Assembly: GCA_903825285.1 (NCBI GenBank)
Contig: CAIJZY010000010.1
Span: 62,001-126,000, forward strand
Direction: 5' to 3'
Length of the DNA stretch: 64,000 nt
Origin: an uncultured Opitutia bacterium
GTDB lineage: Bacteria > Verrucomicrobiota > Verrucomicrobiia > Opitutales > Opitutaceae
Positions 1 to 64,000 of this stretch are shown here, piece after piece (the stretch's first letter is position 1; every line of letters starts with the position of its first letter). The translations under genes were made by a program, and so were the position numbers. Below the pieces are notes generated by a model, which saw nothing but the letters and a program-made list of their open reading frames with translations, did no database searches and was not told the origin of the DNA.

Positions 1-2115
1 GCTGGCACGCTTCTGCTCGGCCGCTCATCGACCTATGACTCCGAGACGCACACTATCACCTCGGGTCCGATCGGCACTGGTTGGCTGGGGATTTACGGTG
101 GCGCCACTCTCGGCGTGGCGCCTTCGGCTGGCACGATCACCCTGCACAATTCCATCTACCTGGACGGTTACTCGAACCCGGTGAAGATCGACACGTCGAA
201 CGGCGACCTGGTTCTGCTGGGTGAGATCGACGGTTCCGCCGGCCTCAAGAAAATCGGCTCCGGCAGCCTCACCCTCGGCGGCGACAGTGTCTTTGGCGGC
301 GGCACCACCCTGCGCTGCGGATCGATCTATCTGGCTTCCACATCATATGAAGGAGACGGCATCGACGGCCCGCTCGGCTACGGCGACCTCAAGATGTACG
401 ATGGCACCACGCTGGGCGTCTCCTCGCTGGCGACCGGAACCATCGAGCTCTACAACGACATCGCCCTCGACTGCCGCTCCGATACCACCGTCACCTTCGA
501 CACCGAGTACGGCGACCTCTCGCTCCTCGGCTATATCACCGGTTCCGCCGGAGTCGTTGTCACCGGCGGCAACACCCTGACGCTCACCGGCAGCAATGAC
601 TTCAGCGGCGGCTTGGAACTGCAATCGGGCACGCTGCTCCTCGGACAGAGCTCCTCGGCCGACGGCTCCGACATCATTTACGGCCCGGTTGGCACCGGCC
701 AGCTGACCCTCGACGGCGGCAGCAAGCTGGGCGTGGCCACCTCGGCCGAAGGCGCAATCACGCTGCACAATTCCATTTACCTGCAGGATGTTGATTCGGG
801 CCCCGTGCGGGTCGACACGTCCAACGGCAACATGATCCTGCTGGGCAATATCTTTGGCAACGCCGGCCTGAAGAAGGTCGGCTCCGGCAGCCTGACGCTC
901 GGCGGCACCGGCGACTTCAGCGGCGGCGTCACGGTCCGCTGTGGCACGCTCTACCTCTCGTCCTCGTCCAATAATTCCGACGGCCTCTACGGCCCCGTGG
1001 GCTCCGGCACCCTGAAGATGTACGACGGCACCACGCTGGGCGTGTCCTCCATGGCCGACTGCCGGATCATCCTCCACAACGACATCGAGCTCGACTGCCG
1101 TGAAGGCACGAACGTCACGTTCGACACCTACTATGGCGACCTGACGCTGAAGGGCTACATCTCCGGCGCCGCGGGTGTCACGGTCACGGGCTCGAACACC
1201 CTGACGTTCACGAACGACAACGACTATTCAGGCAACACGACAATCAGCTCCGACGCCACACTGCAGTTGGGCCGTTGCGGCAGCTCCGGCTCGATCACCG
1301 GCAACGTGGCGAATGACGGCACCCTGATCTTCAACCACAGCAACAACCTCACCTTTAGCGGCAACATCACCGGCGAAGGCATGGTCGTCCAGCAGGGCAG
1401 CGGCACCCTCACTCTGTCGGGCAACAACTCCTACTCCGGCGGCACCAACCTCAACAACGGGACGCTGGTGGTCGGGTCCAACAACGCCCTGGGCAGCGGC
1501 GAGATCTACTTCAACGGCGGCCACCTGGTCATCGGCAACGGCGTCACCTTCACCAACACGCTCGACCTCAGCTCCGGCGGCACGCTCAGCGGCAACGGCA
1601 TCATCGGCTCGCCGGGCATCGTAATCGGCCCGAACGTCATGCTCTCCCCGGGCAATTCGCCGGGCCTGCTGACGTTCAGCAGCGGACTCGCCTGGGGCCC
1701 GGGCGGCACGTATGACTTCCAGGTCCAGACCGCGGGCGGCACGCGCGGCGTCGGCTACGACAGCATCGACGTCACCGGCGGGCTCACCTTCAGCGCCACG
1801 TTCGGCAGCCCCTTCACGCTGAACCTGATCTCCCTGGATATCGGCGGGGCGGCGGGCAACGTGTCGGACTTCAGCTCCTCCAACAGCTATGCGTGGATGA
1901 TCGCCCACTCGGACACGCTGACCGGCTTCAACCCGGCCAATGTCACCATCAATCTCAGCGGCTTCACCAACAGCCTGGGCAGCGGATCGTTCTACCTGAG
2001 CCAGTCGGGCAACGACATCCTGCTCAATTTCACGCCGGTGCCGGAGCCCTCAACGTTGGGCCTGCTCGGCCTCGGCCTGGTTCTCGGCCTGCTGCGCTTC
2101 CGCCGCCGCCGCTGA
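1..2115 (+). CDS. Autotransporter-type beta-strand repeat protein with PEP-CTERM anchor (5' end outside window)
   Basis: The frame is open from base 1, so the first ATG (115) is internal and the true start lies upstream. The product is a low-complexity, Gly/Ser/Thr-rich repeat protein of the autotransporter-associated beta-strand type. Two alternating units (one with HNSIYL, one with LYNDIALDC or LHNDIELDC) form a super-repeat of about 207 residues; its DNA recurs at about 142 and 763, and the window opens inside a further copy. The C-terminus has the PEP-CTERM layout: VPEPSTLGL, a hydrophobic stretch, then the basic end RFRRRR. In this family that tail is cut by an exosortase after export, leaving the protein at the cell surface or in the matrix. 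It probably acts as a beta-helical surface or extracellular polymer protein; no enzymatic motif is visible. No exosortase gene is in the window. Confidence 0.9.
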   Translation, partial: AGTLLLGRSSTYDSETHTITSGPIGTGWLGIYGGATLGVAPSAGTITLHNSIYLDGYSNPVKIDTSNGDLVLLGEIDGSAGLKKIGSGSLTLGGDSVFGGGTTLRCGSIYLASTSYEGDGIDGPLGYGDLKMYDGTTLGVSSLATGTIELYNDIALDCRSDTTVTFDTEYGDLSLLGYITGSAGVVVTGGNTLTLTGSNDFSGGLELQSGTLLLGQSSSADGSDIIYGPVGTGQLTLDGGSKLGVATSAEGAITLHNSIYLQDVDSGPVRVDTSNGNMILLGNIFGNAGLKKVGSGSLTLGGTGDFSGGVTVRCGTLYLSSSSNNSDGLYGPVGSGTLKMYDGTTLGVSSMADCRIILHNDIELDCREGTNVTFDTYYGDLTLKGYISGAAGVTVTGSNTLTFTNDNDYSGNTTISSDATLQLGRCGSSGSITGNVANDGTLIFNHSNNLTFSGNITGEGMVVQQGSGTLTLSGNNSYSGGTNLNNGTLVVGSNNALGSGEIYFNGGHLVIGNGVTFTNTLDLSSGGTLSGNGIIGSPGIVIGPNVMLSPGNSPGLLTFSSGLAWGPGGTYDFQVQTAGGTRGVGYDSIDVTGGLTFSATFGSPFTLNLISLDIGGAAGNVSDFSSSNSYAWMIAHSDTLTGFNPANVTINLSGFTNSLGSGSFYLSQSGNDILLNFTPVPEPSTLGLLGLGLVLGLLRFRRRR

Positions 2116-2340
2116 GGTGGTCGACCGGTCTCCGTGATGGAGCCGCGGCGCCCCCGCCGCGCCCTTCCGCATTTCCGCCCCTCCGCGCTTCCGCGATGAT
2201 GTACCCGGCAGCTTCGTGCCCTTCGTGTTAAAAAAGACTCCGTAGAATTTGATCGCGGAAGCGCCGAGGCGCGGAAGCGGAAGCGTCCGAGTGTCCGGCC
2301 TTCGCGCTCTTCGCGGTGAACCAAGCTCCCGCCGCACGCT
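2116..2340. repeat. Intergenic stretch with single arms of GC-rich and CTTCGTG repeats
   Basis: This gap lies between two convergent genes. It carries one arm of the GGAGCCGCGGCGCC element (about 2142-2165) and a degenerate piece of the TTCGTGCCCTTCGTG family (about 2213-2230). A further direct repeat, GCGGAAGCG, occurs near 2255-2285. I see no gene and no clear U-tract terminator here. Confidence 0.55.
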
Positions 2341-4647
2341 TTATTGCAGCGTCGCCGCCTGGCGCACGAGGTCGAGGAACTCGCTGCGGTAGCCGCCGGC
2401 GTCGCCGTCCAGCCCGGCCCCCGCCCAGGTCAGGACATCCTGCAGCGTGGCCGCGCCCTTGTGCGGCGAGTTGCGCAGGATCATCCCAAACTCCGCCACC
2501 GCCGCTGCAAACTTGAAGTCCGCGCTCGCCGCCGCAAACCGCGCGCCATGGTCCGTCAGCGGGAACTCGAGCTTCCGGCTCACCTCGCCCGACGGATCCT
2601 TGTAGCGGATGCTGACCGTGAGCAGCTCGGGCGAATGGCGATCCCCGGATTCCGCCCCACGATTCTGGTATTTCAGCGGGTCCACCGTCGCCGCCGCTGA
2701 GGCCTGGCCGACGGGCACGATCTCGTACAGCGCGGTCACGGTGTGGCCGGCGCCGATCTCGCCGGCATCCACGGCATCATTGTTGAAGTCCTCCGGACGC
2801 AGCAGGCGGTTCTCGTAGCCGATCAGGCGGTAGCTCGCGACCTGCGCGGGGTTGAACTCCACCTGGACCTTCACGTCCTTCGCGATCGTCACGAGCGTGC
2901 CGTTCACCTGCTCGACGAGCAGCTTCTCGGCCTCGCGGCGCGTGTCGATGTAGCCGTAGTTGCCATTTCCCTTGTCCGCGAGCTGCTCCAGTGTCGCGTC
3001 CTTGTAGTTGCCCATGCCGAAGCCCAGGGCCGTCAGGAACACCCCGGACTTCGCCTTCTCCTCGATCAGCCGCGTCAGCCCGCCCTCGCTGGTCACGCCG
3101 ACGTTGAAGTCGCCGTCGGTGCAGAGGATCACGCGGTTCACGCCGCCAGCGACGAAGTTGGCCTTCGCGATGTCGTAGGCGAGCTGGATGCCCATCGCGC
3201 CGTTGGTCGTCCCGCCGGGCGTCAGCGCATCCAGCGCCGCCACGATCTCCGCGCTCTTCGCCACCGGCGTGGAGGGCAGCGCGAGGCCGGACTCGCCGGC
3301 GTAGACGACGATCGCCACGCGGTCATCGGGACGCAGCCGGCCCACCAGCAGGCGCAGCGCCTCCTTGACCAGCGGGAGCTTGTTGGGCTCGTCCATCGAG
3401 CCGGAGACATCGATCAGGAACACGAGGTTCGCCGCCGGACGCGACCCGGTCGAAACCTCGCGGCCCTTCAGCCCGATGCGCACCAGGCGGTGCGTCGGCG
3501 CCCAGGGCGCGTCCGCCACCTCGAGCGACGCGGCAAAGGGCACGGCGCCCGCCGGCGGCGCATAGCGGTACGGGAAATTGTTCACCAGCTCCTCGACGCG
3601 CACCGCGTCCTCCGGCGGACGCTGGCCGTTGCGCAGGAAGCGGCGCACGTTGGCGTAGCCCGCCGTGTCCACGTCCACCGCGAAGGTCGACTGCGGCGTC
3701 CCGGCCGCGCTGACAAAGTCGTTGTCGCGCCGGTAGGCATAGGCCTCCGTGTTCATCGCGGGTGGATTGGCCGGGGCCGCGGCGACTTTCATTTCCACAC
3801 CGCCGGTGATGACCGCACCCTGCAGCGTGTCGTCCTTGCCGGCATTGGCGGCGACGCCGAAGCGCGAAAGCTTCATGGCCCCAATGTCCCTGGGCCCACC
3901 GCCGTAGGCGGCCGTCGGGGCATTGGCGGCATACGTCATCGGAGCCAGCTCGGCCCGCGGCGCGGTCGCCTTGGTTGTTGCGGAGCTACCCAATGCCGAT
4001 CCCGGGCCGGACGGCACAAACGCCTCGATCCTGGCCTGCCGCTCCTGCATCACCTGCTGGCGCGCGGTCTCCGCCTGGGCCAGCAGTCCAGCATACGCCC
4101 CGGCGTCAGCCACCGGCACGGGCATCGCGGAGGGCATCGGCTTGGGCTCGGGCACCGGCGGCAGCGCGACGGGCGCGCGTGCGGTCGCCGGGGCCTGGAG
4201 ATCCGCGATCGACACCGCCATTTTCACGCTCTTGGCCGTGGCGTCCTTCGCCTGCGCGACCTCGTTGACCGACTTCGGTCCCGGCTGCCCGGCCGGGGGA
4301 CGCAGTGCGAGCAGGACGGCAAATCCCGCCGCGGCCAGGCCGCCGACGAGATAGTAGAGCTGCGGGAAGCGGATGACCTTGGCCAGCGGGCCGCCGTCGA
4401 GCTTGGCCGGATCGTGGCCGGCGATGATGGCGGCGTGGGACAGCTCGGACGCCTCCGTCACCATGGGTTCCGTGGCCAGGGCCGACTCCAGCTGCGCGAC
4501 GGTCGCGCGGATCTCGTCCACGGCGGCCTGCAGCGCGGGGTCGTCCCGCAGTGCCGCCTCCATCGCGGCGCGCTCGTCGCCCTCCAGTTCGCCCAGGGCG
4601 TAGGCGGTCAGTCTCGGGTCATCGGGTGTGATCTTGGAAATGCTCAT
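2341..4647 (-). CDS. VWA-domain membrane protein with anti-sigma-like N-terminus
   Basis: The product has 768 residues. An N-terminal cytoplasmic segment (about 1-95) resembles the DPRLTAYALGEL start of anti-sigma and zinc-finger-less regulators. One membrane helix follows (about 97-116), then a Pro/Ala-rich linker. The von Willebrand A domain (about 400-580) has the metal-binding MIDAS motif DVSGS and a later TDGDFNVG. The last 150 residues match the DUF3520-type C-terminus seen in YfbK-like VWA proteins. It starts 15 nt after the stop of the ECF sigma gene on the same strand, so the two are almost certainly co-transcribed. The arrangement suggests that this protein senses something in the envelope and holds or modulates the sigma factor; that role is inference. 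The zinc-binding HxxxCxxC motif of classic anti-sigma factors is absent. Confidence 0.88.
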   Translation of the reverse strand: MSISKITPDDPRLTAYALGELEGDERAAMEAALRDDPALQAAVDEIRATVAQLESALATEPMVTEASELSHAAIIAGHDPAKLDGGPLAKVIRFPQLYYLVGGLAAAGFAVLLALRPPAGQPGPKSVNEVAQAKDATAKSVKMAVSIADLQAPATARAPVALPPVPEPKPMPSAMPVPVADAGAYAGLLAQAETARQQVMQERQARIEAFVPSGPGSALGSSATTKATAPRAELAPMTYAANAPTAAYGGGPRDIGAMKLSRFGVAANAGKDDTLQGAVITGGVEMKVAAAPANPPAMNTEAYAYRRDNDFVSAAGTPQSTFAVDVDTAGYANVRRFLRNGQRPPEDAVRVEELVNNFPYRYAPPAGAVPFAASLEVADAPWAPTHRLVRIGLKGREVSTGSRPAANLVFLIDVSGSMDEPNKLPLVKEALRLLVGRLRPDDRVAIVVYAGESGLALPSTPVAKSAEIVAALDALTPGGTTNGAMGIQLAYDIAKANFVAGGVNRVILCTDGDFNVGVTSEGGLTRLIEEKAKSGVFLTALGFGMGNYKDATLEQLADKGNGNYGYIDTRREAEKLLVEQVNGTLVTIAKDVKVQVEFNPAQVASYRLIGYENRLLRPEDFNNDAVDAGEIGAGHTVTALYEIVPVGQASAAATVDPLKYQNRGAESGDRHSPELLTVSIRYKDPSGEVSRKLEFPLTDHGARFAAASADFKFAAAVAEFGMILRNSPHKGAATLQDVLTWAGAGLDGDAGGYRSEFLDLVRQAATLQ

Positions 4648-4662
4648 CTGGGTGCCTCTGGG

Positions 4663-5202
4663 TTAGGGCCGCTCGGCGGCGAATTCGCGGCGCAGACGCG
4701 TGACCGCGGTGTGGATCAGGAAGCCGACATTGGTCACCGACAACGAGGTGATCCCGGCAATTTCCTTGTAGCTGAAGCCATTCTGGAATTTCAGGCGCAC
4801 GACCTCCTGCTGGTTCGGCGGAAGCCGGTCGATCAGCTTCAGCACCGAGGCGTGCGTCTCCGCCGCCTCGAGCGTCCGGCCCGGCCGCGTGTCCGCCGCC
4901 GGCGCCCGCTCCAGCTCGCCTTCCGCAAAGCGTCTCATGCGCTGCTCCTTCCGCAGGATGTCCAGCGCGCCGTTCCGGCAGACCGTGAACAGCCATTCCA
5001 CCATGTGGTCGTCCACCGCGCCGCGGGGCTGGGCCAGGAGCTTGACGAAGGCGTCCTGCACGACGTCGCGGGCGCGGTCGGCATCGCCCAGCAGCCGGGC
5101 GGCATAGCGGGTGAGCGGCGCGCGCTGCTCCGCAAAGATACGTTCGAGTAATCCCGTGGTTTCATGCGTCTGTTCCCGAGGTGTCGGGGGTTCGTTGGAC
5201 AT
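4663..5202 (-). CDS. ECF-type RNA polymerase sigma factor
   Basis: The product has 179 residues, the usual size of an extracytoplasmic-function sigma-70 factor. Region 2 (about 20-95) contains DADRARDVVQDAFVKLL and the -10-reading segment around WLFTVCRNGALDILRK. Region 4 (about 115-170) has LPPNQQEVVRLKFQNGFSY followed by KEIAGI, a helix-turn-helix for -35 recognition. The ATG at 5202 gives a full-length protein. It is first in a two-gene unit with the VWA membrane protein. Such pairs usually direct a stress or envelope regulon, but the inducing signal cannot be read from this sequence. Confidence 0.93.
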   Translation of the reverse strand: MSNEPPTPREQTHETTGLLERIFAEQRAPLTRYAARLLGDADRARDVVQDAFVKLLAQPRGAVDDHMVEWLFTVCRNGALDILRKEQRMRRFAEGELERAPAADTRPGRTLEAAETHASVLKLIDRLPPNQQEVVRLKFQNGFSYKEIAGITSLSVTNVGFLIHTAVTRLRREFAAERP

Positions 5203-5348
5203 GAGGTTCAGGGGGTAAGACGGAGCCGCCGGAGATTTCTTAGGAATATTTCTCCATCAATCCCCGCGCTCAACGCTTAACCCTGTGGGACACGGGAAAT
5301 CAGGGGCGGACACCCTGCCCGCGGAACCGCCCAGGACCCGATCCGGGA

Positions 5349-5488
5349 GGTAACCACGAAACATCCGAAATACACGAAATGGGAGCGGAGGATGCTGCGG
5401 ATCGGACCGGATGCAGTGGACAGACCTGCAGACCCGAGGCCGCCACCTCCGCTCCCATTTCGTGTATTTCGTATGTTTCGTGGTTACC
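5349..5488. repeat. Long imperfect inverted repeat, CACGAA family copy A
   Basis: The left arm starts TAACCACGAAACATCCGAAA and runs through GGGAGCGGAGG. The right arm is its near-perfect reverse complement, ending TTTCGTGGTTA, about 40 bp per arm around a roughly 60-nt centre. A trailing segment with CTTCGCGGTGAAA follows to about 5532. The same arms recur at 9641-9796 and 11511-11647. No reading frame in it looks like a gene. Confidence 0.85.
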
Positions 5489-5599
5489 TCTGATCGGATC
5501 TCTTCGCGTGCCTCGCGCTCTTCGCGGTGAAATCGCCGCCACTTCCCGCTTGCCTGCCGAGTCGCCGGGCCTTTTTCTCCGCGCGAACCCCCGCACTGC

Positions 5600-5665
5600 A
5601 TGATGACCCGAGCCGACTACCTCCCGATGATTGTCGCCGCGTCCGCGGGCTTCCCGGCCATCTAG
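5600..5665 (+). CDS. Putative leader peptide upstream of ABC exporter
   Basis: This is a 21-codon frame that begins MMTRADYLP and ends AGFPAI, with two in-frame ATGs (5600 and 5603). Its stop codon lies 4 nt before the first strong hairpin of an attenuator-like region, which is followed by the ABC exporter genes. The position relative to the hairpins, rather than the peptide sequence, is the reason for calling it. No good Shine-Dalgarno sequence is visible, although several genes in this window also lack one. In Bacillus the related exporter BmrCD is controlled by the leader peptide BmrB through attenuation; extending that to this locus is inference. Confidence 0.5.
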   Translation: MMTRADYLPMIVAASAGFPAI

Positions 5666-5668
5666 GCC

Positions 5669-5751
5669 GGTTTCCAGCCCGCCGCACCGAGCGGGCCCCG
5701 GAAACCCTCCGCGTTTCCCCACCCGCTCCCTCCGAGCGGGTTTTTTATTTT
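5669..5751 (+). promoter_or_regulatory. Transcription attenuator with mutually exclusive hairpins
   Basis: Segment 1:2 is a long hairpin: GGTTTCC (5669-5675) pairs with GGAAACC (5700-5706), and GCCCGC (5677-5682) with GCGGGC (5691-5696). Segment 3:4 is the intrinsic terminator at 5721-5746. The arm GAGCGGG occurs twice (5689-5695 and 5734-5740), so the terminator's left arm CCCGCTC (5722-5728) can pair with either one. Pairing with the first copy (2:3) breaks both the first hairpin and the terminator. This is the layout of a classic attenuator. It lies between the leader ORF stop (5665) and the exporter start (5803). Confidence 0.65.
5721..5751 (+). terminator. Rho-independent terminator within the ABC exporter leader
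   Basis: The stem is ACCCGCTC / GAGCGGGT (8 bp) with loop CCTCC, followed by TTTTTTATTTT. It is the clearest intrinsic terminator I found in the window. It reads on the plus strand, ends about 50 nt before the exporter start, and does not follow any full-size plus-strand gene, so a regulatory role is likely. Confidence 0.8.
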
Positions 5752-5802
5752 CCCACCCACCTTTCCTTTCGGCTTTTCACCCCTCCCTTTCCGGACTGCC
5801 CA

Positions 5803-7683
5803 ATGTTCACCCAGCTCCAAGCCATCTGGACGCTCATGCGCGGCTACCGCCTGCGCTACGGCCTTGCGCTGGCCTGCCTGGTCGGCGCGACCGCCCTGAA
5901 CTACGGCGTGCCGCTCATCGGCAGCGTCGCCATCGACTACGCCGTCGCCAGCAAGCCCCTCGGTCCCGACACCCCCGCCCTCGTCCGCCATCTGCTCGCC
6001 CTGCTCGGCGGCGCCGGCCAGCTGCGCGCCCACCTCTGGCTCGCCCCGCTCGCCATGGTCCTGCTCAGCGCGGCCAGCGGCATCTTCAGCTACCTCAAGG
6101 GCTGGCAGGCCTCGCTGGCCAGCGACGGCATCGCGCGCCGGCTGAAGGACGAGCTCTACGACCATCTCAACCACCTGCCCGCCCGCCACCATGACCGCGC
6201 CGACACGGGCGACCTCGTCCAGCGCTGCACCAGCGACGTCGAGACCGCCCGCCAGTTCCTCGCCACGCAGGTCATGGAGATCGGCAACGCCCTCATCCTC
6301 GGCGCCACCGCGCTGCCATTGCTGCTGTCGCTGAGCGTGCCCATGACGCTTGTCTCCTTCTCGCTCATCGGCCCGGTCATCATCTACGCCTACGTCTACT
6401 TCCGCCAGGTGAAGCGCTACTTCAAGGAGGTCGACGAGGCCGAGGGCGCCCTCACCGCCGTCATCCAGGAAAACCTCACCGGCATCCGCGTGGTGCGCGC
6501 CTTCGCGCGCCAGGACCACGAGCGCGCGAAGTTCGCCGCGCCCAATTCCCGCTACCGCGACCGCAGCCTCCACCTGCTGCGGCTCATGTCCTGGTACTGG
6601 TCCATCAGCGACTTCGTCGCCGTCGGCCAGATCGGCCTCACCCTCATCCTCGGCGCCCAGTGGATCGTCGAGGGCCGCTTCACCGTCGGCCTGCTCTTCG
6701 CCTTCCTCGCCTACCTCGGCATCATGCTCTGGCCCCTGCGCCAGATGGGCCGCATCCTCACCGATCTCGGCAAAACCTCCGTCGCCCTCGGCCGTATCCG
6801 GGAAATCCTGGGCGTGGCACGCGAACCGGACCCCGCCCTGGGCAAGGCCGAAGGCCGCGTCGAACAGCCCCTCACCGGCCGCATCCACGTCCGCGACCTC
6901 CATTTTCGCCACGCCACCGACGCCGCCCAGACCGGCCGCGGCGCGCTCAATGGCGTGAGCTTCGACGTCCAACCGGGCGAGACCCTCGCCATCCTCGGCC
7001 CCTCCGGCGCCGGCAAGAGCACGCTCATGCACGTGCTGCTGCGCCTCTACGACTACACCGAGGGCTCCGTGCAGTTCGACGGCCGCGAGCTGTCCTCCCT
7101 GCCGCGCAAATGGCTGCGCGGCCAGGTGGGCGTCGTCATGCAGGAGCCGTTCCTCTTCTCGAAGACGCTCCGCGACAACCTCCGGCTCGGCCATGGCGAC
7201 GCCCCCGACCACGAGATCGAGGCCGCCGCGCGCACCGCGTCGATCCACGAGACCATCCTCTCCTTCGAGCACGGCTACAACACGCTCATCGGCGAGCGCG
7301 GCATCACGCTCTCCGGCGGCCAGCGCCAGCGCGTCGCCCTCGCCCGCGCCCTGCTCAAGCGGCCCGCCCTGCTCATCCTCGACGACGCCATGAGCGCCAT
7401 CGACGGCGAGACCGAGGGCCTGATCCTCGAGGCCCTCCGCGAGCGCCGCGGCCGCGCCACCACCCTCGTCATCGCCCACCGCCTCGCCACCCTCGCCCAC
7501 GCCGACCGGATCATCGTCCTCGACCACGGGCGCATCATCCAGACCGGCACCCACGCCGAGCTCGCCGCCCAGGAGGGCCTCTACCGCCGCCTCTGGCAGA
7601 TCCAGACCGAGCTGGGCGCGGAGGCGCCGGACGCTGGGCGCGGTGCGCCCATCTTGAGTCACAAGTTGAAAGTTGAGGGTTGA
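5803..7683 (+). CDS. ABC exporter half-transporter 1 (heterodimer subunit with degenerate catalytic site)
   Basis: The product has 626 residues: six membrane helices (about 15-320), then a nucleotide-binding domain. Walker A is GPSGAGKST (about 400), the signature is LSGGQ (about 503), Walker B is LLILDD, and the H-loop lies in VIAHRLAT. The residue after the Walker B Asp is Asp, not the catalytic Glu. The ATG at 5803 was chosen because the frame upstream reads through a repeat and the attenuator. The next gene, a second half-transporter, starts 59 nt downstream. Together they should form a heterodimeric exporter of the BmrCD/TmrAB/TM287-288 type; the substrate (drug, lipid or peptide) cannot be told. 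The tail LKVEG and the stop codon are supplied by a GTTGAAAGTTGA repeat. Confidence 0.93.
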   Translation: MFTQLQAIWTLMRGYRLRYGLALACLVGATALNYGVPLIGSVAIDYAVASKPLGPDTPALVRHLLALLGGAGQLRAHLWLAPLAMVLLSAASGIFSYLKGWQASLASDGIARRLKDELYDHLNHLPARHHDRADTGDLVQRCTSDVETARQFLATQVMEIGNALILGATALPLLLSLSVPMTLVSFSLIGPVIIYAYVYFRQVKRYFKEVDEAEGALTAVIQENLTGIRVVRAFARQDHERAKFAAPNSRYRDRSLHLLRLMSWYWSISDFVAVGQIGLTLILGAQWIVEGRFTVGLLFAFLAYLGIMLWPLRQMGRILTDLGKTSVALGRIREILGVAREPDPALGKAEGRVEQPLTGRIHVRDLHFRHATDAAQTGRGALNGVSFDVQPGETLAILGPSGAGKSTLMHVLLRLYDYTEGSVQFDGRELSSLPRKWLRGQVGVVMQEPFLFSKTLRDNLRLGHGDAPDHEIEAAARTASIHETILSFEHGYNTLIGERGITLSGGQRQRVALARALLKRPALLILDDAMSAIDGETEGLILEALRERRGRATTLVIAHRLATLAHADRIIVLDHGRIIQTGTHAELAAQEGLYRRLWQIQTELGAEAPDAGRGAPILSHKLKVEG

Positions 7684-7742
7684 AAGCCGACCCCATCAAC
7701 CCGCCAACCCTTCCTGCTCCTTGCCCCGGCTCCTTAACCCTC

Positions 7743-9593
7743 ATGCAACCCAACCCTCATGAAGATGAATTCCACTCCCGGCTCGACACCGGGCTGTGGT
7801 GGAAGATCTTCCGCCGCGCGCTGCAGCTGAAGCAGTACCTGATCCCGCTGGTGGCCACGGCGGTGATCATCGCGATGTGCGACGCGGGCTTCGCGCAGAT
7901 CACCCGCTGGGTCATCGACGGCGTCGTGCGCGATGGCGCGCATGCGCCCTTCGTCCGCTACATCGCCGTCTACACCTTCGCCACCGTCGTGCTCTGCGCC
8001 GGCATCTGGGTCTTCATCGAGATGGCCGGCAACCTCTCCAACCGGCTGGCGCACGACATCCGCCGCGACTGCTTCGACCGGCTCCAGGAGCTGGAATTCG
8101 CCTTCTTCGACACGCGGCCCGTCGGCTGGCTCATCACCCGGCTCACCTCCGACTGCGACCGGCTCGCCCGCATCCTCGCCTGGGGCTTCCTGGACATGGT
8201 CTGGGGCTTCAGCTACGTGGTCATGATCGCCGCCAGCCTGCTCTGGATGAACTGGCGGCTGGGCCTGATCGTCATCGGCATCGTGCCGCCGCTCGCCGTG
8301 ATCTCGAAGCTCTTCCAGCGGAAGATGCTCCTCAGCGCGCGCGAGATCCGGAAATACAACTCCCAGATCACCGCCGGCTACAACGAGTCGATCCAGGGCG
8401 TGCGCACCACCAAGACCCTGGTCCGCGAGCGGGAGAACCTCGCCGAGTTCCAGCAGCTCTCCACCCGCATGTTCGACGCCTCCGTGCTCAACGCCCGGCA
8501 GAACGCGCTCTATTTCCCGATCGTCACCACGCTGGGCAGCCTCGCCGCCGGACTCGCGCTCTGGCGCGGTGGCTACCTCGCAGCCGGCGGCGCCATCAGC
8601 CTCGGCACGCTGGTCGCCTTCATCAACTTCGCCGGCCAGTTCTTCAACCCCATCAACCAGCTCGCCCAGCGCCTCACCGAGATGCAGGGCGCCCAGGCCG
8701 CCGGCGAGCGCGTCATGGGCCTGCTCGCCACCGTGCCCAAGATCAAGGACTCCGACGCCGTGAAGGCGCGGATCGCCCAATCCCGGACGCCGGATGCCGG
8801 CACGGCCATCGACGGCCTGCCCTCGAAGATCGAGACGATCGAGTTCCGCCACGTGACCTTCAGCTACGACACGGGGCCGGTGGTCCTCCATGACTTCAAC
8901 CTCACCGTGCGGGCCGGCGAGACGATCGCGCTGGTCGGGCCCTCCGGCGGCGGCAAGAGCACCATCGTCTCCCTGGTCTGCCGGTTCTACGAGCCGACGG
9001 GCGGCCAGATCCTCATCAACGGCGTGGACTACCGCGACCGCGCCCTCGCCTGGCTGCAGGCGCAACTGGGCATCGTGCTGCAGACGCCGCACCTCTTCAA
9101 GGGCACGGTCCGCGAGAACATCCGCTACGGCCGGCTCGACGCCACCGACGCCGAGGTCGAGGCCGCCGCCCAGCTGGTCAACGCGCACGAATTCATCCTG
9201 CAGATGGAAAAGGGCTACGATTCCCCCGTCGGCGAGGCCGGCAACCGGCTCTCCACCGGCCAGCGGCAGCTGCTGTCCTTCGCCCGCGCCCTGCTGGCCC
9301 AGCCGCAGCTCTTCGTGATGGACGAGGCCACGTCCTCCATCGACACCGAGACGGAGCAGCTCATCCAGCGCGGGCTCGAGACGATTTTCACGGGCCGCAT
9401 CAGCTTCGTCATCGCCCACCGGCTCAGCACGATCCGCCGCGCCGACCGCATCCTGGTCATCACCCAGGGCCGGATCGAGGAGTGCGGCACCCACGCCGAG
9501 CTGCTCCAGCGCCGCGGCCACTACCACGAGCTCTACACGAGCCAGTTCCGCCGCGAGCGCGAGGAAGCGGTCCTCGAGGGCGCTGCGAAATAA
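7743..9593 (+). CDS. ABC exporter half-transporter 2 (heterodimer subunit with canonical Walker B)
   Basis: The product has 616 residues from the ATG at 7743; an upstream TTG start would lie inside the repeat. Six membrane helices (about 20-320) precede the ATPase domain, which has Walker A GPSGGGKST (about 399), Walker B LFVMDE with the catalytic Glu, and an H-loop in VIAHRLST. The signature reads LSTGQ instead of LSGGQ. This complements the degenerate Walker B of the partner: the two defects meet in one composite site and leave the other site intact, as in known heterodimeric exporters. It acts in the inner membrane, using ATP to export a substrate that cannot be named from sequence. Confidence 0.93.
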   Translation: MQPNPHEDEFHSRLDTGLWWKIFRRALQLKQYLIPLVATAVIIAMCDAGFAQITRWVIDGVVRDGAHAPFVRYIAVYTFATVVLCAGIWVFIEMAGNLSNRLAHDIRRDCFDRLQELEFAFFDTRPVGWLITRLTSDCDRLARILAWGFLDMVWGFSYVVMIAASLLWMNWRLGLIVIGIVPPLAVISKLFQRKMLLSAREIRKYNSQITAGYNESIQGVRTTKTLVRERENLAEFQQLSTRMFDASVLNARQNALYFPIVTTLGSLAAGLALWRGGYLAAGGAISLGTLVAFINFAGQFFNPINQLAQRLTEMQGAQAAGERVMGLLATVPKIKDSDAVKARIAQSRTPDAGTAIDGLPSKIETIEFRHVTFSYDTGPVVLHDFNLTVRAGETIALVGPSGGGKSTIVSLVCRFYEPTGGQILINGVDYRDRALAWLQAQLGIVLQTPHLFKGTVRENIRYGRLDATDAEVEAAAQLVNAHEFILQMEKGYDSPVGEAGNRLSTGQRQLLSFARALLAQPQLFVMDEATSSIDTETEQLIQRGLETIFTGRISFVIAHRLSTIRRADRILVITQGRIEECGTHAELLQRRGHYHELYTSQFRREREEAVLEGAAK

Positions 9594-9640
9594 TTTTCGC
9601 CACGAAGGCCGCCAAGTGCGCGAAGCTTTCGATCCGTTTT

Positions 9641-9796
9641 TACCACGAAATACACGAAACACACGAAAGGGAGCGGAGGGCGCTGCGGATCGGACCGGAT
9701 GCGATGGATGCCGGATCCAAATCATGGATCAGAAACCTGCCGGGCTGAGCCTGCTTCGTCTGTTCCCTTTCGTGTGTTTCGTATGTTTCGTGGTTA
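9641..9796. repeat. CACGAA-family inverted repeat, copy B
   Basis: Left arm TACCACGAAATACACGAAAC continues through GGGAGCGGAGGGCGCTGCGGATCGGACCGGATG-like sequence shared with copy A. The right arm ends CGTATGTTTCGTGGTTACC. A trailing half-unit with CTTGGCGGTGAAAA follows. The arms are near-perfect reverse complements, separated by about 100 nt. Confidence 0.85.
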
Positions 9797-9885
9797 CCCC
9801 CGGATCGAATCTTCGCGCGCTTGGCGGTGAAAATATCAAACGACCCCGCCTTGGCAGCGGGGCCGGTCCCTGCTCTCGTTTTCGT

Positions 9886-11496
9886 ATGACCCGCCGTCTT
9901 CCACTCCTCGCCCTGGCCGCCACCCTGCTCGCCGGCGGCTGCACGCGGCGGGAGACGCCCGCCGAGGAGGGCATCCGCACGCACACGCTCCTCGTCGGCA
10001 ACCAGAACGAGCCCGCCACGCTCGACCCCGCGCTGATCGACGCCGCCACCGACCAGAACATCGCCGTCGCGCTCTACGAGGGCCTCACGGTCCTCGACGA
10101 AAAAACCACGCGACCCCTGCCGGGCGTCGCCGAGCGCTGGGACATCTCGCCCGACGGCCTGACCTACACCTTCCACCTGCGGCCCAGCGCCCGGTGGTCC
10201 AACGGCGACCCGGTCACCGCCGACGACTTCGCCTACTCGTTCCAGCGCATCCTCACGCCGGGCCTCGGCGCCGTCTACGCCTACATGCTGTGGCCGATCC
10301 AAAACGCCGAGGCATTCAACGCCGGCCGGATCACCGATTTCCGCCAGGTGGGTGTCACCGTCGTTGATCCCCTCACCCTGCGCCTCACCCTCGCGCTGCC
10401 CACGCCGTACCTGCTCGCCCTCGCCGCCCACAGCACGTGGATGCCCGTCCACCGCGCCACGGTGGAGAAATTCGGCCGCATGGCGGACCGCGACACGGCC
10501 TGGACCCGCCCCGGCAACCTGGTCAGCAACGGCCCGTTCACGCTCACCGAGTGGCGGTCCAACGCCCGCGTGGTCGTCAGCCGCAACCCGCACTACTGGG
10601 ACGCCGCCCACAACCACCTCGAGCGCGTGATCTTCTTCCCGATCGAAAAGGCCGAGGTCGAGGAGCTCAACTTCCGCGCCGGCCAGCTCCATCTCACCTT
10701 TGCCCTGCCGCCATCCAAGATCGCGGCCTACCGGCAGGAGTCGCCCGGCCTCCTGCGGCTCGATCCGCTGCTCTACCTGCTCTACCTCAACTTCAACACC
10801 ACCAAGCCGCCGTTCACCGATCCGCGCGTGCGGCGTGCCCTCGCACTCGCGATCGACCACGCCGCGATCTCGCAGCGGGTCTACGGCGGCGCCAACCCGC
10901 CGGCCGAGACGATCAGCCCGCCCGACTGCGGCGGCTACACGCCCCCACCCGGCCTGACCCCGGATTACCCCGCCGCCCGCGCGCTGCTGGCGGAGGCCGG
11001 TTTTCCCGGCGGACGCGGTCTGCCACCGATCGCGCTGCAGGTCCTCAACGATGACAAGGTCCCGAAGGTCGCCGAGACGCTCCAGGCCATGTGGCAGCGC
11101 GAGCTCGGCGTCAGCATCAGCATCGAGCCCTACGAGCAGAAGACCTGGATCCAGAACCAGCAGACGCTCAGCCACACGCTCGGCCTGATGGGCTGGACCG
11201 CCGACTACGCCGATCCGATCACCTTTCTCAGCATCTTTGCCGGCGGCGGCGGCAACAACTGGACCGGCTGGAGCAACAAGGAGTACGACATCCTCATCGT
11301 GCAGGCCGCCTACACGGCCGACGCCCAAAAACGCTTCGCGATCCTCCAGCGCGCCGAGGCGCTGCTGCTCCAGCAGGCCCCCGTCGCCCCCGTCGTCTTC
11401 GGCGCACGCACCTACCTCATCCACCCCGCTGTCCGCAACTGGGCGCCCTCGCCCGTCGGCATTCACCGGTACCAGCTCGTCGAATTGGTGCCGTAG
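9886..11496 (+). CDS. Peptide ABC transporter substrate-binding lipoprotein (OppA family)
   Basis: The product has 536 residues. The N-terminus MTRRLPLLALAATLLAGGC is a lipoprotein signal with lipobox LAGGC. The mature part is a family-5 solute-binding protein: NEPATLDPALIDAATDQNIA and LYEGLTVLD near the start, then YTFHLRPSARWSNGDPVTADD, and NFNTTKPPFTDPRVRRALALA in the middle. These are OppA/DppA hallmarks. It should sit on the periplasmic side and bind oligopeptides for import. No permease or ATPase genes adjoin it; the exporter upstream is not a partner for a binding protein. The ATG at 9886 was chosen because upstream codons read through a repeat and would displace the signal peptide. 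Confidence 0.93.
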   Translation: MTRRLPLLALAATLLAGGCTRRETPAEEGIRTHTLLVGNQNEPATLDPALIDAATDQNIAVALYEGLTVLDEKTTRPLPGVAERWDISPDGLTYTFHLRPSARWSNGDPVTADDFAYSFQRILTPGLGAVYAYMLWPIQNAEAFNAGRITDFRQVGVTVVDPLTLRLTLALPTPYLLALAAHSTWMPVHRATVEKFGRMADRDTAWTRPGNLVSNGPFTLTEWRSNARVVVSRNPHYWDAAHNHLERVIFFPIEKAEVEELNFRAGQLHLTFALPPSKIAAYRQESPGLLRLDPLLYLLYLNFNTTKPPFTDPRVRRALALAIDHAAISQRVYGGANPPAETISPPDCGGYTPPPGLTPDYPAARALLAEAGFPGGRGLPPIALQVLNDDKVPKVAETLQAMWQRELGVSISIEPYEQKTWIQNQQTLSHTLGLMGWTADYADPITFLSIFAGGGGNNWTGWSNKEYDILIVQAAYTADAQKRFAILQRAEALLLQQAPVAPVVFGARTYLIHPAVRNWAPSPVGIHRYQLVELVP

Positions 11497-11510
11497 TTTC
11501 GATCCTTTGT

Positions 11511-11647
11511 TCACCACGAAACCTACGAAACACACGAAAGGGTCGGATCAGAGGAGACATGTGCCGGATCAATCCAAGGATCCGAGGCCTGCCATGCTGA
11601 GTCGGCTTCATCCGGACCTTTCGGGTGTTTCGTAGGTTTCGTGGTGA
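11511..11647. repeat. CACGAA-family inverted repeat, copy C
   Basis: The left arm begins TCACCACGAAACCTACGAAA and the right arm ends TTTCGTAGGTTTCGTGGTGA. The arms match over about 30 bp. The centre differs from copies A and B, so the arms rather than the core are conserved. A further half-unit with CTTCGCGGTGAAA lies at about 11672-11695. Confidence 0.85.
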
Positions 11648-11742
11648 AAAAACGGATCGAACTCCTTAGCGAACCTCGCGTGCTTCGCGGTGAAATGGGC
11701 CCGCGCTTGCACCAGCGGTCCCGCCGGCTCAATTTCACCCCG

Positions 11743-12213
11743 ATGCGCCTCGCCCTTCTGCTCGCCCTGCTGCTTGGAGCCGTCCCCGCCGTTCGCGCGA
11801 GTGACGTGGAGGTCGTCCGCGTCTGGACCGACTGGCGCACCGCCGAGTCGTTCGAGCGCATCTCCGAGTACTTCACCGGCCAGGAAAACACCGGCAGCGA
11901 CGTCGTCCGTCGCACGCAGCCCGCCACGCGCGCCGGCTTCTACTTCCTCGTCCGCCTGCGGAACCACGGTGCCGCCCAGCCCGCCGCGAAGCTGGTCATC
12001 TCCCTCATCAAGCCGGACTCCCCGCAGGTCCGCGTCTACACCTTCCCCGCGCCGCTCGCCGCGGGCGATACGGTCTTCCAGCTCGGCCTGACCGGCGCCG
12101 ACTGGCCCGGTCCCAAGGTCCACCCGGTCGCCTGGAAGCTCGAGGCCGTCGCCACCGACGGCACGCCGCTCGCCGTGGAGAAGAGTTTCCTGTGGGCAAA
12201 GCCCGGCCAGTGA
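11743..12213 (+). CDS. Small secreted protein of unknown function
   Basis: The product has 156 residues from the ATG at 11743. A signal peptide (MRLALLLALLLGAVPAVRA) leads to a mature domain with alternating beta-strand-like segments such as VRLRNHGAAQPAAKLVISLI and KPDSPQVRVYTFPAPL. It could be an immunoglobulin-like periplasmic protein, but I recognise no family. Its 3' end overlaps the next gene by 22 nt, so it is probably translationally coupled to the DNA glycosylase. What links a secreted protein with a DNA repair enzyme is unclear; the pairing may only be positional. Confidence 0.75.
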   Translation: MRLALLLALLLGAVPAVRASDVEVVRVWTDWRTAESFERISEYFTGQENTGSDVVRRTQPATRAGFYFLVRLRNHGAAQPAAKLVISLIKPDSPQVRVYTFPAPLAAGDTVFQLGLTGADWPGPKVHPVAWKLEAVATDGTPLAVEKSFLWAKPGQ

Positions 12214-13124
12214 CGCCGGCGGCGTGGTCGGACTGGCAGCCGCTGCCGTCACGCGCGCCACTCACTGCTGCCATCCTCGCCGAGACGCTCGACGGCGGCC
12301 AGGCCTTCCGCTGGCACCGCACGCCCGACGAAGCCTGGCAGGGCGTCTTCGGCGGGCATGTCGCCCGGCTCTCCCTCGACGACGCCGGACTCCCCCGCTG
12401 GTCCGCGCCGCTGCCGCACGCCGCCGGCACCGCATCCGCGCTGTCGCATTATTTCGCCGGCAACGGCGACCCGCACGAGCTGGCCGACTCGCTGCCCTGG
12501 CGCAGCGACGCCCACCTCGCCCGCTGCCTCGCGGAGTTCCCCGGCCTCCGCATCCTCCGCCAGCCCTTCGGCGAGACCCTGCTCTGCTTCCTCTGCAGCG
12601 CGACCAAGCAGATCGTGCAGATCAAGCAGATGGTGGATCTGCTCGCCCAACGGCACGGAGAGCCGTTGGGCAAATTCCAAGGCTCAAACGCCAAATCCCA
12701 AACTTTCAGCGGCTGTCGCCTGCCGAGCTGGGATGAGATCGCGCAAGTCCCCGAGGCCACCCTGCGCCAGTGCCAGCTCGGGTTCCGCGCGCGGTTCATC
12801 CACCAGACGGCCCGCTTCCTGGCGGCGCATCCCGGCTGGCTGGAGGAGACGGAGCGGCTCCCCTACGTCGAGGCGAAGGAACGGCTCTGCTCGCTGCCCG
12901 GGGTCGGCGAGAAGGTGGCCGACTGCGTCCTGCTGTTCGGCGCCGGCCGCCTCGAGGCGTTCCCGGTGGACACCTGGATCCTCAAGGCGATGGCCGCGCG
13001 CTACGGACTCGAGGGCTGGAAACCGGCGCAGGTCGCCCAGTTCGGACGCGCGCATTTCGGTCCCCTCGCGGGCTTCGCCCAGCAGTACATTTTTGCCTGG
13101 GAGCGGAAAATGGCGAGGAGCTGA
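12192..13124 (+). CDS. ogg: 8-oxoguanine DNA glycosylase/AP lyase (OGG1 type)
   Basis: The product has 310 residues, starting at GTG 12192 because no ATG fits; it overlaps the preceding gene. The OGG N-terminal domain is marked by DGGQAFRWHR. The helix-hairpin-helix/GPD core has LPGVGEKVADC, in which Lys (about 241) is the Schiff-base nucleophile, and PVDTW, in which Asp (about 259) is the catalytic acid. The enzyme removes 8-oxoguanine from DNA and nicks the resulting abasic site. Residues about 160-175 (KFQGSNAKSQTFSG) look foreign: the DNA TTCCAAGGCTCAAACGCCAA and what follows is like an intergenic repeat, and it falls in the loop between IKQMVDLLAQRHGEPLG and RLPSWDEIAQ. The frame is kept, so the enzyme may still work. 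Confidence 0.88.
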   Translation: MGKARPVTPAAWSDWQPLPSRAPLTAAILAETLDGGQAFRWHRTPDEAWQGVFGGHVARLSLDDAGLPRWSAPLPHAAGTASALSHYFAGNGDPHELADSLPWRSDAHLARCLAEFPGLRILRQPFGETLLCFLCSATKQIVQIKQMVDLLAQRHGEPLGKFQGSNAKSQTFSGCRLPSWDEIAQVPEATLRQCQLGFRARFIHQTARFLAAHPGWLEETERLPYVEAKERLCSLPGVGEKVADCVLLFGAGRLEAFPVDTWILKAMAARYGLEGWKPAQVAQFGRAHFGPLAGFAQQYIFAWERKMARS

Positions 13125-13556
13125 GGCGGAAAGTTCGTTTTTACCGCGAAGCGCGCGAAGCTGTCGTTCCTTTATTACCACGAAGGGCACGAAGCACACG
13201 ATGAGGGAGCCCACAAAGCTCCGTTCGGACGCGCGCCCTGCGTGCCGCAGGACTTCGTCCGAACTCACTGGGTGAAGAAGCATCCCACGGTCCCTTGGCT
13301 CAGGGGGATTGGCTTCGGATCGACCTACACGTAGGCCGTCAACAAGCGCTGCATAGCAGCGAGCAGTTGATGGCCGACCTTCGTGCGCTTCGTGCCCTTC
13401 GTGGTTAAAAAGGATCGAAAGCTTCGCGCTCTTCGCGCCCTTCGCGGTGAAATAATGGGGCCGCGGCGCCCTCGCCGCGCGGTTTGGAAACAACGGAATG
13501 ACCCCAACCACGGCGGGGGCGTCGCGGCTCCATCCTTCGGTTTCGACGACCCCACG
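13125..13556. repeat. CACGAA-family composite repeat (copy D) plus GC-rich hairpin element
   Basis: No gene is visible in this gap. It opens with half-units (TTACCGCGAAGCGCGCGAAG), then has a left arm TTACCACGAAGGGCACGAAG (13175) and a right arm CTTCGTGCCCTTCGTGGTTA (to 13406). Between them is a 70-nt block (about 13207-13279) starting GGGAGCCCACAAAGCTCCGT, found again at 17399-17474 and inverted at about 15038-15103. At 13457-13532 is a hairpin whose arms are CCGCGGCGCCCTCGCCGCGC and its near complement. Confidence 0.8.
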
Positions 13557-13557
13557 C

Positions 13558-14796
13558 TCAGCCGACCATCGGCGCCGCCGGCGGCGCACCTTCCGGTGCC
13601 GCCTGCCCGATCTGCGCCAGGATCTTGGTGAACCACGGCGTGTGGACGTCGAAGTGCTTGCCGCCCTTGATGCGCGGGAACTCGATCGCGCGGAGCTCGT
13701 TGCCGCGCTCCTCGTCCTCGCCCACCACGCCGCTCTCGCGCCGCAGGGCGCAGGTGACGGCGTGACGCACGCAGCGGTCGATCAGGCCGAGGTCCGCGCT
13801 GTTGGCGGCCGCGGCGCGGGCGAAATAGCCGCTCTTCTGGACGAGCACCTTGTCGGCGCCCAGCAGCTTCGCGAAGCGCTCGCCGAACCACTTGCCCGGG
13901 TTGATCAGGTCCAGCTTCACGTGGCCGAACGGGTCCCGCGGCGGCTCCTCGCCGCGCGCGATCATCTCGGCGACGATCTGCTCCACCCCCGCGCCCTCGC
14001 TGAGGAAGATGTTCGCGTTGCCCTCGTGGTCCATGACCGCCCGCAGCCGCGTGGCCTCGCTGGCGATGTCGAAGGGCAGCTCCGGCAGGTAGACGCCGTG
14101 CACGGACATGCGGTCGCGCTTGATGCCGAGGCTCGGGACGTACGGCTGGGACTCAAGCAGCTTGAGGTACTCGTAGGTCGTGGCGGCGGCGAGCCAGCCG
14201 CAGTGCCGGCCCATGATCTCGTGGATGATGAGCACGCGCGTGCTCGAGCTGTGCTCGGCAACGACGCGCTGGAAGAACAGCGCACCCTCGCGCGCCGCGG
14301 TCAGCGCGCCGAGGCTCTGCCGGATCGGGATGATGTCGTTGTCGATCGTCTTGGGCAGGCCGATGACGGTCAGCTCGTGACCCTCCTTCGCGAGATAGGC
14401 GGCGAGGTCGGCCGCGGTCGTGTTGGTGTCGTCGCCGCCGATGGTGTGGAGCACGTCCACGCCGTCCTTGCGCAGCTGCCCGGCCGCCACGGCCAGGGGG
14501 TCCTGACCCTCCTTCACCAGCCCGCGCTTCAGGCAGTCCTTCACGTTGGTCAGCTTCACCCGGCTGTTGCCGATGGGGCTGCCGCCGTAGTGGCGGAGCA
14601 CACGGGCGGAGTCGCGGAGGTCGTCCGCCACCGGGATCTTGTCGCCCAGGAGGAGTCCCTTGTACCCGTTGCGGTAGCAGATCAGCACGATCTCGGGCGC
14701 GAGGGCCGTGTAACGCTCGATCAGGCCGCCCGTGGCGGCACTGAGGCAGGGAGCAAGCCCGCCGGCGGTGAGAATGGCTACTTTGCGTGGAGGCAT
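13558..14796 (-). CDS. pfp: Pyrophosphate-dependent phosphofructokinase
   Basis: The product has 412 residues from the ATG at 14796 (a TTG 33 nt upstream is the alternative). The N-terminus VAILTAGGLAPCLSAATGG is the sugar-phosphate/PPi loop. GGDDTNT (about 118-124) carries the second Asp that marks PPi-dependent enzymes in place of the GGDGS of ATP-dependent ones. PKTIDND (about 150) holds the catalytic Asp, and IHEIMGRHCGWLA follows. It interconverts fructose 6-phosphate and fructose 1,6-bisphosphate with pyrophosphate, so it can run in both glycolysis and gluconeogenesis. It appears to be a single-gene unit between two repeat-filled gaps. Confidence 0.93.
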   Translation of the reverse strand: MPPRKVAILTAGGLAPCLSAATGGLIERYTALAPEIVLICYRNGYKGLLLGDKIPVADDLRDSARVLRHYGGSPIGNSRVKLTNVKDCLKRGLVKEGQDPLAVAAGQLRKDGVDVLHTIGGDDTNTTAADLAAYLAKEGHELTVIGLPKTIDNDIIPIRQSLGALTAAREGALFFQRVVAEHSSSTRVLIIHEIMGRHCGWLAAATTYEYLKLLESQPYVPSLGIKRDRMSVHGVYLPELPFDIASEATRLRAVMDHEGNANIFLSEGAGVEQIVAEMIARGEEPPRDPFGHVKLDLINPGKWFGERFAKLLGADKVLVQKSGYFARAAAANSADLGLIDRCVRHAVTCALRRESGVVGEDEERGNELRAIEFPRIKGGKHFDVHTPWFTKILAQIGQAAPEGAPPAAPMVG

Positions 14797-15152
14797 GAGT
14801 CGTTCAAATGGAGCATGTCTTGTGCTCAACGTCCAGCGTGCCCTCTGTCTTGCGGACTACGCCCCGCGCTGATGGCGAATATTCGCGGCGGCTGTAACAC
14901 CGTGACCCAATTCATTGTCACCGCGAAGAACACGAAGGGCACCAAGCCGACCTGATTTTCCCGCGGATGGCGCGGATCGGAGGGATTGATCGCGAAAGTG
15001 CGGAGATGCGAAAACAAACCTCCGGATTTTCCTTGCCGAATGAGTTCGGACGAAGTCCTGCGGCACGCAGGGCGCACGTCCGAACGGAGCTTCGTGGGCT
15101 CCCGCTTCGCGCTCTTCGTGGTAATAACGGATCGAAATCTATGCGGTGACAC
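14797..15152. repeat. Intergenic region with CACGAA-family composite repeat, copy E
   Basis: The left end carries TCACCGCGAAGAACACGAAG (from 14917). The right end carries CTTCGCGCTCTTCGTGGTAA (to about 15126). Inside, at about 15038-15103, is the GAACGGAGCTTCGTGGGCTC block, inverted relative to the copies at 13207 and 17399. No gene or clear terminator is visible. The upstream part (14797-14916) should hold the promoter of the phosphofructokinase gene, but I see no confident promoter motif. Confidence 0.7.
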
Positions 15153-15857
15153 TTACCCGCTCTGCCCCGCCCCAGGCACTCCCGCCGCCGCGGCCGGCGT
15201 CCGCCGCACCAGCCGCCACGGGAAAAAATACACCGCATAGACCACGGCATAGACCGCGAAGTTGTCGATCTTCGCGAAGCTCGCGAACGCGAAGAAGAAG
15301 ATCAGCAGGTGCAGCCGGACCACGTTCCGGTACGGGGCCATCATGCCGGTCATGCCACCCGGCTTCGCGGCTTCCGGCTCAAGCTGGAAGGCGTGCCGCT
15401 CCGCCACCGCGGCCAGCAGCACGAACGGCCAGTACGCCGCCAGCACGTGCAGGTAAAGCGCCAGGCCCGGGAAGCCGCCGCGCGGCGCACCGGGAATCGC
15501 CGGGAAAAACAGGTTCAGGAAAACCGAGTGCACGAAGTGGAACATCCCGAAGTGCACCGTGAAGAACGCCAGCAGCAGCAGCCCGCCCAGCAGGGCCAGC
15601 AGGCTCGCCGACGCCATCGCCAGCCACGGGCTGCCGTCCAGCTGCGCGCGCTCCTGCCACAGGCCCAGGCTGATCTGCACCGCGGGCCGGAACGCCCCCC
15701 ACACGATCATCGCGTAGCCCACCAGCAGGCTCGAGAGCCACAGGCTCCACACCAGGTCCCGCGTCTGCCAGTGCCCGTACCACGCCAGCGCCAGCCCCGC
15801 CACAAACGCCAGCGCATCCGCCCAAGCCGTCGTCCATTTTCCGCCGGAAGGGCTCAT
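15153..15857 (-). CDS. Multi-pass membrane protein, DUF6498-like
   Basis: The product has 234 residues from the ATG at 15857; a TTG 18 nt upstream is less likely. About six hydrophobic segments are visible, including ADALAFVAGLALAWYGHW, LLALLGGLLLLAFFTVHFGM and FAVYAVVYAVYFFPW. The motif FFTVHFGMFHFVHSVFL and the closing KIDNFAVYAVVYAVYFFP are typical of the DUF6498 family of inner-membrane proteins of unknown function. It stands alone between repeats and a convergent/divergent neighbour, so context does not add a role. Confidence 0.8.
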   Translation of the reverse strand: MSPSGGKWTTAWADALAFVAGLALAWYGHWQTRDLVWSLWLSSLLVGYAMIVWGAFRPAVQISLGLWQERAQLDGSPWLAMASASLLALLGGLLLLAFFTVHFGMFHFVHSVFLNLFFPAIPGAPRGGFPGLALYLHVLAAYWPFVLLAAVAERHAFQLEPEAAKPGGMTGMMAPYRNVVRLHLLIFFFAFASFAKIDNFAVYAVVYAVYFFPWRLVRRTPAAAAGVPGAGQSG

Positions 15858-15921
15858 CGGAAGTCGAAGTCGCAATTTAACACAGGCGGACTTGCCACGT
15901 CGTAGCCTCGGCGAAGACGGG

Positions 15922-16302
15922 CTACTTTGCGCGCTGGATCAGCTCGATCTCATAGCCCTCGGGGGCGTCGATGAACGCGATGACCGACCCGCTGCCGGTC
16001 GTGGTCGGGCCGTCGCTGAGCGCGAAGCCCTTCTTCGCCAGCTGGGCCGCGAAGGCCGCCAGGTCGTCCACCTCGAACGCCAGGTGCATCAGGTCGGGCT
16101 GCACCTGCACGGCCGGGCTGTTCGGCAGCTGGCAGATCTCGATTTCCTCGTCGCTGTTGGGCGTCTGGAGAAACGCCAGCTGCGCGCCGCGCGGCGAGGT
16201 GTGCTGCCGCGAGAGCTTCAGCCCCAGCGCCTCCTGGTAAAACTTCACCGTCTTCGCCAGATCGTTCACGCGCATGCGCGTGTGGAGCAGTTTCGTGACC
16301 AT
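15922..16302 (-). CDS. gloA: Glyoxalase I / lactoylglutathione lyase family protein
   Basis: The product has 126 residues from the ATG at 16302. It is a single VOC (beta-alpha-beta-beta-beta) domain pair. KLLHTRMRVNDLAKTVKFYQ and the downstream EALGLKL form the first module with the metal-binding His. HLAFEVDDLAAFAAQL and FIDAPEGYEIELIQ give the second His and the Glu. This is the canonical GloA arrangement. It would isomerise the hemithioacetal of methylglyoxal and a thiol. The open frame extends 10 codons further upstream, but those codons lie in a hairpin repeat (16303-16340), so the ATG at 16302 is preferred. Confidence 0.88.
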   Translation of the reverse strand: MVTKLLHTRMRVNDLAKTVKFYQEALGLKLSRQHTSPRGAQLAFLQTPNSDEEIEICQLPNSPAVQVQPDLMHLAFEVDDLAAFAAQLAKKGFALSDGPTTTGSGSVIAFIDAPEGYEIELIQRAK

Positions 16303-16390
16303 AACCCCAAGCTGCCGCTTGCCGTGGCTCACTGCAAGCGGCAGCTTGGGGAAGCTCGAATTTCGAATTTTGACCTTCGTGCTTCTCCCC
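16303..16390. repeat. CAAGCTGCCGCTTG hairpin plus AATTCGAAATTCGAG repeat
   Basis: CCCCAAGCTGCCGCTTG (16306-16322) and CAAGCGGCAGCTTGGGG (16333-16349) form a perfect 17-bp inverted repeat with a 10-nt loop. Directly after it, on the minus strand, is CGAAGGTCAAAATTCGAAAT followed by TCGAG. That unit is shared with a segment inside gcvP (41002-41044) and with the 3' end of the AraC-type gene (about 47974-48004). Confidence 0.8.
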
Positions 16391-16391
16391 C

Positions 16392-17342
16392 ATGTCCCTC
16401 GATCTCGCCAAAATTGAAGCCGCCCACGAGCGCATCCGGCCGCACATCCGGCGGACGCCCGTCCTCACCCACGCCGCGCTGGACGCGGCCTGCGGGGGAC
16501 AACTCTTCTTCAAGTGCGAGAACCTCCAGGAGGTCGGCGCGTTCAAGGCCCGCGGGGCCACCAACGCGGTCTTCTCCCTCTCCGACGCCGAGGCTGCCCG
16601 CGGGGTCGCCACCCACTCCTCCGGCAACCATGCCGCCGCCCTCGCCCGCGCCGCGCGGCTCCGGGGCATCCCGGCGTACATCGTGATGCCCAGCAATTCC
16701 CCGCAGGCGAAGATCCGCAACGTCGAGTCCTACGGCGGCCGCATCACGCTCTGCGCGCCGACCCAGCAGGCCCGCGAGGAAACCTGCGCCCGCATCGTCA
16801 GGGAAACCGGCGCCGTGATGGTCCATCCTTTCACCGACGAGCGCGTGATGGCCGGCCAGGGCACCGCCGTGATCGAGCTGCTGGAGGACGTGCCGGACCT
16901 CGACCTCGTGCTCTGCCCGGTCGGCGGCGGCGGACTCCTCGCCGGCACGGCCATCGCGGCCAAGACCCTGCGGTCCGCGCTGCGCGTCTTCGCCGTCGAG
17001 CCAGCCGCGGCCGGCGACGCCGCGGAGTCGTTCCGGGCCGGGCACATCGTCCCGCTGACCCAGGCGGCCACCATTGCCGACGGACTTCGCACCACCATCG
17101 GCGCGCCCAACTTCGCGATCATGCAGCGGCACGTGGACGGGGTCGTCACCGTGAGCGAATCAGGCATCGTGGCCGCGATGCGCCAGCTCTGGGAAACCCT
17201 CCACATCGTGGTCGAGACCTCCGGCGCCGTCCCGTATGCGGCCGTGACGGAGAAGAAGATCGAAGTCGCCGGCAAACGCGTCGGTCTGATCCTCACCGGC
17301 GGCAACGTCGACTTGGACGCGTTGCCGTGGAGCAAGAGCTGA
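16392..17342 (+). CDS. PLP-dependent serine/threonine dehydratase or racemase (fold type II)
   Basis: The product has 316 residues. FKCENLQEVGAFKARGATNA contains the PLP lysine (Lys52 in FKARG). SSGNHAAALA binds the phosphate and carboxylate side, and VGGGGLLAG is the PLP-phosphate glycine loop. Its length and lack of a C-terminal ACT domain fit the short catabolic type: threonine/serine dehydratase, serine racemase or threo-3-hydroxyaspartate ammonia-lyase. The sequence alone does not decide among these. It is divergent from the glyoxalase, with a hairpin repeat in the shared upstream region. Confidence 0.9.
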   Translation: MSLDLAKIEAAHERIRPHIRRTPVLTHAALDAACGGQLFFKCENLQEVGAFKARGATNAVFSLSDAEAARGVATHSSGNHAAALARAARLRGIPAYIVMPSNSPQAKIRNVESYGGRITLCAPTQQAREETCARIVRETGAVMVHPFTDERVMAGQGTAVIELLEDVPDLDLVLCPVGGGGLLAGTAIAAKTLRSALRVFAVEPAAAGDAAESFRAGHIVPLTQAATIADGLRTTIGAPNFAIMQRHVDGVVTVSESGIVAAMRQLWETLHIVVETSGAVPYAAVTEKKIEVAGKRVGLILTGGNVDLDALPWSKS

Positions 17343-17664
17343 CGAGGACATTCTCCGATCCTTTTTTCACCACAAAGATCGCGAAGCACGCGAAGAGGGG
17401 GAGCCCACAAAGCTCCGTTCGGACGCGCGCCCTGCGTGCCGCAGGACTTCGTCCGAGCTCACTGGGTGAAGAATACCCGGATGATTAGCTCCGTGTCTCG
17501 TCTTCTGATCGACTCAACAGTAGGCTGGCAGCGAGCTCTGCGCAGCGGAGCGAAGCTGGCAGCCGATCTTCGTGTGCTTCGTGCCCTTCGTGGTTAAAGA
17601 GGATCGAAATCTTCGCGCGCTGCGCGCGCTTAGCGGTGAATCCGGAAATGGCGCCGCGGCTCCA
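17343..17664. repeat. CACGAA-family composite repeat, copy F
   Basis: The left arm has TCACCACAAAGATCGCGAAG (17367) and the right arm CTTCGTGCCCTTCGTGGTTA (to 17595). The core carries the same 70-nt block as copy D (17399-17474, GGGAGCCCACAAAGCTCCGT and onward), which makes D and F sister copies of one composite element. A single arm of the GCCGCGGCTCCATT element follows at about 17650-17664 and ends next to the chemoreceptor stop. No gene is visible in this gap. Confidence 0.8.
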
Positions 17665-17665
17665 T

Positions 17666-19213
17666 TCACGCCACGCCGGCCGGCTCGAGCTTCGGCTTCA
17701 CCACGCGCGGCAGCACCGGACGCTTCATCGCCGCCGGCTTTGCCGTTTCCGCCACCTCAGGCTCCGGCTCTTCCAGCCGGCTCACGCGCGGCGGACGGGC
17801 ATACAGCAGGGACACGATCAGGGAAATGGGTTCCTGGAGCTGTGCCGCCTGCGTCCGCAGCTGGCCCACCAGCTCGGTCACCTCCGTCGCGTGCGCGGCC
17901 GTGGTCTGGGTCACATGGTCGATCTCGGTCACGGCGCTCGTCACCTGCACGATGCCCTCGCTCTGCTCCGTCGCCGCGGTCGCGATCTCGCCGATGAGCG
18001 TGTCGAGCTCGCTGGTGAGCTTTGCCATGGCCTCGAGGCTCTCCGCGACCTTCGCGCAGAGGCGCGTGCCCTCGTCGCTGCGGGCCGCCGCATCCTCGAT
18101 CTGCTGCGCCGTCTCCTTCGCCGCGGCGGCACTGCGCTGCGCGAGGCTGCGCACCTCCTCCGCCACCACCGCGAAGCCCAGCCCGGCCTCGCCCGCCCGC
18201 GCGGCCTCCACGGCCGCGTTGAGCGCGAGGATGTTCGTCTGGAACGCGATCTCGTCGATCGTCTTGGTGATCTTCGTGACTTGGGCGCTGGATTCGTGGA
18301 TGCCCTCCATCGCCTTCCGCATCGCCTGCATGTCGGAGAGCCCGGTCGCCGCCGCGCGGCGCGTGCGGTCGGCCAGCTGCTTGCCCGAGCCGGCGTGCTC
18401 AGCCGTGCGCTTGGTCATGCCAGACATCTCCTCGAGCGACGCGCTGCTGGTCTCCAGCGAGGCCGCCTGCTTGGACGAGCCGTCGGAGAGCGTCTCGCTC
18501 ACGTCCGCCAGCTCCCGCGCGCGGCCCAGCGTGCCCTTCGTGGCGCGGTCCAGCTCGGTCAGCACCGACTGCAGGCAGCCGGTCACCCACTCGAGCTTCA
18601 TGATGAAGAAAATGTAGATGGCGCCGGCGGGAACGAAGGTGCTCAGCAGCACGCGCACGAACAGCCGGCCCGAGCCCTCCGTCTCCTCGCGCGCCTTTGC
18701 GTTGTCCGCCAGCAGGTGCTCGCTGACCGCCGTCTGCGCGTCCTCCAGCACCTGGTACGCCTGCTCCACCTGCGGCACGGCGGCCCGCGCGGCGGCGGGA
18801 TCGGTGAAGGCCTGGCGCGTGACGCTCACGCAGAGGTTGCAGTAGGTCTCGAGCGGGGCGCCGAGGGTCTTCAGCTCCGTCAGCCGCTCGGGCGAGAGGG
18901 GCAGCGCGAGGTTTTTCTCCAGCTGCTCCCGGAATTCGCGCGCATGGCGCTCGGTTTCGTGGATGACGGACTGCTCGCGCGGACGGCCCGGCTCGGCGGC
19001 CGCGGCAATGCCGGCGTAGACGTCGCCCCGCAGCGCCTCGTGGTTCATGTCCCCCTCCATGTGCTGCCGGATGGCCTGCGCGGTGATTTCCAGATCCTTC
19101 ACCTTGGACTGCGTGTAGCGGTTCAAGATCAGGGCCGTCAGGCCAAAGCCGCCGGCCATCAGGCACAGCATGCCGATCAGGATCCGAAACCGCGTGCGAA
19201 GGGTGAAGTTCAT
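17666..19213 (-). CDS. Methyl-accepting chemotaxis protein
   Basis: The product has 515 residues from the ATG at 19213 (a GTG 57 nt upstream is the alternative). An N-terminal membrane helix (about 7-30, [20 protein letters not shown]) is followed by a periplasmic, mostly helical sensor of about 160 residues. The second helix is [18 protein letters not shown]. The long cytoplasmic helical hairpin has the conserved tip [20 protein letters not shown] and then [17 protein letters not shown], where CheA/CheW bind. The ligand is unknown. No other chemotaxis or flagellar genes are in the window, so this receptor must work with a distant array. A C-terminal tail with [13 protein letters not shown] has no CheR-docking pentapeptide that I can see. 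Confidence 0.93.
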
Positions 19214-19373
19214 GGGGGGCAACGAGCGCTTCTCCCGCAGGCGACGTGGGCGCCGACGGGTTGGCGGCACATTCCTACATCGGTACGTCAGGAGATCGCT
19301 TGAGGGGCAATAGCCCGGGCGGGCCGCAAATCTGCGCTGGTCGCGGGCCTAATATGCGTTATCAACGCGGGCC

Positions 19374-20117
19374 ATGAGTCACTCCCGTGACCGTCAGGGT
19401 TGGAGATCCCGGTTGCCGGGACGTTCCCCGGAGGAGGGTTTTCGCTGGCAGGGCCGCGAGGTCAGCCGGCTGGAGGGCTTTGCCGACGCCGTGTTCGCAT
19501 TCGCGATCACGCTGCTGGTCGTGTCGCTCGAGGTGCCGCGCGGCTTCGACGGCTTCATGGAGGTGATCCGCGGGTTCCCGGCGTTCATTGCGAGCTTCCT
19601 GACGCTGGTCCTGTTCTGGAACGCGCACTATCACTACTTCCGCCGCTACGGGCTGGAGGACGCCTACACGCGGTGGATGACCCTGATGATCCTCCTCATG
19701 GTGCTCTTTGCGGTGTACCCCCTGAAGTTCCTCTTCGGCCTGCTGCTGCCGTTTGGCAGCGTCAATGCGCCCCACATCGAGACCTGGGCCCAGCTCAAGC
19801 GCCTGTACGTCATCTACGGCCTCGGCCTGGGCGGGCTGTATTCGCTCTACATGGCGCTGTACTTCCATGCGCTGCGGCTGCGCCGCGAGCTTGGGCTCAG
19901 CGAGATCGAGGTGATCCTCACGGAGGCGCCACTCTGGAATTTCGCGATCAACGTACTCATCTGCTTGATCTCGGTGACGATCGCGGTGTTCGAGTGGTCG
20001 ACCGCGTGGCCCGGCATCATCTACAGCGTGCTCGTGCCCCTGTTCCTGACCCTCAACGGCTGGTGGCACCGCCGCCGGGTCCGGGCGGTGCGGGCGCGGC
20101 AGGAGCAGCGGTATTAA
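19374..20117 (+). CDS. TMEM175-family membrane protein
   Basis: The product has 247 residues with about six membrane segments. The signature of the family, RxxxFSDGVFAIAITLL in most members, reads RLEGFADAVFAFAITLLVV here (about 32-50). TMEM175 homologues are tetrameric potassium-permeable channels. The replacement of SDG by ADA in the pore-lining first helix may alter conduction, so I name the family but not the activity. The gene stands alone upstream of a repeat-containing gap and tRNA-Leu. Confidence 0.8.
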   Translation: MSHSRDRQGWRSRLPGRSPEEGFRWQGREVSRLEGFADAVFAFAITLLVVSLEVPRGFDGFMEVIRGFPAFIASFLTLVLFWNAHYHYFRRYGLEDAYTRWMTLMILLMVLFAVYPLKFLFGLLLPFGSVNAPHIETWAQLKRLYVIYGLGLGGLYSLYMALYFHALRLRRELGLSEIEVILTEAPLWNFAINVLICLISVTIAVFEWSTAWPGIIYSVLVPLFLTLNGWWHRRRVRAVRARQEQRY

Positions 20118-20306
20118 GCCTCGGATTCCAACACCTTCCACCCAGATCCGTCATCCTGAGCAAATGCGTCGGATCGCAGTTGTTCCACCCCGCCAAGCCC
20201 GTGTTTGGTCCACGACACTCCCACGACGTTAGCCCAGTGTCAGCGCGGGGCCGATTCCCCGCTTGCCTCGCGGGAAAAGGTGACGGCAAACTGGGTGGCA
20301 TCGGCC

Positions 20307-20391
20307 GCCCGGGTGGTGGAATTGGCAGACACGACGGTCTTAGAAGCCGTTGCCGCAAGGCTTGCAGGTTCGAGTCCTGTCCTGGGCACCA
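20307..20391 (+). tRNA. tRNA-Leu (anticodon UAG)
   Basis: The acceptor stem GCCCGGG pairs with CCTGGGC with one G-T pair. The D-arm contains TGGTGGAATTGGCAGACACG. The anticodon stem ACGGT / GCCGT encloses the loop CTTAGAA, giving anticodon UAG. A long variable arm (TGCCGCAAGGCT) is typical of class II leucine tRNAs, and the T-arm has GGTTCGAGTCC. The CCA end is encoded (20389-20391). Confidence 0.97.
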
Positions 20392-20464
20392 TGCAACCAA
20401 TAGGGATTCACCGCCTAGTCCAAAAGCAGGCATCGCGAGAATCTGGGATCACCAAATTTACTAA

Positions 20465-20935
20465 ATGCCCAAATCTACCGGTATTCCGGTAGAAGCAGGT
20501 GTTGCCCACATTGCAGAACCACTGATTCCGTTAAGAACGCACAAGATTTCGCCAATCGACGTTGAGCGATCCATTCGGGCCGCCCAAGGCGACATAGCGA
20601 AAACCGAGGCTCTTGTGGATTTGATCATCAAGCACAACCCTACGGCTGATCAGAAGCGCCGCCTGATTACATACGACTCTAAAGACAGGAAGGCTTCGGC
20701 TGAAAGCCTCCTAAGCGAGGCCATGAAACCACATATTGAGCGGACACTGGCAATTGGTTTGCCTGAGGAAATCCGCGTGGCGCTCGAGAAGGCCGGCGCA
20801 CTGGGTGTGTCGCTGGCGCGGAAGCACGGCTTCGGTTTCATCTGCACGTCAAACTTCACCCACCCGCAGTTCCGCAGCCTCTGGGCCGACATCGGCTGGC
20901 ACCAGGAGATGACCGCTGAAATCCGGCGGAAGTGA
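20465..20935 (+). CDS. Orphan hypothetical protein downstream of tRNA-Leu
   Basis: The predicted product has 156 residues and matches no family I recognise. The N-terminal two thirds are rich in Lys/Asp/Glu and predicted helical (DVERSIRAAQGDIAKTEAL, then a segment with KHNPTADQKRRLITYD). The last 45 residues (ARKHGFGFICTSNFTHPQFR and on) look compact. The first half of the gene is clearly less GC-rich than its neighbours, with codons such as GAA, AAA and ATT. Together with the tRNA 74 nt upstream this suggests an acquired gene. No integrase or attachment repeat is visible. No Shine-Dalgarno sequence supports the ATG at 20465. Confidence 0.6.
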   Translation: MPKSTGIPVEAGVAHIAEPLIPLRTHKISPIDVERSIRAAQGDIAKTEALVDLIIKHNPTADQKRRLITYDSKDRKASAESLLSEAMKPHIERTLAIGLPEEIRVALEKAGALGVSLARKHGFGFICTSNFTHPQFRSLWADIGWHQEMTAEIRRK

Positions 20936-21238
20936 ATTGGTTTGGGTGCCCACGGAATACACGAACCCGTCTTCGCCAAGGCTCCGACGCGGCAAGCTAC
21001 GCGGAATATTCCGATCCGTGTTGGGCCGAGTCAGAGAAACCTGGGGTAGTGCAGCACGGCTTTGGGCTTCCGATTCCACCCGGCCGAGAGGACCGAGTTC
21101 TGCTGTCCAGCAGAACGCTGGTCCGCGAGGATTCGTCTGCGTCCTGTTTCCGCGTCTCTTGCCGCGTCGGAGCCTTGGCGATGACGGGTCCGTGTATTCC
21201 GTGGGCAACCCTGACTCAGAAATGGAGCCGCGGCGTCC
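20936..21238. repeat. GTGCCCACGGAATACACG inverted-repeat element
   Basis: The left arm (20944-20996) runs GGTGCCCACGGAATACACGA through CGTCTTCGCCAAGGCTCCGA. The right arm (about 21160-21210) is its reverse complement, ending CCGTGTATTCCGTGGGCAAC. The centre also contains folded segments, including TTCTGCTGTCCAGCAGAA. One arm of the GGAGCCGCGGCGTCC element abuts the stop of the phosphatidylserine decarboxylase gene. A half-copy of the outer arm recurs at about 48076-48106. No gene is visible. Confidence 0.8.
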
Positions 21239-22138
21239 TCACACCGCCACGCCGAGCCGATCCCCCATCCTCGCGTACGTCTCGACCTGCTGCGCGCTCT
21301 GCGCCACGAGGTCGGGTTCGAAGCGGATGCGGCCGCGGGGGAAAATCGTGATCACGCAGGAGCCGCCGAAGGCGAACAGGCCCTTCTCGGCACCCTTCTC
21401 CACCGCCCGGCCGGGGACGTGCGATTGCTGGATGCTGCCGACGTTCGTCGCGCCGACCTCCACCATCACCACGGGACCAAACCCCGGCGACTGGATCACC
21501 GTCACCACGCGCTTGTTCTCGACGAGGTAGCGGAGGTTGCGTCGGAGCGCGATGGGGCTGACGGAGTAGAGCCAGCCGTTGATCAGCCGCGACTCGCCCG
21601 GCACGCCGGCCACGGGGAAATGGAAACGGTGGTAGTCCACCGGACACAGCCGGGAGATTAGCATCGCGCCGCCGGCCAGCGAGGCGGCAAGCGCCGCGTC
21701 GCCGAGCAGCTCGGCGAGCGTGAACTTCATGCCCTTCACGTAAAACCCCTCCGCCGCGTCCACGTCGGGGAACACCAGGTGGCGTCCGTCGGCCGGCAGC
21801 ACCGCCACGCGCTCGTCGCCGGCGATCGGCCGCGCCGCGGGCTTCAGTGCGCGGTAGAAGAACTCGTTGAAGTTCCTGTAGTCGAAGGCCGACTTCGCGA
21901 AGTCGTCCACGTCGATGTTGTACTCGGTGATGAACGGCAGGACCAGGTTCGCGCTGGCGGCCTTGTTCATCTTCCGCCCGTAGAGCTTCGAGAACCAGAT
22001 CCGCCGGGCCATGAGCCACACGAAGCCGCGCCCGATGGGATTCTCATAGGCCAGGCGCAGCCAGCGCTCGCCGTAGACCTGCTCGGTCTTCACGGCCTGA
22101 GCATAGCGGTCGTAGTAGCGGATCGGGTCGGCGCTCAT
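21239..22138 (-). CDS. psd: Phosphatidylserine decarboxylase proenzyme
   Basis: The product has 299 residues. The Asp-His-Ser set of the family is present: Asp in LPADGR, His in PVDYHRFHFP, and Ser in FGGSCV, where the proenzyme cuts itself and turns Ser into the pyruvoyl group. The classic LGST cleavage motif is therefore GGS here, as in the Psd-II branch. GATNVGSIQQ is also conserved. The enzyme converts phosphatidylserine to phosphatidylethanolamine at the inner membrane. The synthase gene pssA is not adjacent. The upstream gap toward clpB holds a tandem heptamer repeat. Confidence 0.93.
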   Translation of the reverse strand: MSADPIRYYDRYAQAVKTEQVYGERWLRLAYENPIGRGFVWLMARRIWFSKLYGRKMNKAASANLVLPFITEYNIDVDDFAKSAFDYRNFNEFFYRALKPAARPIAGDERVAVLPADGRHLVFPDVDAAEGFYVKGMKFTLAELLGDAALAASLAGGAMLISRLCPVDYHRFHFPVAGVPGESRLINGWLYSVSPIALRRNLRYLVENKRVVTVIQSPGFGPVVMVEVGATNVGSIQQSHVPGRAVEKGAEKGLFAFGGSCVITIFPRGRIRFEPDLVAQSAQQVETYARMGDRLGVAV

Positions 22139-22165
22139 TGTTCGCAGCCTCGTGCAAAGCAGTGG

Positions 22166-22310
22166 GGAGGCTCAAGTGGCAAGTAGCAAGTGACAGGTAC
22201 CATTTACCAAGTACCAAGTGCCAAGTAACAAGTAACAAGGAACAAGCGCCCAGTGAGCTGCATGAGTCCACTTGGCACTTGTCACCTGTCACCTGCTACT
22301 TCCTCACCCC
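22166..22310. repeat. AAGTNNC tandem heptamers with inverted counterpart
   Basis: The sequence contains repeated 7-nt units of the type CAAGTAC, CAAGTGC and CAAGTAA (22168-22245; for example TTACCAAGTACCAAGTGCCA). After a short spacer comes the reverse-complement series (22268-22303; CACTTGGCACTTGTCACCTG and onward). It lies between the upstream end of psd and the stop of clpB. The unit structure is unlike the CRISPR repeat-spacer pattern, and the family may expand by slippage. Confidence 0.75.
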
Positions 22311-24896
<2,586 letters not shown>

Positions 24897-25082
24897 AAGA
24901 AGGCCCTTCGCAGGCGGCGTACCAGTTGCGGCGGCAACTTTGCCCCGAGGAAAAGGTACGCGGAACGCCGGGAGAGTCAAAAGGGGTGTCCCAGTGCGAC
25001 ATCCGCGCCAGATTGCCGGTTCGCCGCCGCCATCAAATTCTCCTCGCCCCGCGGCCCCGCCGGTGGCTACTTGCCCGCGCCC

Positions 25083-26843
25083 ATGGCATCCGTCACCCCG
25101 CCGCCGTCCCTGGTCTACACGCCCTGCCCGCCCCTGGCGGTCACCGAGGCGCAGGGCGTCCTGAACCGCGACGCCTGCCTGCGCGGCGGCGAGACGCTGC
25201 TGTCGCCGGGCGCGACCCCCGCCCGGCTCGTGCTCGATTTCGGCGAGGAACTGGTCGGCGTCCTGGCGCTGACCCTGACCGCCGAGGCGGCCACGAAGAT
25301 TGAGCTGATCTACGGCGAGGACCTCGCGGAGGCCCTGCTGCTGGAGGACCCGTTTCCGCCCGAGCATTGGTACCACCAGCCGCGCGACTGGCTGGAACTG
25401 CCGGCCGGCGCGCAGACGGTGCGGCACCCGGGTCGCCGCGCCTTCCGCTTCGTCAACATCGTGGTCCACGGCCCCGGCTCGGTCCGGCTCCGCGGCGCCG
25501 AGCTCATGCTCGAGCACGCGCCGGCGGTCGAGCGGGGCCGGTTCGAATGCTCCGACCCGCTGCTCAACGCCGCCTGGCAGATCAGCCGCCGGACGATCCG
25601 GCTGTGCCGGCAGGGATTCTACGAGGACGGCATCAAGCGCGACGGCATGCTGTGGATCGGCGACTACCGCGTGGAGTTCCTCTGCGCGCACCATCTGTTC
25701 GAGGACGCCGGGCTCGCCCGCCGGAGCCTCGAGCTGTTCGCGCAGTGCCGGCACGACGATGGCAGCCTGTCGGCCGTCGCGCTGCTGGCCGGCGGACATC
25801 TCTATCCGCGCATCCCGTATCTCGGCGACCTGTCCAAGCCCGGCGGGCTGCACGTCTGGGTGCTGGCCAACTACTGCGCCGACTTCGTGGTCAGCGTCTG
25901 GGAATACATCCTCCACACCGGCGACACCGCGCTGGCCCACGCGCTCGAGTCGACCGTGAACGGCGTGCTCGGTTTCCTCGTGAAAGTGGACCTGGCGCAG
26001 GCTGCGAGCCCGAAGAATTTCATCACCGACAATCAGCCCGACCTGGCGGACTGGTGGGGCAGCCGCGCGGCGCTCGCCTACCAGATCGCGGCGGCCTTTG
26101 CCGCGGGCGTGCGGCTGGCCGACCTGCGCGGGGCCGCCGAGGCGGCGGACGCCTGCCGCTGGCAGCACCGCGCGTGGATCGGCCTGGCCAAGACCCGGTT
26201 CGGGGACCCAGCCGGCGCCGCCTGCCGCGACGACGAATCGCCCGGGGCGACGCGCAGCTGGCACGCCCATGTCGCCGCGTACCTCGCCGGGGCGCTCACG
26301 CCGGCGGAGCTCCGCGAGGTGTTTCCGCGGCTGCAGGGAGATCCGGCGGTGCGCCGGCCGATGGCGGGGTTCATGGAGTTCTACCTGCTCCAGGCCTGGT
26401 TCGACGCGGGCCTCGTGCGCGAGGGACTCGACGAGATGCGCTCGTACTACGGACAGATGCTGCGCAGCGGCGCCACGACCACCTGGGAGCTGGTGGACCG
26501 GCGCGTGCCGGGGATCGACCGCCTCGTCGTCGCCGGACGCAGCCATTGCCACGGCTGGTCCGCCGGGCCGGCGTATCATCTCCCGGCCCAGATCCTCGGT
26601 GTCACGCCCACCCTGCCCGGCTACGCGGAGGTCGCGATCCGTCCCAACCTCGGCGATCTTGCCTGGGCCCGCGGCGAAATCCCGACGCCGCACGGCCCCA
26701 TCCGCGTGCGGCTCGACGGGGACGACGCCGGCGAGGTCACGCTGCCCACGGGCGTCACGGCCACGCTGCACAGGCCCGGCCGCGAACCCGTCCGCCTGGC
26801 CGGCGGGCGAACCCATTCGCTCGCGTCTGCTGGCCAGGGCTGA
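25083..26843 (+). CDS. Alpha-L-rhamnosidase-like glycosidase (GH78 six-hairpin fold)
   Basis: The product has 586 residues from the ATG at 25083. A beta-sandwich N-terminal part ([31 protein letters not shown]) precedes the (alpha/alpha)6 catalytic barrel. [20 protein letters not shown] followed by [14 protein letters not shown] is the GH78 signature carrying acidic active-site residues. A small C-terminal beta domain ends the protein ([19 protein letters not shown]). No signal peptide is visible, so it probably acts in the cytoplasm on imported oligosaccharides. It is shorter than many GH78 enzymes. Together with rhamnulokinase at 56.4 kb it suggests rhamnoside use. Confidence 0.85.
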
Positions 26844-27187
26844 GTCCGCCTTGCCCTGAAGCCGCGGCTCCATTCAATCAACCACCCAAGAGGTCGTCAT
26901 CCTGAGCGAAGGCGAAGGATCGCTGTTATTGTTCCCACTCCGTCCGCGTGATGCATCAGACACTCAGGCGACGCCGCTCGAGTGTCTGGAATGCAGCATT
27001 GGCTCTAGGGCAATGGGAACAGCGATCCTTCGCCTTCGCTCAGGATGACGTGCGTGAGGAAGGAGCGTGGGTTTCAGGCCGATGTTGAGCGCCCCAGGTT
27101 CGCTCGAATTTGTCCGATGTGATCCCAGAGGCACCAATTTGGTGCATTCCCAATTCAGGAAAGGTTTCCTCCGTCGCGATTTTCTGA
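26844..27187. repeat. GTCATCCTGAG nested palindrome element, copy 1
   Basis: Outer arms CGTCATCCTGAGCGAAGGCG (26895) to CGATCGCTGTT-like end (26927) and its exact complement (27018-27050) form a perfect 33-bp inverted repeat. Inside it CAGACACTC (26957-26965) pairs with GAGTGTCTG (26980-26988). A single GCCGCGGCTCCATT arm precedes it (26862-26875). The remaining 130 nt before the chromate transporter hold no gene that I can support. Confidence 0.85.
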
Positions 27188-28405
27188 ATGCATCTCCGCG
27201 TGCCGGCCACCGCATCCACGACTCGTCATCCGCTCGCGGAGATTGCCGGGATTTTCCTGCGCCTCGGGCTGACCTCCTTCGGCGGGCCGGTGGCGCACCT
27301 CGGGTACCTGCACGAGGAGATCGTCCGGCGCCGGCAGTGGCTGGAGGAAGCGGAGTACGCCGACCTGGTCGCGCTGTGCCAGTTCCTGCCCGGGCCGGTG
27401 AGCAGCCAGGTGGTGATCGCACTCGGCCAGCGCCGCGCGGGGCTCGCGGGCGCGCTGGTGGCCTCGCTTTGTTTCACGCTGCCCTCGGCTGTGCTCATGA
27501 TCGCCGGCGGCTACGGCGTGGCTGCGCTCTCCGGACTCGGCGCGGCGGGCTGGCTGCACGGGCTCAAGCTCGCCGCCGTGGCGGTCGTCGCGCAGGCCGT
27601 GTGGATCATGGCCCGCAAGCTCTGTCCCGACTGGCCGCGCCGGCTGCTCCTGCTCGCCGCGGCCGTCGCCGTCGTGCGGCTGCCCGGGGCCGTCACTCAG
27701 GTCGCCGCCATCGCCGCCGGCGCCCTGATCGGCGCGTGGTGGTACCGGCGTGAGACCTCGTCCGGGACCACGGAAGATCGTCCCTCGCTCGCCCGGCAGC
27801 ATGTCTGGGCGGCGCTGACCCTGGCGACGTGGGCGCTGCTGCTCGTGGTCCTGCCCCTCGCGGCCACGGCGACCGGCAGTCGTCCGGTCCAGTACTTCGA
27901 CAGCTTTTATCGCGCCGGGTCGCTCGTCTTCGGCGGCGGTCATGTGGTGCTGCCGATGCTGCGCGCCGAGGTCGTGCCGGCAGGCTGGATCAGTGACGAC
28001 CGCTTCCTCGCCGGTTACGGGCTGGCCCAGGCCATGCCCGGGCCGCTGTTCACGTTTGCGGCCTACCTCGGCACGGCGATGTCGCCGGGCGCCGGCGCAT
28101 GGCTCAGCGGGCTCGGCTGCCTGCTCGCGATCTTCCTGCCCGCGTGGCTGCTGATTGGCGGCGCCCTGCCCTTCTGGGGACTCCTGCGACGCCAGACTGG
28201 AATCCAGTGCGCGTTGCGTGGAGCGAATGCCGCCGTGGTCGGCGTGCTGCTGGCCGCGCTGTATCGTCCGCTCTGGACTGAAGGCATCGCCGGCCCGCGG
28301 GACATCGCAGCCGCGGTCGCCGCGTTTCTCCTGCTGGAATTCGTCCGCGTGCCCCCGTGGGCGGTCGTCCTCCTCGCGGCCGCCGCGGGTCGCTGGCTCC
28401 TGTGA
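27188..28405 (+). CDS. chrA: Chromate transporter, ChrA family
   Basis: The product has 405 residues and is a two-domain (long-chain) CHR protein with about ten membrane helices. Domain 1 has GLTSFGGPVAHLGYLHEEIV and QFLPGPVSSQ. Domain 2 repeats the pattern with SLVFGGGHVVLPMLRAEVV and GLAQAMPGPLFTFAAYLG. The paired FGG and PGP motifs are the hallmarks of the family. It probably moves chromate or a related oxyanion out of the cell by proton or sulfate exchange. No ChrB regulator or sulfur genes are adjacent. Confidence 0.92.
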   Translation: MHLRVPATASTTRHPLAEIAGIFLRLGLTSFGGPVAHLGYLHEEIVRRRQWLEEAEYADLVALCQFLPGPVSSQVVIALGQRRAGLAGALVASLCFTLPSAVLMIAGGYGVAALSGLGAAGWLHGLKLAAVAVVAQAVWIMARKLCPDWPRRLLLLAAAVAVVRLPGAVTQVAAIAAGALIGAWWYRRETSSGTTEDRPSLARQHVWAALTLATWALLLVVLPLAATATGSRPVQYFDSFYRAGSLVFGGGHVVLPMLRAEVVPAGWISDDRFLAGYGLAQAMPGPLFTFAAYLGTAMSPGAGAWLSGLGCLLAIFLPAWLLIGGALPFWGLLRRQTGIQCALRGANAAVVGVLLAALYRPLWTEGIAGPRDIAAAVAAFLLLEFVRVPPWAVVLLAAAAGRWLL

Positions 28406-28433
28406 GACGGGCTTGTGGTAAACCAGTCTGGAG

Positions 28434-29231
28434 TTAAAACCCGAAACCGATCCGGGCCACGCGGTCGGCGGCGCGGCGGTTGCCCTCCTCGAGGTCCGTG
28501 ATGGTGAGGTCCGCGCGCAGGAGGGTCTTTTCGTTCTTCACGCCGTAGTGCCAGTCGGCCATCGCGATCGCGCGGCTGAGCAGGCGAGCGAGCTCGCGGT
28601 GCAGGGGATCCGCGCAGGCCGACGGGGCAAGCTGCCACAGCACGGCGTCGCAGATGACCGGGGCGAAACCCCATTTGACGAGTGCCACCTGGCCGGCCTC
28701 GGCGAAGGACACGCCCAGCCGGAGCCGCTCCAAACGGGCCTGCATCGCGAGCTCGCGCTCGTGGATCGTCAGGGTGCCGACCGGAAACGCGCTGCAGAGC
28801 ACCCAGATCCCGACGAGGTGCATGATGCCAGCCGTGTAGGCGAACGGGTCGCCGTCGGCCAGCTCCTCGCAGACATACGCCGTGTGCAGCGAGCGCTCCC
28901 AGAAGTGTCCGGCCGTGTCCGCGTAAAGATGGGCCGGGTACTTGCGGAGGTCCGTCAGCATCACGATCTGCACGAGGCGCGAGACCTCCTGGAGGCCCAG
29001 CCGCAGCACCGCGTCGCGGATGTCGGCCGTGGGCTCGCCGCGGGCGTAGTACGGGCTGTTGCACGCGGCGACGACCCGGGCGGTGAGCGCCGCGTCGGCG
29101 TGGAACAGCTCGGCGAGCTCGCCGATCTGGGCCTGCGGCCGCCGGAGCGCGGTGACCAGGCGCGCGAGGACCCGCGGCCCGCTCGGCAGCTTTTCGACGT
29201 CGAGGAGTGTGGCGATTTCCTGCGGGGACAT
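28434..29231 (-). CDS. HDOD-domain signalling protein
   Basis: The product has 265 residues from the ATG at 29231. The HDOD domain spans about 15-215: LPSGPRVLARLVTALR, DAALTARVVAACNSPYYARG, DIRDAVLRLGLQEVSRLVQI, then AYTAGIMHLVGIWVLCSAFP. The catalytic His-Asp pair of HD phosphodiesterases is not conserved, as usual for HDOD. Such proteins work as regulators in c-di-GMP, motility and stress signalling. No output domain is fused. The convergent chrA and the upstream AsmA-like gene give no clear partner. Confidence 0.85.
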   Translation of the reverse strand: MSPQEIATLLDVEKLPSGPRVLARLVTALRRPQAQIGELAELFHADAALTARVVAACNSPYYARGEPTADIRDAVLRLGLQEVSRLVQIVMLTDLRKYPAHLYADTAGHFWERSLHTAYVCEELADGDPFAYTAGIMHLVGIWVLCSAFPVGTLTIHERELAMQARLERLRLGVSFAEAGQVALVKWGFAPVICDAVLWQLAPSACADPLHRELARLLSRAIAMADWHYGVKNEKTLLRADLTITDLEEGNRRAADRVARIGFGF

Positions 29232-29287
29232 GGTTGGCTCCCCCTCATCGACACACCCGGCCGTGCGCTGAAGCGCCGTCGGCCGCC

Positions 29288-32287
29288 CTATTTCGCGGCG
29301 GCGGGCGGATGCAGCATGGCCTGCACGAGCTGGTCGTGCCACGCGGTCCCGTCCACCTGCCGCAGGCTGCCGCCAAAATGGATCGGCTGGCTGAACTCCG
29401 TGTAGCCGAGCGCATCCTTGCGCGGGGACAGCAGGCCGGTGGGCTTCAGCTGCTCGACGAGCTTGCCGCGCACGGCGAGCTTGAGCTCGAGCTGCAGCGG
29501 CTGCGCGCTGAGGGCCACACCGGGCTTGGCCGCGATCAAGCCGGTGCCGGTGATCCGCTCGTCCGGCGCGGTCAGCGCGATGTCGGCGAGGCGGATGCGG
29601 CCGTCGCCTTCGCGGACGGCGGTGATCGTCAGCTGGTCGTAGCCAATCTCGCCGATCACGCTCGTGAAATTCAGGACCGCGTCCACGCCCTTGCCGAGAT
29701 GCTTCTCGGCGCCGATCGGGCCCTTGACGCCGAACAGATGGCCCACGGCGGAGCCGACGGTGCCGAGGGAATCCTTCATCGCCGAGGGCTTCTCCTCCGG
29801 GATCGCATCCGCCACCTCGGTGCGCAGCAGGCGAAGGATGCCCGTGGTGCTGGTGAGCTGGACCGACACGCGGGCGCGCGCCACGAGGTCCGTCAGCGTG
29901 AGGCCTTCGCCCGTGAACGTGCCGGTCGCGGTCCCCTTGCCCTCCAGCGTCGCCTCCGCGCCGGCCTCGGCCGACGGCAGCAGCGGCGCCAGGTCGATGT
30001 CGTCGTACGAGGCTTTCGCCTCGAGGTGATACGGCACCTTGGCTGCCGCATCGAAGGTGACCTGCCCCTCCGCCTGCAGGGGATGATGACGCGGCAGTCC
30101 GCCGCGACCGTGCGCGAGGTGGAGCGAGCCGTGGTCGAACTCCAGCGTGCCGCCCACGTCGTTATATATCTTGTCGCCCACCTTCACCTGGTCGAACGCC
30201 ACCATCAGGGCGCCAACGGCGTGGCCCCAGAACGGCAGGCGATCCGCGGTGGGCCGGGCCGTTCCATCGGACACCGCGCCGGCCTGCAGCAGGCTGGAAA
30301 GTCCCATCGCCGCCGCGCCCGGGGCCGCGAGCTGGCGCAGGTGGTCCAGCGTGATCGTCTCGCCTGTCACCCGGACATTGATCCGGTTATCCACCGGGTC
30401 CTCGACCCAGGTGCCCTCGATCGTCAGCTCGGACGTCTCCTTGCCGGTGGCCAGTTTCACGGGCGCCGCAAAATTCATCATCCCGCCGGCGTCGATGTCA
30501 CCATGCACGCTGGCCGTGCAGGTGTGCAGCGGATCGTGCCCGGCCAGCGCCAGCTTCAGCTCGAACTGCGTCGGTGACCCCACGCTCGCGGTGATTTCAC
30601 CCTTGGCCGAGCGCGCGGTGAAACCGGCGAGGGCCGGCAGCGCCGCGCGGGTCGCCAGGGCATCCACGTCGCACGCCCACTGCGCGGAGATCGCGACCGG
30701 CTGGTCGGACCCGGCGTGACGCGTCAATTTTCCATCCACGGACGCAAGCCGACGTCCGCCGGCGGTGATCAGCAGCGGGTGCATCTGCACCTGCCAGCCG
30801 TCCGGACCGTAGCCGGCGAGGCCCGTGAAGGTCAGGTCGAGATTCTGCACCCAGGTCCGGCCCGCGCGCTGCACGGCCACGCCAGTCGCGGTGAAGGGCG
30901 CCTTGGGCCGCACCTCATAGGCGCCGTTCGCGAGGCGGATCGTGAAATCGCCCCCACCCTCGCCGCCCGACAGTGCGAGCGACGTGTTCGGGAGCCGGAG
31001 CCACGCCATCGGAAATCCGCGGATCGAGCCATCAAGCCAGTCCTTGCCCGGATCGGCCGGCTTTAGTTCACCTGTCGGACCGTCGTACGTGAAGCGCTGC
31101 AGCGCATGGGCCGCGGCGGAGATCCGGCCGGACGCCAAGGTAAAATCCAGCGTGTCGACCTGCAGGGATTGGCCGCTGTGCACCCCGTCGAAGCGCGTGA
31201 CAAAGGTGACCGCTCCCAATTGGGCGAGCGAGGGATCGATGGTGCCAAGCTGGTCAACCGACCCCTCGAGCCGTCCGGTGGCATGCGTGCGATTGAAGGC
31301 CGGGTCGGCCTCGAAGCTGCCCGCGCCGGCGGCGACGACGGCGGGCAGCTCGTGGTCCGGCTGCAGCAGCGCGAGGTCGGCGGAACGCAGGTCGAGCTTC
31401 CAGTCGCCGGCCAGCGTTGCCGCCGCGGCGGCGTGGCGCGCGTGCACGCTCAGGACGTGCCGGCCGGTCCGGTCCACCTCAAGGGCGTAAGTCTCGCCCT
31501 CCGCCTCGCGCGCGGCGGCGAGGCTCACCGTCATGACCAGGCCCACCGGCAGCGTCCCGCCCAGGCCGCTCAGGTCCGCGACCAGCGAAAGGTGATCGAG
31601 CGCGCGCGGCGAGGCGGCGCCGGCGACCAATCGGCCATGGGCGGCGACCGTGTTGGCGGGAAACCACGGGTCCACGACGACCGCGTCGCAGGTGAAATTG
31701 CCCTCGTGCCCCGCGGCCAGGCCGCCGCCCTTGAGCGTGACATGAATCCGGGTCGGCGCCTTGTCGGCCGCGGCGACCAGGATGTCGCCCTCGAGGTCCA
31801 CGTTATCCAGCGTGACGTCGCCCGGCAGCTCGGGACCGCGCACGAGCCCGTGCAGGAGCCGGGCGGCCTGGGCGGCGACCTGCACCCAGGCGGCCGGCGT
31901 GGCGCCGGACGCGTGCGGGGTTTCCACGACCACCTTGGCGCCGGCGGTGGGTTCCCACGGATGGCTCAGGTCGAGGGTCCAGCCCTTCGCCACGAGGCTC
32001 CGCACCTGGAATTTGTGATCCCGCCAGGCGACCGGGACCGGCAGGCCGGCCTTCAGGGTCGGCAACGTGAGGATGGCACCGCCGGATTCACCGCGGAGAT
32101 CCTCAAGTTCGACCGAGTCGAGTCCCGCGGACAGCGACCCCACGGTGCCGTGGAAGCCCGGGATGCGGTCCAGCAATGACTGGGCGTACCAGGTCTGCAC
32201 GGCCGGCGTGTAGGCCAGGGACAGGAGCAGGAGGAGGAGCGCGGCGAACGCGCCGAGGCATTTCAGGAGGGTTCGGAGGAATCTCAC
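29288..32287 (-). CDS. Large AsmA/YdbH-like envelope protein
   Basis: The product has 999 residues. A single N-terminal anchor (about 7-27, LLKCLGAFAALLLLLLSLAY) is followed by a very long, beta-rich periplasmic region with repeated short strands such as GSLSAGLDSVELEDLRGES and VKVGDKIYNDVGGTLEFDHG. The C-terminal third (TGTFTGEGLTLTDLVARARV; TAPDERITGTGLIAAKPGV) resembles the AsmA-like repeats of bridge-type lipid-transport proteins (AsmA, TamB, YdbH, DUF748). I infer a role in lipid or outer-membrane protein traffic between membranes. The next gene on the same strand starts 57 nt after its stop. Confidence 0.75.
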   Translation of the reverse strand: MRFLRTLLKCLGAFAALLLLLLSLAYTPAVQTWYAQSLLDRIPGFHGTVGSLSAGLDSVELEDLRGESGGAILTLPTLKAGLPVPVAWRDHKFQVRSLVAKGWTLDLSHPWEPTAGAKVVVETPHASGATPAAWVQVAAQAARLLHGLVRGPELPGDVTLDNVDLEGDILVAAADKAPTRIHVTLKGGGLAAGHEGNFTCDAVVVDPWFPANTVAAHGRLVAGAASPRALDHLSLVADLSGLGGTLPVGLVMTVSLAAAREAEGETYALEVDRTGRHVLSVHARHAAAAATLAGDWKLDLRSADLALLQPDHELPAVVAAGAGSFEADPAFNRTHATGRLEGSVDQLGTIDPSLAQLGAVTFVTRFDGVHSGQSLQVDTLDFTLASGRISAAAHALQRFTYDGPTGELKPADPGKDWLDGSIRGFPMAWLRLPNTSLALSGGEGGGDFTIRLANGAYEVRPKAPFTATGVAVQRAGRTWVQNLDLTFTGLAGYGPDGWQVQMHPLLITAGGRRLASVDGKLTRHAGSDQPVAISAQWACDVDALATRAALPALAGFTARSAKGEITASVGSPTQFELKLALAGHDPLHTCTASVHGDIDAGGMMNFAAPVKLATGKETSELTIEGTWVEDPVDNRINVRVTGETITLDHLRQLAAPGAAAMGLSSLLQAGAVSDGTARPTADRLPFWGHAVGALMVAFDQVKVGDKIYNDVGGTLEFDHGSLHLAHGRGGLPRHHPLQAEGQVTFDAAAKVPYHLEAKASYDDIDLAPLLPSAEAGAEATLEGKGTATGTFTGEGLTLTDLVARARVSVQLTSTTGILRLLRTEVADAIPEEKPSAMKDSLGTVGSAVGHLFGVKGPIGAEKHLGKGVDAVLNFTSVIGEIGYDQLTITAVREGDGRIRLADIALTAPDERITGTGLIAAKPGVALSAQPLQLELKLAVRGKLVEQLKPTGLLSPRKDALGYTEFSQPIHFGGSLRQVDGTAWHDQLVQAMLHPPAAAK

Positions 32288-32592
32288 TGGAGGGAGCGAG
32301 GATCAGACCGCAAGTCGGCTGCGGAGTGTCATCGAATTGAAAGGGACCGGGGGTGTCAGCCTCCAAACCATCGCTTGCGCCCGGTCGTTGGAAAATGGAG
32401 CCGCGGCGCCCTCGCCGCGCCCGGCCATCATTTCACCGCAAAGGCCGCGAAGAGCGCGAAGGGGCTGGCTGTTTTTACCACGAAGGGCACGAAGCACGCG
32501 AAGAGGAGGCGGGCTGACGCGGTTTTAATCGCTGGATTCAGTCCAAGCCCGCGAGGCCTTCGTGCGCTTCGTGTTCTTCGTGGTGAAACGGA
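32288..32592. repeat. CACGAA-family repeat, copy G, with GC-rich arm
   Basis: A single arm of the GGAGCCGCGGCGCCCTCGCC element sits at 32396-32421. After it, TTCACCGCAAAGGCCGCGAA (32432) and TTACCACGAAGGGCACGAAG (about 32476) form left arms, and CTTCGTGCGCTTCGTGTTCT with the adjacent TCGTGGTGAAA (to 32587) the right arm. The rest of the gap, from 32288, should hold the promoter of the AsmA-like gene. No gene is visible. Confidence 0.75.
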
Positions 32593-33805
32593 CTAAGTTG
32601 CTCGCGCGCGAATCCGGTTGAAGAGCCGACGCAGCGCCATCGCGTACCCGGTGTAAACGAGCAGGCACCCACCCAAACTGGCGAAGCCGGCGATGATCTG
32701 TCCGGCCAGGCCAAAGGCATCCCCACTGTGCGACAGGCGCACCCACCGCCGAGTCCGCCATCCGGGACCCAGGTCGGCATAGGAGTCCTTCGCCCGAAGC
32801 TCACCGGTCGCATGATCCCGGGTCACGTTCGTGACGGCAAAGACCGGCCAGGGATGAGGCATGGCCACGGCCGCGTAGAGTGCCTGCGGATTCAGCAGGC
32901 CCCGCTCGCCGGATTTCGCGGGGGCAATCGCGGGTTGGAAGGAAAAGGACATCTGCCTCCAATCCTGGTAATTCTTCTCCACCTGCGCCATGAAATCCTC
33001 CAGCGACGGAGCGTCGGCGGGAGGTGCGACCGGTTTTGGCGCAGGCCTGGCCGCCTGGTTGGCCGCCGGCGGGTTCGGGAGCGGCTCCCCCGCCAAGCGG
33101 AACATCAGGCGATTAACCGGTCCGGAGGAAAGGACCACGCCGGTGGCCGTCAAAACGAACAGGATGGGCAGCAGCCAGATCGCGACCACGTTGTGCCAGT
33201 TCCAATCCCGGGCGCGTCCTCGCGCGCCTGAGACAAACCAGATCGTCGGCCGCACCGCGCTCCAACTCCACGTCCGCGGCCACCAGAGATAGAGGCCGCT
33301 TAGGGTGAGGAACAGAAAGACCACATTCGCCGATGCCGAGAAGCCCTCGCCGAGCGGGGGCTTGGCATGGAGTCGGCGGATCGCCAAATAGAATGCGTCC
33401 AGCCGGGGCGCCGTATCCTGGCGCATCTCACCGGTGTACGGGTTCACGCACCAGTTCTTGCGATCCGCGGTGGTCAGGGTGATCGCGTCGCCGGGATCCT
33501 TTGAGACGGTGAGGCCGGTGATGGCGACCGCCGGCTGGCTCCGGGAGGCCGTCGCCAAGGCCTCGTGAAAGGTGAGCCGCGCGGGCCGGCTGGCTCCGGG
33601 AGGCCGTCGCCAAGGCCTCGTGAAAGGTGAGCCGCGCGGTCGAGGCTGCGGGCGCGCCCGGGCGACGGACGTCCCGTTCCGCCCAATCCAACACCTGATC
33701 GTGAGAGGCCAGTACGGCGCCGCTGAAGCAGAAGATCAGGATGGGCACGCCAGCCAGCACTGCGGCGGACAGATGGAACCAGAAGATCACACTGCGGAAC
33801 CGCAT
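32593..33805 (-). pseudogene. PepSY-associated membrane protein, frameshifted by a 55-bp tandem duplication
   Basis: The 5' frame (from ATG 33805) encodes MRFRSVIFWFHLSAAVLAGV, a typical PepSY_TM start (iron-uptake-associated reductase-like family). It runs through LTFHEALATASRSQPA and then loses the frame. The 3' frame (to 32593) continues with ATASRSQPAVAITGLTVSKD, three more membrane segments (FLFLTLSGLYLWWPRTWSW and others) and LVYTGYAMALRRL. Removing one copy of the 55-bp repeat at 33530-33639 restores one continuous frame of about 385 residues. As it stands the product is split. The duplication is exact, so reversion by slippage or recombination is possible. Confidence 0.85.
33530..33639. 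repeat. Exact 55-bp tandem duplication
   Basis: Two adjacent copies (33530-33584 and 33585-33639) read GCCGGCTGGCTCCGGGAGGC and onward through GTGAGCCGCGCGG, with no internal mismatch. The length is 3n+1, so the copy shifts the reading frame of the PepSY gene. This has the look of a recent event. Confidence 0.92.
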
Positions 33806-34066
33806 CGGCGTGAAATCAGTTCGAAAGGTGATCCTCGGTAAAGGTCAAAGTCGGGGAGCGGAATCCAACATGCTCGACTGGCCTTCGCGCGGATCACGGC
33901 AAGTTGCCAGTGGTCGGGAACGAGGACGATTGAGCCAATACATTTGCTGCGAGTGGCCTCCAGGTAACGCGCCTACCACTCCGCGACCGGCATCAGGGAG
34001 GTCCTCGTCACGACTTCGACAGGTCGTCAGCTAACTCTTCCAGCGACGACGACGCCCGGGGGAATG
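33806..34066. other. Intergenic stretch without a recognisable gene
   Basis: The base composition drops toward the right end. I see no convincing ORF, RNA gene or hairpin repeat in it. It should hold the promoter of the PepSY gene on its left side. The operator-like palindrome of the next gene begins immediately to its right. Confidence 0.4.
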
Positions 34067-34067
34067 A

Positions 34068-34130
34068 TTATCGAAAAACAATAAATTTAGGTCTTGCGTT
34101 TATCAATACTGTTTTATTGTTTATCGATAT
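34068..34130 (+). promoter_or_regulatory. Operator-like inverted repeat upstream of the DUF2975/HTH pair
   Basis: TTATCGAAAAACAATAAA (34068-34085) and TTTATTGTTTATCGATAT (34113-34130) are reverse complements at 16 of 18 positions. A third, partial half-site GTTTATCAATA lies between them (about 34099-34109). The second arm ends 10 nt before the start codon of the DUF2975 gene. The AT-rich arms could also contain the promoter. The small HTH protein encoded two genes on is the obvious candidate to bind here; that is inference. Confidence 0.6.
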
Positions 34131-34140
34131 TGCTCACATC

Positions 34141-34953
34141 ATGAAAAAGCCCACGTTCACCCTTCTCAAATTCCTCTCTGTTACTTTCCGTGCCACCGCG
34201 TTCCTTGTTGGGATCGGCATCATTGGCACTTTGGTCATGTTCCCATATGCGACGCGCATGGTCGAACATCGCGCGGTAAACCTTGGGCTATTTGTTGTCG
34301 ATGGAGCGCCCGCCTTCAGCTTCACGCATGGTTCGTCAGGATTCTCGTGGAGCACGATGGATCATCAAGGTCCTGCCCTGCAACCTGGCCTTAGGTACCC
34401 CGCCGAGCTCCTCTCCGGTTCGCCGCTGGGTAGAATCACCTTTGGGCGATTCAGCCTCCGGAACAACGACGGCGCCCGGCAGATTGAGATGGCAAAAAAA
34501 GATGGATCCGTCGCCGTGATGGACGCCCTCGAAGGGTCGTTCACATTCGCCGGCACGACAAACGCATCCGAGATCCTCGCCCCTGTGAAGTGGCCTTTCA
34601 TTGTCAGCATCCTCTGCACCGGTGTGTTCACCATCGCCGTCTTGGAGCTCCTTAGCCGCATGTTCGACCGAGTTCAGTCGGGTGAAGTCTTCACCCAGAC
34701 AACCGTTCGGTATGCACAGGTCATCGGCATCCTGTTCATCGCCTCGAGTCTGCTCAAGGGCTTCACGGCGGCCTGGCTAAAACATGCGATGGCCGTCGTC
34801 GTGATGCAGCAAGTGGCCCCAGGAGCCCTCTATCTCGATTCGTCCGCCAGAGGAGACTCATCGGGCCTGGTGACCGGCCTGGTGATTCTGGCGCTGGCCG
34901 AGGTATTCCGGCACGGCCTCAAGCTGAAGGAGGAGAACGCACTCACCATTTAA
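34141..34953 (+). CDS. DUF2975-family membrane protein
   Basis: The product has 270 residues from the ATG at 34141; the in-frame TTG at 34117 lies in the operator arm and is rejected. Four membrane segments are visible: FRATAFLVGIGIIGTLVMFP near the start, WPFIVSILCTGVFTIAVLEL, YAQVIGILFIASSLLKGFTA and GLVTGLVILALAEVFRHGL. The last segments with FDRVQSGEVFT before them are the DUF2975 signature (RxxxGEPF in many members). The gene is followed 15 nt later by a small Cro-like HTH gene. This two-gene cassette is widespread. Its function is unknown, but it looks like a membrane-coupled regulator. Confidence 0.85.
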   Translation: MKKPTFTLLKFLSVTFRATAFLVGIGIIGTLVMFPYATRMVEHRAVNLGLFVVDGAPAFSFTHGSSGFSWSTMDHQGPALQPGLRYPAELLSGSPLGRITFGRFSLRNNDGARQIEMAKKDGSVAVMDALEGSFTFAGTTNASEILAPVKWPFIVSILCTGVFTIAVLELLSRMFDRVQSGEVFTQTTVRYAQVIGILFIASSLLKGFTAAWLKHAMAVVVMQQVAPGALYLDSSARGDSSGLVTGLVILALAEVFRHGLKLKEENALTI

Positions 34954-34968
34954 CGGGAGAACCATTCC

Positions 34969-35178
34969 ATGCCGATCCAAGTAAATCTCGACCGCCAAAT
35001 GTTCGAAAAGAAGGTGAGCCTGACCGAACTTGCGGGTCGGGTCGACCTCACCCTCGCCAATCTCTCGATTCTGAAAACCAACAAGGCCCGCGCGATTCGC
35101 TTCAGCACGCTAGAGGCACTATGCCGGGAGTTGAAATGCCAGCCCGGCGACCTGCTGGAATACGTCGATTCTCCTTAG
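34969..35178 (+). CDS. Small Cro/XRE-type HTH regulator (YozG-like)
   Basis: The product has 69 residues, one helix-turn-helix domain. SLTELAGRVDLTLANLSILK is the HTH and the C-terminal FSTLEALCRELKCQPGDLLE is the standard ending of this family. It follows the DUF2975 gene by 15 nt and is probably co-transcribed. It likely binds the palindrome at 34068-34130 and controls its own operon, perhaps in response to the membrane partner. Confidence 0.9.
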   Translation: MPIQVNLDRQMFEKKVSLTELAGRVDLTLANLSILKTNKARAIRFSTLEALCRELKCQPGDLLEYVDSP

Positions 35179-35198
35179 CGCATACGCTTCGCGCCATT

Positions 35199-35339
35199 CT
35201 ATCTGAAAACATTCCAAGGTGCCGGGTAATCCACCAGTCCCGATACATTATCCAAGATTCCGGCTTCGAGTTCCAAAACCATATCATAGTCGGATAGGAA
35301 AATCGTCTGAAGCCGCGTGCGGCTGGAGATTTTGTCCAT
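35199..35339 (-). CDS. Possible 46-residue ORF directly after the GNAT gene
   Basis: The frame starts with an ATG immediately after the TAA stop of the GNAT gene (TAAATG), a layout that favours translational coupling. The peptide begins MDKISSRTRLQTIFLSDYD and continues with MVLELEAGILDNVSGLVDY. The composition is acidic and looks protein-like, and base use matches the GNAT gene. No family is recognised. It could also be a chance frame, or the decayed end of an older, longer gene. Confidence 0.4.
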   Translation of the reverse strand: MDKISSRTRLQTIFLSDYDMVLELEAGILDNVSGLVDYPAPWNVFR

Positions 35340-35981
35340 TTATCTCCCAGTCTCATGCGAACCCAGAGAAAGTTTCGCCCGTAAGCCCTTTTTAATCTCC
35401 GGCCATTCTGACTGCACAATGGAATAATAGGCGGAGTGCCGGACGGTCCCATCGACACTGAGCATGTCTGCTCTTCGCACGCCCTCGAATTTTGCCCCGA
35501 GGCGCAGAATCGCATTCCTTGACCGGACATTCCTCTCGTCGGTCCGGAGTGAAACTCGCTCCACGTTCCATTTTTCAAAGGCGAATTCTAATAGAAGGAA
35601 TTTTGCCTCCGTATTGCACCCGGTCCGCTGGGCCGAAGCCGCGAGCCACGTGTAACCGATCTCAACCACGTCCGGACCGGGCCGCGGTGGTTGCCCAAGC
35701 CTGGACCAATATTTGAACTCCGCATAGCTGCTCGTCCCAACGACGCGATCGCGCCAGATGATCGCGTAGGGAAATCGCTCGCCGTCCGTCTTTTGTTTCA
35801 AGGCTCGCTGCACGTATTCACGCGCTCTCTCCTCTCCCTGCGGAACCGGACTGAATTTATAAGTTTCACGGTTCTCCGACGCAGCCTGTGCGAGCATCGG
35901 CGCATCACTCGGTTCGAGCGAGCGCAGTGTCACTTCGTTGCCCTTGAGCAGGACCGGGAAGTCTTGGCCTATCGGAACCAT
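35340..35981 (-). CDS. GNAT-family N-acetyltransferase (RimJ/RimL-like)
   Basis: The product has 213 residues. GNEVTLRSLEPSDAPMLAQA is the usual first strand and helix. GTSSYAEFKYW and VEIGYTWLAASAQRTGCNTE lead to the acetyl-CoA loop, which reads AQRTGCNTEAK in place of the common QRxGxGxE. The end has NVRSRNAILRLGAKFEGVRR, the classic C-terminal motif. The substrate (an amino group of a protein or small molecule) is not predictable. The region is less GC-rich than the rest of the window, which hints at transfer. Confidence 0.85.
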   Translation of the reverse strand: MVPIGQDFPVLLKGNEVTLRSLEPSDAPMLAQAASENRETYKFSPVPQGEERAREYVQRALKQKTDGERFPYAIIWRDRVVGTSSYAEFKYWSRLGQPPRPGPDVVEIGYTWLAASAQRTGCNTEAKFLLLEFAFEKWNVERVSLRTDERNVRSRNAILRLGAKFEGVRRADMLSVDGTVRHSAYYSIVQSEWPEIKKGLRAKLSLGSHETGR

Positions 35982-36236
35982 GAGTTGCTACCCATATCGC
36001 CAATTGAACCTACAACAAGCGCTGCGTTATCGGCGCTGCTGGACTCACCTTCAGTCGGAAGTGGCGTGAGCGTGGCTGCTGGTCGGTTTCGCTGCTAATA
36101 GTCCAGCGGGATCCAACGCGGGCAGCCCTCTTCGCCAAGGCTTCGGAGGGCATCCTTCGCTGCGACGCTGCGCAGTCTGCAGTGTCCCCAGTTTGAGAAG
36201 GATGGCCGTGCCATCCGAAGCTCGCAGAGCGAAGGA
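35982..36236. other. Intergenic region with GAAGGATGG repeats
   Basis: Segments GGCTTCGGAGGGCATCCTTC (about 36139) and CGAAGCTCGCAGAGCGAAGG (about 36217) are mutually inverted in part, and GAAGGATGG occurs twice. No gene is visible. The far right end overlaps the encoded CCA of the tRNA. Confidence 0.45.
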
Positions 36237-36313
36237 TGGTGGACGCTACTGGACTCGAACCAGTGACCCCTAGTGTGTGATACTAGTGCTCTAACCAACT
36301 GAGCTAAGCGTCC
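36237..36313 (-). tRNA. tRNA-Val (anticodon CAC)
   Basis: On the minus strand the acceptor stem GGACGCT pairs with AGCGTCC. The D-arm has TAGCTCAGTTGGTTAGAGCA. The anticodon stem CTAGT / ACTAG encloses ATCACAC, giving anticodon CAC. The T-arm reads CTGGTTCGAGTCCAG. CCA is encoded (36237-36239). Confidence 0.97.
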
Positions 36314-36449
36314 GGTCAGGGGGCGAAAACGTGAACATGCCTGCCGGGCGAATCAACCACGATTTCTCGGCTTCGCTCCGGCAGGCACCACAAGAAACGG
36401 CCGGTTATTCAGGTTGCTGACCCCGCGCCGGGGCTTGCAGTGTAACAAG

Positions 36450-37916
36450 ATGCCCCCGGTGCCCCTGTCGAAGAAGATCAGTGGACGCGAAGTTTACGGG
36501 TATGCCCTCGGCGAGGGCGCGACGTCCCTGACCATGAACGGCATCTCCGCCTTCGCGATGCTCTACTACACGCAGGCGCTGGGCCTGCCGTTCTCGCAGG
36601 CGGGCTTTGCCTTCGCCGTCGCCAGCATCTGGGACGCCCTGGTCGACCCGGCCATCGGGCACCTAAGCGACAACACCCACACGCGCTGGGGCCGGCGACA
36701 GCCCTACATTCTCTTCGGCGGCATCGCCCTCGCGGTCACGTTCTACTTTGTGTGGGCGGTCCCGTCCTTCATCCTGCACGGCGGCCTGCTGTTCCCGTAC
36801 GTGATCATGATGAACCTGCTCTGCCGGACCGCGTACGCCGTCTTCGTCGTGCCGTACGTCGCCCTCGGCTACGAGATCTGCACCGACTACCACCAGCGTT
36901 CGCAGATCCAGGGCGCCCGCTCCGCCCTCAACATGCTCGTCAACCTGCTCGGGCCCGCGCTCGGCTGGTCCATCTTCTTTCCCGACACTCCCGGCGGTCC
37001 CGAGGCGACGAGCGTCGTCTCGAACTTCCTCCACATGGGCTCGGCATTCGCGATCGCCACGATCGTCTTCACCGCCGTGGTGGTCGTGGTGACGCGGCAC
37101 CACATCTCCGACACCCGCGGGGTGGTCACCGGCACCGGCAACAGCCTGGGCGCGTTCTACCGGGACTTCTGCGAGATCATCACCGACCGCTACCTGCGCC
37201 CGATCGTGATCTTCATGTGCCTCGGCCTGACCGGCGGCACCTTTGTCGCGACGCTGCAGATGTACCTCTACGTCTACTTCATGCACCTGACCGCGCTGCA
37301 GAAGACGATCATCCACGGCGGCGGCATGGTGCTCTTCGCCATCGGCGGCCTCACCAGCGTCGCGTTGGAACGCCGCTTCGACAAGCGGAACGCCGTCTGC
37401 ATCGGCGCCGGCATCGCCGCCGTGGCCGACCTCTCGGCCGCGATCATCTTCCTGAGCGGCCTCCTCAAGCCGACCACCGTCTGGATCGTCGGGGGCCACA
37501 CCATTCCCATCGCCGTGATCGTCTTCGGCGGCTGCGACATGCTGAACTGGCTCGGCATCGGCCTCTTCTGCTCGCTGGCCAGCTCGATGATCGCCGACGT
37601 GGCGGAGGTCAACGACCGCGACTCGGGCGTGCGCAAGGACGGCGGCTACGCCGCCATCTTCGCCTTCGCGACCAAGCTGGTGCTGTCCGTGTCCGTCTTC
37701 ATCGCCAGCGCCTGCCTCGCCTGGGTGGGTTTCGTCAACGGCAGCGACCACCAGAACCCGACCGCGATCCGCTGGCTCGTGCTGCTGACCTTCGGCCTCG
37801 GATCGCTCTTCGCGGCGTCGGTCATCCCCATCGCCCTCCGCTATCCCATCACCCAGGAATTCATGACCAAGGTGAAGGCGGACATCGCCGCGCGCAAAGC
37901 CTCGACCGCGAGCTGA
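36450..37916 (+). CDS. GPH-family sugar:cation symporter (MFS)
   Basis: The product has 488 residues with about twelve membrane helices, starting at ATG 36450. The GPH (MelB-type) signature is clear: YALGEGATSLTMNGISAFAM, the ASIWDALVDPAIGHLSDNTH motif with the Asp residues of the cation site, then RWGRRQPYILFGG. It should import a glycoside or uronide with H+ or Na+ into the cytoplasm. The substrate is not decided by sequence; rhamnosidase and mannosidase genes in the window suggest glycan breakdown products. It stands alone, between tRNA-Val and endonuclease III. Confidence 0.9.
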   Translation: MPPVPLSKKISGREVYGYALGEGATSLTMNGISAFAMLYYTQALGLPFSQAGFAFAVASIWDALVDPAIGHLSDNTHTRWGRRQPYILFGGIALAVTFYFVWAVPSFILHGGLLFPYVIMMNLLCRTAYAVFVVPYVALGYEICTDYHQRSQIQGARSALNMLVNLLGPALGWSIFFPDTPGGPEATSVVSNFLHMGSAFAIATIVFTAVVVVVTRHHISDTRGVVTGTGNSLGAFYRDFCEIITDRYLRPIVIFMCLGLTGGTFVATLQMYLYVYFMHLTALQKTIIHGGGMVLFAIGGLTSVALERRFDKRNAVCIGAGIAAVADLSAAIIFLSGLLKPTTVWIVGGHTIPIAVIVFGGCDMLNWLGIGLFCSLASSMIADVAEVNDRDSGVRKDGGYAAIFAFATKLVLSVSVFIASACLAWVGFVNGSDHQNPTAIRWLVLLTFGLGSLFAASVIPIALRYPITQEFMTKVKADIAARKASTAS

Positions 37917-37924
37917 GTGGGGAA

Positions 37925-37990
37925 AACCGCTAATTTTCGCTAATCGCCGCTAATCCGGATTAGCGGGAATTAGCGTAATTTAGTGGTTCC
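37925..37990. repeat. GCTAATT / AATTAGC repeat, copy 1
   Basis: CCGCTAATTTTCGCTAATCG followed by CCGCTAATCC is faced by GGATTAGCGGGAATTAGCGT, so two tandem units point each way around CTAATCCGGATTAG. It sits between the convergent stops of the GPH symporter and endonuclease III, where its hairpin could help end transcription. One half-copy occurs at 56350-56381. Confidence 0.8.
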
Positions 37991-37999
37991 TCATCGGCC

Positions 38000-38674
38000 T
38001 TATTTCCGCGTCCGAACAGCCCGTTTCCTTTTGGGGAAAAGCGTGCGGCAGAGCTCGCAGACCGTGCCGTCGCAGCCGTGCGCCGTGCAGTGCTCGCGGC
38101 CGTAGAAAATGATCCGGAGGTGCAGCTGGTTCCAGTGCTCCTCCGGGAACAGGCGCTTCAGGTCCGCCTCGGTCTGCTCGACGCTGCGCCCGCTCGTCAG
38201 CTTCCACCGCTGCGCGAGCCGGTGGATGTGCGTGTCCACCGGAAACGCCGGCACGCCGAACGCCTGCGCCATCACCACGCTGGCGGTCTTGTGCCCCACC
38301 CCCGGCAGCGCCTCCAGCTCCTCGAAGGTCCGCGGCACCGCGCCGCCATGGCGCTCCACCAGGAGGCGCGACAACCCCGCGATCGCCTTCGCCTTCTGTG
38401 GCGAGAGCCCGCAGGGCCGGATGATCCGCTGGATCTCCGCCACGGGGACCTGCGCCATCCGCTCCGGCGTGTCCGCCCGCGCCCACAGCTCCGGGGTGAC
38501 CAAATTGACGCGCTTGTCCGTGCACTGCGCCGACAGCAGCACCGCGACCAGCAGCGTGTACGGGTCGCGGTGGTCGAGCGGCACGGGCGTCTCCGGGTAC
38601 AGCTGCGCCAGCCGCCGGTCGACGAAGTCGGCGCGGGCCTGGCGGGAGGAGAAATCGGGCGGAAGGTCGGGCAT
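38000..38674 (-). CDS. nth: Endonuclease III
   Basis: The product has 224 residues from the ATG at 38674. The helix-hairpin-helix LPGVGHKTASVVMAQAFG holds the catalytic Lys, and FPVDTHIHRLAQRW the catalytic Asp. The first part (YTLLVAVLLSAQCTDKRVN) is standard Nth. It removes oxidised pyrimidines and nicks abasic sites. Four cysteines near the C-terminus (HCTAHGCDGTVCELC) are in the right place for the [4Fe-4S] cluster but are spaced 4-4-2 rather than the usual 6-2-5. Whether they still bind a cluster is open. Confidence 0.92.
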   Translation of the reverse strand: MPDLPPDFSSRQARADFVDRRLAQLYPETPVPLDHRDPYTLLVAVLLSAQCTDKRVNLVTPELWARADTPERMAQVPVAEIQRIIRPCGLSPQKAKAIAGLSRLLVERHGGAVPRTFEELEALPGVGHKTASVVMAQAFGVPAFPVDTHIHRLAQRWKLTSGRSVEQTEADLKRLFPEEHWNQLHLRIIFYGREHCTAHGCDGTVCELCRTLFPKRKRAVRTRK

Positions 38675-38804
38675 GGGACGCGCGCACCGCGGGTTTCGGC
38701 GCGCAAGAAAGCAGGCCGCCTTTCGCCCGGGAAACAAACCCTTAATTGGCCGGGGCGGACCAGAACGCGATTGCGCGGCCCCCGCCCGGTTCTAGCGTCC
38801 ACCC

Positions 38805-41672
<2,868 letters not shown>

Positions 41673-41780
41673 GCGGCGCGGTGCGCCGCGGAGCTCGGAG
41701 ATCGCAGTTCGGAGATCGAAACCCGCTGCAGCTGGGGCCGCGGCGGCCTACGAACTGCGATCTCCGAGCTCCGAGCTGCG
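41673..41780. repeat. GAGCTCGGAGATCGCAGTTCG inverted repeat
   Basis: The arms at 41691-41711 and 41751-41771 are perfect complements over 21 bp, around a 39-nt centre. The right arm runs into the 3' end of the next gene on the minus strand and provides its stop codon (41748-41750) and last residues. It may also act as a bidirectional terminator between the convergent genes. Confidence 0.85.
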
Positions 41781-42491
41781 GATGCTCCCCACGTGGGCCT
41801 CGCGGCGGTACTCGCATTTGATGAGGGCGCAGTACTTGCACGGGACGAGGTCCGCGGGCTCGGCGGACGCGCTGCCGGCGGGCGCGAGCGCGAACACCGC
41901 GAGCTGCGACTTCTTCGGCCGCAGCATGCCCGACTCCAGCACGTCGATCGGCCCGGGCGCCGCGCCCTGCGCCAGCAGCAGCGCCAGCACGCGCACCTGG
42001 TCCGCCTCCGACCAGCCCTGGTAGCCCGGGCTGTAGTGCGGCAGCAGCACCTCGCCGCGCGTGTCGGCCCACGCGCACAGGCGGCCGCGCGCCTCGGCGA
42101 TGAGCGCCTCGACGACCGCGGACGCGTACGTCTCCATGAAATAGTACCGGTCGGGCTCGTCGTCGGCCCAGCGGACCGCCGCCTCGGCCTCCGCCTCCGG
42201 GCCCGCGCTCGCCGCCACCACCACCGCGCCGCGCGCCTGCCGGAACCGCCGCGCCAGCTCCCGGCTCGTCAGCGCCTGCCCGCCGAGCGTCGTCACCTCG
42301 CCCGCCACCGCGCACTCCTGCACCGCGCCGGCCCACAGCCACGGCCGGCCGTGCTCCGCGTACCAGGCCCGCGACCACGCCGCGTTCTCCGCCATCTGCG
42401 CGGTGAACTGGAAGGACGCGGGGACCTTCAGCAGGCGCTTGAACTCCGCGTCGGTCACGACGGGATGGGCGTTGAGCTCAACAAAGGTCAT
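41748..42491 (-). CDS. Stand-alone methionine-synthase-activation-domain-like protein
   Basis: The product has 247 residues from the ATG at 42491. The central HYSPGYQGWSEADQVRVLAL and the later VLESGMLRPKKSQLAVFALA match the SAM-binding core of the MetH activation domain (PGYxxWxxxxQ and LxESxMxxPxKS). A Cys-rich end, CKYCALIKCEYRRE, is typical of stand-alone members in anaerobes and corrinoid systems. Such domains bind SAM to reductively re-methylate inactive cob(II)alamin. It is the last gene on the minus strand in the methyl-transfer locus, but a 377-nt repeat-filled gap separates it from the LigM-like gene, so it may have its own promoter. The tail SSELGDRSS is repeat-derived. Confidence 0.75.
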   Translation of the reverse strand: MTFVELNAHPVVTDAEFKRLLKVPASFQFTAQMAENAAWSRAWYAEHGRPWLWAGAVQECAVAGEVTTLGGQALTSRELARRFRQARGAVVVAASAGPEAEAEAAVRWADDEPDRYYFMETYASAVVEALIAEARGRLCAWADTRGEVLLPHYSPGYQGWSEADQVRVLALLLAQGAAPGPIDVLESGMLRPKKSQLAVFALAPAGSASAEPADLVPCKYCALIKCEYRREAHVGSIRSSELGDRSS

Positions 42492-42868
42492 CAAGCGAGC
42501 GACGACGACAGAGGCCGGCCCGGGACGCACGCCGAATTTTCGCGCGTGGAGCCGGCCCCTGGTGCCGCAGAGAACCCCTCCCTCCCGTCATCCTGAGTGA
42601 ATACGAAGGATCGCTGTTATCTTCCCAGCCCGCCCGCGCTGGACCTCCGACACTCTGGCCACGCCGCTTGAGTGTCAGGAACCCGACGTAAGCTCTGGGG
42701 CAATGGGAACAGCGATCCTTCGTATTCACTCAGGATGACGAAGGGTATGCGCTTCGCCAGAACCCATGGAGCCGCGGCGCCCTCGCCGCGCGGGTTGCGT
42801 CCGTGGAAAGACGGAGCGCGCGGCGGGGGCGCCGCGGCTCCAGTTAAACTCCCGGGCCGGCGACCGGC
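42492..42868. repeat. GTCATCCTGAG nested palindrome (copy 2) and GC-rich hairpin
   Basis: The first element (about 42584-42740) has outer arms CGTCATCCTGAGTGAATACG and on, exact complements over about 30 bp, enclosing GACACTC / GAGTGTC. It is a sister of the element at 26895-27050, but the outer arms have GTGAATAC in place of GCGAAGGC on both sides, a compensated change. The second (42767-42842) is a perfect hairpin of TGGAGCCGCGGCGCC and on. No gene is visible. Confidence 0.85.
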
Positions 42869-44233
42869 TCAGGTCGACTCATTCAGCCGCTGGTAGGAGA
42901 CGGTGGCGCGGACCTGCGTCTGCACGTGCCGCTCGACGACGGGCTTCCGGGAACCGCCGTTGGGCTCGCCCCAGACGATCGCGACCTCGGAACCGTCGGC
43001 CAGGCCCTCGTCCACCATCGCGAGCGAGAACCACCCGCGCACGTTGGCGGTGTAGACCGTGTAGGTCGAAAGGCCGGCCATCCGGCCCCCGGCGAGGACC
43101 TGGTCGAACGGGAGGATCGAGTAGTAGGCGTTCGGCATCTCCATATACTTGTAGCGGTCGCCATGCCCGAGCTGGCTGGCATAAATCCGCAGCGCGTCCT
43201 CCTTGTTCCAGCGCAGCCACACCTTGCGGCGGTGCGGCTGGTCCGCGAGTTTTTCGAGGGCCGCGCGGCCGATGAAGTCATGGTCGAACTTGACGTGCCG
43301 CCCGTAGCCCAGGTCCCACGGCGTCTGGTAATAATCCTCGATCCGCGGCGAATCGAAGCTGCCGCCGAGCGAGGCGTTGGCCTCGAAGCCGTCGCCGGCG
43401 AGCCATTCCCGGTAGGGCTTCATCTTCTCGCCCGCATAGATGGCGGGCATCGGGGAGGGAATCCAGCCGCTCTCGGGCGAGACGGTCGAGTAGGCGCGGC
43501 TGCCGCCCTGCAGCAGCCCGAATTTCGTCCCGGCCGCGAGCAGCGCCGCGAGCACGGCCTCGCCGTCGTCCACCGGCCCGTGCAGCTCGAGCCCGCCCAT
43601 GCGGGACATGTTGTGGTTGAGCGCCCGCACGCGGCGGCCCGCGATCTTCAGGTCGCCGAGCTGGAAGAACGGGATCTCCGGGAACGCGCCCTCGTGGACG
43701 CTCTTGATGAGCTCCAGCGCGTTGGGCCCCTGGATCTGGTAGCGGTAAATCAGGCGGCGGCCCTGGTTGCTGACCGTGCGCTCGTCGCGCGTGACCTTGA
43801 CGTCGTACTTCCCGGTGCGGGCCTGATACTCGACCCAGTTCGGCACCGAGGGGCGCCCGACCACGCTGACCTTCTCGTCGGTGTGGCCGAAGAGGATCGC
43901 GTCGCCGATGACGTGGCCCTCGTGGTTGCAGGTCACGATCTGCTTGGCGCGGTTGGCGCCGAAATTCTTCATCGTGTTGACGGCCACGTCGGACAGCAGG
44001 CGCTTCACGTCCGGGCCCTCGAAGTAGACGTCCTTCATGTGGTAGGACTGGTCGAACAGGACGACGGTGTTCTGCCAGGCCTCCTGCTCATCGCGCCAGT
44101 TGGTGAACTCGGGCGTGAAAGGGAACTGGTAGCCGCCGACGGGCGCATGGCGCAGCATTTCGACCGGGCTGGGGTACTGCTGGAGCTTGGCTTCGAGACT
44201 GGTGGGTTTGGGTGGGTTCTGGTTCAGGTTCAT
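42869..44233 (-). CDS. ligM: Tetrahydrofolate-dependent O-demethylase, LigM/DesA type (GcvT fold)
   Basis: The product has 454 residues from the ATG at 44233, close to the size of LigM (about 470). Motifs shared with LigM: FTNWRDEQEAW, VLFDQSYHM, PNWVEYQARTG, VKFDHDFIGRAALEKLADQP, and the C-terminal VVWGE-like IVWGEPNGG followed by RKPVVERHVQ. Those enzymes move the methyl of methoxylated aromatics (vanillate, syringate) to THF, forming 5-methyl-THF. The glycine cleavage T protein shares the fold but is shorter and lacks this N-terminus. Its start overlaps the MetF stop (ATGA), so the two are coupled, as ligM and metF are neighbours in sphingomonads. The exact methyl donor in this organism is unknown. 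Confidence 0.82.
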   Translation of the reverse strand: MNLNQNPPKPTSLEAKLQQYPSPVEMLRHAPVGGYQFPFTPEFTNWRDEQEAWQNTVVLFDQSYHMKDVYFEGPDVKRLLSDVAVNTMKNFGANRAKQIVTCNHEGHVIGDAILFGHTDEKVSVVGRPSVPNWVEYQARTGKYDVKVTRDERTVSNQGRRLIYRYQIQGPNALELIKSVHEGAFPEIPFFQLGDLKIAGRRVRALNHNMSRMGGLELHGPVDDGEAVLAALLAAGTKFGLLQGGSRAYSTVSPESGWIPSPMPAIYAGEKMKPYREWLAGDGFEANASLGGSFDSPRIEDYYQTPWDLGYGRHVKFDHDFIGRAALEKLADQPHRRKVWLRWNKEDALRIYASQLGHGDRYKYMEMPNAYYSILPFDQVLAGGRMAGLSTYTVYTANVRGWFSLAMVDEGLADGSEVAIVWGEPNGGSRKPVVERHVQTQVRATVSYQRLNEST

Positions 44234-45822
44234 GAGGAAGAGTTGGGTTTGGCTGCGTCGGTGGGAGAAAAATGCTTCGGCGCGAGGTGGTCGCGGCCGA
44301 GCCAGGTGTTGGCCCAGCTGGAGGTGCCGCGGAGGGACTGGTCCTGGATGACGGGCGTGTGGGCGAGGAGCCCCTCCTCGCGGCCCTCGTGCTTGAGCCG
44401 GTCGTAGGCGCGCGCCCAGATGCACTCGAAGTCCTCGACCTCGCACTTGCCGTCGCGCGTGCCGCCGCAAGGGCCGTTGCGCTGGTTCTTGGCGCAGGAG
44501 GACTCCGGGCAGAGGAACGCGATGTCGGGCAGCGAGCAGTCGCCGCAGTCCTTGCAGCCGAACATGAGGCTCTTCCCGAGGTGCTCGAGGGCGTGCATGC
44601 CCGGCGGGCCCTGCCGGGGATCCTTCGCGCCGCCGCAGAGCTTCGCGCCGTGGTTCCACAGGCCCTGGCCGGGCGTGAACATGAGCCCGTGGGTGAACTT
44701 GGCGAAGCGGTAGGTGAAGGTGACGTTGGCCGTCGCCGGGCGCGCCTGGAGCGAGGCCGCGTAGGCCGGGTGCAGTTCGTCGGGATTGGCGAGGCCGGTG
44801 GCCGGGTCCTCGGCGAAGCAGAAAAACTCGCCGGGGCGCGAGAACCGGATCTCGCGGGCGAACTGCCGCCAGTCGTCCGGCGCGAACCCGCGCTCGATTT
44901 CCAGCACGCGGTCCACGTCGGCCAGCGTGTGCACGCCGCCGAGGTAGGCACCGCGGAAGCCGAGGCCGCGGTGGATGGCGATCTGCTTGGCGGCCAGCTC
45001 AAGGAAGAAGGCCTTGCCGTGGTCGGGGCTCGCGGCGTGGCGCTCGCAGAGGTTGGCCAGCTCGTCGGAGAGGCTGACCCCGGGGATGCGCTGGGCGCGG
45101 AAGACGCGGGCGACGCCGGGGGTGAGGACGTAGACGTTGCCGATCAGCGGGACGGCGCCGTGGCCGCGCCGGCGGAACCACGCGATGAGCTCGTGCGCCT
45201 TGCGCGCGTCGTAGCCGATCTGGTTGATGAACCAGCGCGCCCCGGCGGCGATCTTGCGCTCGGCCTTGAGGAGCTGCGGGATGACCTCGTTCTCGTGCCG
45301 CTTGAAATTGGTCACGACCGCGCCGGGAAAAAACTGCTGCGGCGCCAGCCGGGCCGGCTTCGCGGCGCCCGGACGCGAGACGTCGAGCCCGGCGTTCAGC
45401 CGGCCGAGCAGGGTGAGCAGCCCGATGGCATCGGTGTCGAAGACCGGCTTGGCGCCGCCGCTGATGCCCGCGCCCGGGTAGTCGCCGCTCAGCGCGAGGA
45501 TGTTGCGCAGCCCCTGGTCCGCGAGGTGCCAGGCCTCGCTCTCGAGCCCGTTGCGGTTGAAATCCTTGCAGGAAAGGTGAATCACCGTCTCGCGGCCGGC
45601 GTCGCGCAGCGGGCGGGCCAGCGCGAGCGGGGACAGCATCGGGTTGCCGCCGGCATTGTCCGTGATCGAGACCCAGTCAAGGCGCACGTAGTCCGCGAGC
45701 TCGCGCGCAAAGGCCACGGTCTTTGCCGCCCGCGGCTCCACGGTCGTGCCCCGCGTCGAGACCAGCTCGACACCAAGGAGAAAGTCGGAGGATTGGGTCA
45801 GTCGGTCTGGCAGCGAGCGCAT
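44230..45822 (-). CDS. metF: Methylenetetrahydrofolate reductase fused to a MetV-type cysteine-rich domain
   Basis: The product has 530 residues. The MetF barrel (about 1-310) has SITDNAGGNPMLSP and IHLSCKDFNRNGLES near the folate and flavin sites. The extra C-terminal domain (about 400-500) has GCKDCGDCSLPDIAFLCPES and then CAKNQRNGPCGG, the PF12225/MetV-like pattern with a set of cysteines for Fe-S or zinc. In acetogens MetV is a separate partner of MetF. The gene follows the UroD-type gene by 28 nt and overlaps the LigM-like gene by 4 nt. In this context it would oxidise 5-methyl-THF made by LigM. NADH as acceptor is not certain. Confidence 0.85.
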   Translation of the reverse strand: MRSLPDRLTQSSDFLLGVELVSTRGTTVEPRAAKTVAFARELADYVRLDWVSITDNAGGNPMLSPLALARPLRDAGRETVIHLSCKDFNRNGLESEAWHLADQGLRNILALSGDYPGAGISGGAKPVFDTDAIGLLTLLGRLNAGLDVSRPGAAKPARLAPQQFFPGAVVTNFKRHENEVIPQLLKAERKIAAGARWFINQIGYDARKAHELIAWFRRRGHGAVPLIGNVYVLTPGVARVFRAQRIPGVSLSDELANLCERHAASPDHGKAFFLELAAKQIAIHRGLGFRGAYLGGVHTLADVDRVLEIERGFAPDDWRQFAREIRFSRPGEFFCFAEDPATGLANPDELHPAYAASLQARPATANVTFTYRFAKFTHGLMFTPGQGLWNHGAKLCGGAKDPRQGPPGMHALEHLGKSLMFGCKDCGDCSLPDIAFLCPESSCAKNQRNGPCGGTRDGKCEVEDFECIWARAYDRLKHEGREEGLLAHTPVIQDQSLRGTSSWANTWLGRDHLAPKHFSPTDAAKPNSSS

Positions 45823-45850
45823 GGGTCGAGGCGGCGAAAGGGGGGACGCG

Positions 45851-46921
45851 TCACGCGGCGGCCGGGGTCCGCGCGTCGAGGCAGGCGCGCTTCACGGCGA
45901 GGATGTTTTCCGTCGGCGTGCCGAAAGGGATGACGGCGGTGCCCATGATGAAGCCCGGGAGGTCCTTGCCGCGGGCGATCTCGCGGGCGGCGGCGGCGTA
46001 GACCTCGTCGGGCGTGGACGCCTCGAGCAGGCGCGGGGGCAGGTTGCGGCGCATGGCGCGGCCGCCCTCGCGGCATGTTGCGGCCCAGGCGTCGAAGTCG
46101 CCCGTGAAGTCGCACAGCAGGTTGTTGCAGCCGGTGCGGACCAGCATCCCGGCGATCGCCGTGGTGTTGCCGCCGACAATGAGCGGCAGGTCGCGCACGC
46201 CCTGCGTGGCCGCCCATGCGGCGAGGTCGCGCGTGATCGGGAGCACGAGCTGCTCGTACATCCGGGGCGACATCAGGTCGGGCGAGGCCTGCGAGTCGAA
46301 CACCACGAGCTCGGCACCCGCGTCGCGGTAGGCCTTGGCGAACTCCTTGATGATCCTGCCCGCGAAGTTCAGCAGCTGCTCCACCCACTCGGGCTGTTCC
46401 ACGCAGGCCATGTACAGCGCCTCGGCGCCGACCAGGCTGATCGCGAGCGAGAAGGGTCCCGAGATTGCCCCGCGCAGCCAGTAGTCGGGACCCACCTCGG
46501 CCCGCACGCGCCGCGCGGCCTCGATGTTCACCTTCATGCGGCCGTGCTTGAGCGGGTTCGGCAGCGCCGCATGCGTGAGGTCGTCGCCGATCACGAACAC
46601 GTGGTTGCCGGGCTTGATGCCCGGGATACTCGTGTCGCCGCCCTCGTAGAAGGTCACCTTGCAGCCGGCCGCCTCGGCCTCGAGGTTGTAGACATCGACG
46701 CCGACGGTCAGCGCATCCGGCCCGATGGTCTCGAACTCCGCCAGCATCGCGCGGGTCAGCAGGTCCGCATTGCGCGCGATCGCCGACGGGGTGCTGCGGA
46801 TGAAGCACGCCTTGTGCTCGTAGATGGCCGGCAGGAACAGCGGCACGGCGCGCGGCGCGCTGCAGCGCAGCACGGATTCGACTTCGACTCGGGTGGCCAC
46901 GGCATGGGGGGAGCGGGGCAT
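45851..46921 (-). CDS. UroD-family methyltransferase (MtaA/CmuA-like)
   Basis: The product has 356 residues. It has the uroporphyrinogen-decarboxylase fold but not the substrate motifs of HemE; instead it resembles the cobamide-dependent methyltransferases MtaA, MtbA and CmuA. Recognisable parts are DALTVGVDVYNLEAEAAGCK, GPFSLAISLVGAEALY, VVFDSQASPDLMSPRMYEQL and LPLIVGGNTTAIAGMLV. These enzymes carry methyl groups between a corrinoid protein and a thiol or folate. No corrinoid protein is in the window. It is the first gene of the minus-strand unit, 28 nt before MetF, and is divergent from an AraC regulator. Confidence 0.82.
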   Translation of the reverse strand: MPRSPHAVATRVEVESVLRCSAPRAVPLFLPAIYEHKACFIRSTPSAIARNADLLTRAMLAEFETIGPDALTVGVDVYNLEAEAAGCKVTFYEGGDTSIPGIKPGNHVFVIGDDLTHAALPNPLKHGRMKVNIEAARRVRAEVGPDYWLRGAISGPFSLAISLVGAEALYMACVEQPEWVEQLLNFAGRIIKEFAKAYRDAGAELVVFDSQASPDLMSPRMYEQLVLPITRDLAAWAATQGVRDLPLIVGGNTTAIAGMLVRTGCNNLLCDFTGDFDAWAATCREGGRAMRRNLPPRLLEASTPDEVYAAAAREIARGKDLPGFIMGTAVIPFGTPTENILAVKRACLDARTPAAA

Positions 46922-47149
46922 GGGGGGGATGAAGACTAGACGCCAGAGGTCATATTTCAGAGGTCGGAGTATCGGAGTGAGCCATGGCGGCCGCGGGGGC
47001 TGGGGCTTGTTTGGCGTTTGGGGCGCGGCTGGCGTTTGGAGTTTTCAGTTAGTAGATAGGGAGACTGAGTGTAGCGTCTCCCCGGCTGCACGTCTTGGCG
47101 CATCGGGCTTGTCTTGATTGGCAGATCGGGCACTCTGGCCCCCCGCCCC
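46922..47149. promoter_or_regulatory. Divergent intergenic region between the methyl-transfer genes and their likely regulator
   Basis: This region of about 230 nt should hold the promoters of both the UroD-type gene (leftward) and the AraC-type gene (rightward). It contains a degenerate GTTTGGCGTTTGGGG repeat (about 47009-47038), like the intergenic pieces elsewhere. I see no clear palindromic operator and no cobalamin riboswitch. Its role as the control region is inferred from position. Confidence 0.4.
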
Positions 47150-48004
47150 ATGCCCGTCCTGCGTCCCATCCCGGTCAGCCTGCCCGTACACGGCGTCGCC
47201 TTCGCCGAGAGCGTCCATGGGCCCGGGTTCCGCATGGCGGCGCGGGCCGACACCTTTCACAAGCTGATCTACGTGCTGCATGGGCGGGTCCTCTACGCCG
47301 AGCCCGGGAAAAATCCGCCGACGCTGATCCCGGCCGGTTCGGTGCTCTGCGTCAGTGCGGGCGTGCGCCACCAGCTCACGGACGCCGCGCCCTCCAAGCT
47401 CCTCCTGCTGTGCTTCTCGCGGGCGTTCCTGCGGCGCGAGCCGGGGCGGGCCGAGGTCTGGCGGCGGCTGGCGGGCGACGGCTCGGCCACGCTGCACCCG
47501 GGACCCAGCTGGGGCCACCGGTTCGGCGCGCTCTGGCGCGCGGGGCTGGTCGAGCAGTCGGGGGCGCAGCTTGGGCACGAGGTCGCGCTCGGGGCCGCCG
47601 CAGGCAACCTGCTGGTGTCCCTCGCCCGCCGGCCCGGCGGCCCGGCCCCGGACCAGGCCCGCCGGCGTGTCGAGGCGGTGGCGCGGGAGATGGCCGAGAC
47701 CTTTTATGAGCCGTGGAGCCTGGAGCGCGCGTGCGACCGGGCGGCGATGTCGCGGCGGCACTTCAGCCAGCTGTTCCGCGCCGTCACGGGCCGCACCTTC
47801 CTCGCCGCGCTGACCGAGCGCCGCCTGGACCACGCCGCGCGGCTCCTGCGCGCGGGCCAGCACTCAGTGCTCGGCGCGGCCTACTCCAGCGGCTACGGCG
47901 ATCTCTCGCATTTCTACCGCCTGTTCCGCGCGCGACATGGACTGCCGCCGGCCGCTTGGGCATCCGGCGGAAGCCCGAAGGCAAAAGCGCGAAATTCGAG
48001 ATAA
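47150..48004 (+). CDS. AraC-family transcriptional regulator
   Basis: The product has 284 residues from the ATG at 47150. The N-terminal part is a cupin-type ligand domain (HKLIYVLHGRVLYAEPG; AGVRHQLTD). The C-terminal double helix-turn-helix has AMSRRHFSQLFRAVTGRTFL and then LGAAYSSGYGDLSHFYRLFR, the standard AraC motif. It is divergent from the UroD-MetF-LigM unit and is the probable activator of it, with the methoxylated substrate or a product as ligand. The last residues, SPKAKARNSR, come from an AATTCGAG repeat that also provides the stop codon. Confidence 0.9.
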   Translation: MPVLRPIPVSLPVHGVAFAESVHGPGFRMAARADTFHKLIYVLHGRVLYAEPGKNPPTLIPAGSVLCVSAGVRHQLTDAAPSKLLLLCFSRAFLRREPGRAEVWRRLAGDGSATLHPGPSWGHRFGALWRAGLVEQSGAQLGHEVALGAAAGNLLVSLARRPGGPAPDQARRRVEAVAREMAETFYEPWSLERACDRAAMSRRHFSQLFRAVTGRTFLAALTERRLDHAARLLRAGQHSVLGAAYSSGYGDLSHFYRLFRARHGLPPAAWASGGSPKAKARNSR

Positions 48005-48234
48005 GCCATACCGCCACCGCGAAATTCGTTAAGCCTACCCCACACCCCACGACCTGACCCCGTAATAGAATTATTCCGCGTATTCCGTGTATTCCGTGGG
48101 CAACCGGATTGGTTTTCTTTCGTGTGTTTCGTCCCTTTCGTGGTGACCCCTCCGGGATCGGGGCCTGGGCGGTTAATCATCGCCGCAATTCTTGCCCTCG
48201 GGTTCCGGTCGCCTCTTGCTGGGGACGACTTCCC
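48005..48234. repeat. Mixed half-copies of intergenic repeats
   Basis: ATTCCGCGTATTCCGTGTAT and CCGTGGGCAACC (48076-48110) are the right arm of the element at 20944-21210. TTCGTGTGTTTCGTCCCTTT and CGTGGTGACCCC (48118-48150) are the right arm of the CACGAA family. Neither has its complement nearby. The remaining 80 nt before the FAH gene show nothing recognisable. Confidence 0.7.
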
Positions 48235-49038
48235 ATGAAGCTCATCCGCCACCTGACCCCGGACGGACCCGCCCATGCTGCGCTGCAGCCCGACGGCACG
48301 GCCCGCGAGATCGTGGGCGACATCCTCGGCGACTTTCACGTCACGGATCGCGTCGGCCGGCCCGGCAAGCGGCTCGCGCCCATCCTGCCCAGTGGCATCC
48401 TCGCCATCGGGCTCAACTACCGGAAGCACGCCGAGGAGGGCGGCAAGGGCGTGCCGGAGCGGCCGATGCTCTTCATGAAGAGCCTCAACACGGTGCAGAA
48501 CCCCGGCGACCCGATCGAGATCCCGCGGAAGCTCGCCAGCAACGAGGTCGACTTCGAGTGCGAGCTCGCCGTCGTGATCGGCCGCCGCTGCAAGAACGTC
48601 AGCCGCGCCCAGGCGCTTGATTATGTCCTCGGCTACACCTGCGCCAACGACGTCTCCGCGCGCGACTGGCAGCAGCGCTGGGGCGGCGGCCAGTTCTGCC
48701 AGGGCAAGAGCTTCGACACCTTCTGCCCGCTCGGCCCCGTGCTCGTCACCCGCGACGAGATTTCCAATCCCAACGCCCTCGGCATCAAGACGCTCCTCAA
48801 CGGCGCCGCCCTGCAGGACTGGAACACGAACGACATGTGCTTCGACGTGCCCGCGCTGATCGAGTTCCTCAGCGGCAGCAAGACCCTCCTGCCCGGCACC
48901 GTGATCCTCACCGGCACGCCCCACGGCGTCGGCTTTGCCCGCAAGCCGCCGGTCTTCCTCCAGCCCGGCGACACGGTGAGCATCGTGATCGAGGGCATCG
49001 GCGCGCTCACCAACCCCGTCGTGAACGAGACGGTCTGA
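48235..49038 (+). CDS. Fumarylacetoacetate hydrolase (FAH) family protein
   Basis: The product has 267 residues, the short FAH form. The metal-binding acidic set is present: VDFECELAVVIG supplies the Glu-x-Glu and CANDVSARDWQ the Asp. GKSFDTFCPLGPVLVTRDEI and LTGTPHGVGFARKPPVFLQP with GD complete the signature. Members act as acylpyruvases, 2-keto-4-pentenoate hydratases or ureidoglycolate lyases. The position near a methoxy-demethylation locus would suit aromatic ring catabolism, but this is inference. The AraC-type gene lies upstream on the same strand with a repeat-containing gap of 230 nt. Confidence 0.88.
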   Translation: MKLIRHLTPDGPAHAALQPDGTAREIVGDILGDFHVTDRVGRPGKRLAPILPSGILAIGLNYRKHAEEGGKGVPERPMLFMKSLNTVQNPGDPIEIPRKLASNEVDFECELAVVIGRRCKNVSRAQALDYVLGYTCANDVSARDWQQRWGGGQFCQGKSFDTFCPLGPVLVTRDEISNPNALGIKTLLNGAALQDWNTNDMCFDVPALIEFLSGSKTLLPGTVILTGTPHGVGFARKPPVFLQPGDTVSIVIEGIGALTNPVVNETV

Positions 49039-49158
49039 GGAGTTACGATTCACGAGGTACGATTGACGATTTCCGCCGTTCCTCACGCCTGCGAACTTTC
49101 CACTCGTCCATCCCCGAACTCCGATCTTCGAACTCCGCCCGCCCCCGGCGGGCTTACC

Positions 49159-51633
49159 ATGTCGCGCTACACCTTCCATCTGATCGCCAACTCGCACCTG
49201 GATCCCGTCTGGCAGTGGGACTGGCGCGAGGGACTCAACGAGGGGCTCATCACCATCCGCACGATGCTCGCGCTGATGGATGAGATCCCCGAGCTGACCT
49301 ACGCGCGCGGCGAGTCCGTGCTGTACGAGCACCTGGAGCGCGAGGAGCCGGCGACGTTCGCGCGCGTGCGGGCCCACATCCGCTCGGGCCGCTGGGACCC
49401 GATCGGCGGCGCGTACCTGCAGCCCGACACCAACCTGCCCGCGACCGAGACGTTTGCCCGCGTCTACCTGCACGGACAGCGCTATTTCGCGTCCCGGTTC
49501 GGCCGGCCCGCCACGGCGGCGTGGGCGGCGGACTCCTTCGGCCACAGCGCCGGGCTGCCGGAGCTCCTTGCCGCGGCCGGCTTCCGCTATTTCTCGTTCT
49601 TCCGGCCCAATCCCGAGCAGCAGGCGCTGCCCGGCCCGGCCTTCTGGTGGGAAGGTCCCGCCGGCTCGCGCGTGCTCGGCTACCGGCCCATCCACGGCTG
49701 GTACGGCTGCGAGCGCGACGAGGCCAAGCGCCGGCTCGACGGCTTCCTCGCCGCGGCGGAAAAGCAGCCCTACCGCCACATCGCCGTGTACTACGGCCTC
49801 GGCAACCACGGCGGCGGCCCGACCCGCCGGCTCGTGCAGGACATCGCCACCTGGGCCGCGGCGCATCCCGAGGTCACCGTCGTGCACTCCGGCATGCACC
49901 GGTTCTTCGCCGCCCTCGAGCGGGAGATCGCGACGCGACCCGAGGCCGCGCCCGCCGTCCACCGCGGCGAACTCGGCTACTGCCAGCGCGGCTGCTACGT
50001 CACCGCCGCCCATTTGAAGTTCGCGTTCCGCCAGGCCGAGGCCGCGCTCAGCCGCGCCGAGACCACGGCCACCGTGGCCAACCTCGTCGCCCCGCGGCCG
50101 GCGCCGGACCTCGGCGTTGCCTGGCGCGGGCTGATGTTCAACTCGTTTCACGACATCCTGCCCGGCTCCAGCATCGAGCGGGCGCTCGACGAGCAGACCG
50201 ACTGGACGCGCGGCCTGCTGCACACCGCGCGCGCCGCGGAGTTCGATGCGGTCAACGCCCTCGCCCGCCGCGCCGACACCACGGTGCCGGCCGTCGGACC
50301 GGACCATCCCAGCGCCATGTCGCTGCTGGTGTGGAACCCGCGCCCGCAGCCGTACGAGGGCCCGATCGAGCTGGAGGCCTGCCTCGATTACCGCCCCGTC
50401 TTCGCCTATGAGAACCGTCCGGACGCCGTGCCGATCGAGGTCCGCGGGCCCGACGGGCGAGCCCTGCCTTTCCAGCGCATCAAGCCGGAGCACACGTTCC
50501 TGAACACGATCCCGTGGCGCGTCCGCATCCTCACCCACGCGCGGCTCCCCGCGCTCGGCTGGGCGAGCTTCAGCGTCGGCTGGGTCGAGGGCGCGCGCTC
50601 CCCGCGCGTCGCCGCCGGCACCGCCGCGCCGCGTCCCGGCGAGATCACCAACGGCCGCTACCGCCTCCGGGCCCGCGCCGGCGGCCGGGGCGTCGCCCTC
50701 TTCGCCGGGACCCGCCGCCTGCTCGCGGCCGCCGGACTCGGGGCTGTCACGGTGGACGACGCCTTCGGCTCGTGGGGCGGCTGCTACGACGAACCCGACT
50801 CGCTGCACCTGCTCACGGTCCGGCATCATTGGAAGATCACGGCCGTGGAGACCCTGGAGCGCGGCCCGCTGCGCGCGGCGCTGTGGGTCCGGCTCGAGGG
50901 TGGCAAGTCCCAGCTCGACCTGATCTTCCGGGTGACGCAGGGCCGCGACGCCATCGACGTCGAGGCCCGGCTGCTGTGGCACGAGACGCGCGCGCGGCTG
51001 AAGCTCGTCTTCCCCGGCGCCGGTGACCAGGCCGAGTTCGACGTGCCGGGCGGCACGGTGCAGCGCGGCCCGGCGGGCGAGGTGCCCGGCGGCCGCTGGG
51101 TCCGCGTGCGGAACGGCCGTCACACCCTCGGCTTCGCGAGCGACGCGCTCTATGGCTTCGACGCCTCCGGCGGCACGTTTCGCGCCTCGGTCGTGCGCTC
51201 CACGCGCTATTGCTTCGACGCCCGCGACACGCCCGCCACGCCCACGTGGCTCCCCGTCGCCGACCGCGGCGAGTACCGGTTCAACTTCCTGCTCACGGCC
51301 AACGCCGCCCTGCTGCCCGAGCTGGCCGCGGGACTGGAGCAGCCGCCGGTCGCGCTCGCGGTGCCGCCCCACCCCGGCCCGCTCGGCCGCCGCGGCAGCG
51401 CCGCGTCGCTCGCGCCGGCCAGCGTGAAGCTGCTGGCGCTCAAGCCCGCCGAGGACGGCCGCGGCCTGGTCGTGCGCGTGCAGGAAACCACGGGCCGCGC
51501 CGTGCGGCCGCGCCTGACATTGGCCGGGCAGACCCACACCCTGGGCCGGCTCGCGCCCCGCGCCCTCGCGACGTACCGGCTCCACCGCGGCCGCGTGACA
51601 CCCGTAGGACTGGCTGAACTGCCCTGCCTTTGA
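49159..51633 (+). CDS. Glycoside hydrolase family 38 alpha-mannosidase
   Basis: The product has 824 residues from the ATG at 49159. The catalytic part starts HLIANSHLDPVWQWDWREG, with the His/Asp of the zinc site. WAADSFGHSAGLPELLAAAG contains the nucleophile Asp (about 125). The all-beta C-terminal half (SWGGCYDEPDSLHLLTVRHH and onward) is typical of GH38. No signal peptide is visible, so it likely acts in the cytoplasm on alpha-mannosides from imported glycans. It could form part of the same catabolic programme as the rhamnose genes. A repeat with GGTGGGAGCGAGC follows 20 nt after the stop. Confidence 0.92.
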   Translation: MSRYTFHLIANSHLDPVWQWDWREGLNEGLITIRTMLALMDEIPELTYARGESVLYEHLEREEPATFARVRAHIRSGRWDPIGGAYLQPDTNLPATETFARVYLHGQRYFASRFGRPATAAWAADSFGHSAGLPELLAAAGFRYFSFFRPNPEQQALPGPAFWWEGPAGSRVLGYRPIHGWYGCERDEAKRRLDGFLAAAEKQPYRHIAVYYGLGNHGGGPTRRLVQDIATWAAAHPEVTVVHSGMHRFFAALEREIATRPEAAPAVHRGELGYCQRGCYVTAAHLKFAFRQAEAALSRAETTATVANLVAPRPAPDLGVAWRGLMFNSFHDILPGSSIERALDEQTDWTRGLLHTARAAEFDAVNALARRADTTVPAVGPDHPSAMSLLVWNPRPQPYEGPIELEACLDYRPVFAYENRPDAVPIEVRGPDGRALPFQRIKPEHTFLNTIPWRVRILTHARLPALGWASFSVGWVEGARSPRVAAGTAAPRPGEITNGRYRLRARAGGRGVALFAGTRRLLAAAGLGAVTVDDAFGSWGGCYDEPDSLHLLTVRHHWKITAVETLERGPLRAALWVRLEGGKSQLDLIFRVTQGRDAIDVEARLLWHETRARLKLVFPGAGDQAEFDVPGGTVQRGPAGEVPGGRWVRVRNGRHTLGFASDALYGFDASGGTFRASVVRSTRYCFDARDTPATPTWLPVADRGEYRFNFLLTANAALLPELAAGLEQPPVALAVPPHPGPLGRRGSAASLAPASVKLLALKPAEDGRGLVVRVQETTGRAVRPRLTLAGQTHTLGRLAPRALATYRLHRGRVTPVGLAELPCL

Positions 51634-51652
51634 CGGTCGCAAATCCGATCCC

Positions 51653-51715
51653 GGTGGGAGCGAGCTTGCTCGCGACAGGTTGGATCCGAAAGTCGCGAGC
51701 AAGCTCGCTCCCACC
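51653..51715. repeat. REPIN-like doublet of a Pseudomonas-type REP
   Basis: Two copies of GGTGGGAGCGAGCTTGCTCG with CGAC face each other as a perfect 24-bp inverted repeat (51653-51676 and 51692-51715) with 15 nt between. Each copy itself folds (GCGAGC-TT-GCTCGC). This sequence is very like REP elements of pseudomonads. No REP-associated transposase gene is in the window. Confidence 0.9.
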
Positions 51716-51736
51716 ACTCTCCCATCGAATCCTGCC

Positions 51737-52210
51737 ATGAAGATCATCCACCAATCGAAGATCCCCTGGACCAAGTACCGCTCGCCGGGCGGGAAGTACC
51801 AGCAGTCCTGGAAGCAGCTGTCCCTCCTGCTCGGCGACCGGCGCAACGCCTGGCCCAAGGCCGGGCACCCGTTCAACCTCGAGCTGAACCGCGTCCCGCC
51901 CGGCAAGGCCCCGTGCCCGTTCCACAGCCACACGACGCAGTGGGAGATGTTCGTGATCGTGAGCGGCACCGGCACGGTCCGCGCCGGCCGGCGCCGGCAC
52001 AAGGTGAAGGGGGGCGACGTCTTCATCCATCCGCCCGGTGAGGCCCACCAGATCATCAACACCGGCCGGAGGGACCTCGTGTTCTACATCATCGCGGACA
52101 ATCCACCGGTGGACATCTTCCACTACCCCGACTCGGGCAAGTGGGGCCTGCGCCCGCACGGGAAATACTTCCGCCTGACCGAGCACGGCTACTACGACGG
52201 CGAGGAGTAG
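51737..52210 (+). CDS. Cupin-domain protein
   Basis: The product has 157 residues from the ATG at 51737; codons upstream read through the REP doublet. The cupin motif 1 is PFHSHTTQWEMFVIVSGTG, with His-x-His and Glu as metal ligands, and motif 2 HPPGEAHQIINTG. It is a single-domain metal cupin. It may be a sugar isomerase-like or a quercetinase-like enzyme, or only a binding protein; the sequence does not say. The gene lies after GH38 mannosidase on the same strand and may share its transcript. Confidence 0.85.
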   Translation: MKIIHQSKIPWTKYRSPGGKYQQSWKQLSLLLGDRRNAWPKAGHPFNLELNRVPPGKAPCPFHSHTTQWEMFVIVSGTGTVRAGRRRHKVKGGDVFIHPPGEAHQIINTGRRDLVFYIIADNPPVDIFHYPDSGKWGLRPHGKYFRLTEHGYYDGEE

Positions 52211-52334
52211 TTTTGGCAGTAGCGGGTCGCGCGTAGATCCAAGCCGCGCAGGCCATCGGCGCGCGCTGTTCTAGCGGAAGGCCGCTGGCGGCACTGACCC
52301 TACTCGCTACACGCTACCCGCGACTTTGGTGAAT

Positions 52335-54626
52335 CTACTGCTTCTTTGGGACGAGGAGCTTCTCCCGGCCGACGAAGTACAGCAGCACGCAGAGCATAAG
52401 GAAGGGCAGCAGCGAGAGCGCGTCGGAGTTGGGCCCGTTGAAGAACGGGTTGTGCGCGAGTGACCACGTGTTGAGCGCGGCATCGAAGCGGTCCATGACC
52501 CCCGCCAGGAAGGCAATGATGATGCCCGCGATCGCGCCGCCCGCGATGTAGCCCGAGGCCAGCAGCACGCCGGAGCTCTTGTCGCTCTCCGCGGCGAACT
52601 GCTCCTCGGTGAGTTCGGCGTGCGAGGCCTGCTGCCGGGTGTGGCGGTCCACCAGCCAGCGGATCAGGCCGCCGAAGAAGATCGGCGTCGAGGACGAGAT
52701 CGGGAGGTAGACGCCGACCGCGAAGGCCAGCGCCGGGACGAACGACAGCTGGAGCGTCACCGCGATCATCACGCCGAGGAGCACCAGCGCCCACGGCAGC
52801 TTCCGGTCGAGAATGCCCTTGATGATGTACGACATCAGCGTCGCCTTTGGCGCGTCGAATTTCCGCACGGTCGTGCCGTCGGGCCGCGTGTTGTACGCGC
52901 CGTTGATGCCCGGATCGACCAGCCAGACCGCCTTGCCGTCATCGTTCACCAGGTAGCGTCCGGCCGGGCCGCCGACGTCGTCGGTCTTCTGCCAGACGCG
53001 GTAGAGATGCGAGTCATCGCGCGCCTGCGGGCCGGCCAGCCCTTCGGTCGGGCCCAGCGCGCCCGGCGCCGCGTGCAGCCCGGCGGGCGCGACCTGCGCC
53101 GTGGGCACGTAGACGGTGGCGGACTCGTTGAGCTTCAGCAGCACGGGTCCGAGCAGCAGCGCGGATAGCAGCGAGCCGACCATGATGGCGATCTGCTGGT
53201 AGCGCGGAGTGGCCCCGAGCAGGTGGCCGGTCTTCAGGTCCTGCGAGGTCGAGCCGCCGTTCGACGCGGCGATGCAGACGATGGCGCCGACGGAGAGCGC
53301 GGTCACGTAGTGCGTGCCGCCGGTCCAGCCCACGAGCAGGAACACCAAGCAGGTGAAGAGCAGCGTGGCGACCGTCATGCCCGAGATCGGGTTCGAGGAG
53401 GAGCCGATCTCGCCCGTCAGCCGGGAGGAGACCGTCACGAACAGGAAGCCGAACAGCACGATGAGCAGCGCGCCGAGGATGTTCATGTGGAGCGAGGGGG
53501 CCAGGACGACGACCGCGATGAGGGCGACGATGCCGATGCCGACGAACTTCATCGAGAGATCCTGGTCGGTCCGCGGCACCGCCTCGCCCTTGTGGCCGTT
53601 GCCCCGGGACAGGCCGAGGTCGCGCAGTCCGCCCATGAGCCCGTGCCAGATGGTCGGCATCGACTGCACTAGGCTGATGATGCCGCCGGCCGCCACCGCA
53701 CCCGCGCCGATGTAGAGGATGTAGGCGCCGCGGATCTGGTTCGGGCCCATCGCCGAGATCGGGATCGTGCCCGGCGCGAGGGGTCCCGGGATGGACTCGC
53801 CGAAGAACTTGATCATCGGGATCAGCAGCAGGTAGCTGAGCACGCCGCCCGCGCACATGATCGAGGCGATGCGGGGGCCGATGATGTAGCCGACGCCGAG
53901 GAGCTCCGGGGAGATCTCCACGCTGACTGAGCCCGCCTTGAACGGCGCGCCGAAGATTTTCTCCGGGACGTCCTTCCAGCCCTTGAACGCGACGTTGAGC
54001 GTCTTGTAGAGCAGCCCGAGGCCAAAGCCGGTGAAGATGACCTTGGCGCCGGGCGACTGGCCCAGGCCCGCGGCCTCGGCGGCGCGCATCTCCGCCTGGG
54101 CGGCGGGCGAGGCGGCCGCGCGGCAGTCCGGGGAGGCGCCGGCCTTCAGCACCGCCGCGCAGGCGGTGCCCTCGGGATACTTGAGCACGCCGTGCTCCTT
54201 CACGATCAGCGCGCGGCGCAGCGGGATCATCATGAGGATGCCCAGCAGCCCGCCCAGCATCGCGACGAGCATCACGCGCGTCAGCTCGAGGTCGAAGCCC
54301 AGGATCAGGATCGCCGGCATCGTCACGCCGATGCCGAAGGCGAGCGACTCGCCCGCGGAGCCCGCGGTCTGCGTGATGTTGTTCTCGAGGATGGTGGCAT
54401 CGCGGCCGCCGACCTTCGCCCAGCCCCGGAACATCGCCAGCGAGATCACCGCCACGGGGATGGACGCGCTGACGGTGAGACCGACCTTGAGGACCAGGTA
54501 GAGCGACGAGGCGCCGAAGATCAGGCCGAGGATGGCGCCGGTGAGGACCGCGCGGACCGTGAACTCCTTCATCGCGGTCTCGGACGCAATGTACGGCTCG
54601 ACGGGGGGAACGGAAGGGGAAGGCAT
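52335..54626 (-). CDS. Oligopeptide transporter, OPT superfamily
   Basis: The product has 763 residues with about fourteen membrane segments. [20 protein letters not shown] with [10 protein letters not shown] is the standard OPT start, and [20 protein letters not shown] is the conserved second-helix motif. The large loop (about 500-610, [19 protein letters not shown] and after) is an inserted periplasmic or cytoplasmic stretch. OPT proteins import di- to pentapeptides or metal chelates with protons. The gene is alone, convergent with the cupin gene. The 124-nt gap in between holds an inverted repeat (GTAGCGGGTCGCGCGTAG and its partial complement). Confidence 0.9.
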
Positions 54627-54772
54627 GCGGAGGGTTTAACCGCCACCGCTTTCAAGCCAATGGTGAAATGCCGCTGCCAGGGCGGAAATTCGCAGGCCAA
54701 AGTTCGAAATTCGAGGGAAACTTTTCCCCCGCCCTTGACCCCGCCACAGCCTCCGCTACCGATGGCGCTTTC

Positions 54773-56272
54773 ATGCAGCCCTCCACCCACGTCGCCCACC
54801 CCGATGTCGTCCTTGTCGGCAGCGGCATCATGTCCGCGAACCTCGGCGCGCTGCTCAAGCGGCTCGATCCCGGTCTCTCGATCCAGGTGTACGAGGTGAC
54901 CGACGAGCTCGCGCAGGAAAGCTCCCACGGCTGGAATAACGCCGGCACCGGCCACGCGGGCATCTGCGAGCTGAGCTACACGCCGTCCCGCGACCCCGAC
55001 GGCACCGTCAACGTCGCCAAGGCCATCGGCATCTTCGAGCAGTTCGAGCAGTCGAAGCAGTTCTGGGGCCACGCCGTCGCAAGCGGCATGCTGGCGAACC
55101 CCCGCGACTTCATCAACCCGGTCGCGCACCTCAGTTTCGTGCACGGGACGGAGCAGGTGGAGTTCCTGCGCGACCGCCACGCCGGCCTGGCCGCGCATCC
55201 TTTCTTCCGGGAGATGGTCTACACGACCGACCGCGCCACGATCGCCGCCTGGGCGCCACTGCTGGTGGCAGGACGCGCCCCGGGCCCGATCGCCGCGACC
55301 AAGATGGACACCGGCACCGACGTGAACTTCGGCGCCATCGCCCGCGGGCTGCTCGGCTGGCTCGCGCGGCAGGACCGCTGCGGCGTCGCCGCGGGGCACC
55401 GCGTGGTGGACCTGCGGCCCGACGGCACCGGCTGGGATCTCGCGATCCGCGACCTCGCCACCGGCGAGCTGCGCGAGAACCGCGCCAAGTTCGTGTTTGT
55501 CGGCGCCGGCGGCGGCAGCCTTCACCTTCTCCAGAAATCCGGCATCGCAGCCAGCAAGGGCCTCGGCGGGTTCCCCATCGGCGGCCAGTGGCTCGTCTGC
55601 GAGAACCCCGCCATCGTCGCGCAGCACCAGGCCAAGGTCTACGGCCAGGCGCTCGCCACCGCGCCCACCATGGCGGTGCCGCACCTCGACACCCGCGTGC
55701 TCGACGGGAAAAAAACGCTGCTCTTCGGCCCGTTCGCCGCGTGGACCACGAAGTTCCTCCACCGGCAGGGCAGCTGGACCGACCTCCCGCGCTCGGTGAA
55801 GCCCGACAACCTCGGCACCCTGCTCAAGATCGGCGCGTCCAACCTCGGACTCGTGCGCTACCTCATCCAGCAGGGCACGCAGAGCATGGCCGACCGCATG
55901 GAGGTGCTGCGGATCTTCTACCCGGCGGCGCAGCCCGCCGACTGGAAGCTCATCGACGCCGGCATCCGCGTGCAGGCGATCAAGAAGACCGACGGCGAGG
56001 CCGGCATCGTCCACTACGGCACGGAGGTCATCACCAACCCCGAGCGCACGCTCTCCGCCCTGCTCGGCGCCTCGCCCGGCGCGTCGGTGTCCGTGAACAT
56101 CGTCCTCGAGGTCGTGAAGCAGTGCTTCCCGCAGCTGCTCGCGTCCGCGGAGGGCCGCGCGCGCCTGAAGGAAATGATCCCGGGCTACGACGTGGATCTG
56201 AAGCGGCCGGAAAACGCCGACTACTTCCGCACCGTACAGCAGCGTGCCAACTCCCTCCTCCAGCTTGCCTAG
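54773..56272 (+). CDS. mqo: Malate:quinone oxidoreductase
   Basis: The product has 499 residues from the ATG at 54773. DVVLVGSGIMSANLGALLKR is the FAD-binding glycine loop, and SHGWNNAGTGHAGICELSYT the family signature. It oxidises malate to oxaloacetate at the cytoplasmic face of the membrane and passes electrons to quinone. It lacks a membrane helix, as usual. The gene is divergent from OPT; a repeat piece with AAGTTCGAAATTCGAG precedes it (about 54698-54716). Confidence 0.94.
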   Translation: MQPSTHVAHPDVVLVGSGIMSANLGALLKRLDPGLSIQVYEVTDELAQESSHGWNNAGTGHAGICELSYTPSRDPDGTVNVAKAIGIFEQFEQSKQFWGHAVASGMLANPRDFINPVAHLSFVHGTEQVEFLRDRHAGLAAHPFFREMVYTTDRATIAAWAPLLVAGRAPGPIAATKMDTGTDVNFGAIARGLLGWLARQDRCGVAAGHRVVDLRPDGTGWDLAIRDLATGELRENRAKFVFVGAGGGSLHLLQKSGIAASKGLGGFPIGGQWLVCENPAIVAQHQAKVYGQALATAPTMAVPHLDTRVLDGKKTLLFGPFAAWTTKFLHRQGSWTDLPRSVKPDNLGTLLKIGASNLGLVRYLIQQGTQSMADRMEVLRIFYPAAQPADWKLIDAGIRVQAIKKTDGEAGIVHYGTEVITNPERTLSALLGASPGASVSVNIVLEVVKQCFPQLLASAEGRARLKEMIPGYDVDLKRPENADYFRTVQQRANSLLQLA

Positions 56273-56349
56273 CCCGCCGGTAGCAAACCCCAATCCGGTA
56301 CCGTGCCTTGTCACCGTCCGCCGCGAAATGAGGTTTGAAGCCCACCTCC

Positions 56350-56381
56350 CATTAGCGTGAATTAGCGCGAATTAGCGGTTT
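56350..56381. repeat. AATTAGCG repeat, half-copy
   Basis: ATTAGCGTGAATTAGCGCGA followed by ATTAGCGG repeats the unit found inverted at 37925-37990. It ends about 17 nt before the start codon of rhamnulokinase, so it falls in that gene's promoter or leader region. Confidence 0.7.
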
Positions 56382-56397
56382 CCACCGCACCCCATCC

Positions 56398-57849
56398 ATG
56401 GCCTCCCCCCTCTACCTCGCCGCCGTCGACCTCGGAGCCACCAGCGGCCGCGTCATGCTCGGCACCTGGTCCCGGAACCGGCTGCGCCTCACCGAGGCGC
56501 ACCGCTTCCCGAATGCCTACCGCGAGCTCGGCGCGCACGCCTATTGGGAGATTGGCACGCTCTGGCACGAGGTGCAGGTCGGCCTGCGCCGGGCCGCCGC
56601 CGCCCTGCCCCGCGGGGCGAAGCTCGCCTCCGTCGGCGTCGACACCTGGGGCTGCGACCATGTCCTGCTCAACGATGCCGGCCGCCTGGTGTTTCCCGTC
56701 CACGCCTATCGCGACAACCGCACGCAGCCCGGGCTCGCCGCGCTCGCCCGGCAGGGCGCCGACCGGATGTACGCGGCCACGGGCATCCCGAATGTTTTCT
56801 ACAACACCAGCCTCCAGCTCGCCGAGACCGTCGCGCGCTGCCCGGCCATCACGGATCTCGCGACGCGCTGCCTGTTCCTGCCCGACTACCTCAACTTCCT
56901 GCTCAGCGGCCGCGCCGAGAACGAGCTGACCGTCGCGAGCACGTCGCAGCTGCTGGACGTGCACGGCCGCGACTGGTCGCGCACCGCGCTGGAGCACTTC
57001 CGGATCCCGCCGACGTGGTTCACCCCGCCGGTGCTCGCCGGCCAGAAGCTCGGCCGCGTCACCGGGATGCCCGAGCTCGCCGGCGCGCAGGTCGTGGCCG
57101 TCCCGGGCCACGACACCGCCTGCGCCTACGACGCCATGCCCGCGGCGCCGGAGGGCGGCGACCTCTTCCTCAGCTCCGGCACCTGGTCGCTCGTCGGCTT
57201 CGAGCACCCGCAGCCGCTGCTCGGCCCGGCGGCGCAGGCCGCGCGCGTCGCGAACGAGCGCACCGGCCTCGGCGGCTACCGCCCCCTGACGAATGTCGTC
57301 GGGCTGTTCCTCCTCGAGCAGACGATGCAGGACTTCAGCCAGCGGCCAAAGCATCCCCGCGAATGGGACGCGCTGATCGCCGCCGCCGCCGCGCTGCCCG
57401 CGCCGGCGGTGCTGCTCGACCCCGCCGACCCGGCGTTCACGGCGCCGAAGTCCATGCGCGCCGCGATCGACGCCCAGCTGAAGCGGCGGAAGGCCGTCGC
57501 GCCGAAGCACCTCGCCGGCTACACCCGGCTCATCTGCGATTCCATCGGCCGCGGCCACGCCGCCGCCGCCGCGAACTTCGAGCAGATGACAGGCCGCAAG
57601 TTCCGCCGCATCCTGATGGTCGGCGGCGGCTCGAAGAACCGCCTGCTGTGCCAGGCCACGGCCGACGCGGCCGGGATCCCGGTCGTGTCGTTCAACCTCG
57701 AGGGCACCGCCGTCGGCAACATGGCCAGCCAGCTCATCGCCCTCGGCGCGGTGCGGGACCTCGCCACCTTCCGCCGCCAGCTCGGCGCCGACCTCAAGCA
57801 GAAGGTCTATGCGCCGCGCGGCGCGGCGCGGTTGAAAGTTGAAAGTTGA
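56398..57849 (+). CDS. rhaB: Rhamnulokinase
   Basis: The product has 483 residues. The FGGY-family ATPase fold is shown by AAVDLGATSGRVMLGTW (phosphate 1), VDTWGCDHVLLN (active site) and FLSSGTWSLVGFE (phosphate 2 region). FYNTSLQLAETV is characteristic of RhaB. It phosphorylates L-rhamnulose to rhamnulose 1-phosphate. RhaA and RhaD are not adjacent. The GH78-like rhamnosidase at 25-27 kb gives the rhamnose source. The last residues LKVES and the stop codon fall in a GTTGAAAGTTGA repeat, as they do for the ABC gene at 5803. Confidence 0.93.
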   Translation: MASPLYLAAVDLGATSGRVMLGTWSRNRLRLTEAHRFPNAYRELGAHAYWEIGTLWHEVQVGLRRAAAALPRGAKLASVGVDTWGCDHVLLNDAGRLVFPVHAYRDNRTQPGLAALARQGADRMYAATGIPNVFYNTSLQLAETVARCPAITDLATRCLFLPDYLNFLLSGRAENELTVASTSQLLDVHGRDWSRTALEHFRIPPTWFTPPVLAGQKLGRVTGMPELAGAQVVAVPGHDTACAYDAMPAAPEGGDLFLSSGTWSLVGFEHPQPLLGPAAQAARVANERTGLGGYRPLTNVVGLFLLEQTMQDFSQRPKHPREWDALIAAAAALPAPAVLLDPADPAFTAPKSMRAAIDAQLKRRKAVAPKHLAGYTRLICDSIGRGHAAAAANFEQMTGRKFRRILMVGGGSKNRLLCQATADAAGIPVVSFNLEGTAVGNMASQLIALGAVRDLATFRRQLGADLKQKVYAPRGAARLKVES

Positions 57850-57913
57850 AAGGTCTGTGAGCGCCCAACTTGACGGGCCACGTCCGCGCCGGCTCGGGCT
57901 TTCAACTTTCAAC
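57830..57913. repeat. GTTGAAAGTTGAAAG inverted repeat between convergent genes
   Basis: GGTTGAAAGTTGAAAGTTGA (57830-57849, then AAGG) is faced by GGGCTTTCAACTTTCAACGC (57897-57916). The left part provides the stop of rhamnulokinase and the right part the stop of the methyltransferase, so this repeat marks both 3' ends. It can fold as a hairpin in either transcript. Further single copies lie at 7660-7685 and 58690-58724. Confidence 0.85.
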
Positions 57914-58673
57914 GCGAGATCGCGGCGGCACGCCGCGATCTCGCGACCAGCAGCAGGCTTACGCCGAAGGGAAATGGCACGCCGCAGCGGGCGAGGCCGA
58001 CGAAGATGGCGCGCAGCAGCGCGTTCAGCCAGCGCGGGGGCAGCTGATCCTCGGTGCGCGCGGCGGGGGCGCCCCAGCCCAGCCGCTGGCGAAGCCCGCG
58101 CCATTTCCGCACGGCCCAGACGGCCGGGTAGACCACGACATTGGTGTAGTTGACGTAGACCACGTCCCACGCGTCGGCGGGAAACAGCGCGCGCAGCTGC
58201 GCCCGGCGGTAGCGGCGGAAATGGTGCAGGGCGACGTCCCAGTCGCTCCACAGCGCCATGCTGGCCGGCACCGTGACCGCCGCCACGCCGCCGGGACGGA
58301 GGAGCCGGTGAAACCCGCGCACGACGGCCGCGTCGTCCGGGACGTGCTCGAGCACGTCGAGCGCCGTGACATAGTCGAGGGAGCCGTCCGGCAGCGGCAC
58401 CGTGTCCCCTGAGAGGCTGAGCACCTGATCCGGCCGGAACCGCGCGCGGAGCAGCCGCAGCGCCTCCTCGTGGTCGTCCAGCACCCGCACCTGACAGTAC
58501 GCCTGCATCTCCAGGGCGAACCGTCCCGTGCCCGCGCCGCAGTCGAGCAGCTCGTCCGTCGGCGCCGGCGGGCGCACGCGGAGCAGCCAGTCGCGCACGA
58601 ACCGGCGCTTGCCGGAGTAGTACCAGTGCTCGCTCTCGACCCGGTCGAGGTTGGCGTATTCGTCGGCGTTCAT
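57909..58673 (-). CDS. Class I SAM-dependent methyltransferase
   Basis: The product has 254 residues from the ATG at 58673. LLDCGAGTGRFALEMQAYCQ is motif I for SAM, and DGSLDYVTALDVLEHVPDD motif II. The remainder has HRLLRPGGVAAVTVPASMAL and a hydrophobic C-terminal stretch (FGVSLLLVARS). The proline/tryptophan-rich start EHWYYSGKRRFVRDWL is typical of methyltransferases in polysaccharide or glycolipid gene clusters. With three glycosyltransferase-like genes beside it, a role in cell-surface polymer modification is likely but unproven. Confidence 0.85.
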   Translation of the reverse strand: MNADEYANLDRVESEHWYYSGKRRFVRDWLLRVRPPAPTDELLDCGAGTGRFALEMQAYCQVRVLDDHEEALRLLRARFRPDQVLSLSGDTVPLPDGSLDYVTALDVLEHVPDDAAVVRGFHRLLRPGGVAAVTVPASMALWSDWDVALHHFRRYRRAQLRALFPADAWDVVYVNYTNVVVYPAVWAVRKWRGLRQRLGWGAPAARTEDQLPPRWLNALLRAIFVGLARCGVPFPFGVSLLLVARSRRAAAISR

Positions 58674-58829
58674 GGGGCGGCGGCAGGGGCAGTTGAAAGT
58701 TGAAAGCCGCCGGTTGAAAGCCGAAAGGCTCGGGCCCGGCTTCTGGCTTGTTGCCCTGCCGCGGGCCGGCGATGCTCGGCCCACGTTTTCCGCCGCCGTC
58801 CTGATCCGCGCGGTCCCGCCCTCTCCGCC

Positions 58830-60875
58830 ATGAACGCCGAACCTGCCACCCCCGCCCCGCCGCCCTCCGGCCGGCCGCGCCTGCGGGCCGCGCTGGTCGC
58901 GGCGGTGACCGCGCTGCTGGCGCTGCACTGGCTGCTCGCGGTCGGGAGCAAGAGCGAGGAGAGCGTCACGGCCGACGAGCTCGCGCACCTGACCGGCGGG
59001 TTTTCCTACTGGCAGTTCAACGACTACCGGATCCAGCCCGAGAACGGCAACCTGCCCCAGCGCTGGGCGGCGCTGCCCGCGTGGCTGATGGGCACGCGCT
59101 TCCCCCCGCTCGCGGACAACGCCTACTGGCGCACGTCGGACGCCTGGGTGCTCGGCCACCAGTTCTTCTACGAGACCGGCGACAACCATTTCCCGCGGCT
59201 GATGGCCGGCCGGGCCATGATCGCCCTGTTCAGCGTGGCGACGGGGCTGCTCGTGTTCCTCTGGACGCGCCGCCTGTTCGGCACCGCGGGGGCGTTCGTG
59301 GCGCTGGGATTCTTCGTGTTCAGCCCCAGCTTCCTCGCGCACGGGGGGCTGGTGACGTCGGACGTCTGCATGGCCTTCTTCTTCCTGGCGTCGGCCGGGG
59401 CGTACTGGCGGCACCTGCACGACCCGCGCCAGCGCTGGTGGTGGCTGAGCGCGGTGGTCTTCGGCCTGGCGTGCGTCGCGAAGTTTTCCGCCGGGCTGCT
59501 GCTTCCGATCATGCTGCTGCTGGCGCTGGTGCGGGCGTGGGCGCCGGAGCCGCTGACGCTGGCCGGCCGCACGGCCACGACAAGGTCCGGCAAGCTGGGC
59601 CTGATCACGCTCTCGACGCTCGGGCACGGGCTCGTCGCGGTGGGCGTGATCTGGGCGTGCTTCGGCTTCCGCTACTCGGCGTTCAACCCCGCGCTGCCCG
59701 GCGCGGACCACTTCATCCGCCCGTGGGAGGTCACCCTCGGCAACATCGGCAGCGCCGCGCCGGTGATCAACGTCCTGCGGGCGTGGCACCTGCTGCCCGA
59801 GGCCTACCTGTACGGGTTCTCCTTCGTGCTCGAGATGTCGCAGTACCGCTCCAGCTTCCTCGACGGGGCCTACAGCGTGGTGGGCTGGGTGCGGTTCTTC
59901 CCGCTGGCGTTCCTGTACAAGTCCACGCTCCCGCTCCTGCTCGGCTGCGTCATCGGCCTCGGGGCGGCCGCGCGCCGCTGGCGTGAGTCGGCCGCGACCG
60001 CGGCCATCCGCCGCGACCTCTACCGCGTCGCGCCCCTGCTCGTGCTCTTCGGCGTCTACTGGTTCGCCTCGCTCACGACCCACCTCAACATCGGCCACCG
60101 GCACATCCTGCCGACGTACCCGGTGCTGTTCATCCTGCTCGGGGGGCTCGGCGGCTGGCTGACCTGGCGCCGGCCGGTCGCGGTCGTGGTGCTCGGCGGA
60201 CTCCTGCTCTGGCAGGCGCGCGAGGCGGCGCGGATCTACCCGCACTACCTCGCCTACTTCAATCCCCTCGCCGGCGGCCCGGAGAACGGGCACCGCCACC
60301 TGGTCGACAGCTCGCTCGACTGGGGCCAGGACCTGCCGGGGTTGAAGGCGTGGCTGAACCAGAATGTCCGCGACGAGCCCGTTTACCTCTCGTACTGCGG
60401 CTCCGGCGAGCCCGACTACTACCGGATCCGCGCGCGGCGGCTGCCGTTCGTGAACGGCTTCAAGATCCCGCAGCGGTGGTGGCCGCTCGAGCCCGGCGTC
60501 TATGCCATCGGCGCCACCATGCTTGAGCACGTCTACAGCCCGATCCGCGGCGAGTGGACGCCGGAGCTGGAGAAGGAGTACCAGTGGATGCGTTCGTTCG
60601 AGCCCGCCTTCGCGGCGTACTTCAACGACCCCGCGCGCCGCGCCGCGCTCGACCGCGAGGGCGGCCCGGAGAAATGGCACCGGGCCTGGTCGCGCCATGA
60701 CCAGCTGCGGTTCGCGCGCCTCTGCCACTACCTGCGCGCCCGCCGGCCCGACGCGGAGGTTGGCTATTCGATTTTGATCTACCGCCTCACCGCCGCCGAG
60801 ATCGCCGCGGCGACCACCGGCTCGTACGACGACTGGAACCGCGCGATTAACCCGGCCGCCTCAGCGTCCCACTAG
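58830..60875 (+). CDS. Multi-pass glycosyltransferase-like membrane protein (GT39/ArnT type)
   Basis: The product has 681 residues with about ten to twelve membrane helices. ESVTADELAHLTGGFSYWQF contains the Asp-Glu of lipid-phosphate-sugar-dependent transferases, and FFYETGDNHFPRLMAGRAMI follows. A soluble C-terminal part holds DSSLDWGQDLPGLKAWLNQN. These proteins take sugar from a polyprenyl-phosphate carrier and add it to protein or glycolipid outside the membrane. Its stop overlaps the convergent neighbour by 15 bp. Confidence 0.83.
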   Translation: MNAEPATPAPPPSGRPRLRAALVAAVTALLALHWLLAVGSKSEESVTADELAHLTGGFSYWQFNDYRIQPENGNLPQRWAALPAWLMGTRFPPLADNAYWRTSDAWVLGHQFFYETGDNHFPRLMAGRAMIALFSVATGLLVFLWTRRLFGTAGAFVALGFFVFSPSFLAHGGLVTSDVCMAFFFLASAGAYWRHLHDPRQRWWWLSAVVFGLACVAKFSAGLLLPIMLLLALVRAWAPEPLTLAGRTATTRSGKLGLITLSTLGHGLVAVGVIWACFGFRYSAFNPALPGADHFIRPWEVTLGNIGSAAPVINVLRAWHLLPEAYLYGFSFVLEMSQYRSSFLDGAYSVVGWVRFFPLAFLYKSTLPLLLGCVIGLGAAARRWRESAATAAIRRDLYRVAPLLVLFGVYWFASLTTHLNIGHRHILPTYPVLFILLGGLGGWLTWRRPVAVVVLGGLLLWQAREAARIYPHYLAYFNPLAGGPENGHRHLVDSSLDWGQDLPGLKAWLNQNVRDEPVYLSYCGSGEPDYYRIRARRLPFVNGFKIPQRWWPLEPGVYAIGATMLEHVYSPIRGEWTPELEKEYQWMRSFEPAFAAYFNDPARRAALDREGGPEKWHRAWSRHDQLRFARLCHYLRARRPDAEVGYSILIYRLTAAEIAAATTGSYDDWNRAINPAASASH

Positions 60876-62093
60876 CGCCGGCCGGCGCAGCCGGAAGAAC
60901 TGCACCAGGAACACCAGCAGGCCGAGGAACAGCGCCCAGTCGAGCGGCTGCTCGACCAGGAACGCGACCCGGGCCAGGTGCATGACCGTCGGCCCCGGCA
61001 CGCGACCGAGCAGGTGGTTGAGGATCAGGCAGCAGAGGGGGTCCCACCAGAGCACGACCAGCAGCAGCCACCGCACCCCGCGCGCCAGGCGCCGCGCGGC
61101 CGCCGGCGCGGCGGGATCAGCCGGCAGCGTCCAGAGCAGCGGCGCCAGCCACAGCGCGAAGACCCAGCGGTAGCCGAAGTTCAGGCTGGTGAAGAAGCAG
61201 CCCGTGAGCAGGACCGCGCCGAGAAGGAAATGCAGGCCGTCCGAGGAGGCGGCCGGCTCCCAGTCGCCGAGCGGCCGGCGGCGCCAGGCGACGACCGCCG
61301 CGATGCCGCCGGCCAGCAGGCCCAGCGCCTTCGGGCCCCAGCCCTCCCAGCCGAGCGTGTTCGGGAGCGCGGTCGCGCCGAAGCTGAGCAGTCCCTCCGG
61401 CCGCGGCGCCAGCGGGCCGTAGCCGATGAGGTCGGGCGCGATGCTCAGCGCGACGAGCGCCAGCAGCAGCCCGGCGATCACCAGCTGCGCCCGCCGCTCG
61501 GCCCGGTCGGGGATGGCCAGCAGCAGGACCATGGCGGCGGCGGGATAGTATTTCAGCCCCGCCGCGAGCGCGATGAGCAGGGGCGCCACGAGCCGCACGG
61601 TCCGCCGCGACGACAACAGGCAGGGCACGACGCCGGCGAGCAGGACAAAGACGACGAGGTCGTTGTTCGCGCGGTCCGCCGCCAGCACGATCGGCGACGA
61701 GCAGGCCACGGCCGCGTACCACGCTAGCTGGCCCCCGGAGCGCGGCCGCAGCCGCGCGAGGGCGGCGGCGAGGAAGGAGCCGACCAGTGCGGCGCCCAGC
61801 CAGAGCGAGTCGGCGCGCGTCAGGCCGAGGTCCCGCAGGTGCAGCCACCAGTGCGAATAGACATGGGGCCGGTGAAAGTAATCGAGCGGGTTCGCCGCGT
61901 AGGGGTCGAGTCCGCGGGTGATCGCGTCGTTCGACGCCAGCAGCGCGAACGTGTCGAGGAACCACGCGTCGTAGTGGTTCACCCCGAGGGCGAAGAACAT
62001 CCCGGGATAAACCGCGAAGGCCGCGAAATAACCGAGCAGCAGCAGCGCCAGCAGGAGCCAGAGCCTCCGATTCGGGCCGGCCGGCGGGGTCAT
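60861..62093 (-). CDS. Multi-pass membrane protein, probable mannosyltransferase-like (GT87/DUF2029 type)
   Basis: The product has 410 residues with about ten hydrophobic segments. Its first periplasmic loop has FALGVNHYDAWFLDTFALLA and DPYAANPLDYFHRPHVYSHW, in the place where GT-C enzymes carry their catalytic Asp. AGLKYYPAAAMVLLLA is typical of GT87/DUF2029 proteins. The ATG overlaps the stop of the upstream GT39-like gene (ATGA), so the two are translationally coupled. The overlap of 15 bp with the convergent gene on the other strand is unusual. Confidence 0.78.
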   Translation of the reverse strand: MTPPAGPNRRLWLLLALLLLGYFAAFAVYPGMFFALGVNHYDAWFLDTFALLASNDAITRGLDPYAANPLDYFHRPHVYSHWWLHLRDLGLTRADSLWLGAALVGSFLAAALARLRPRSGGQLAWYAAVACSSPIVLAADRANNDLVVFVLLAGVVPCLLSSRRTVRLVAPLLIALAAGLKYYPAAAMVLLLAIPDRAERRAQLVIAGLLLALVALSIAPDLIGYGPLAPRPEGLLSFGATALPNTLGWEGWGPKALGLLAGGIAAVVAWRRRPLGDWEPAASSDGLHFLLGAVLLTGCFFTSLNFGYRWVFALWLAPLLWTLPADPAAPAAARRLARGVRWLLLVVLWWDPLCCLILNHLLGRVPGPTVMHLARVAFLVEQPLDWALFLGLLVFLVQFFRLRRPALVGR

Positions 62094-63895
62094 GAGGCCG
62101 GTCGCGGTTCGGCCGCGGGGGCGGGCACGGAGGCGCCGGGATCCACGGACACCAGCCGGCTCAGGCGCTCCATCCGCCCGCCGAAGCGCTTCTCGGCGAG
62201 CATCTCGAGGTGGAAGCCCGCGGGCAGGACGTCGTCGGGATCCACGCCGAAATTACCCTGGGGCGTCGTCGGCCGCAGCGCCTGCGTGACCAGGATCTCG
62301 CTGAAGGTGCCCTGCGAGAGGTGATACCGGAGCTGTTCCCCGCGCTGGCGGGCGACCCCGATGATCAGCGAGGGCGTCTGCCACAGCACCCAGGGGATGC
62401 TGGACTTGTTGGAGATGAAGAGCCGCGGGCCGGGCGCGCGCGCGAGGACGAAGTCCCGCTCCCAGTCGATCTCCTTCATCACGAGGTTCTGCGTCGTGTA
62501 GAGCCGGTAGGCGATCGCGGGCAGCCCGGAGACGAGGAGGAAGACCCCGACGCCGAGGAAGGCGGGCCGCAGCACGGGGCGGTGCTCGTTGACCCGGCAC
62601 ACGGCAACGGCGGCGACCAGGGCCAGCATGAGCGTGAGCGGCAGCGCGAAGCGGGACGTCACGGTGTCGTCGAGCCGGCTCCAATAGTAGAACTGCACCA
62701 TCGCGAAGTTCCCCGCGACGCCGGCGCCGAACACCAGCGCCACCAGCGCCGCCGGCGACACGGGCGGGCGGGTGCGGTTCCACTGGACGGCGGCCCAGGC
62801 CAGCCAGGCCAGGCCGAGGACGCCGAGCACGGAGAGGTACCAGGAGTTGGCGAGGGTGTTCTCGAAGTTGAAGAGGAAGTGGACGGCGCCGCGCAGGTTG
62901 ATGGGCAGGTAGGACGTGCTGAACCGGGCCGTCTGGCCCTCGCCCAGCTGCCAGAGCAGCGGGGTGGCCGAGAGGACGCGGTTGTGCCAGGCGTACGGGA
63001 TCAGCAGCAGTGGCGTGACGACGGCGGTCCACGGCAGGAAGATGGCGCGGGCGCGCCACCAGCCGGCGACGACGATGACGGCGGCGGGCACGACGTAGAT
63101 CGCGGACTCGTAGCGGCTCTGGGCGAGCAGGACGGTGCCGAGGCACAGGAGGGCGAGCCGGTCGGCGTCGGGCGCGCGCAGGTAAAGCAGCGCGAGGCAC
63201 ATCACCAGCGCGAGCATGGTGAGGTTGTGCATCTCCATGCCGGCGCTAGTGGCGTTCTGGCCGAGCAGCGGCATGGTCGCGAGCAGCGCCACGGCGAGCA
63301 GGCCGCCGGCGCGGCCGGTGAGCTGGCGGCCGAACCAGTACGTGAGGCCGAGGAACGCCGCGGCGAGGACCGAGTTCAGGACGAAGACGTTGACCAGCCG
63401 GTACCCGGTCAGGTCGTGGACGAGCGAGAGCAGGAACGTGAAAAAGTACGGGCGCTTGTCGAGGAACGTGTCGATCGGCAGCCAGCTCCCGTCGAGCCAG
63501 TAGGCGCGGATGACGGTGCCGACCTCCTTGGTCGCGTGCATGTGGAAGCCCGTCGCCTGCAGCACGTACTCGTCGAAGAGGACCTTGTGCTGGTAGGAGT
63601 CGGACCAGAGCGTGAACAGGGTCGCGGCCAGCAGCGCGGCGCCGATCCAGCCGGGCCGCCGCAGCCAGGCGAGCCAGACCTCGCGCCGCCCGCGGGCCAC
63701 CCGCACGCCCGCGGCCACGAACGCGGCAAAGAGGCCCAGCATGTAGAAATAGCCGTACTGCTGGATCAGGTACCCGGCCAGCTTGGGCGAGACCAGGATG
63801 AAGCCGACGGCGACCGCGAGCGCGCCGCTGACGGCGAACAGCGCCAGGCGGCGCCGGGTCGCGGGATCGGGGGAAAGGCGGTGAAGCAGCATCAT
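62090..63895 (-). CDS. Multi-pass glycosyltransferase-like membrane protein (GT39/PMT type)
   Basis: The product has 601 residues with about twelve membrane helices and a short C-terminal soluble part. The first large loop has KVLFDEYVLQATGFHMHATK, with the Asp-Glu pair (FDE) of the GT-C catalytic loop, and DKRPYFFTFLLSLVHDLTGY. It is followed by a coupled GT87-like gene (4-nt overlap) and preceded, 22 nt upstream on the same strand, by the end of another gene. All three probably work on one extracellular or lipid-linked glycan. Confidence 0.82.
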   Translation of the reverse strand: MMLLHRLSPDPATRRRLALFAVSGALAVAVGFILVSPKLAGYLIQQYGYFYMLGLFAAFVAAGVRVARGRREVWLAWLRRPGWIGAALLAATLFTLWSDSYQHKVLFDEYVLQATGFHMHATKEVGTVIRAYWLDGSWLPIDTFLDKRPYFFTFLLSLVHDLTGYRLVNVFVLNSVLAAAFLGLTYWFGRQLTGRAGGLLAVALLATMPLLGQNATSAGMEMHNLTMLALVMCLALLYLRAPDADRLALLCLGTVLLAQSRYESAIYVVPAAVIVVAGWWRARAIFLPWTAVVTPLLLIPYAWHNRVLSATPLLWQLGEGQTARFSTSYLPINLRGAVHFLFNFENTLANSWYLSVLGVLGLAWLAWAAVQWNRTRPPVSPAALVALVFGAGVAGNFAMVQFYYWSRLDDTVTSRFALPLTLMLALVAAVAVCRVNEHRPVLRPAFLGVGVFLLVSGLPAIAYRLYTTQNLVMKEIDWERDFVLARAPGPRLFISNKSSIPWVLWQTPSLIIGVARQRGEQLRYHLSQGTFSEILVTQALRPTTPQGNFGVDPDDVLPAGFHLEMLAEKRFGGRMERLSRLVSVDPGASVPAPAAEPRPAS

Positions 63896-63917
63896 CGGGC
63901 CCGCGGGTGCGCCGGGA

Positions 63918-64000
63918 TCACGGCAGCTGCTTGATGAAGTTCTCGAGGTAGGCCTTGCGCAGCCGCTCGATCTCCGCGCGGTCCTTCGGGACCACCGGAT
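63918..64000 (-). CDS. 3' end of an unidentified gene (truncated by window edge)
   Basis: Only the last 26 codons are present on the minus strand. The encoded tail is PVVPKDRAEIERLRKAYLEN followed by FIKQLP and a TGA stop at 63918-63920. It is charged and helical. The short gap to the next gene suggests a shared operon with the membrane glycosyltransferases. The family cannot be told. Confidence 0.7.
   Translation of the reverse strand, partial: PVVPKDRAEIERLRKAYLENFIKQLP

Follow-up and report, generated by a model that had tools for sequence, protein, structure and literature searches.

Tandem duplications of 26–116 bp account for three of 25 lrp mutations described in Xenorhabdus, and the revertants examined there never restored the gene itself: genetic reversion was not observed (PMC6786866). 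Other tandem repeats have been caught changing. Promoter repeats of Mycobacterium tuberculosis, one of them 57 bp long, change in clonal populations at rates of 1e-2 to 1e-3 per chromosome (PMC12817950); repeats in Escherichia coli tolA contract at 6.9e-5, mostly in RecA-dependent fashion (PMC3477136); and duplications in cap3A give rise, as the work is cited, to high-frequency phase variation in pneumococcus (Waite et al. 2001, cited in PMC2995930).

The repeat described here occurs in a 64,000-nucleotide stretch of DNA from an uncultured Opitutia bacterium, the whole of which we call the window. It sits within a minus-strand gene of the PepSY_TM family (PF03929), and the parts of that gene and of the repeat are these:

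33530..33584, minus strand: copy A of the 55-bp repeat, whose translation joins the gene's downstream part without a change of frame
33585..33639, minus strand: copy B of the 55-bp repeat, translated in the correct frame from the gene start
33428..33805, minus strand: upstream frame, with an ATG start, matching positions 1-76 of the PF03929 profile (E=1e-7, 32.5 bits)
32593..33558, minus strand: downstream frame, 321 aa and stop-free, matching positions 71-295 of the profile (E=2e-40, 139.9 bits)

Tandem Repeats Finder, run on the window, reports 33530-33639 as 2.0 copies of period 55 with a 100% match and zero indels. A separate exact-match scan lands on that interval too, its run of matches being exactly 55 long, and comparison letter by letter finds copies A and B identical. 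The scan covered 2,106,704 bases of the organism's own genome, about 56% of it, sampled as stretches with the window included. Nothing else in those bases is exactly duplicated in tandem at a period greater than 21 bp, and as the only one of its kind there the 55-bp repeat is not a product of chance. When the letters flanking both copies are compared, there is zero microhomology at the junction: the letter just ahead of the first copy is not the one with which the unit ends, nor is the letter just after the second copy the one with which the unit begins. The unit can fold upon itself end to end, with energies in the 8th (plus strand) and 32nd (minus strand) percentiles among 55-mers of the window and a shuffle z-score of -1.2; as none of these values is notable, a special hairpin was rejected as the cause. 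The window also contains, at 22173-22246, a degenerate tandem array of about 9.6 copies of a 7-bp unit (CAAGTAA/CAAGTGC), detected by Tandem Repeats Finder.

Proteins of the PepSY_TM family are inner-membrane proteins of the PiuB/FoxB-like, iron-uptake type. The two halves of the gene both exceed the curated cut-off for PF03929 (28.8 bits), and jointly they span the entire profile. Both are also coding-type in composition, with G+C of about 0.80 at the third codon position (0.63/0.55/0.80 over the three positions in the downstream half). Because 55 does not divide evenly by three (55 = 3×18+1, leaving a remainder of 1), the reading frame is lost at the repeat. The upstream frame encodes the first 75 or so PepSY_TM residues, among them the first transmembrane segment, and then an out-of-frame tail that ends at a stop at 33428; past the repeat its GC peak falls at the wrong codon position, as expected of a shifted frame. 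The downstream frame begins at an in-frame TTG at 33558, inside copy A, and has no credible start of its own. No second PepSY_TM gene that might compensate is present in the genome, and no solved structure of a relative was found by sequence search.

One might suppose that both frames are used nonetheless, and that a second start or a programmed frameshift yields a functional protein, in two pieces or fused. The downstream frame is, after all, open for 321 aa and does have its TTG, but this TTG falls inside the repeat, the piece that it would begin has no first membrane segment, homologues of the gene are single-frame, and the upstream tail has the codon-position signature of a frame that has slipped. 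We regard this arrangement as barely credible. The gene is very probably inactive.

Homologues reveal what the gene is likely to have been. All 13 that were aligned are uninterrupted at the site: the residues encoded by the repeat occur in them once, in a single frame, and none of the 13 has a tandem repeat at the corresponding position. Nor does the 84 kb of sequence that makes up the homologue loci contain any exact tandem repeats. Given this, the ancestral gene very probably had one copy of the 55-bp unit. The duplication looks recent, since no further decay is visible: the profile is fully covered, and the codon-position GC is retained. These comparisons are made at some distance, the nearest homologues being about 35–40% identical as proteins and about 70% as DNA over short pieces, among comparison genomes that number one per species. 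None of these is a close relative of the genome itself; a search of genome contigs gave two distant relatives, and matches to plasmid or viral contigs were not found.

The original prediction, that an exact 55-bp tandem duplication at this place throws a PepSY membrane gene out of frame, and that removal of one copy would restore it, thus agrees with what we find: coordinates and copies are exact, the halves are joined at the repeat in different frames, and the one-copy, uninterrupted form is that of the homologues (n=13). Its further statement, that the gene is switched off, stands as regards the frame, which is broken in the sequence, while the loss of function is deduced from that frame.

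We consider it probable that one local event of recent date duplicated 55 bp in tandem, that the PepSY_TM gene was very probably inactivated by it, and that this amounts to the ordinary loss of a dispensable gene. The course of events would be simple. One local duplication would have arisen inside the gene; translation beginning at 33805 would then shift frame after the first copy had been read, and run to the stop at 33428; and the product would be a fragment of 125 residues with the first membrane segment only. Contraction by slippage or recombination could, mechanically, undo the change. Exact head-to-tail copies within a coding sequence, a length not divisible by three and uninterrupted homologues are the marks of loss of function by tandem duplication, and all three are found here. 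The lrp null mutations of Xenorhabdus (PMC6786866) are alike in that a tandem duplication of tens of base pairs within one coding sequence accompanies loss of function, here a probable one; they differ in that those mutants were obtained as isolates, with phenotyping and reversion tests, whereas the present case is known from its sequence alone. The 55-bp duplication is probably a member of an ordinary and already known class of null mutations.

Duplications of this length invite suspicion, for the SPAdes assembler stops by default at k=55. If the repeat were an overlap artefact of k=55, contig ends in the same assembly might be expected to share 55 bp. None do: the overlap is exactly 141 bp in each of 22 pairs of contig ends, and an overlap artefact of this kind was rejected. 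The length of the overlaps points to an assembly made with MEGAHIT at k=141, the genome being probably a metagenome bin, and a relative's record bears a MEGAHIT-type name, k141. The check on contig-end overlaps is reusable wherever such duplications have to be separated from the k-mer artefacts of assemblers.

An error of a more local kind is harder to dismiss. The genome might have only one copy, the second having come from MEGAHIT's local assembly or from a read, chimeric or produced by PCR, that found its way into the contig. A junction without any microhomology is less typical of duplications born of slippage; it counts against a real duplication and is compatible with a chimera, as are copies that number exactly 2.0. 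The genome is a draft in 62 contigs whose ends resemble those of a short-read assembly, the G+C content of the window is about 68%, and contigs built at smaller k can persist into a final assembly. Against this, the route by way of k-mer overlap fails on the 141-bp evidence; the 110-bp array fits within one 141-mer and, being shorter, could be resolved by the assembler from single reads; and the fault would not be systematic, since 2.1 Mb hold no other such duplication. We judge a local chimera unlikely. The possibility of an assembly artefact, which the original prediction had allowed for, is thus set aside in its contig-overlap form, k being 141 and not 55, and persists in its local form at the low likelihood just given.

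Could the duplication, if real, be a switch? Copy number would then toggle at high frequency between one (on) and two (off), the two states being maintained by selection on iron uptake. Tandem repeats in bacteria do expand and contract, as those in M. tuberculosis promoters, tolA and cap3A attest, but reversibility by itself is not evidence of a switch, because any mutation by tandem duplication is reversible in principle. The duplication is a single, isolated event, and whereas a phase-variable repeat would be expected to be kept in relatives, the homologues have no repeat at the site. No microhomology is present at the junction to seed duplication again and again, the hairpin of the unit is ordinary, and the family that the switch would govern is absent or truncated in congeners. 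The 57-bp dop repeat of M. tuberculosis (PMC12817950) is nearly equal in length and also belongs to a GC-rich genome, but it is situated in a promoter and varies both across strains and within clonal populations, whereas the repeat in the window is in a coding sequence and has been seen once. Similarly, high-frequency phase variation was observed in pneumococcal cap3A, as that work is cited (Waite et al. 2001, cited in PMC2995930), whereas here one state is seen. We find a toggle kept up by selection very doubtful, and it is highly unlikely that the population sampled mixes one-copy and two-copy cells, the duplication being a reversible switch caught in one of its states. Were the two states to share a population, this would be a simple, natural instance of phase variation by tandem duplication outside the well-studied pathogens.

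Of the outcomes that had been proposed for this repeat, expansion and contraction by recombination or slippage are mechanically possible, to judge from the published repeats, with no sign that they are put to use as a switch; a reversible on/off device goes unsupported, the event being isolated, the homologues free of repeats and the junction without microhomology; and a neutral loss of recent date has the most in its favor, as the halves are otherwise intact and the family has been lost or truncated in congeners. There is no sign, in short, of a switch maintained at the 55-bp repeat. We infer that the cells do carry the duplication, that the protein does not work, and that a dispensable gene was lost in the ordinary way. 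A single broken gene is of minor importance; it records the past or ongoing loss of one dispensable membrane gene.

Loss of PepSY_TM appears to be common in the genus, on two counts. PF03929 is absent from four of 11 congeners, though these are draft genomes and an absence may be an assembly gap; and in another congener, G009, the gene is truncated at its 5' end, matching the homologues from residue 144 onward only. In place of the first 143 or so residues this copy has an upstream, TPR-like frame (L015, G009:C61:31851-35168, 1102-2187), which resembles the TPR-like gene—the TPR likeness being assigned by eye—that precedes an intact PepSY_TM gene in G007. The truncation looks like an independent deletion that joined two genes. 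Recurrent absence and truncation of the family fit ordinary gene loss.

The neighborhoods of these genes also vary. In several relatives the PepSY_TM gene lies near a xylose-isomerase-like gene; in others it sits next to a gene for a PKHD-type hydroxylase or next to a TonB-receptor-like frame (the receptor was assigned by eye), a setting typical of iron uptake. The window's gene is like the rest of the family in that its two halves cover the entire PF03929 profile, but it differs in being frame-broken and without neighbors of the iron-uptake type. It stands alone, between a large ORF and a DUF2975/HTH pair. The ORF, downstream on the same strand (29288-32287, minus), is 999 aa long and has no match in Pfam or NCBIfam at E 0.001. 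The pair, at 34144-35178 on the plus strand, is compact and divergent from the broken gene, and comprises a DUF2975 membrane protein and, directly after it, a small HTH_26 regulator of the Cro/C1 type.

Just downstream of the broken gene are two members of a dispersed short repeat, TTTMACCACGAAGGGCACGAAGCRCACGAAG, in opposite orientations. The window has ten matches to this repeat at ≤3 mismatches, against an expectation of 0:

32472-32494 (plus strand) and 32567-32589 (minus strand): the pair downstream of the broken gene
2212, 2300, 13172, 13388, 13431, 14915, 17364 and 17577: positions of the others in the window

The core pattern of the repeat has 0 matches in 400 kb of the family relative G014 and 78 in 2.1 Mb of the organism's own genome, and it has the look of a family of extragenic repeats belonging to this lineage.
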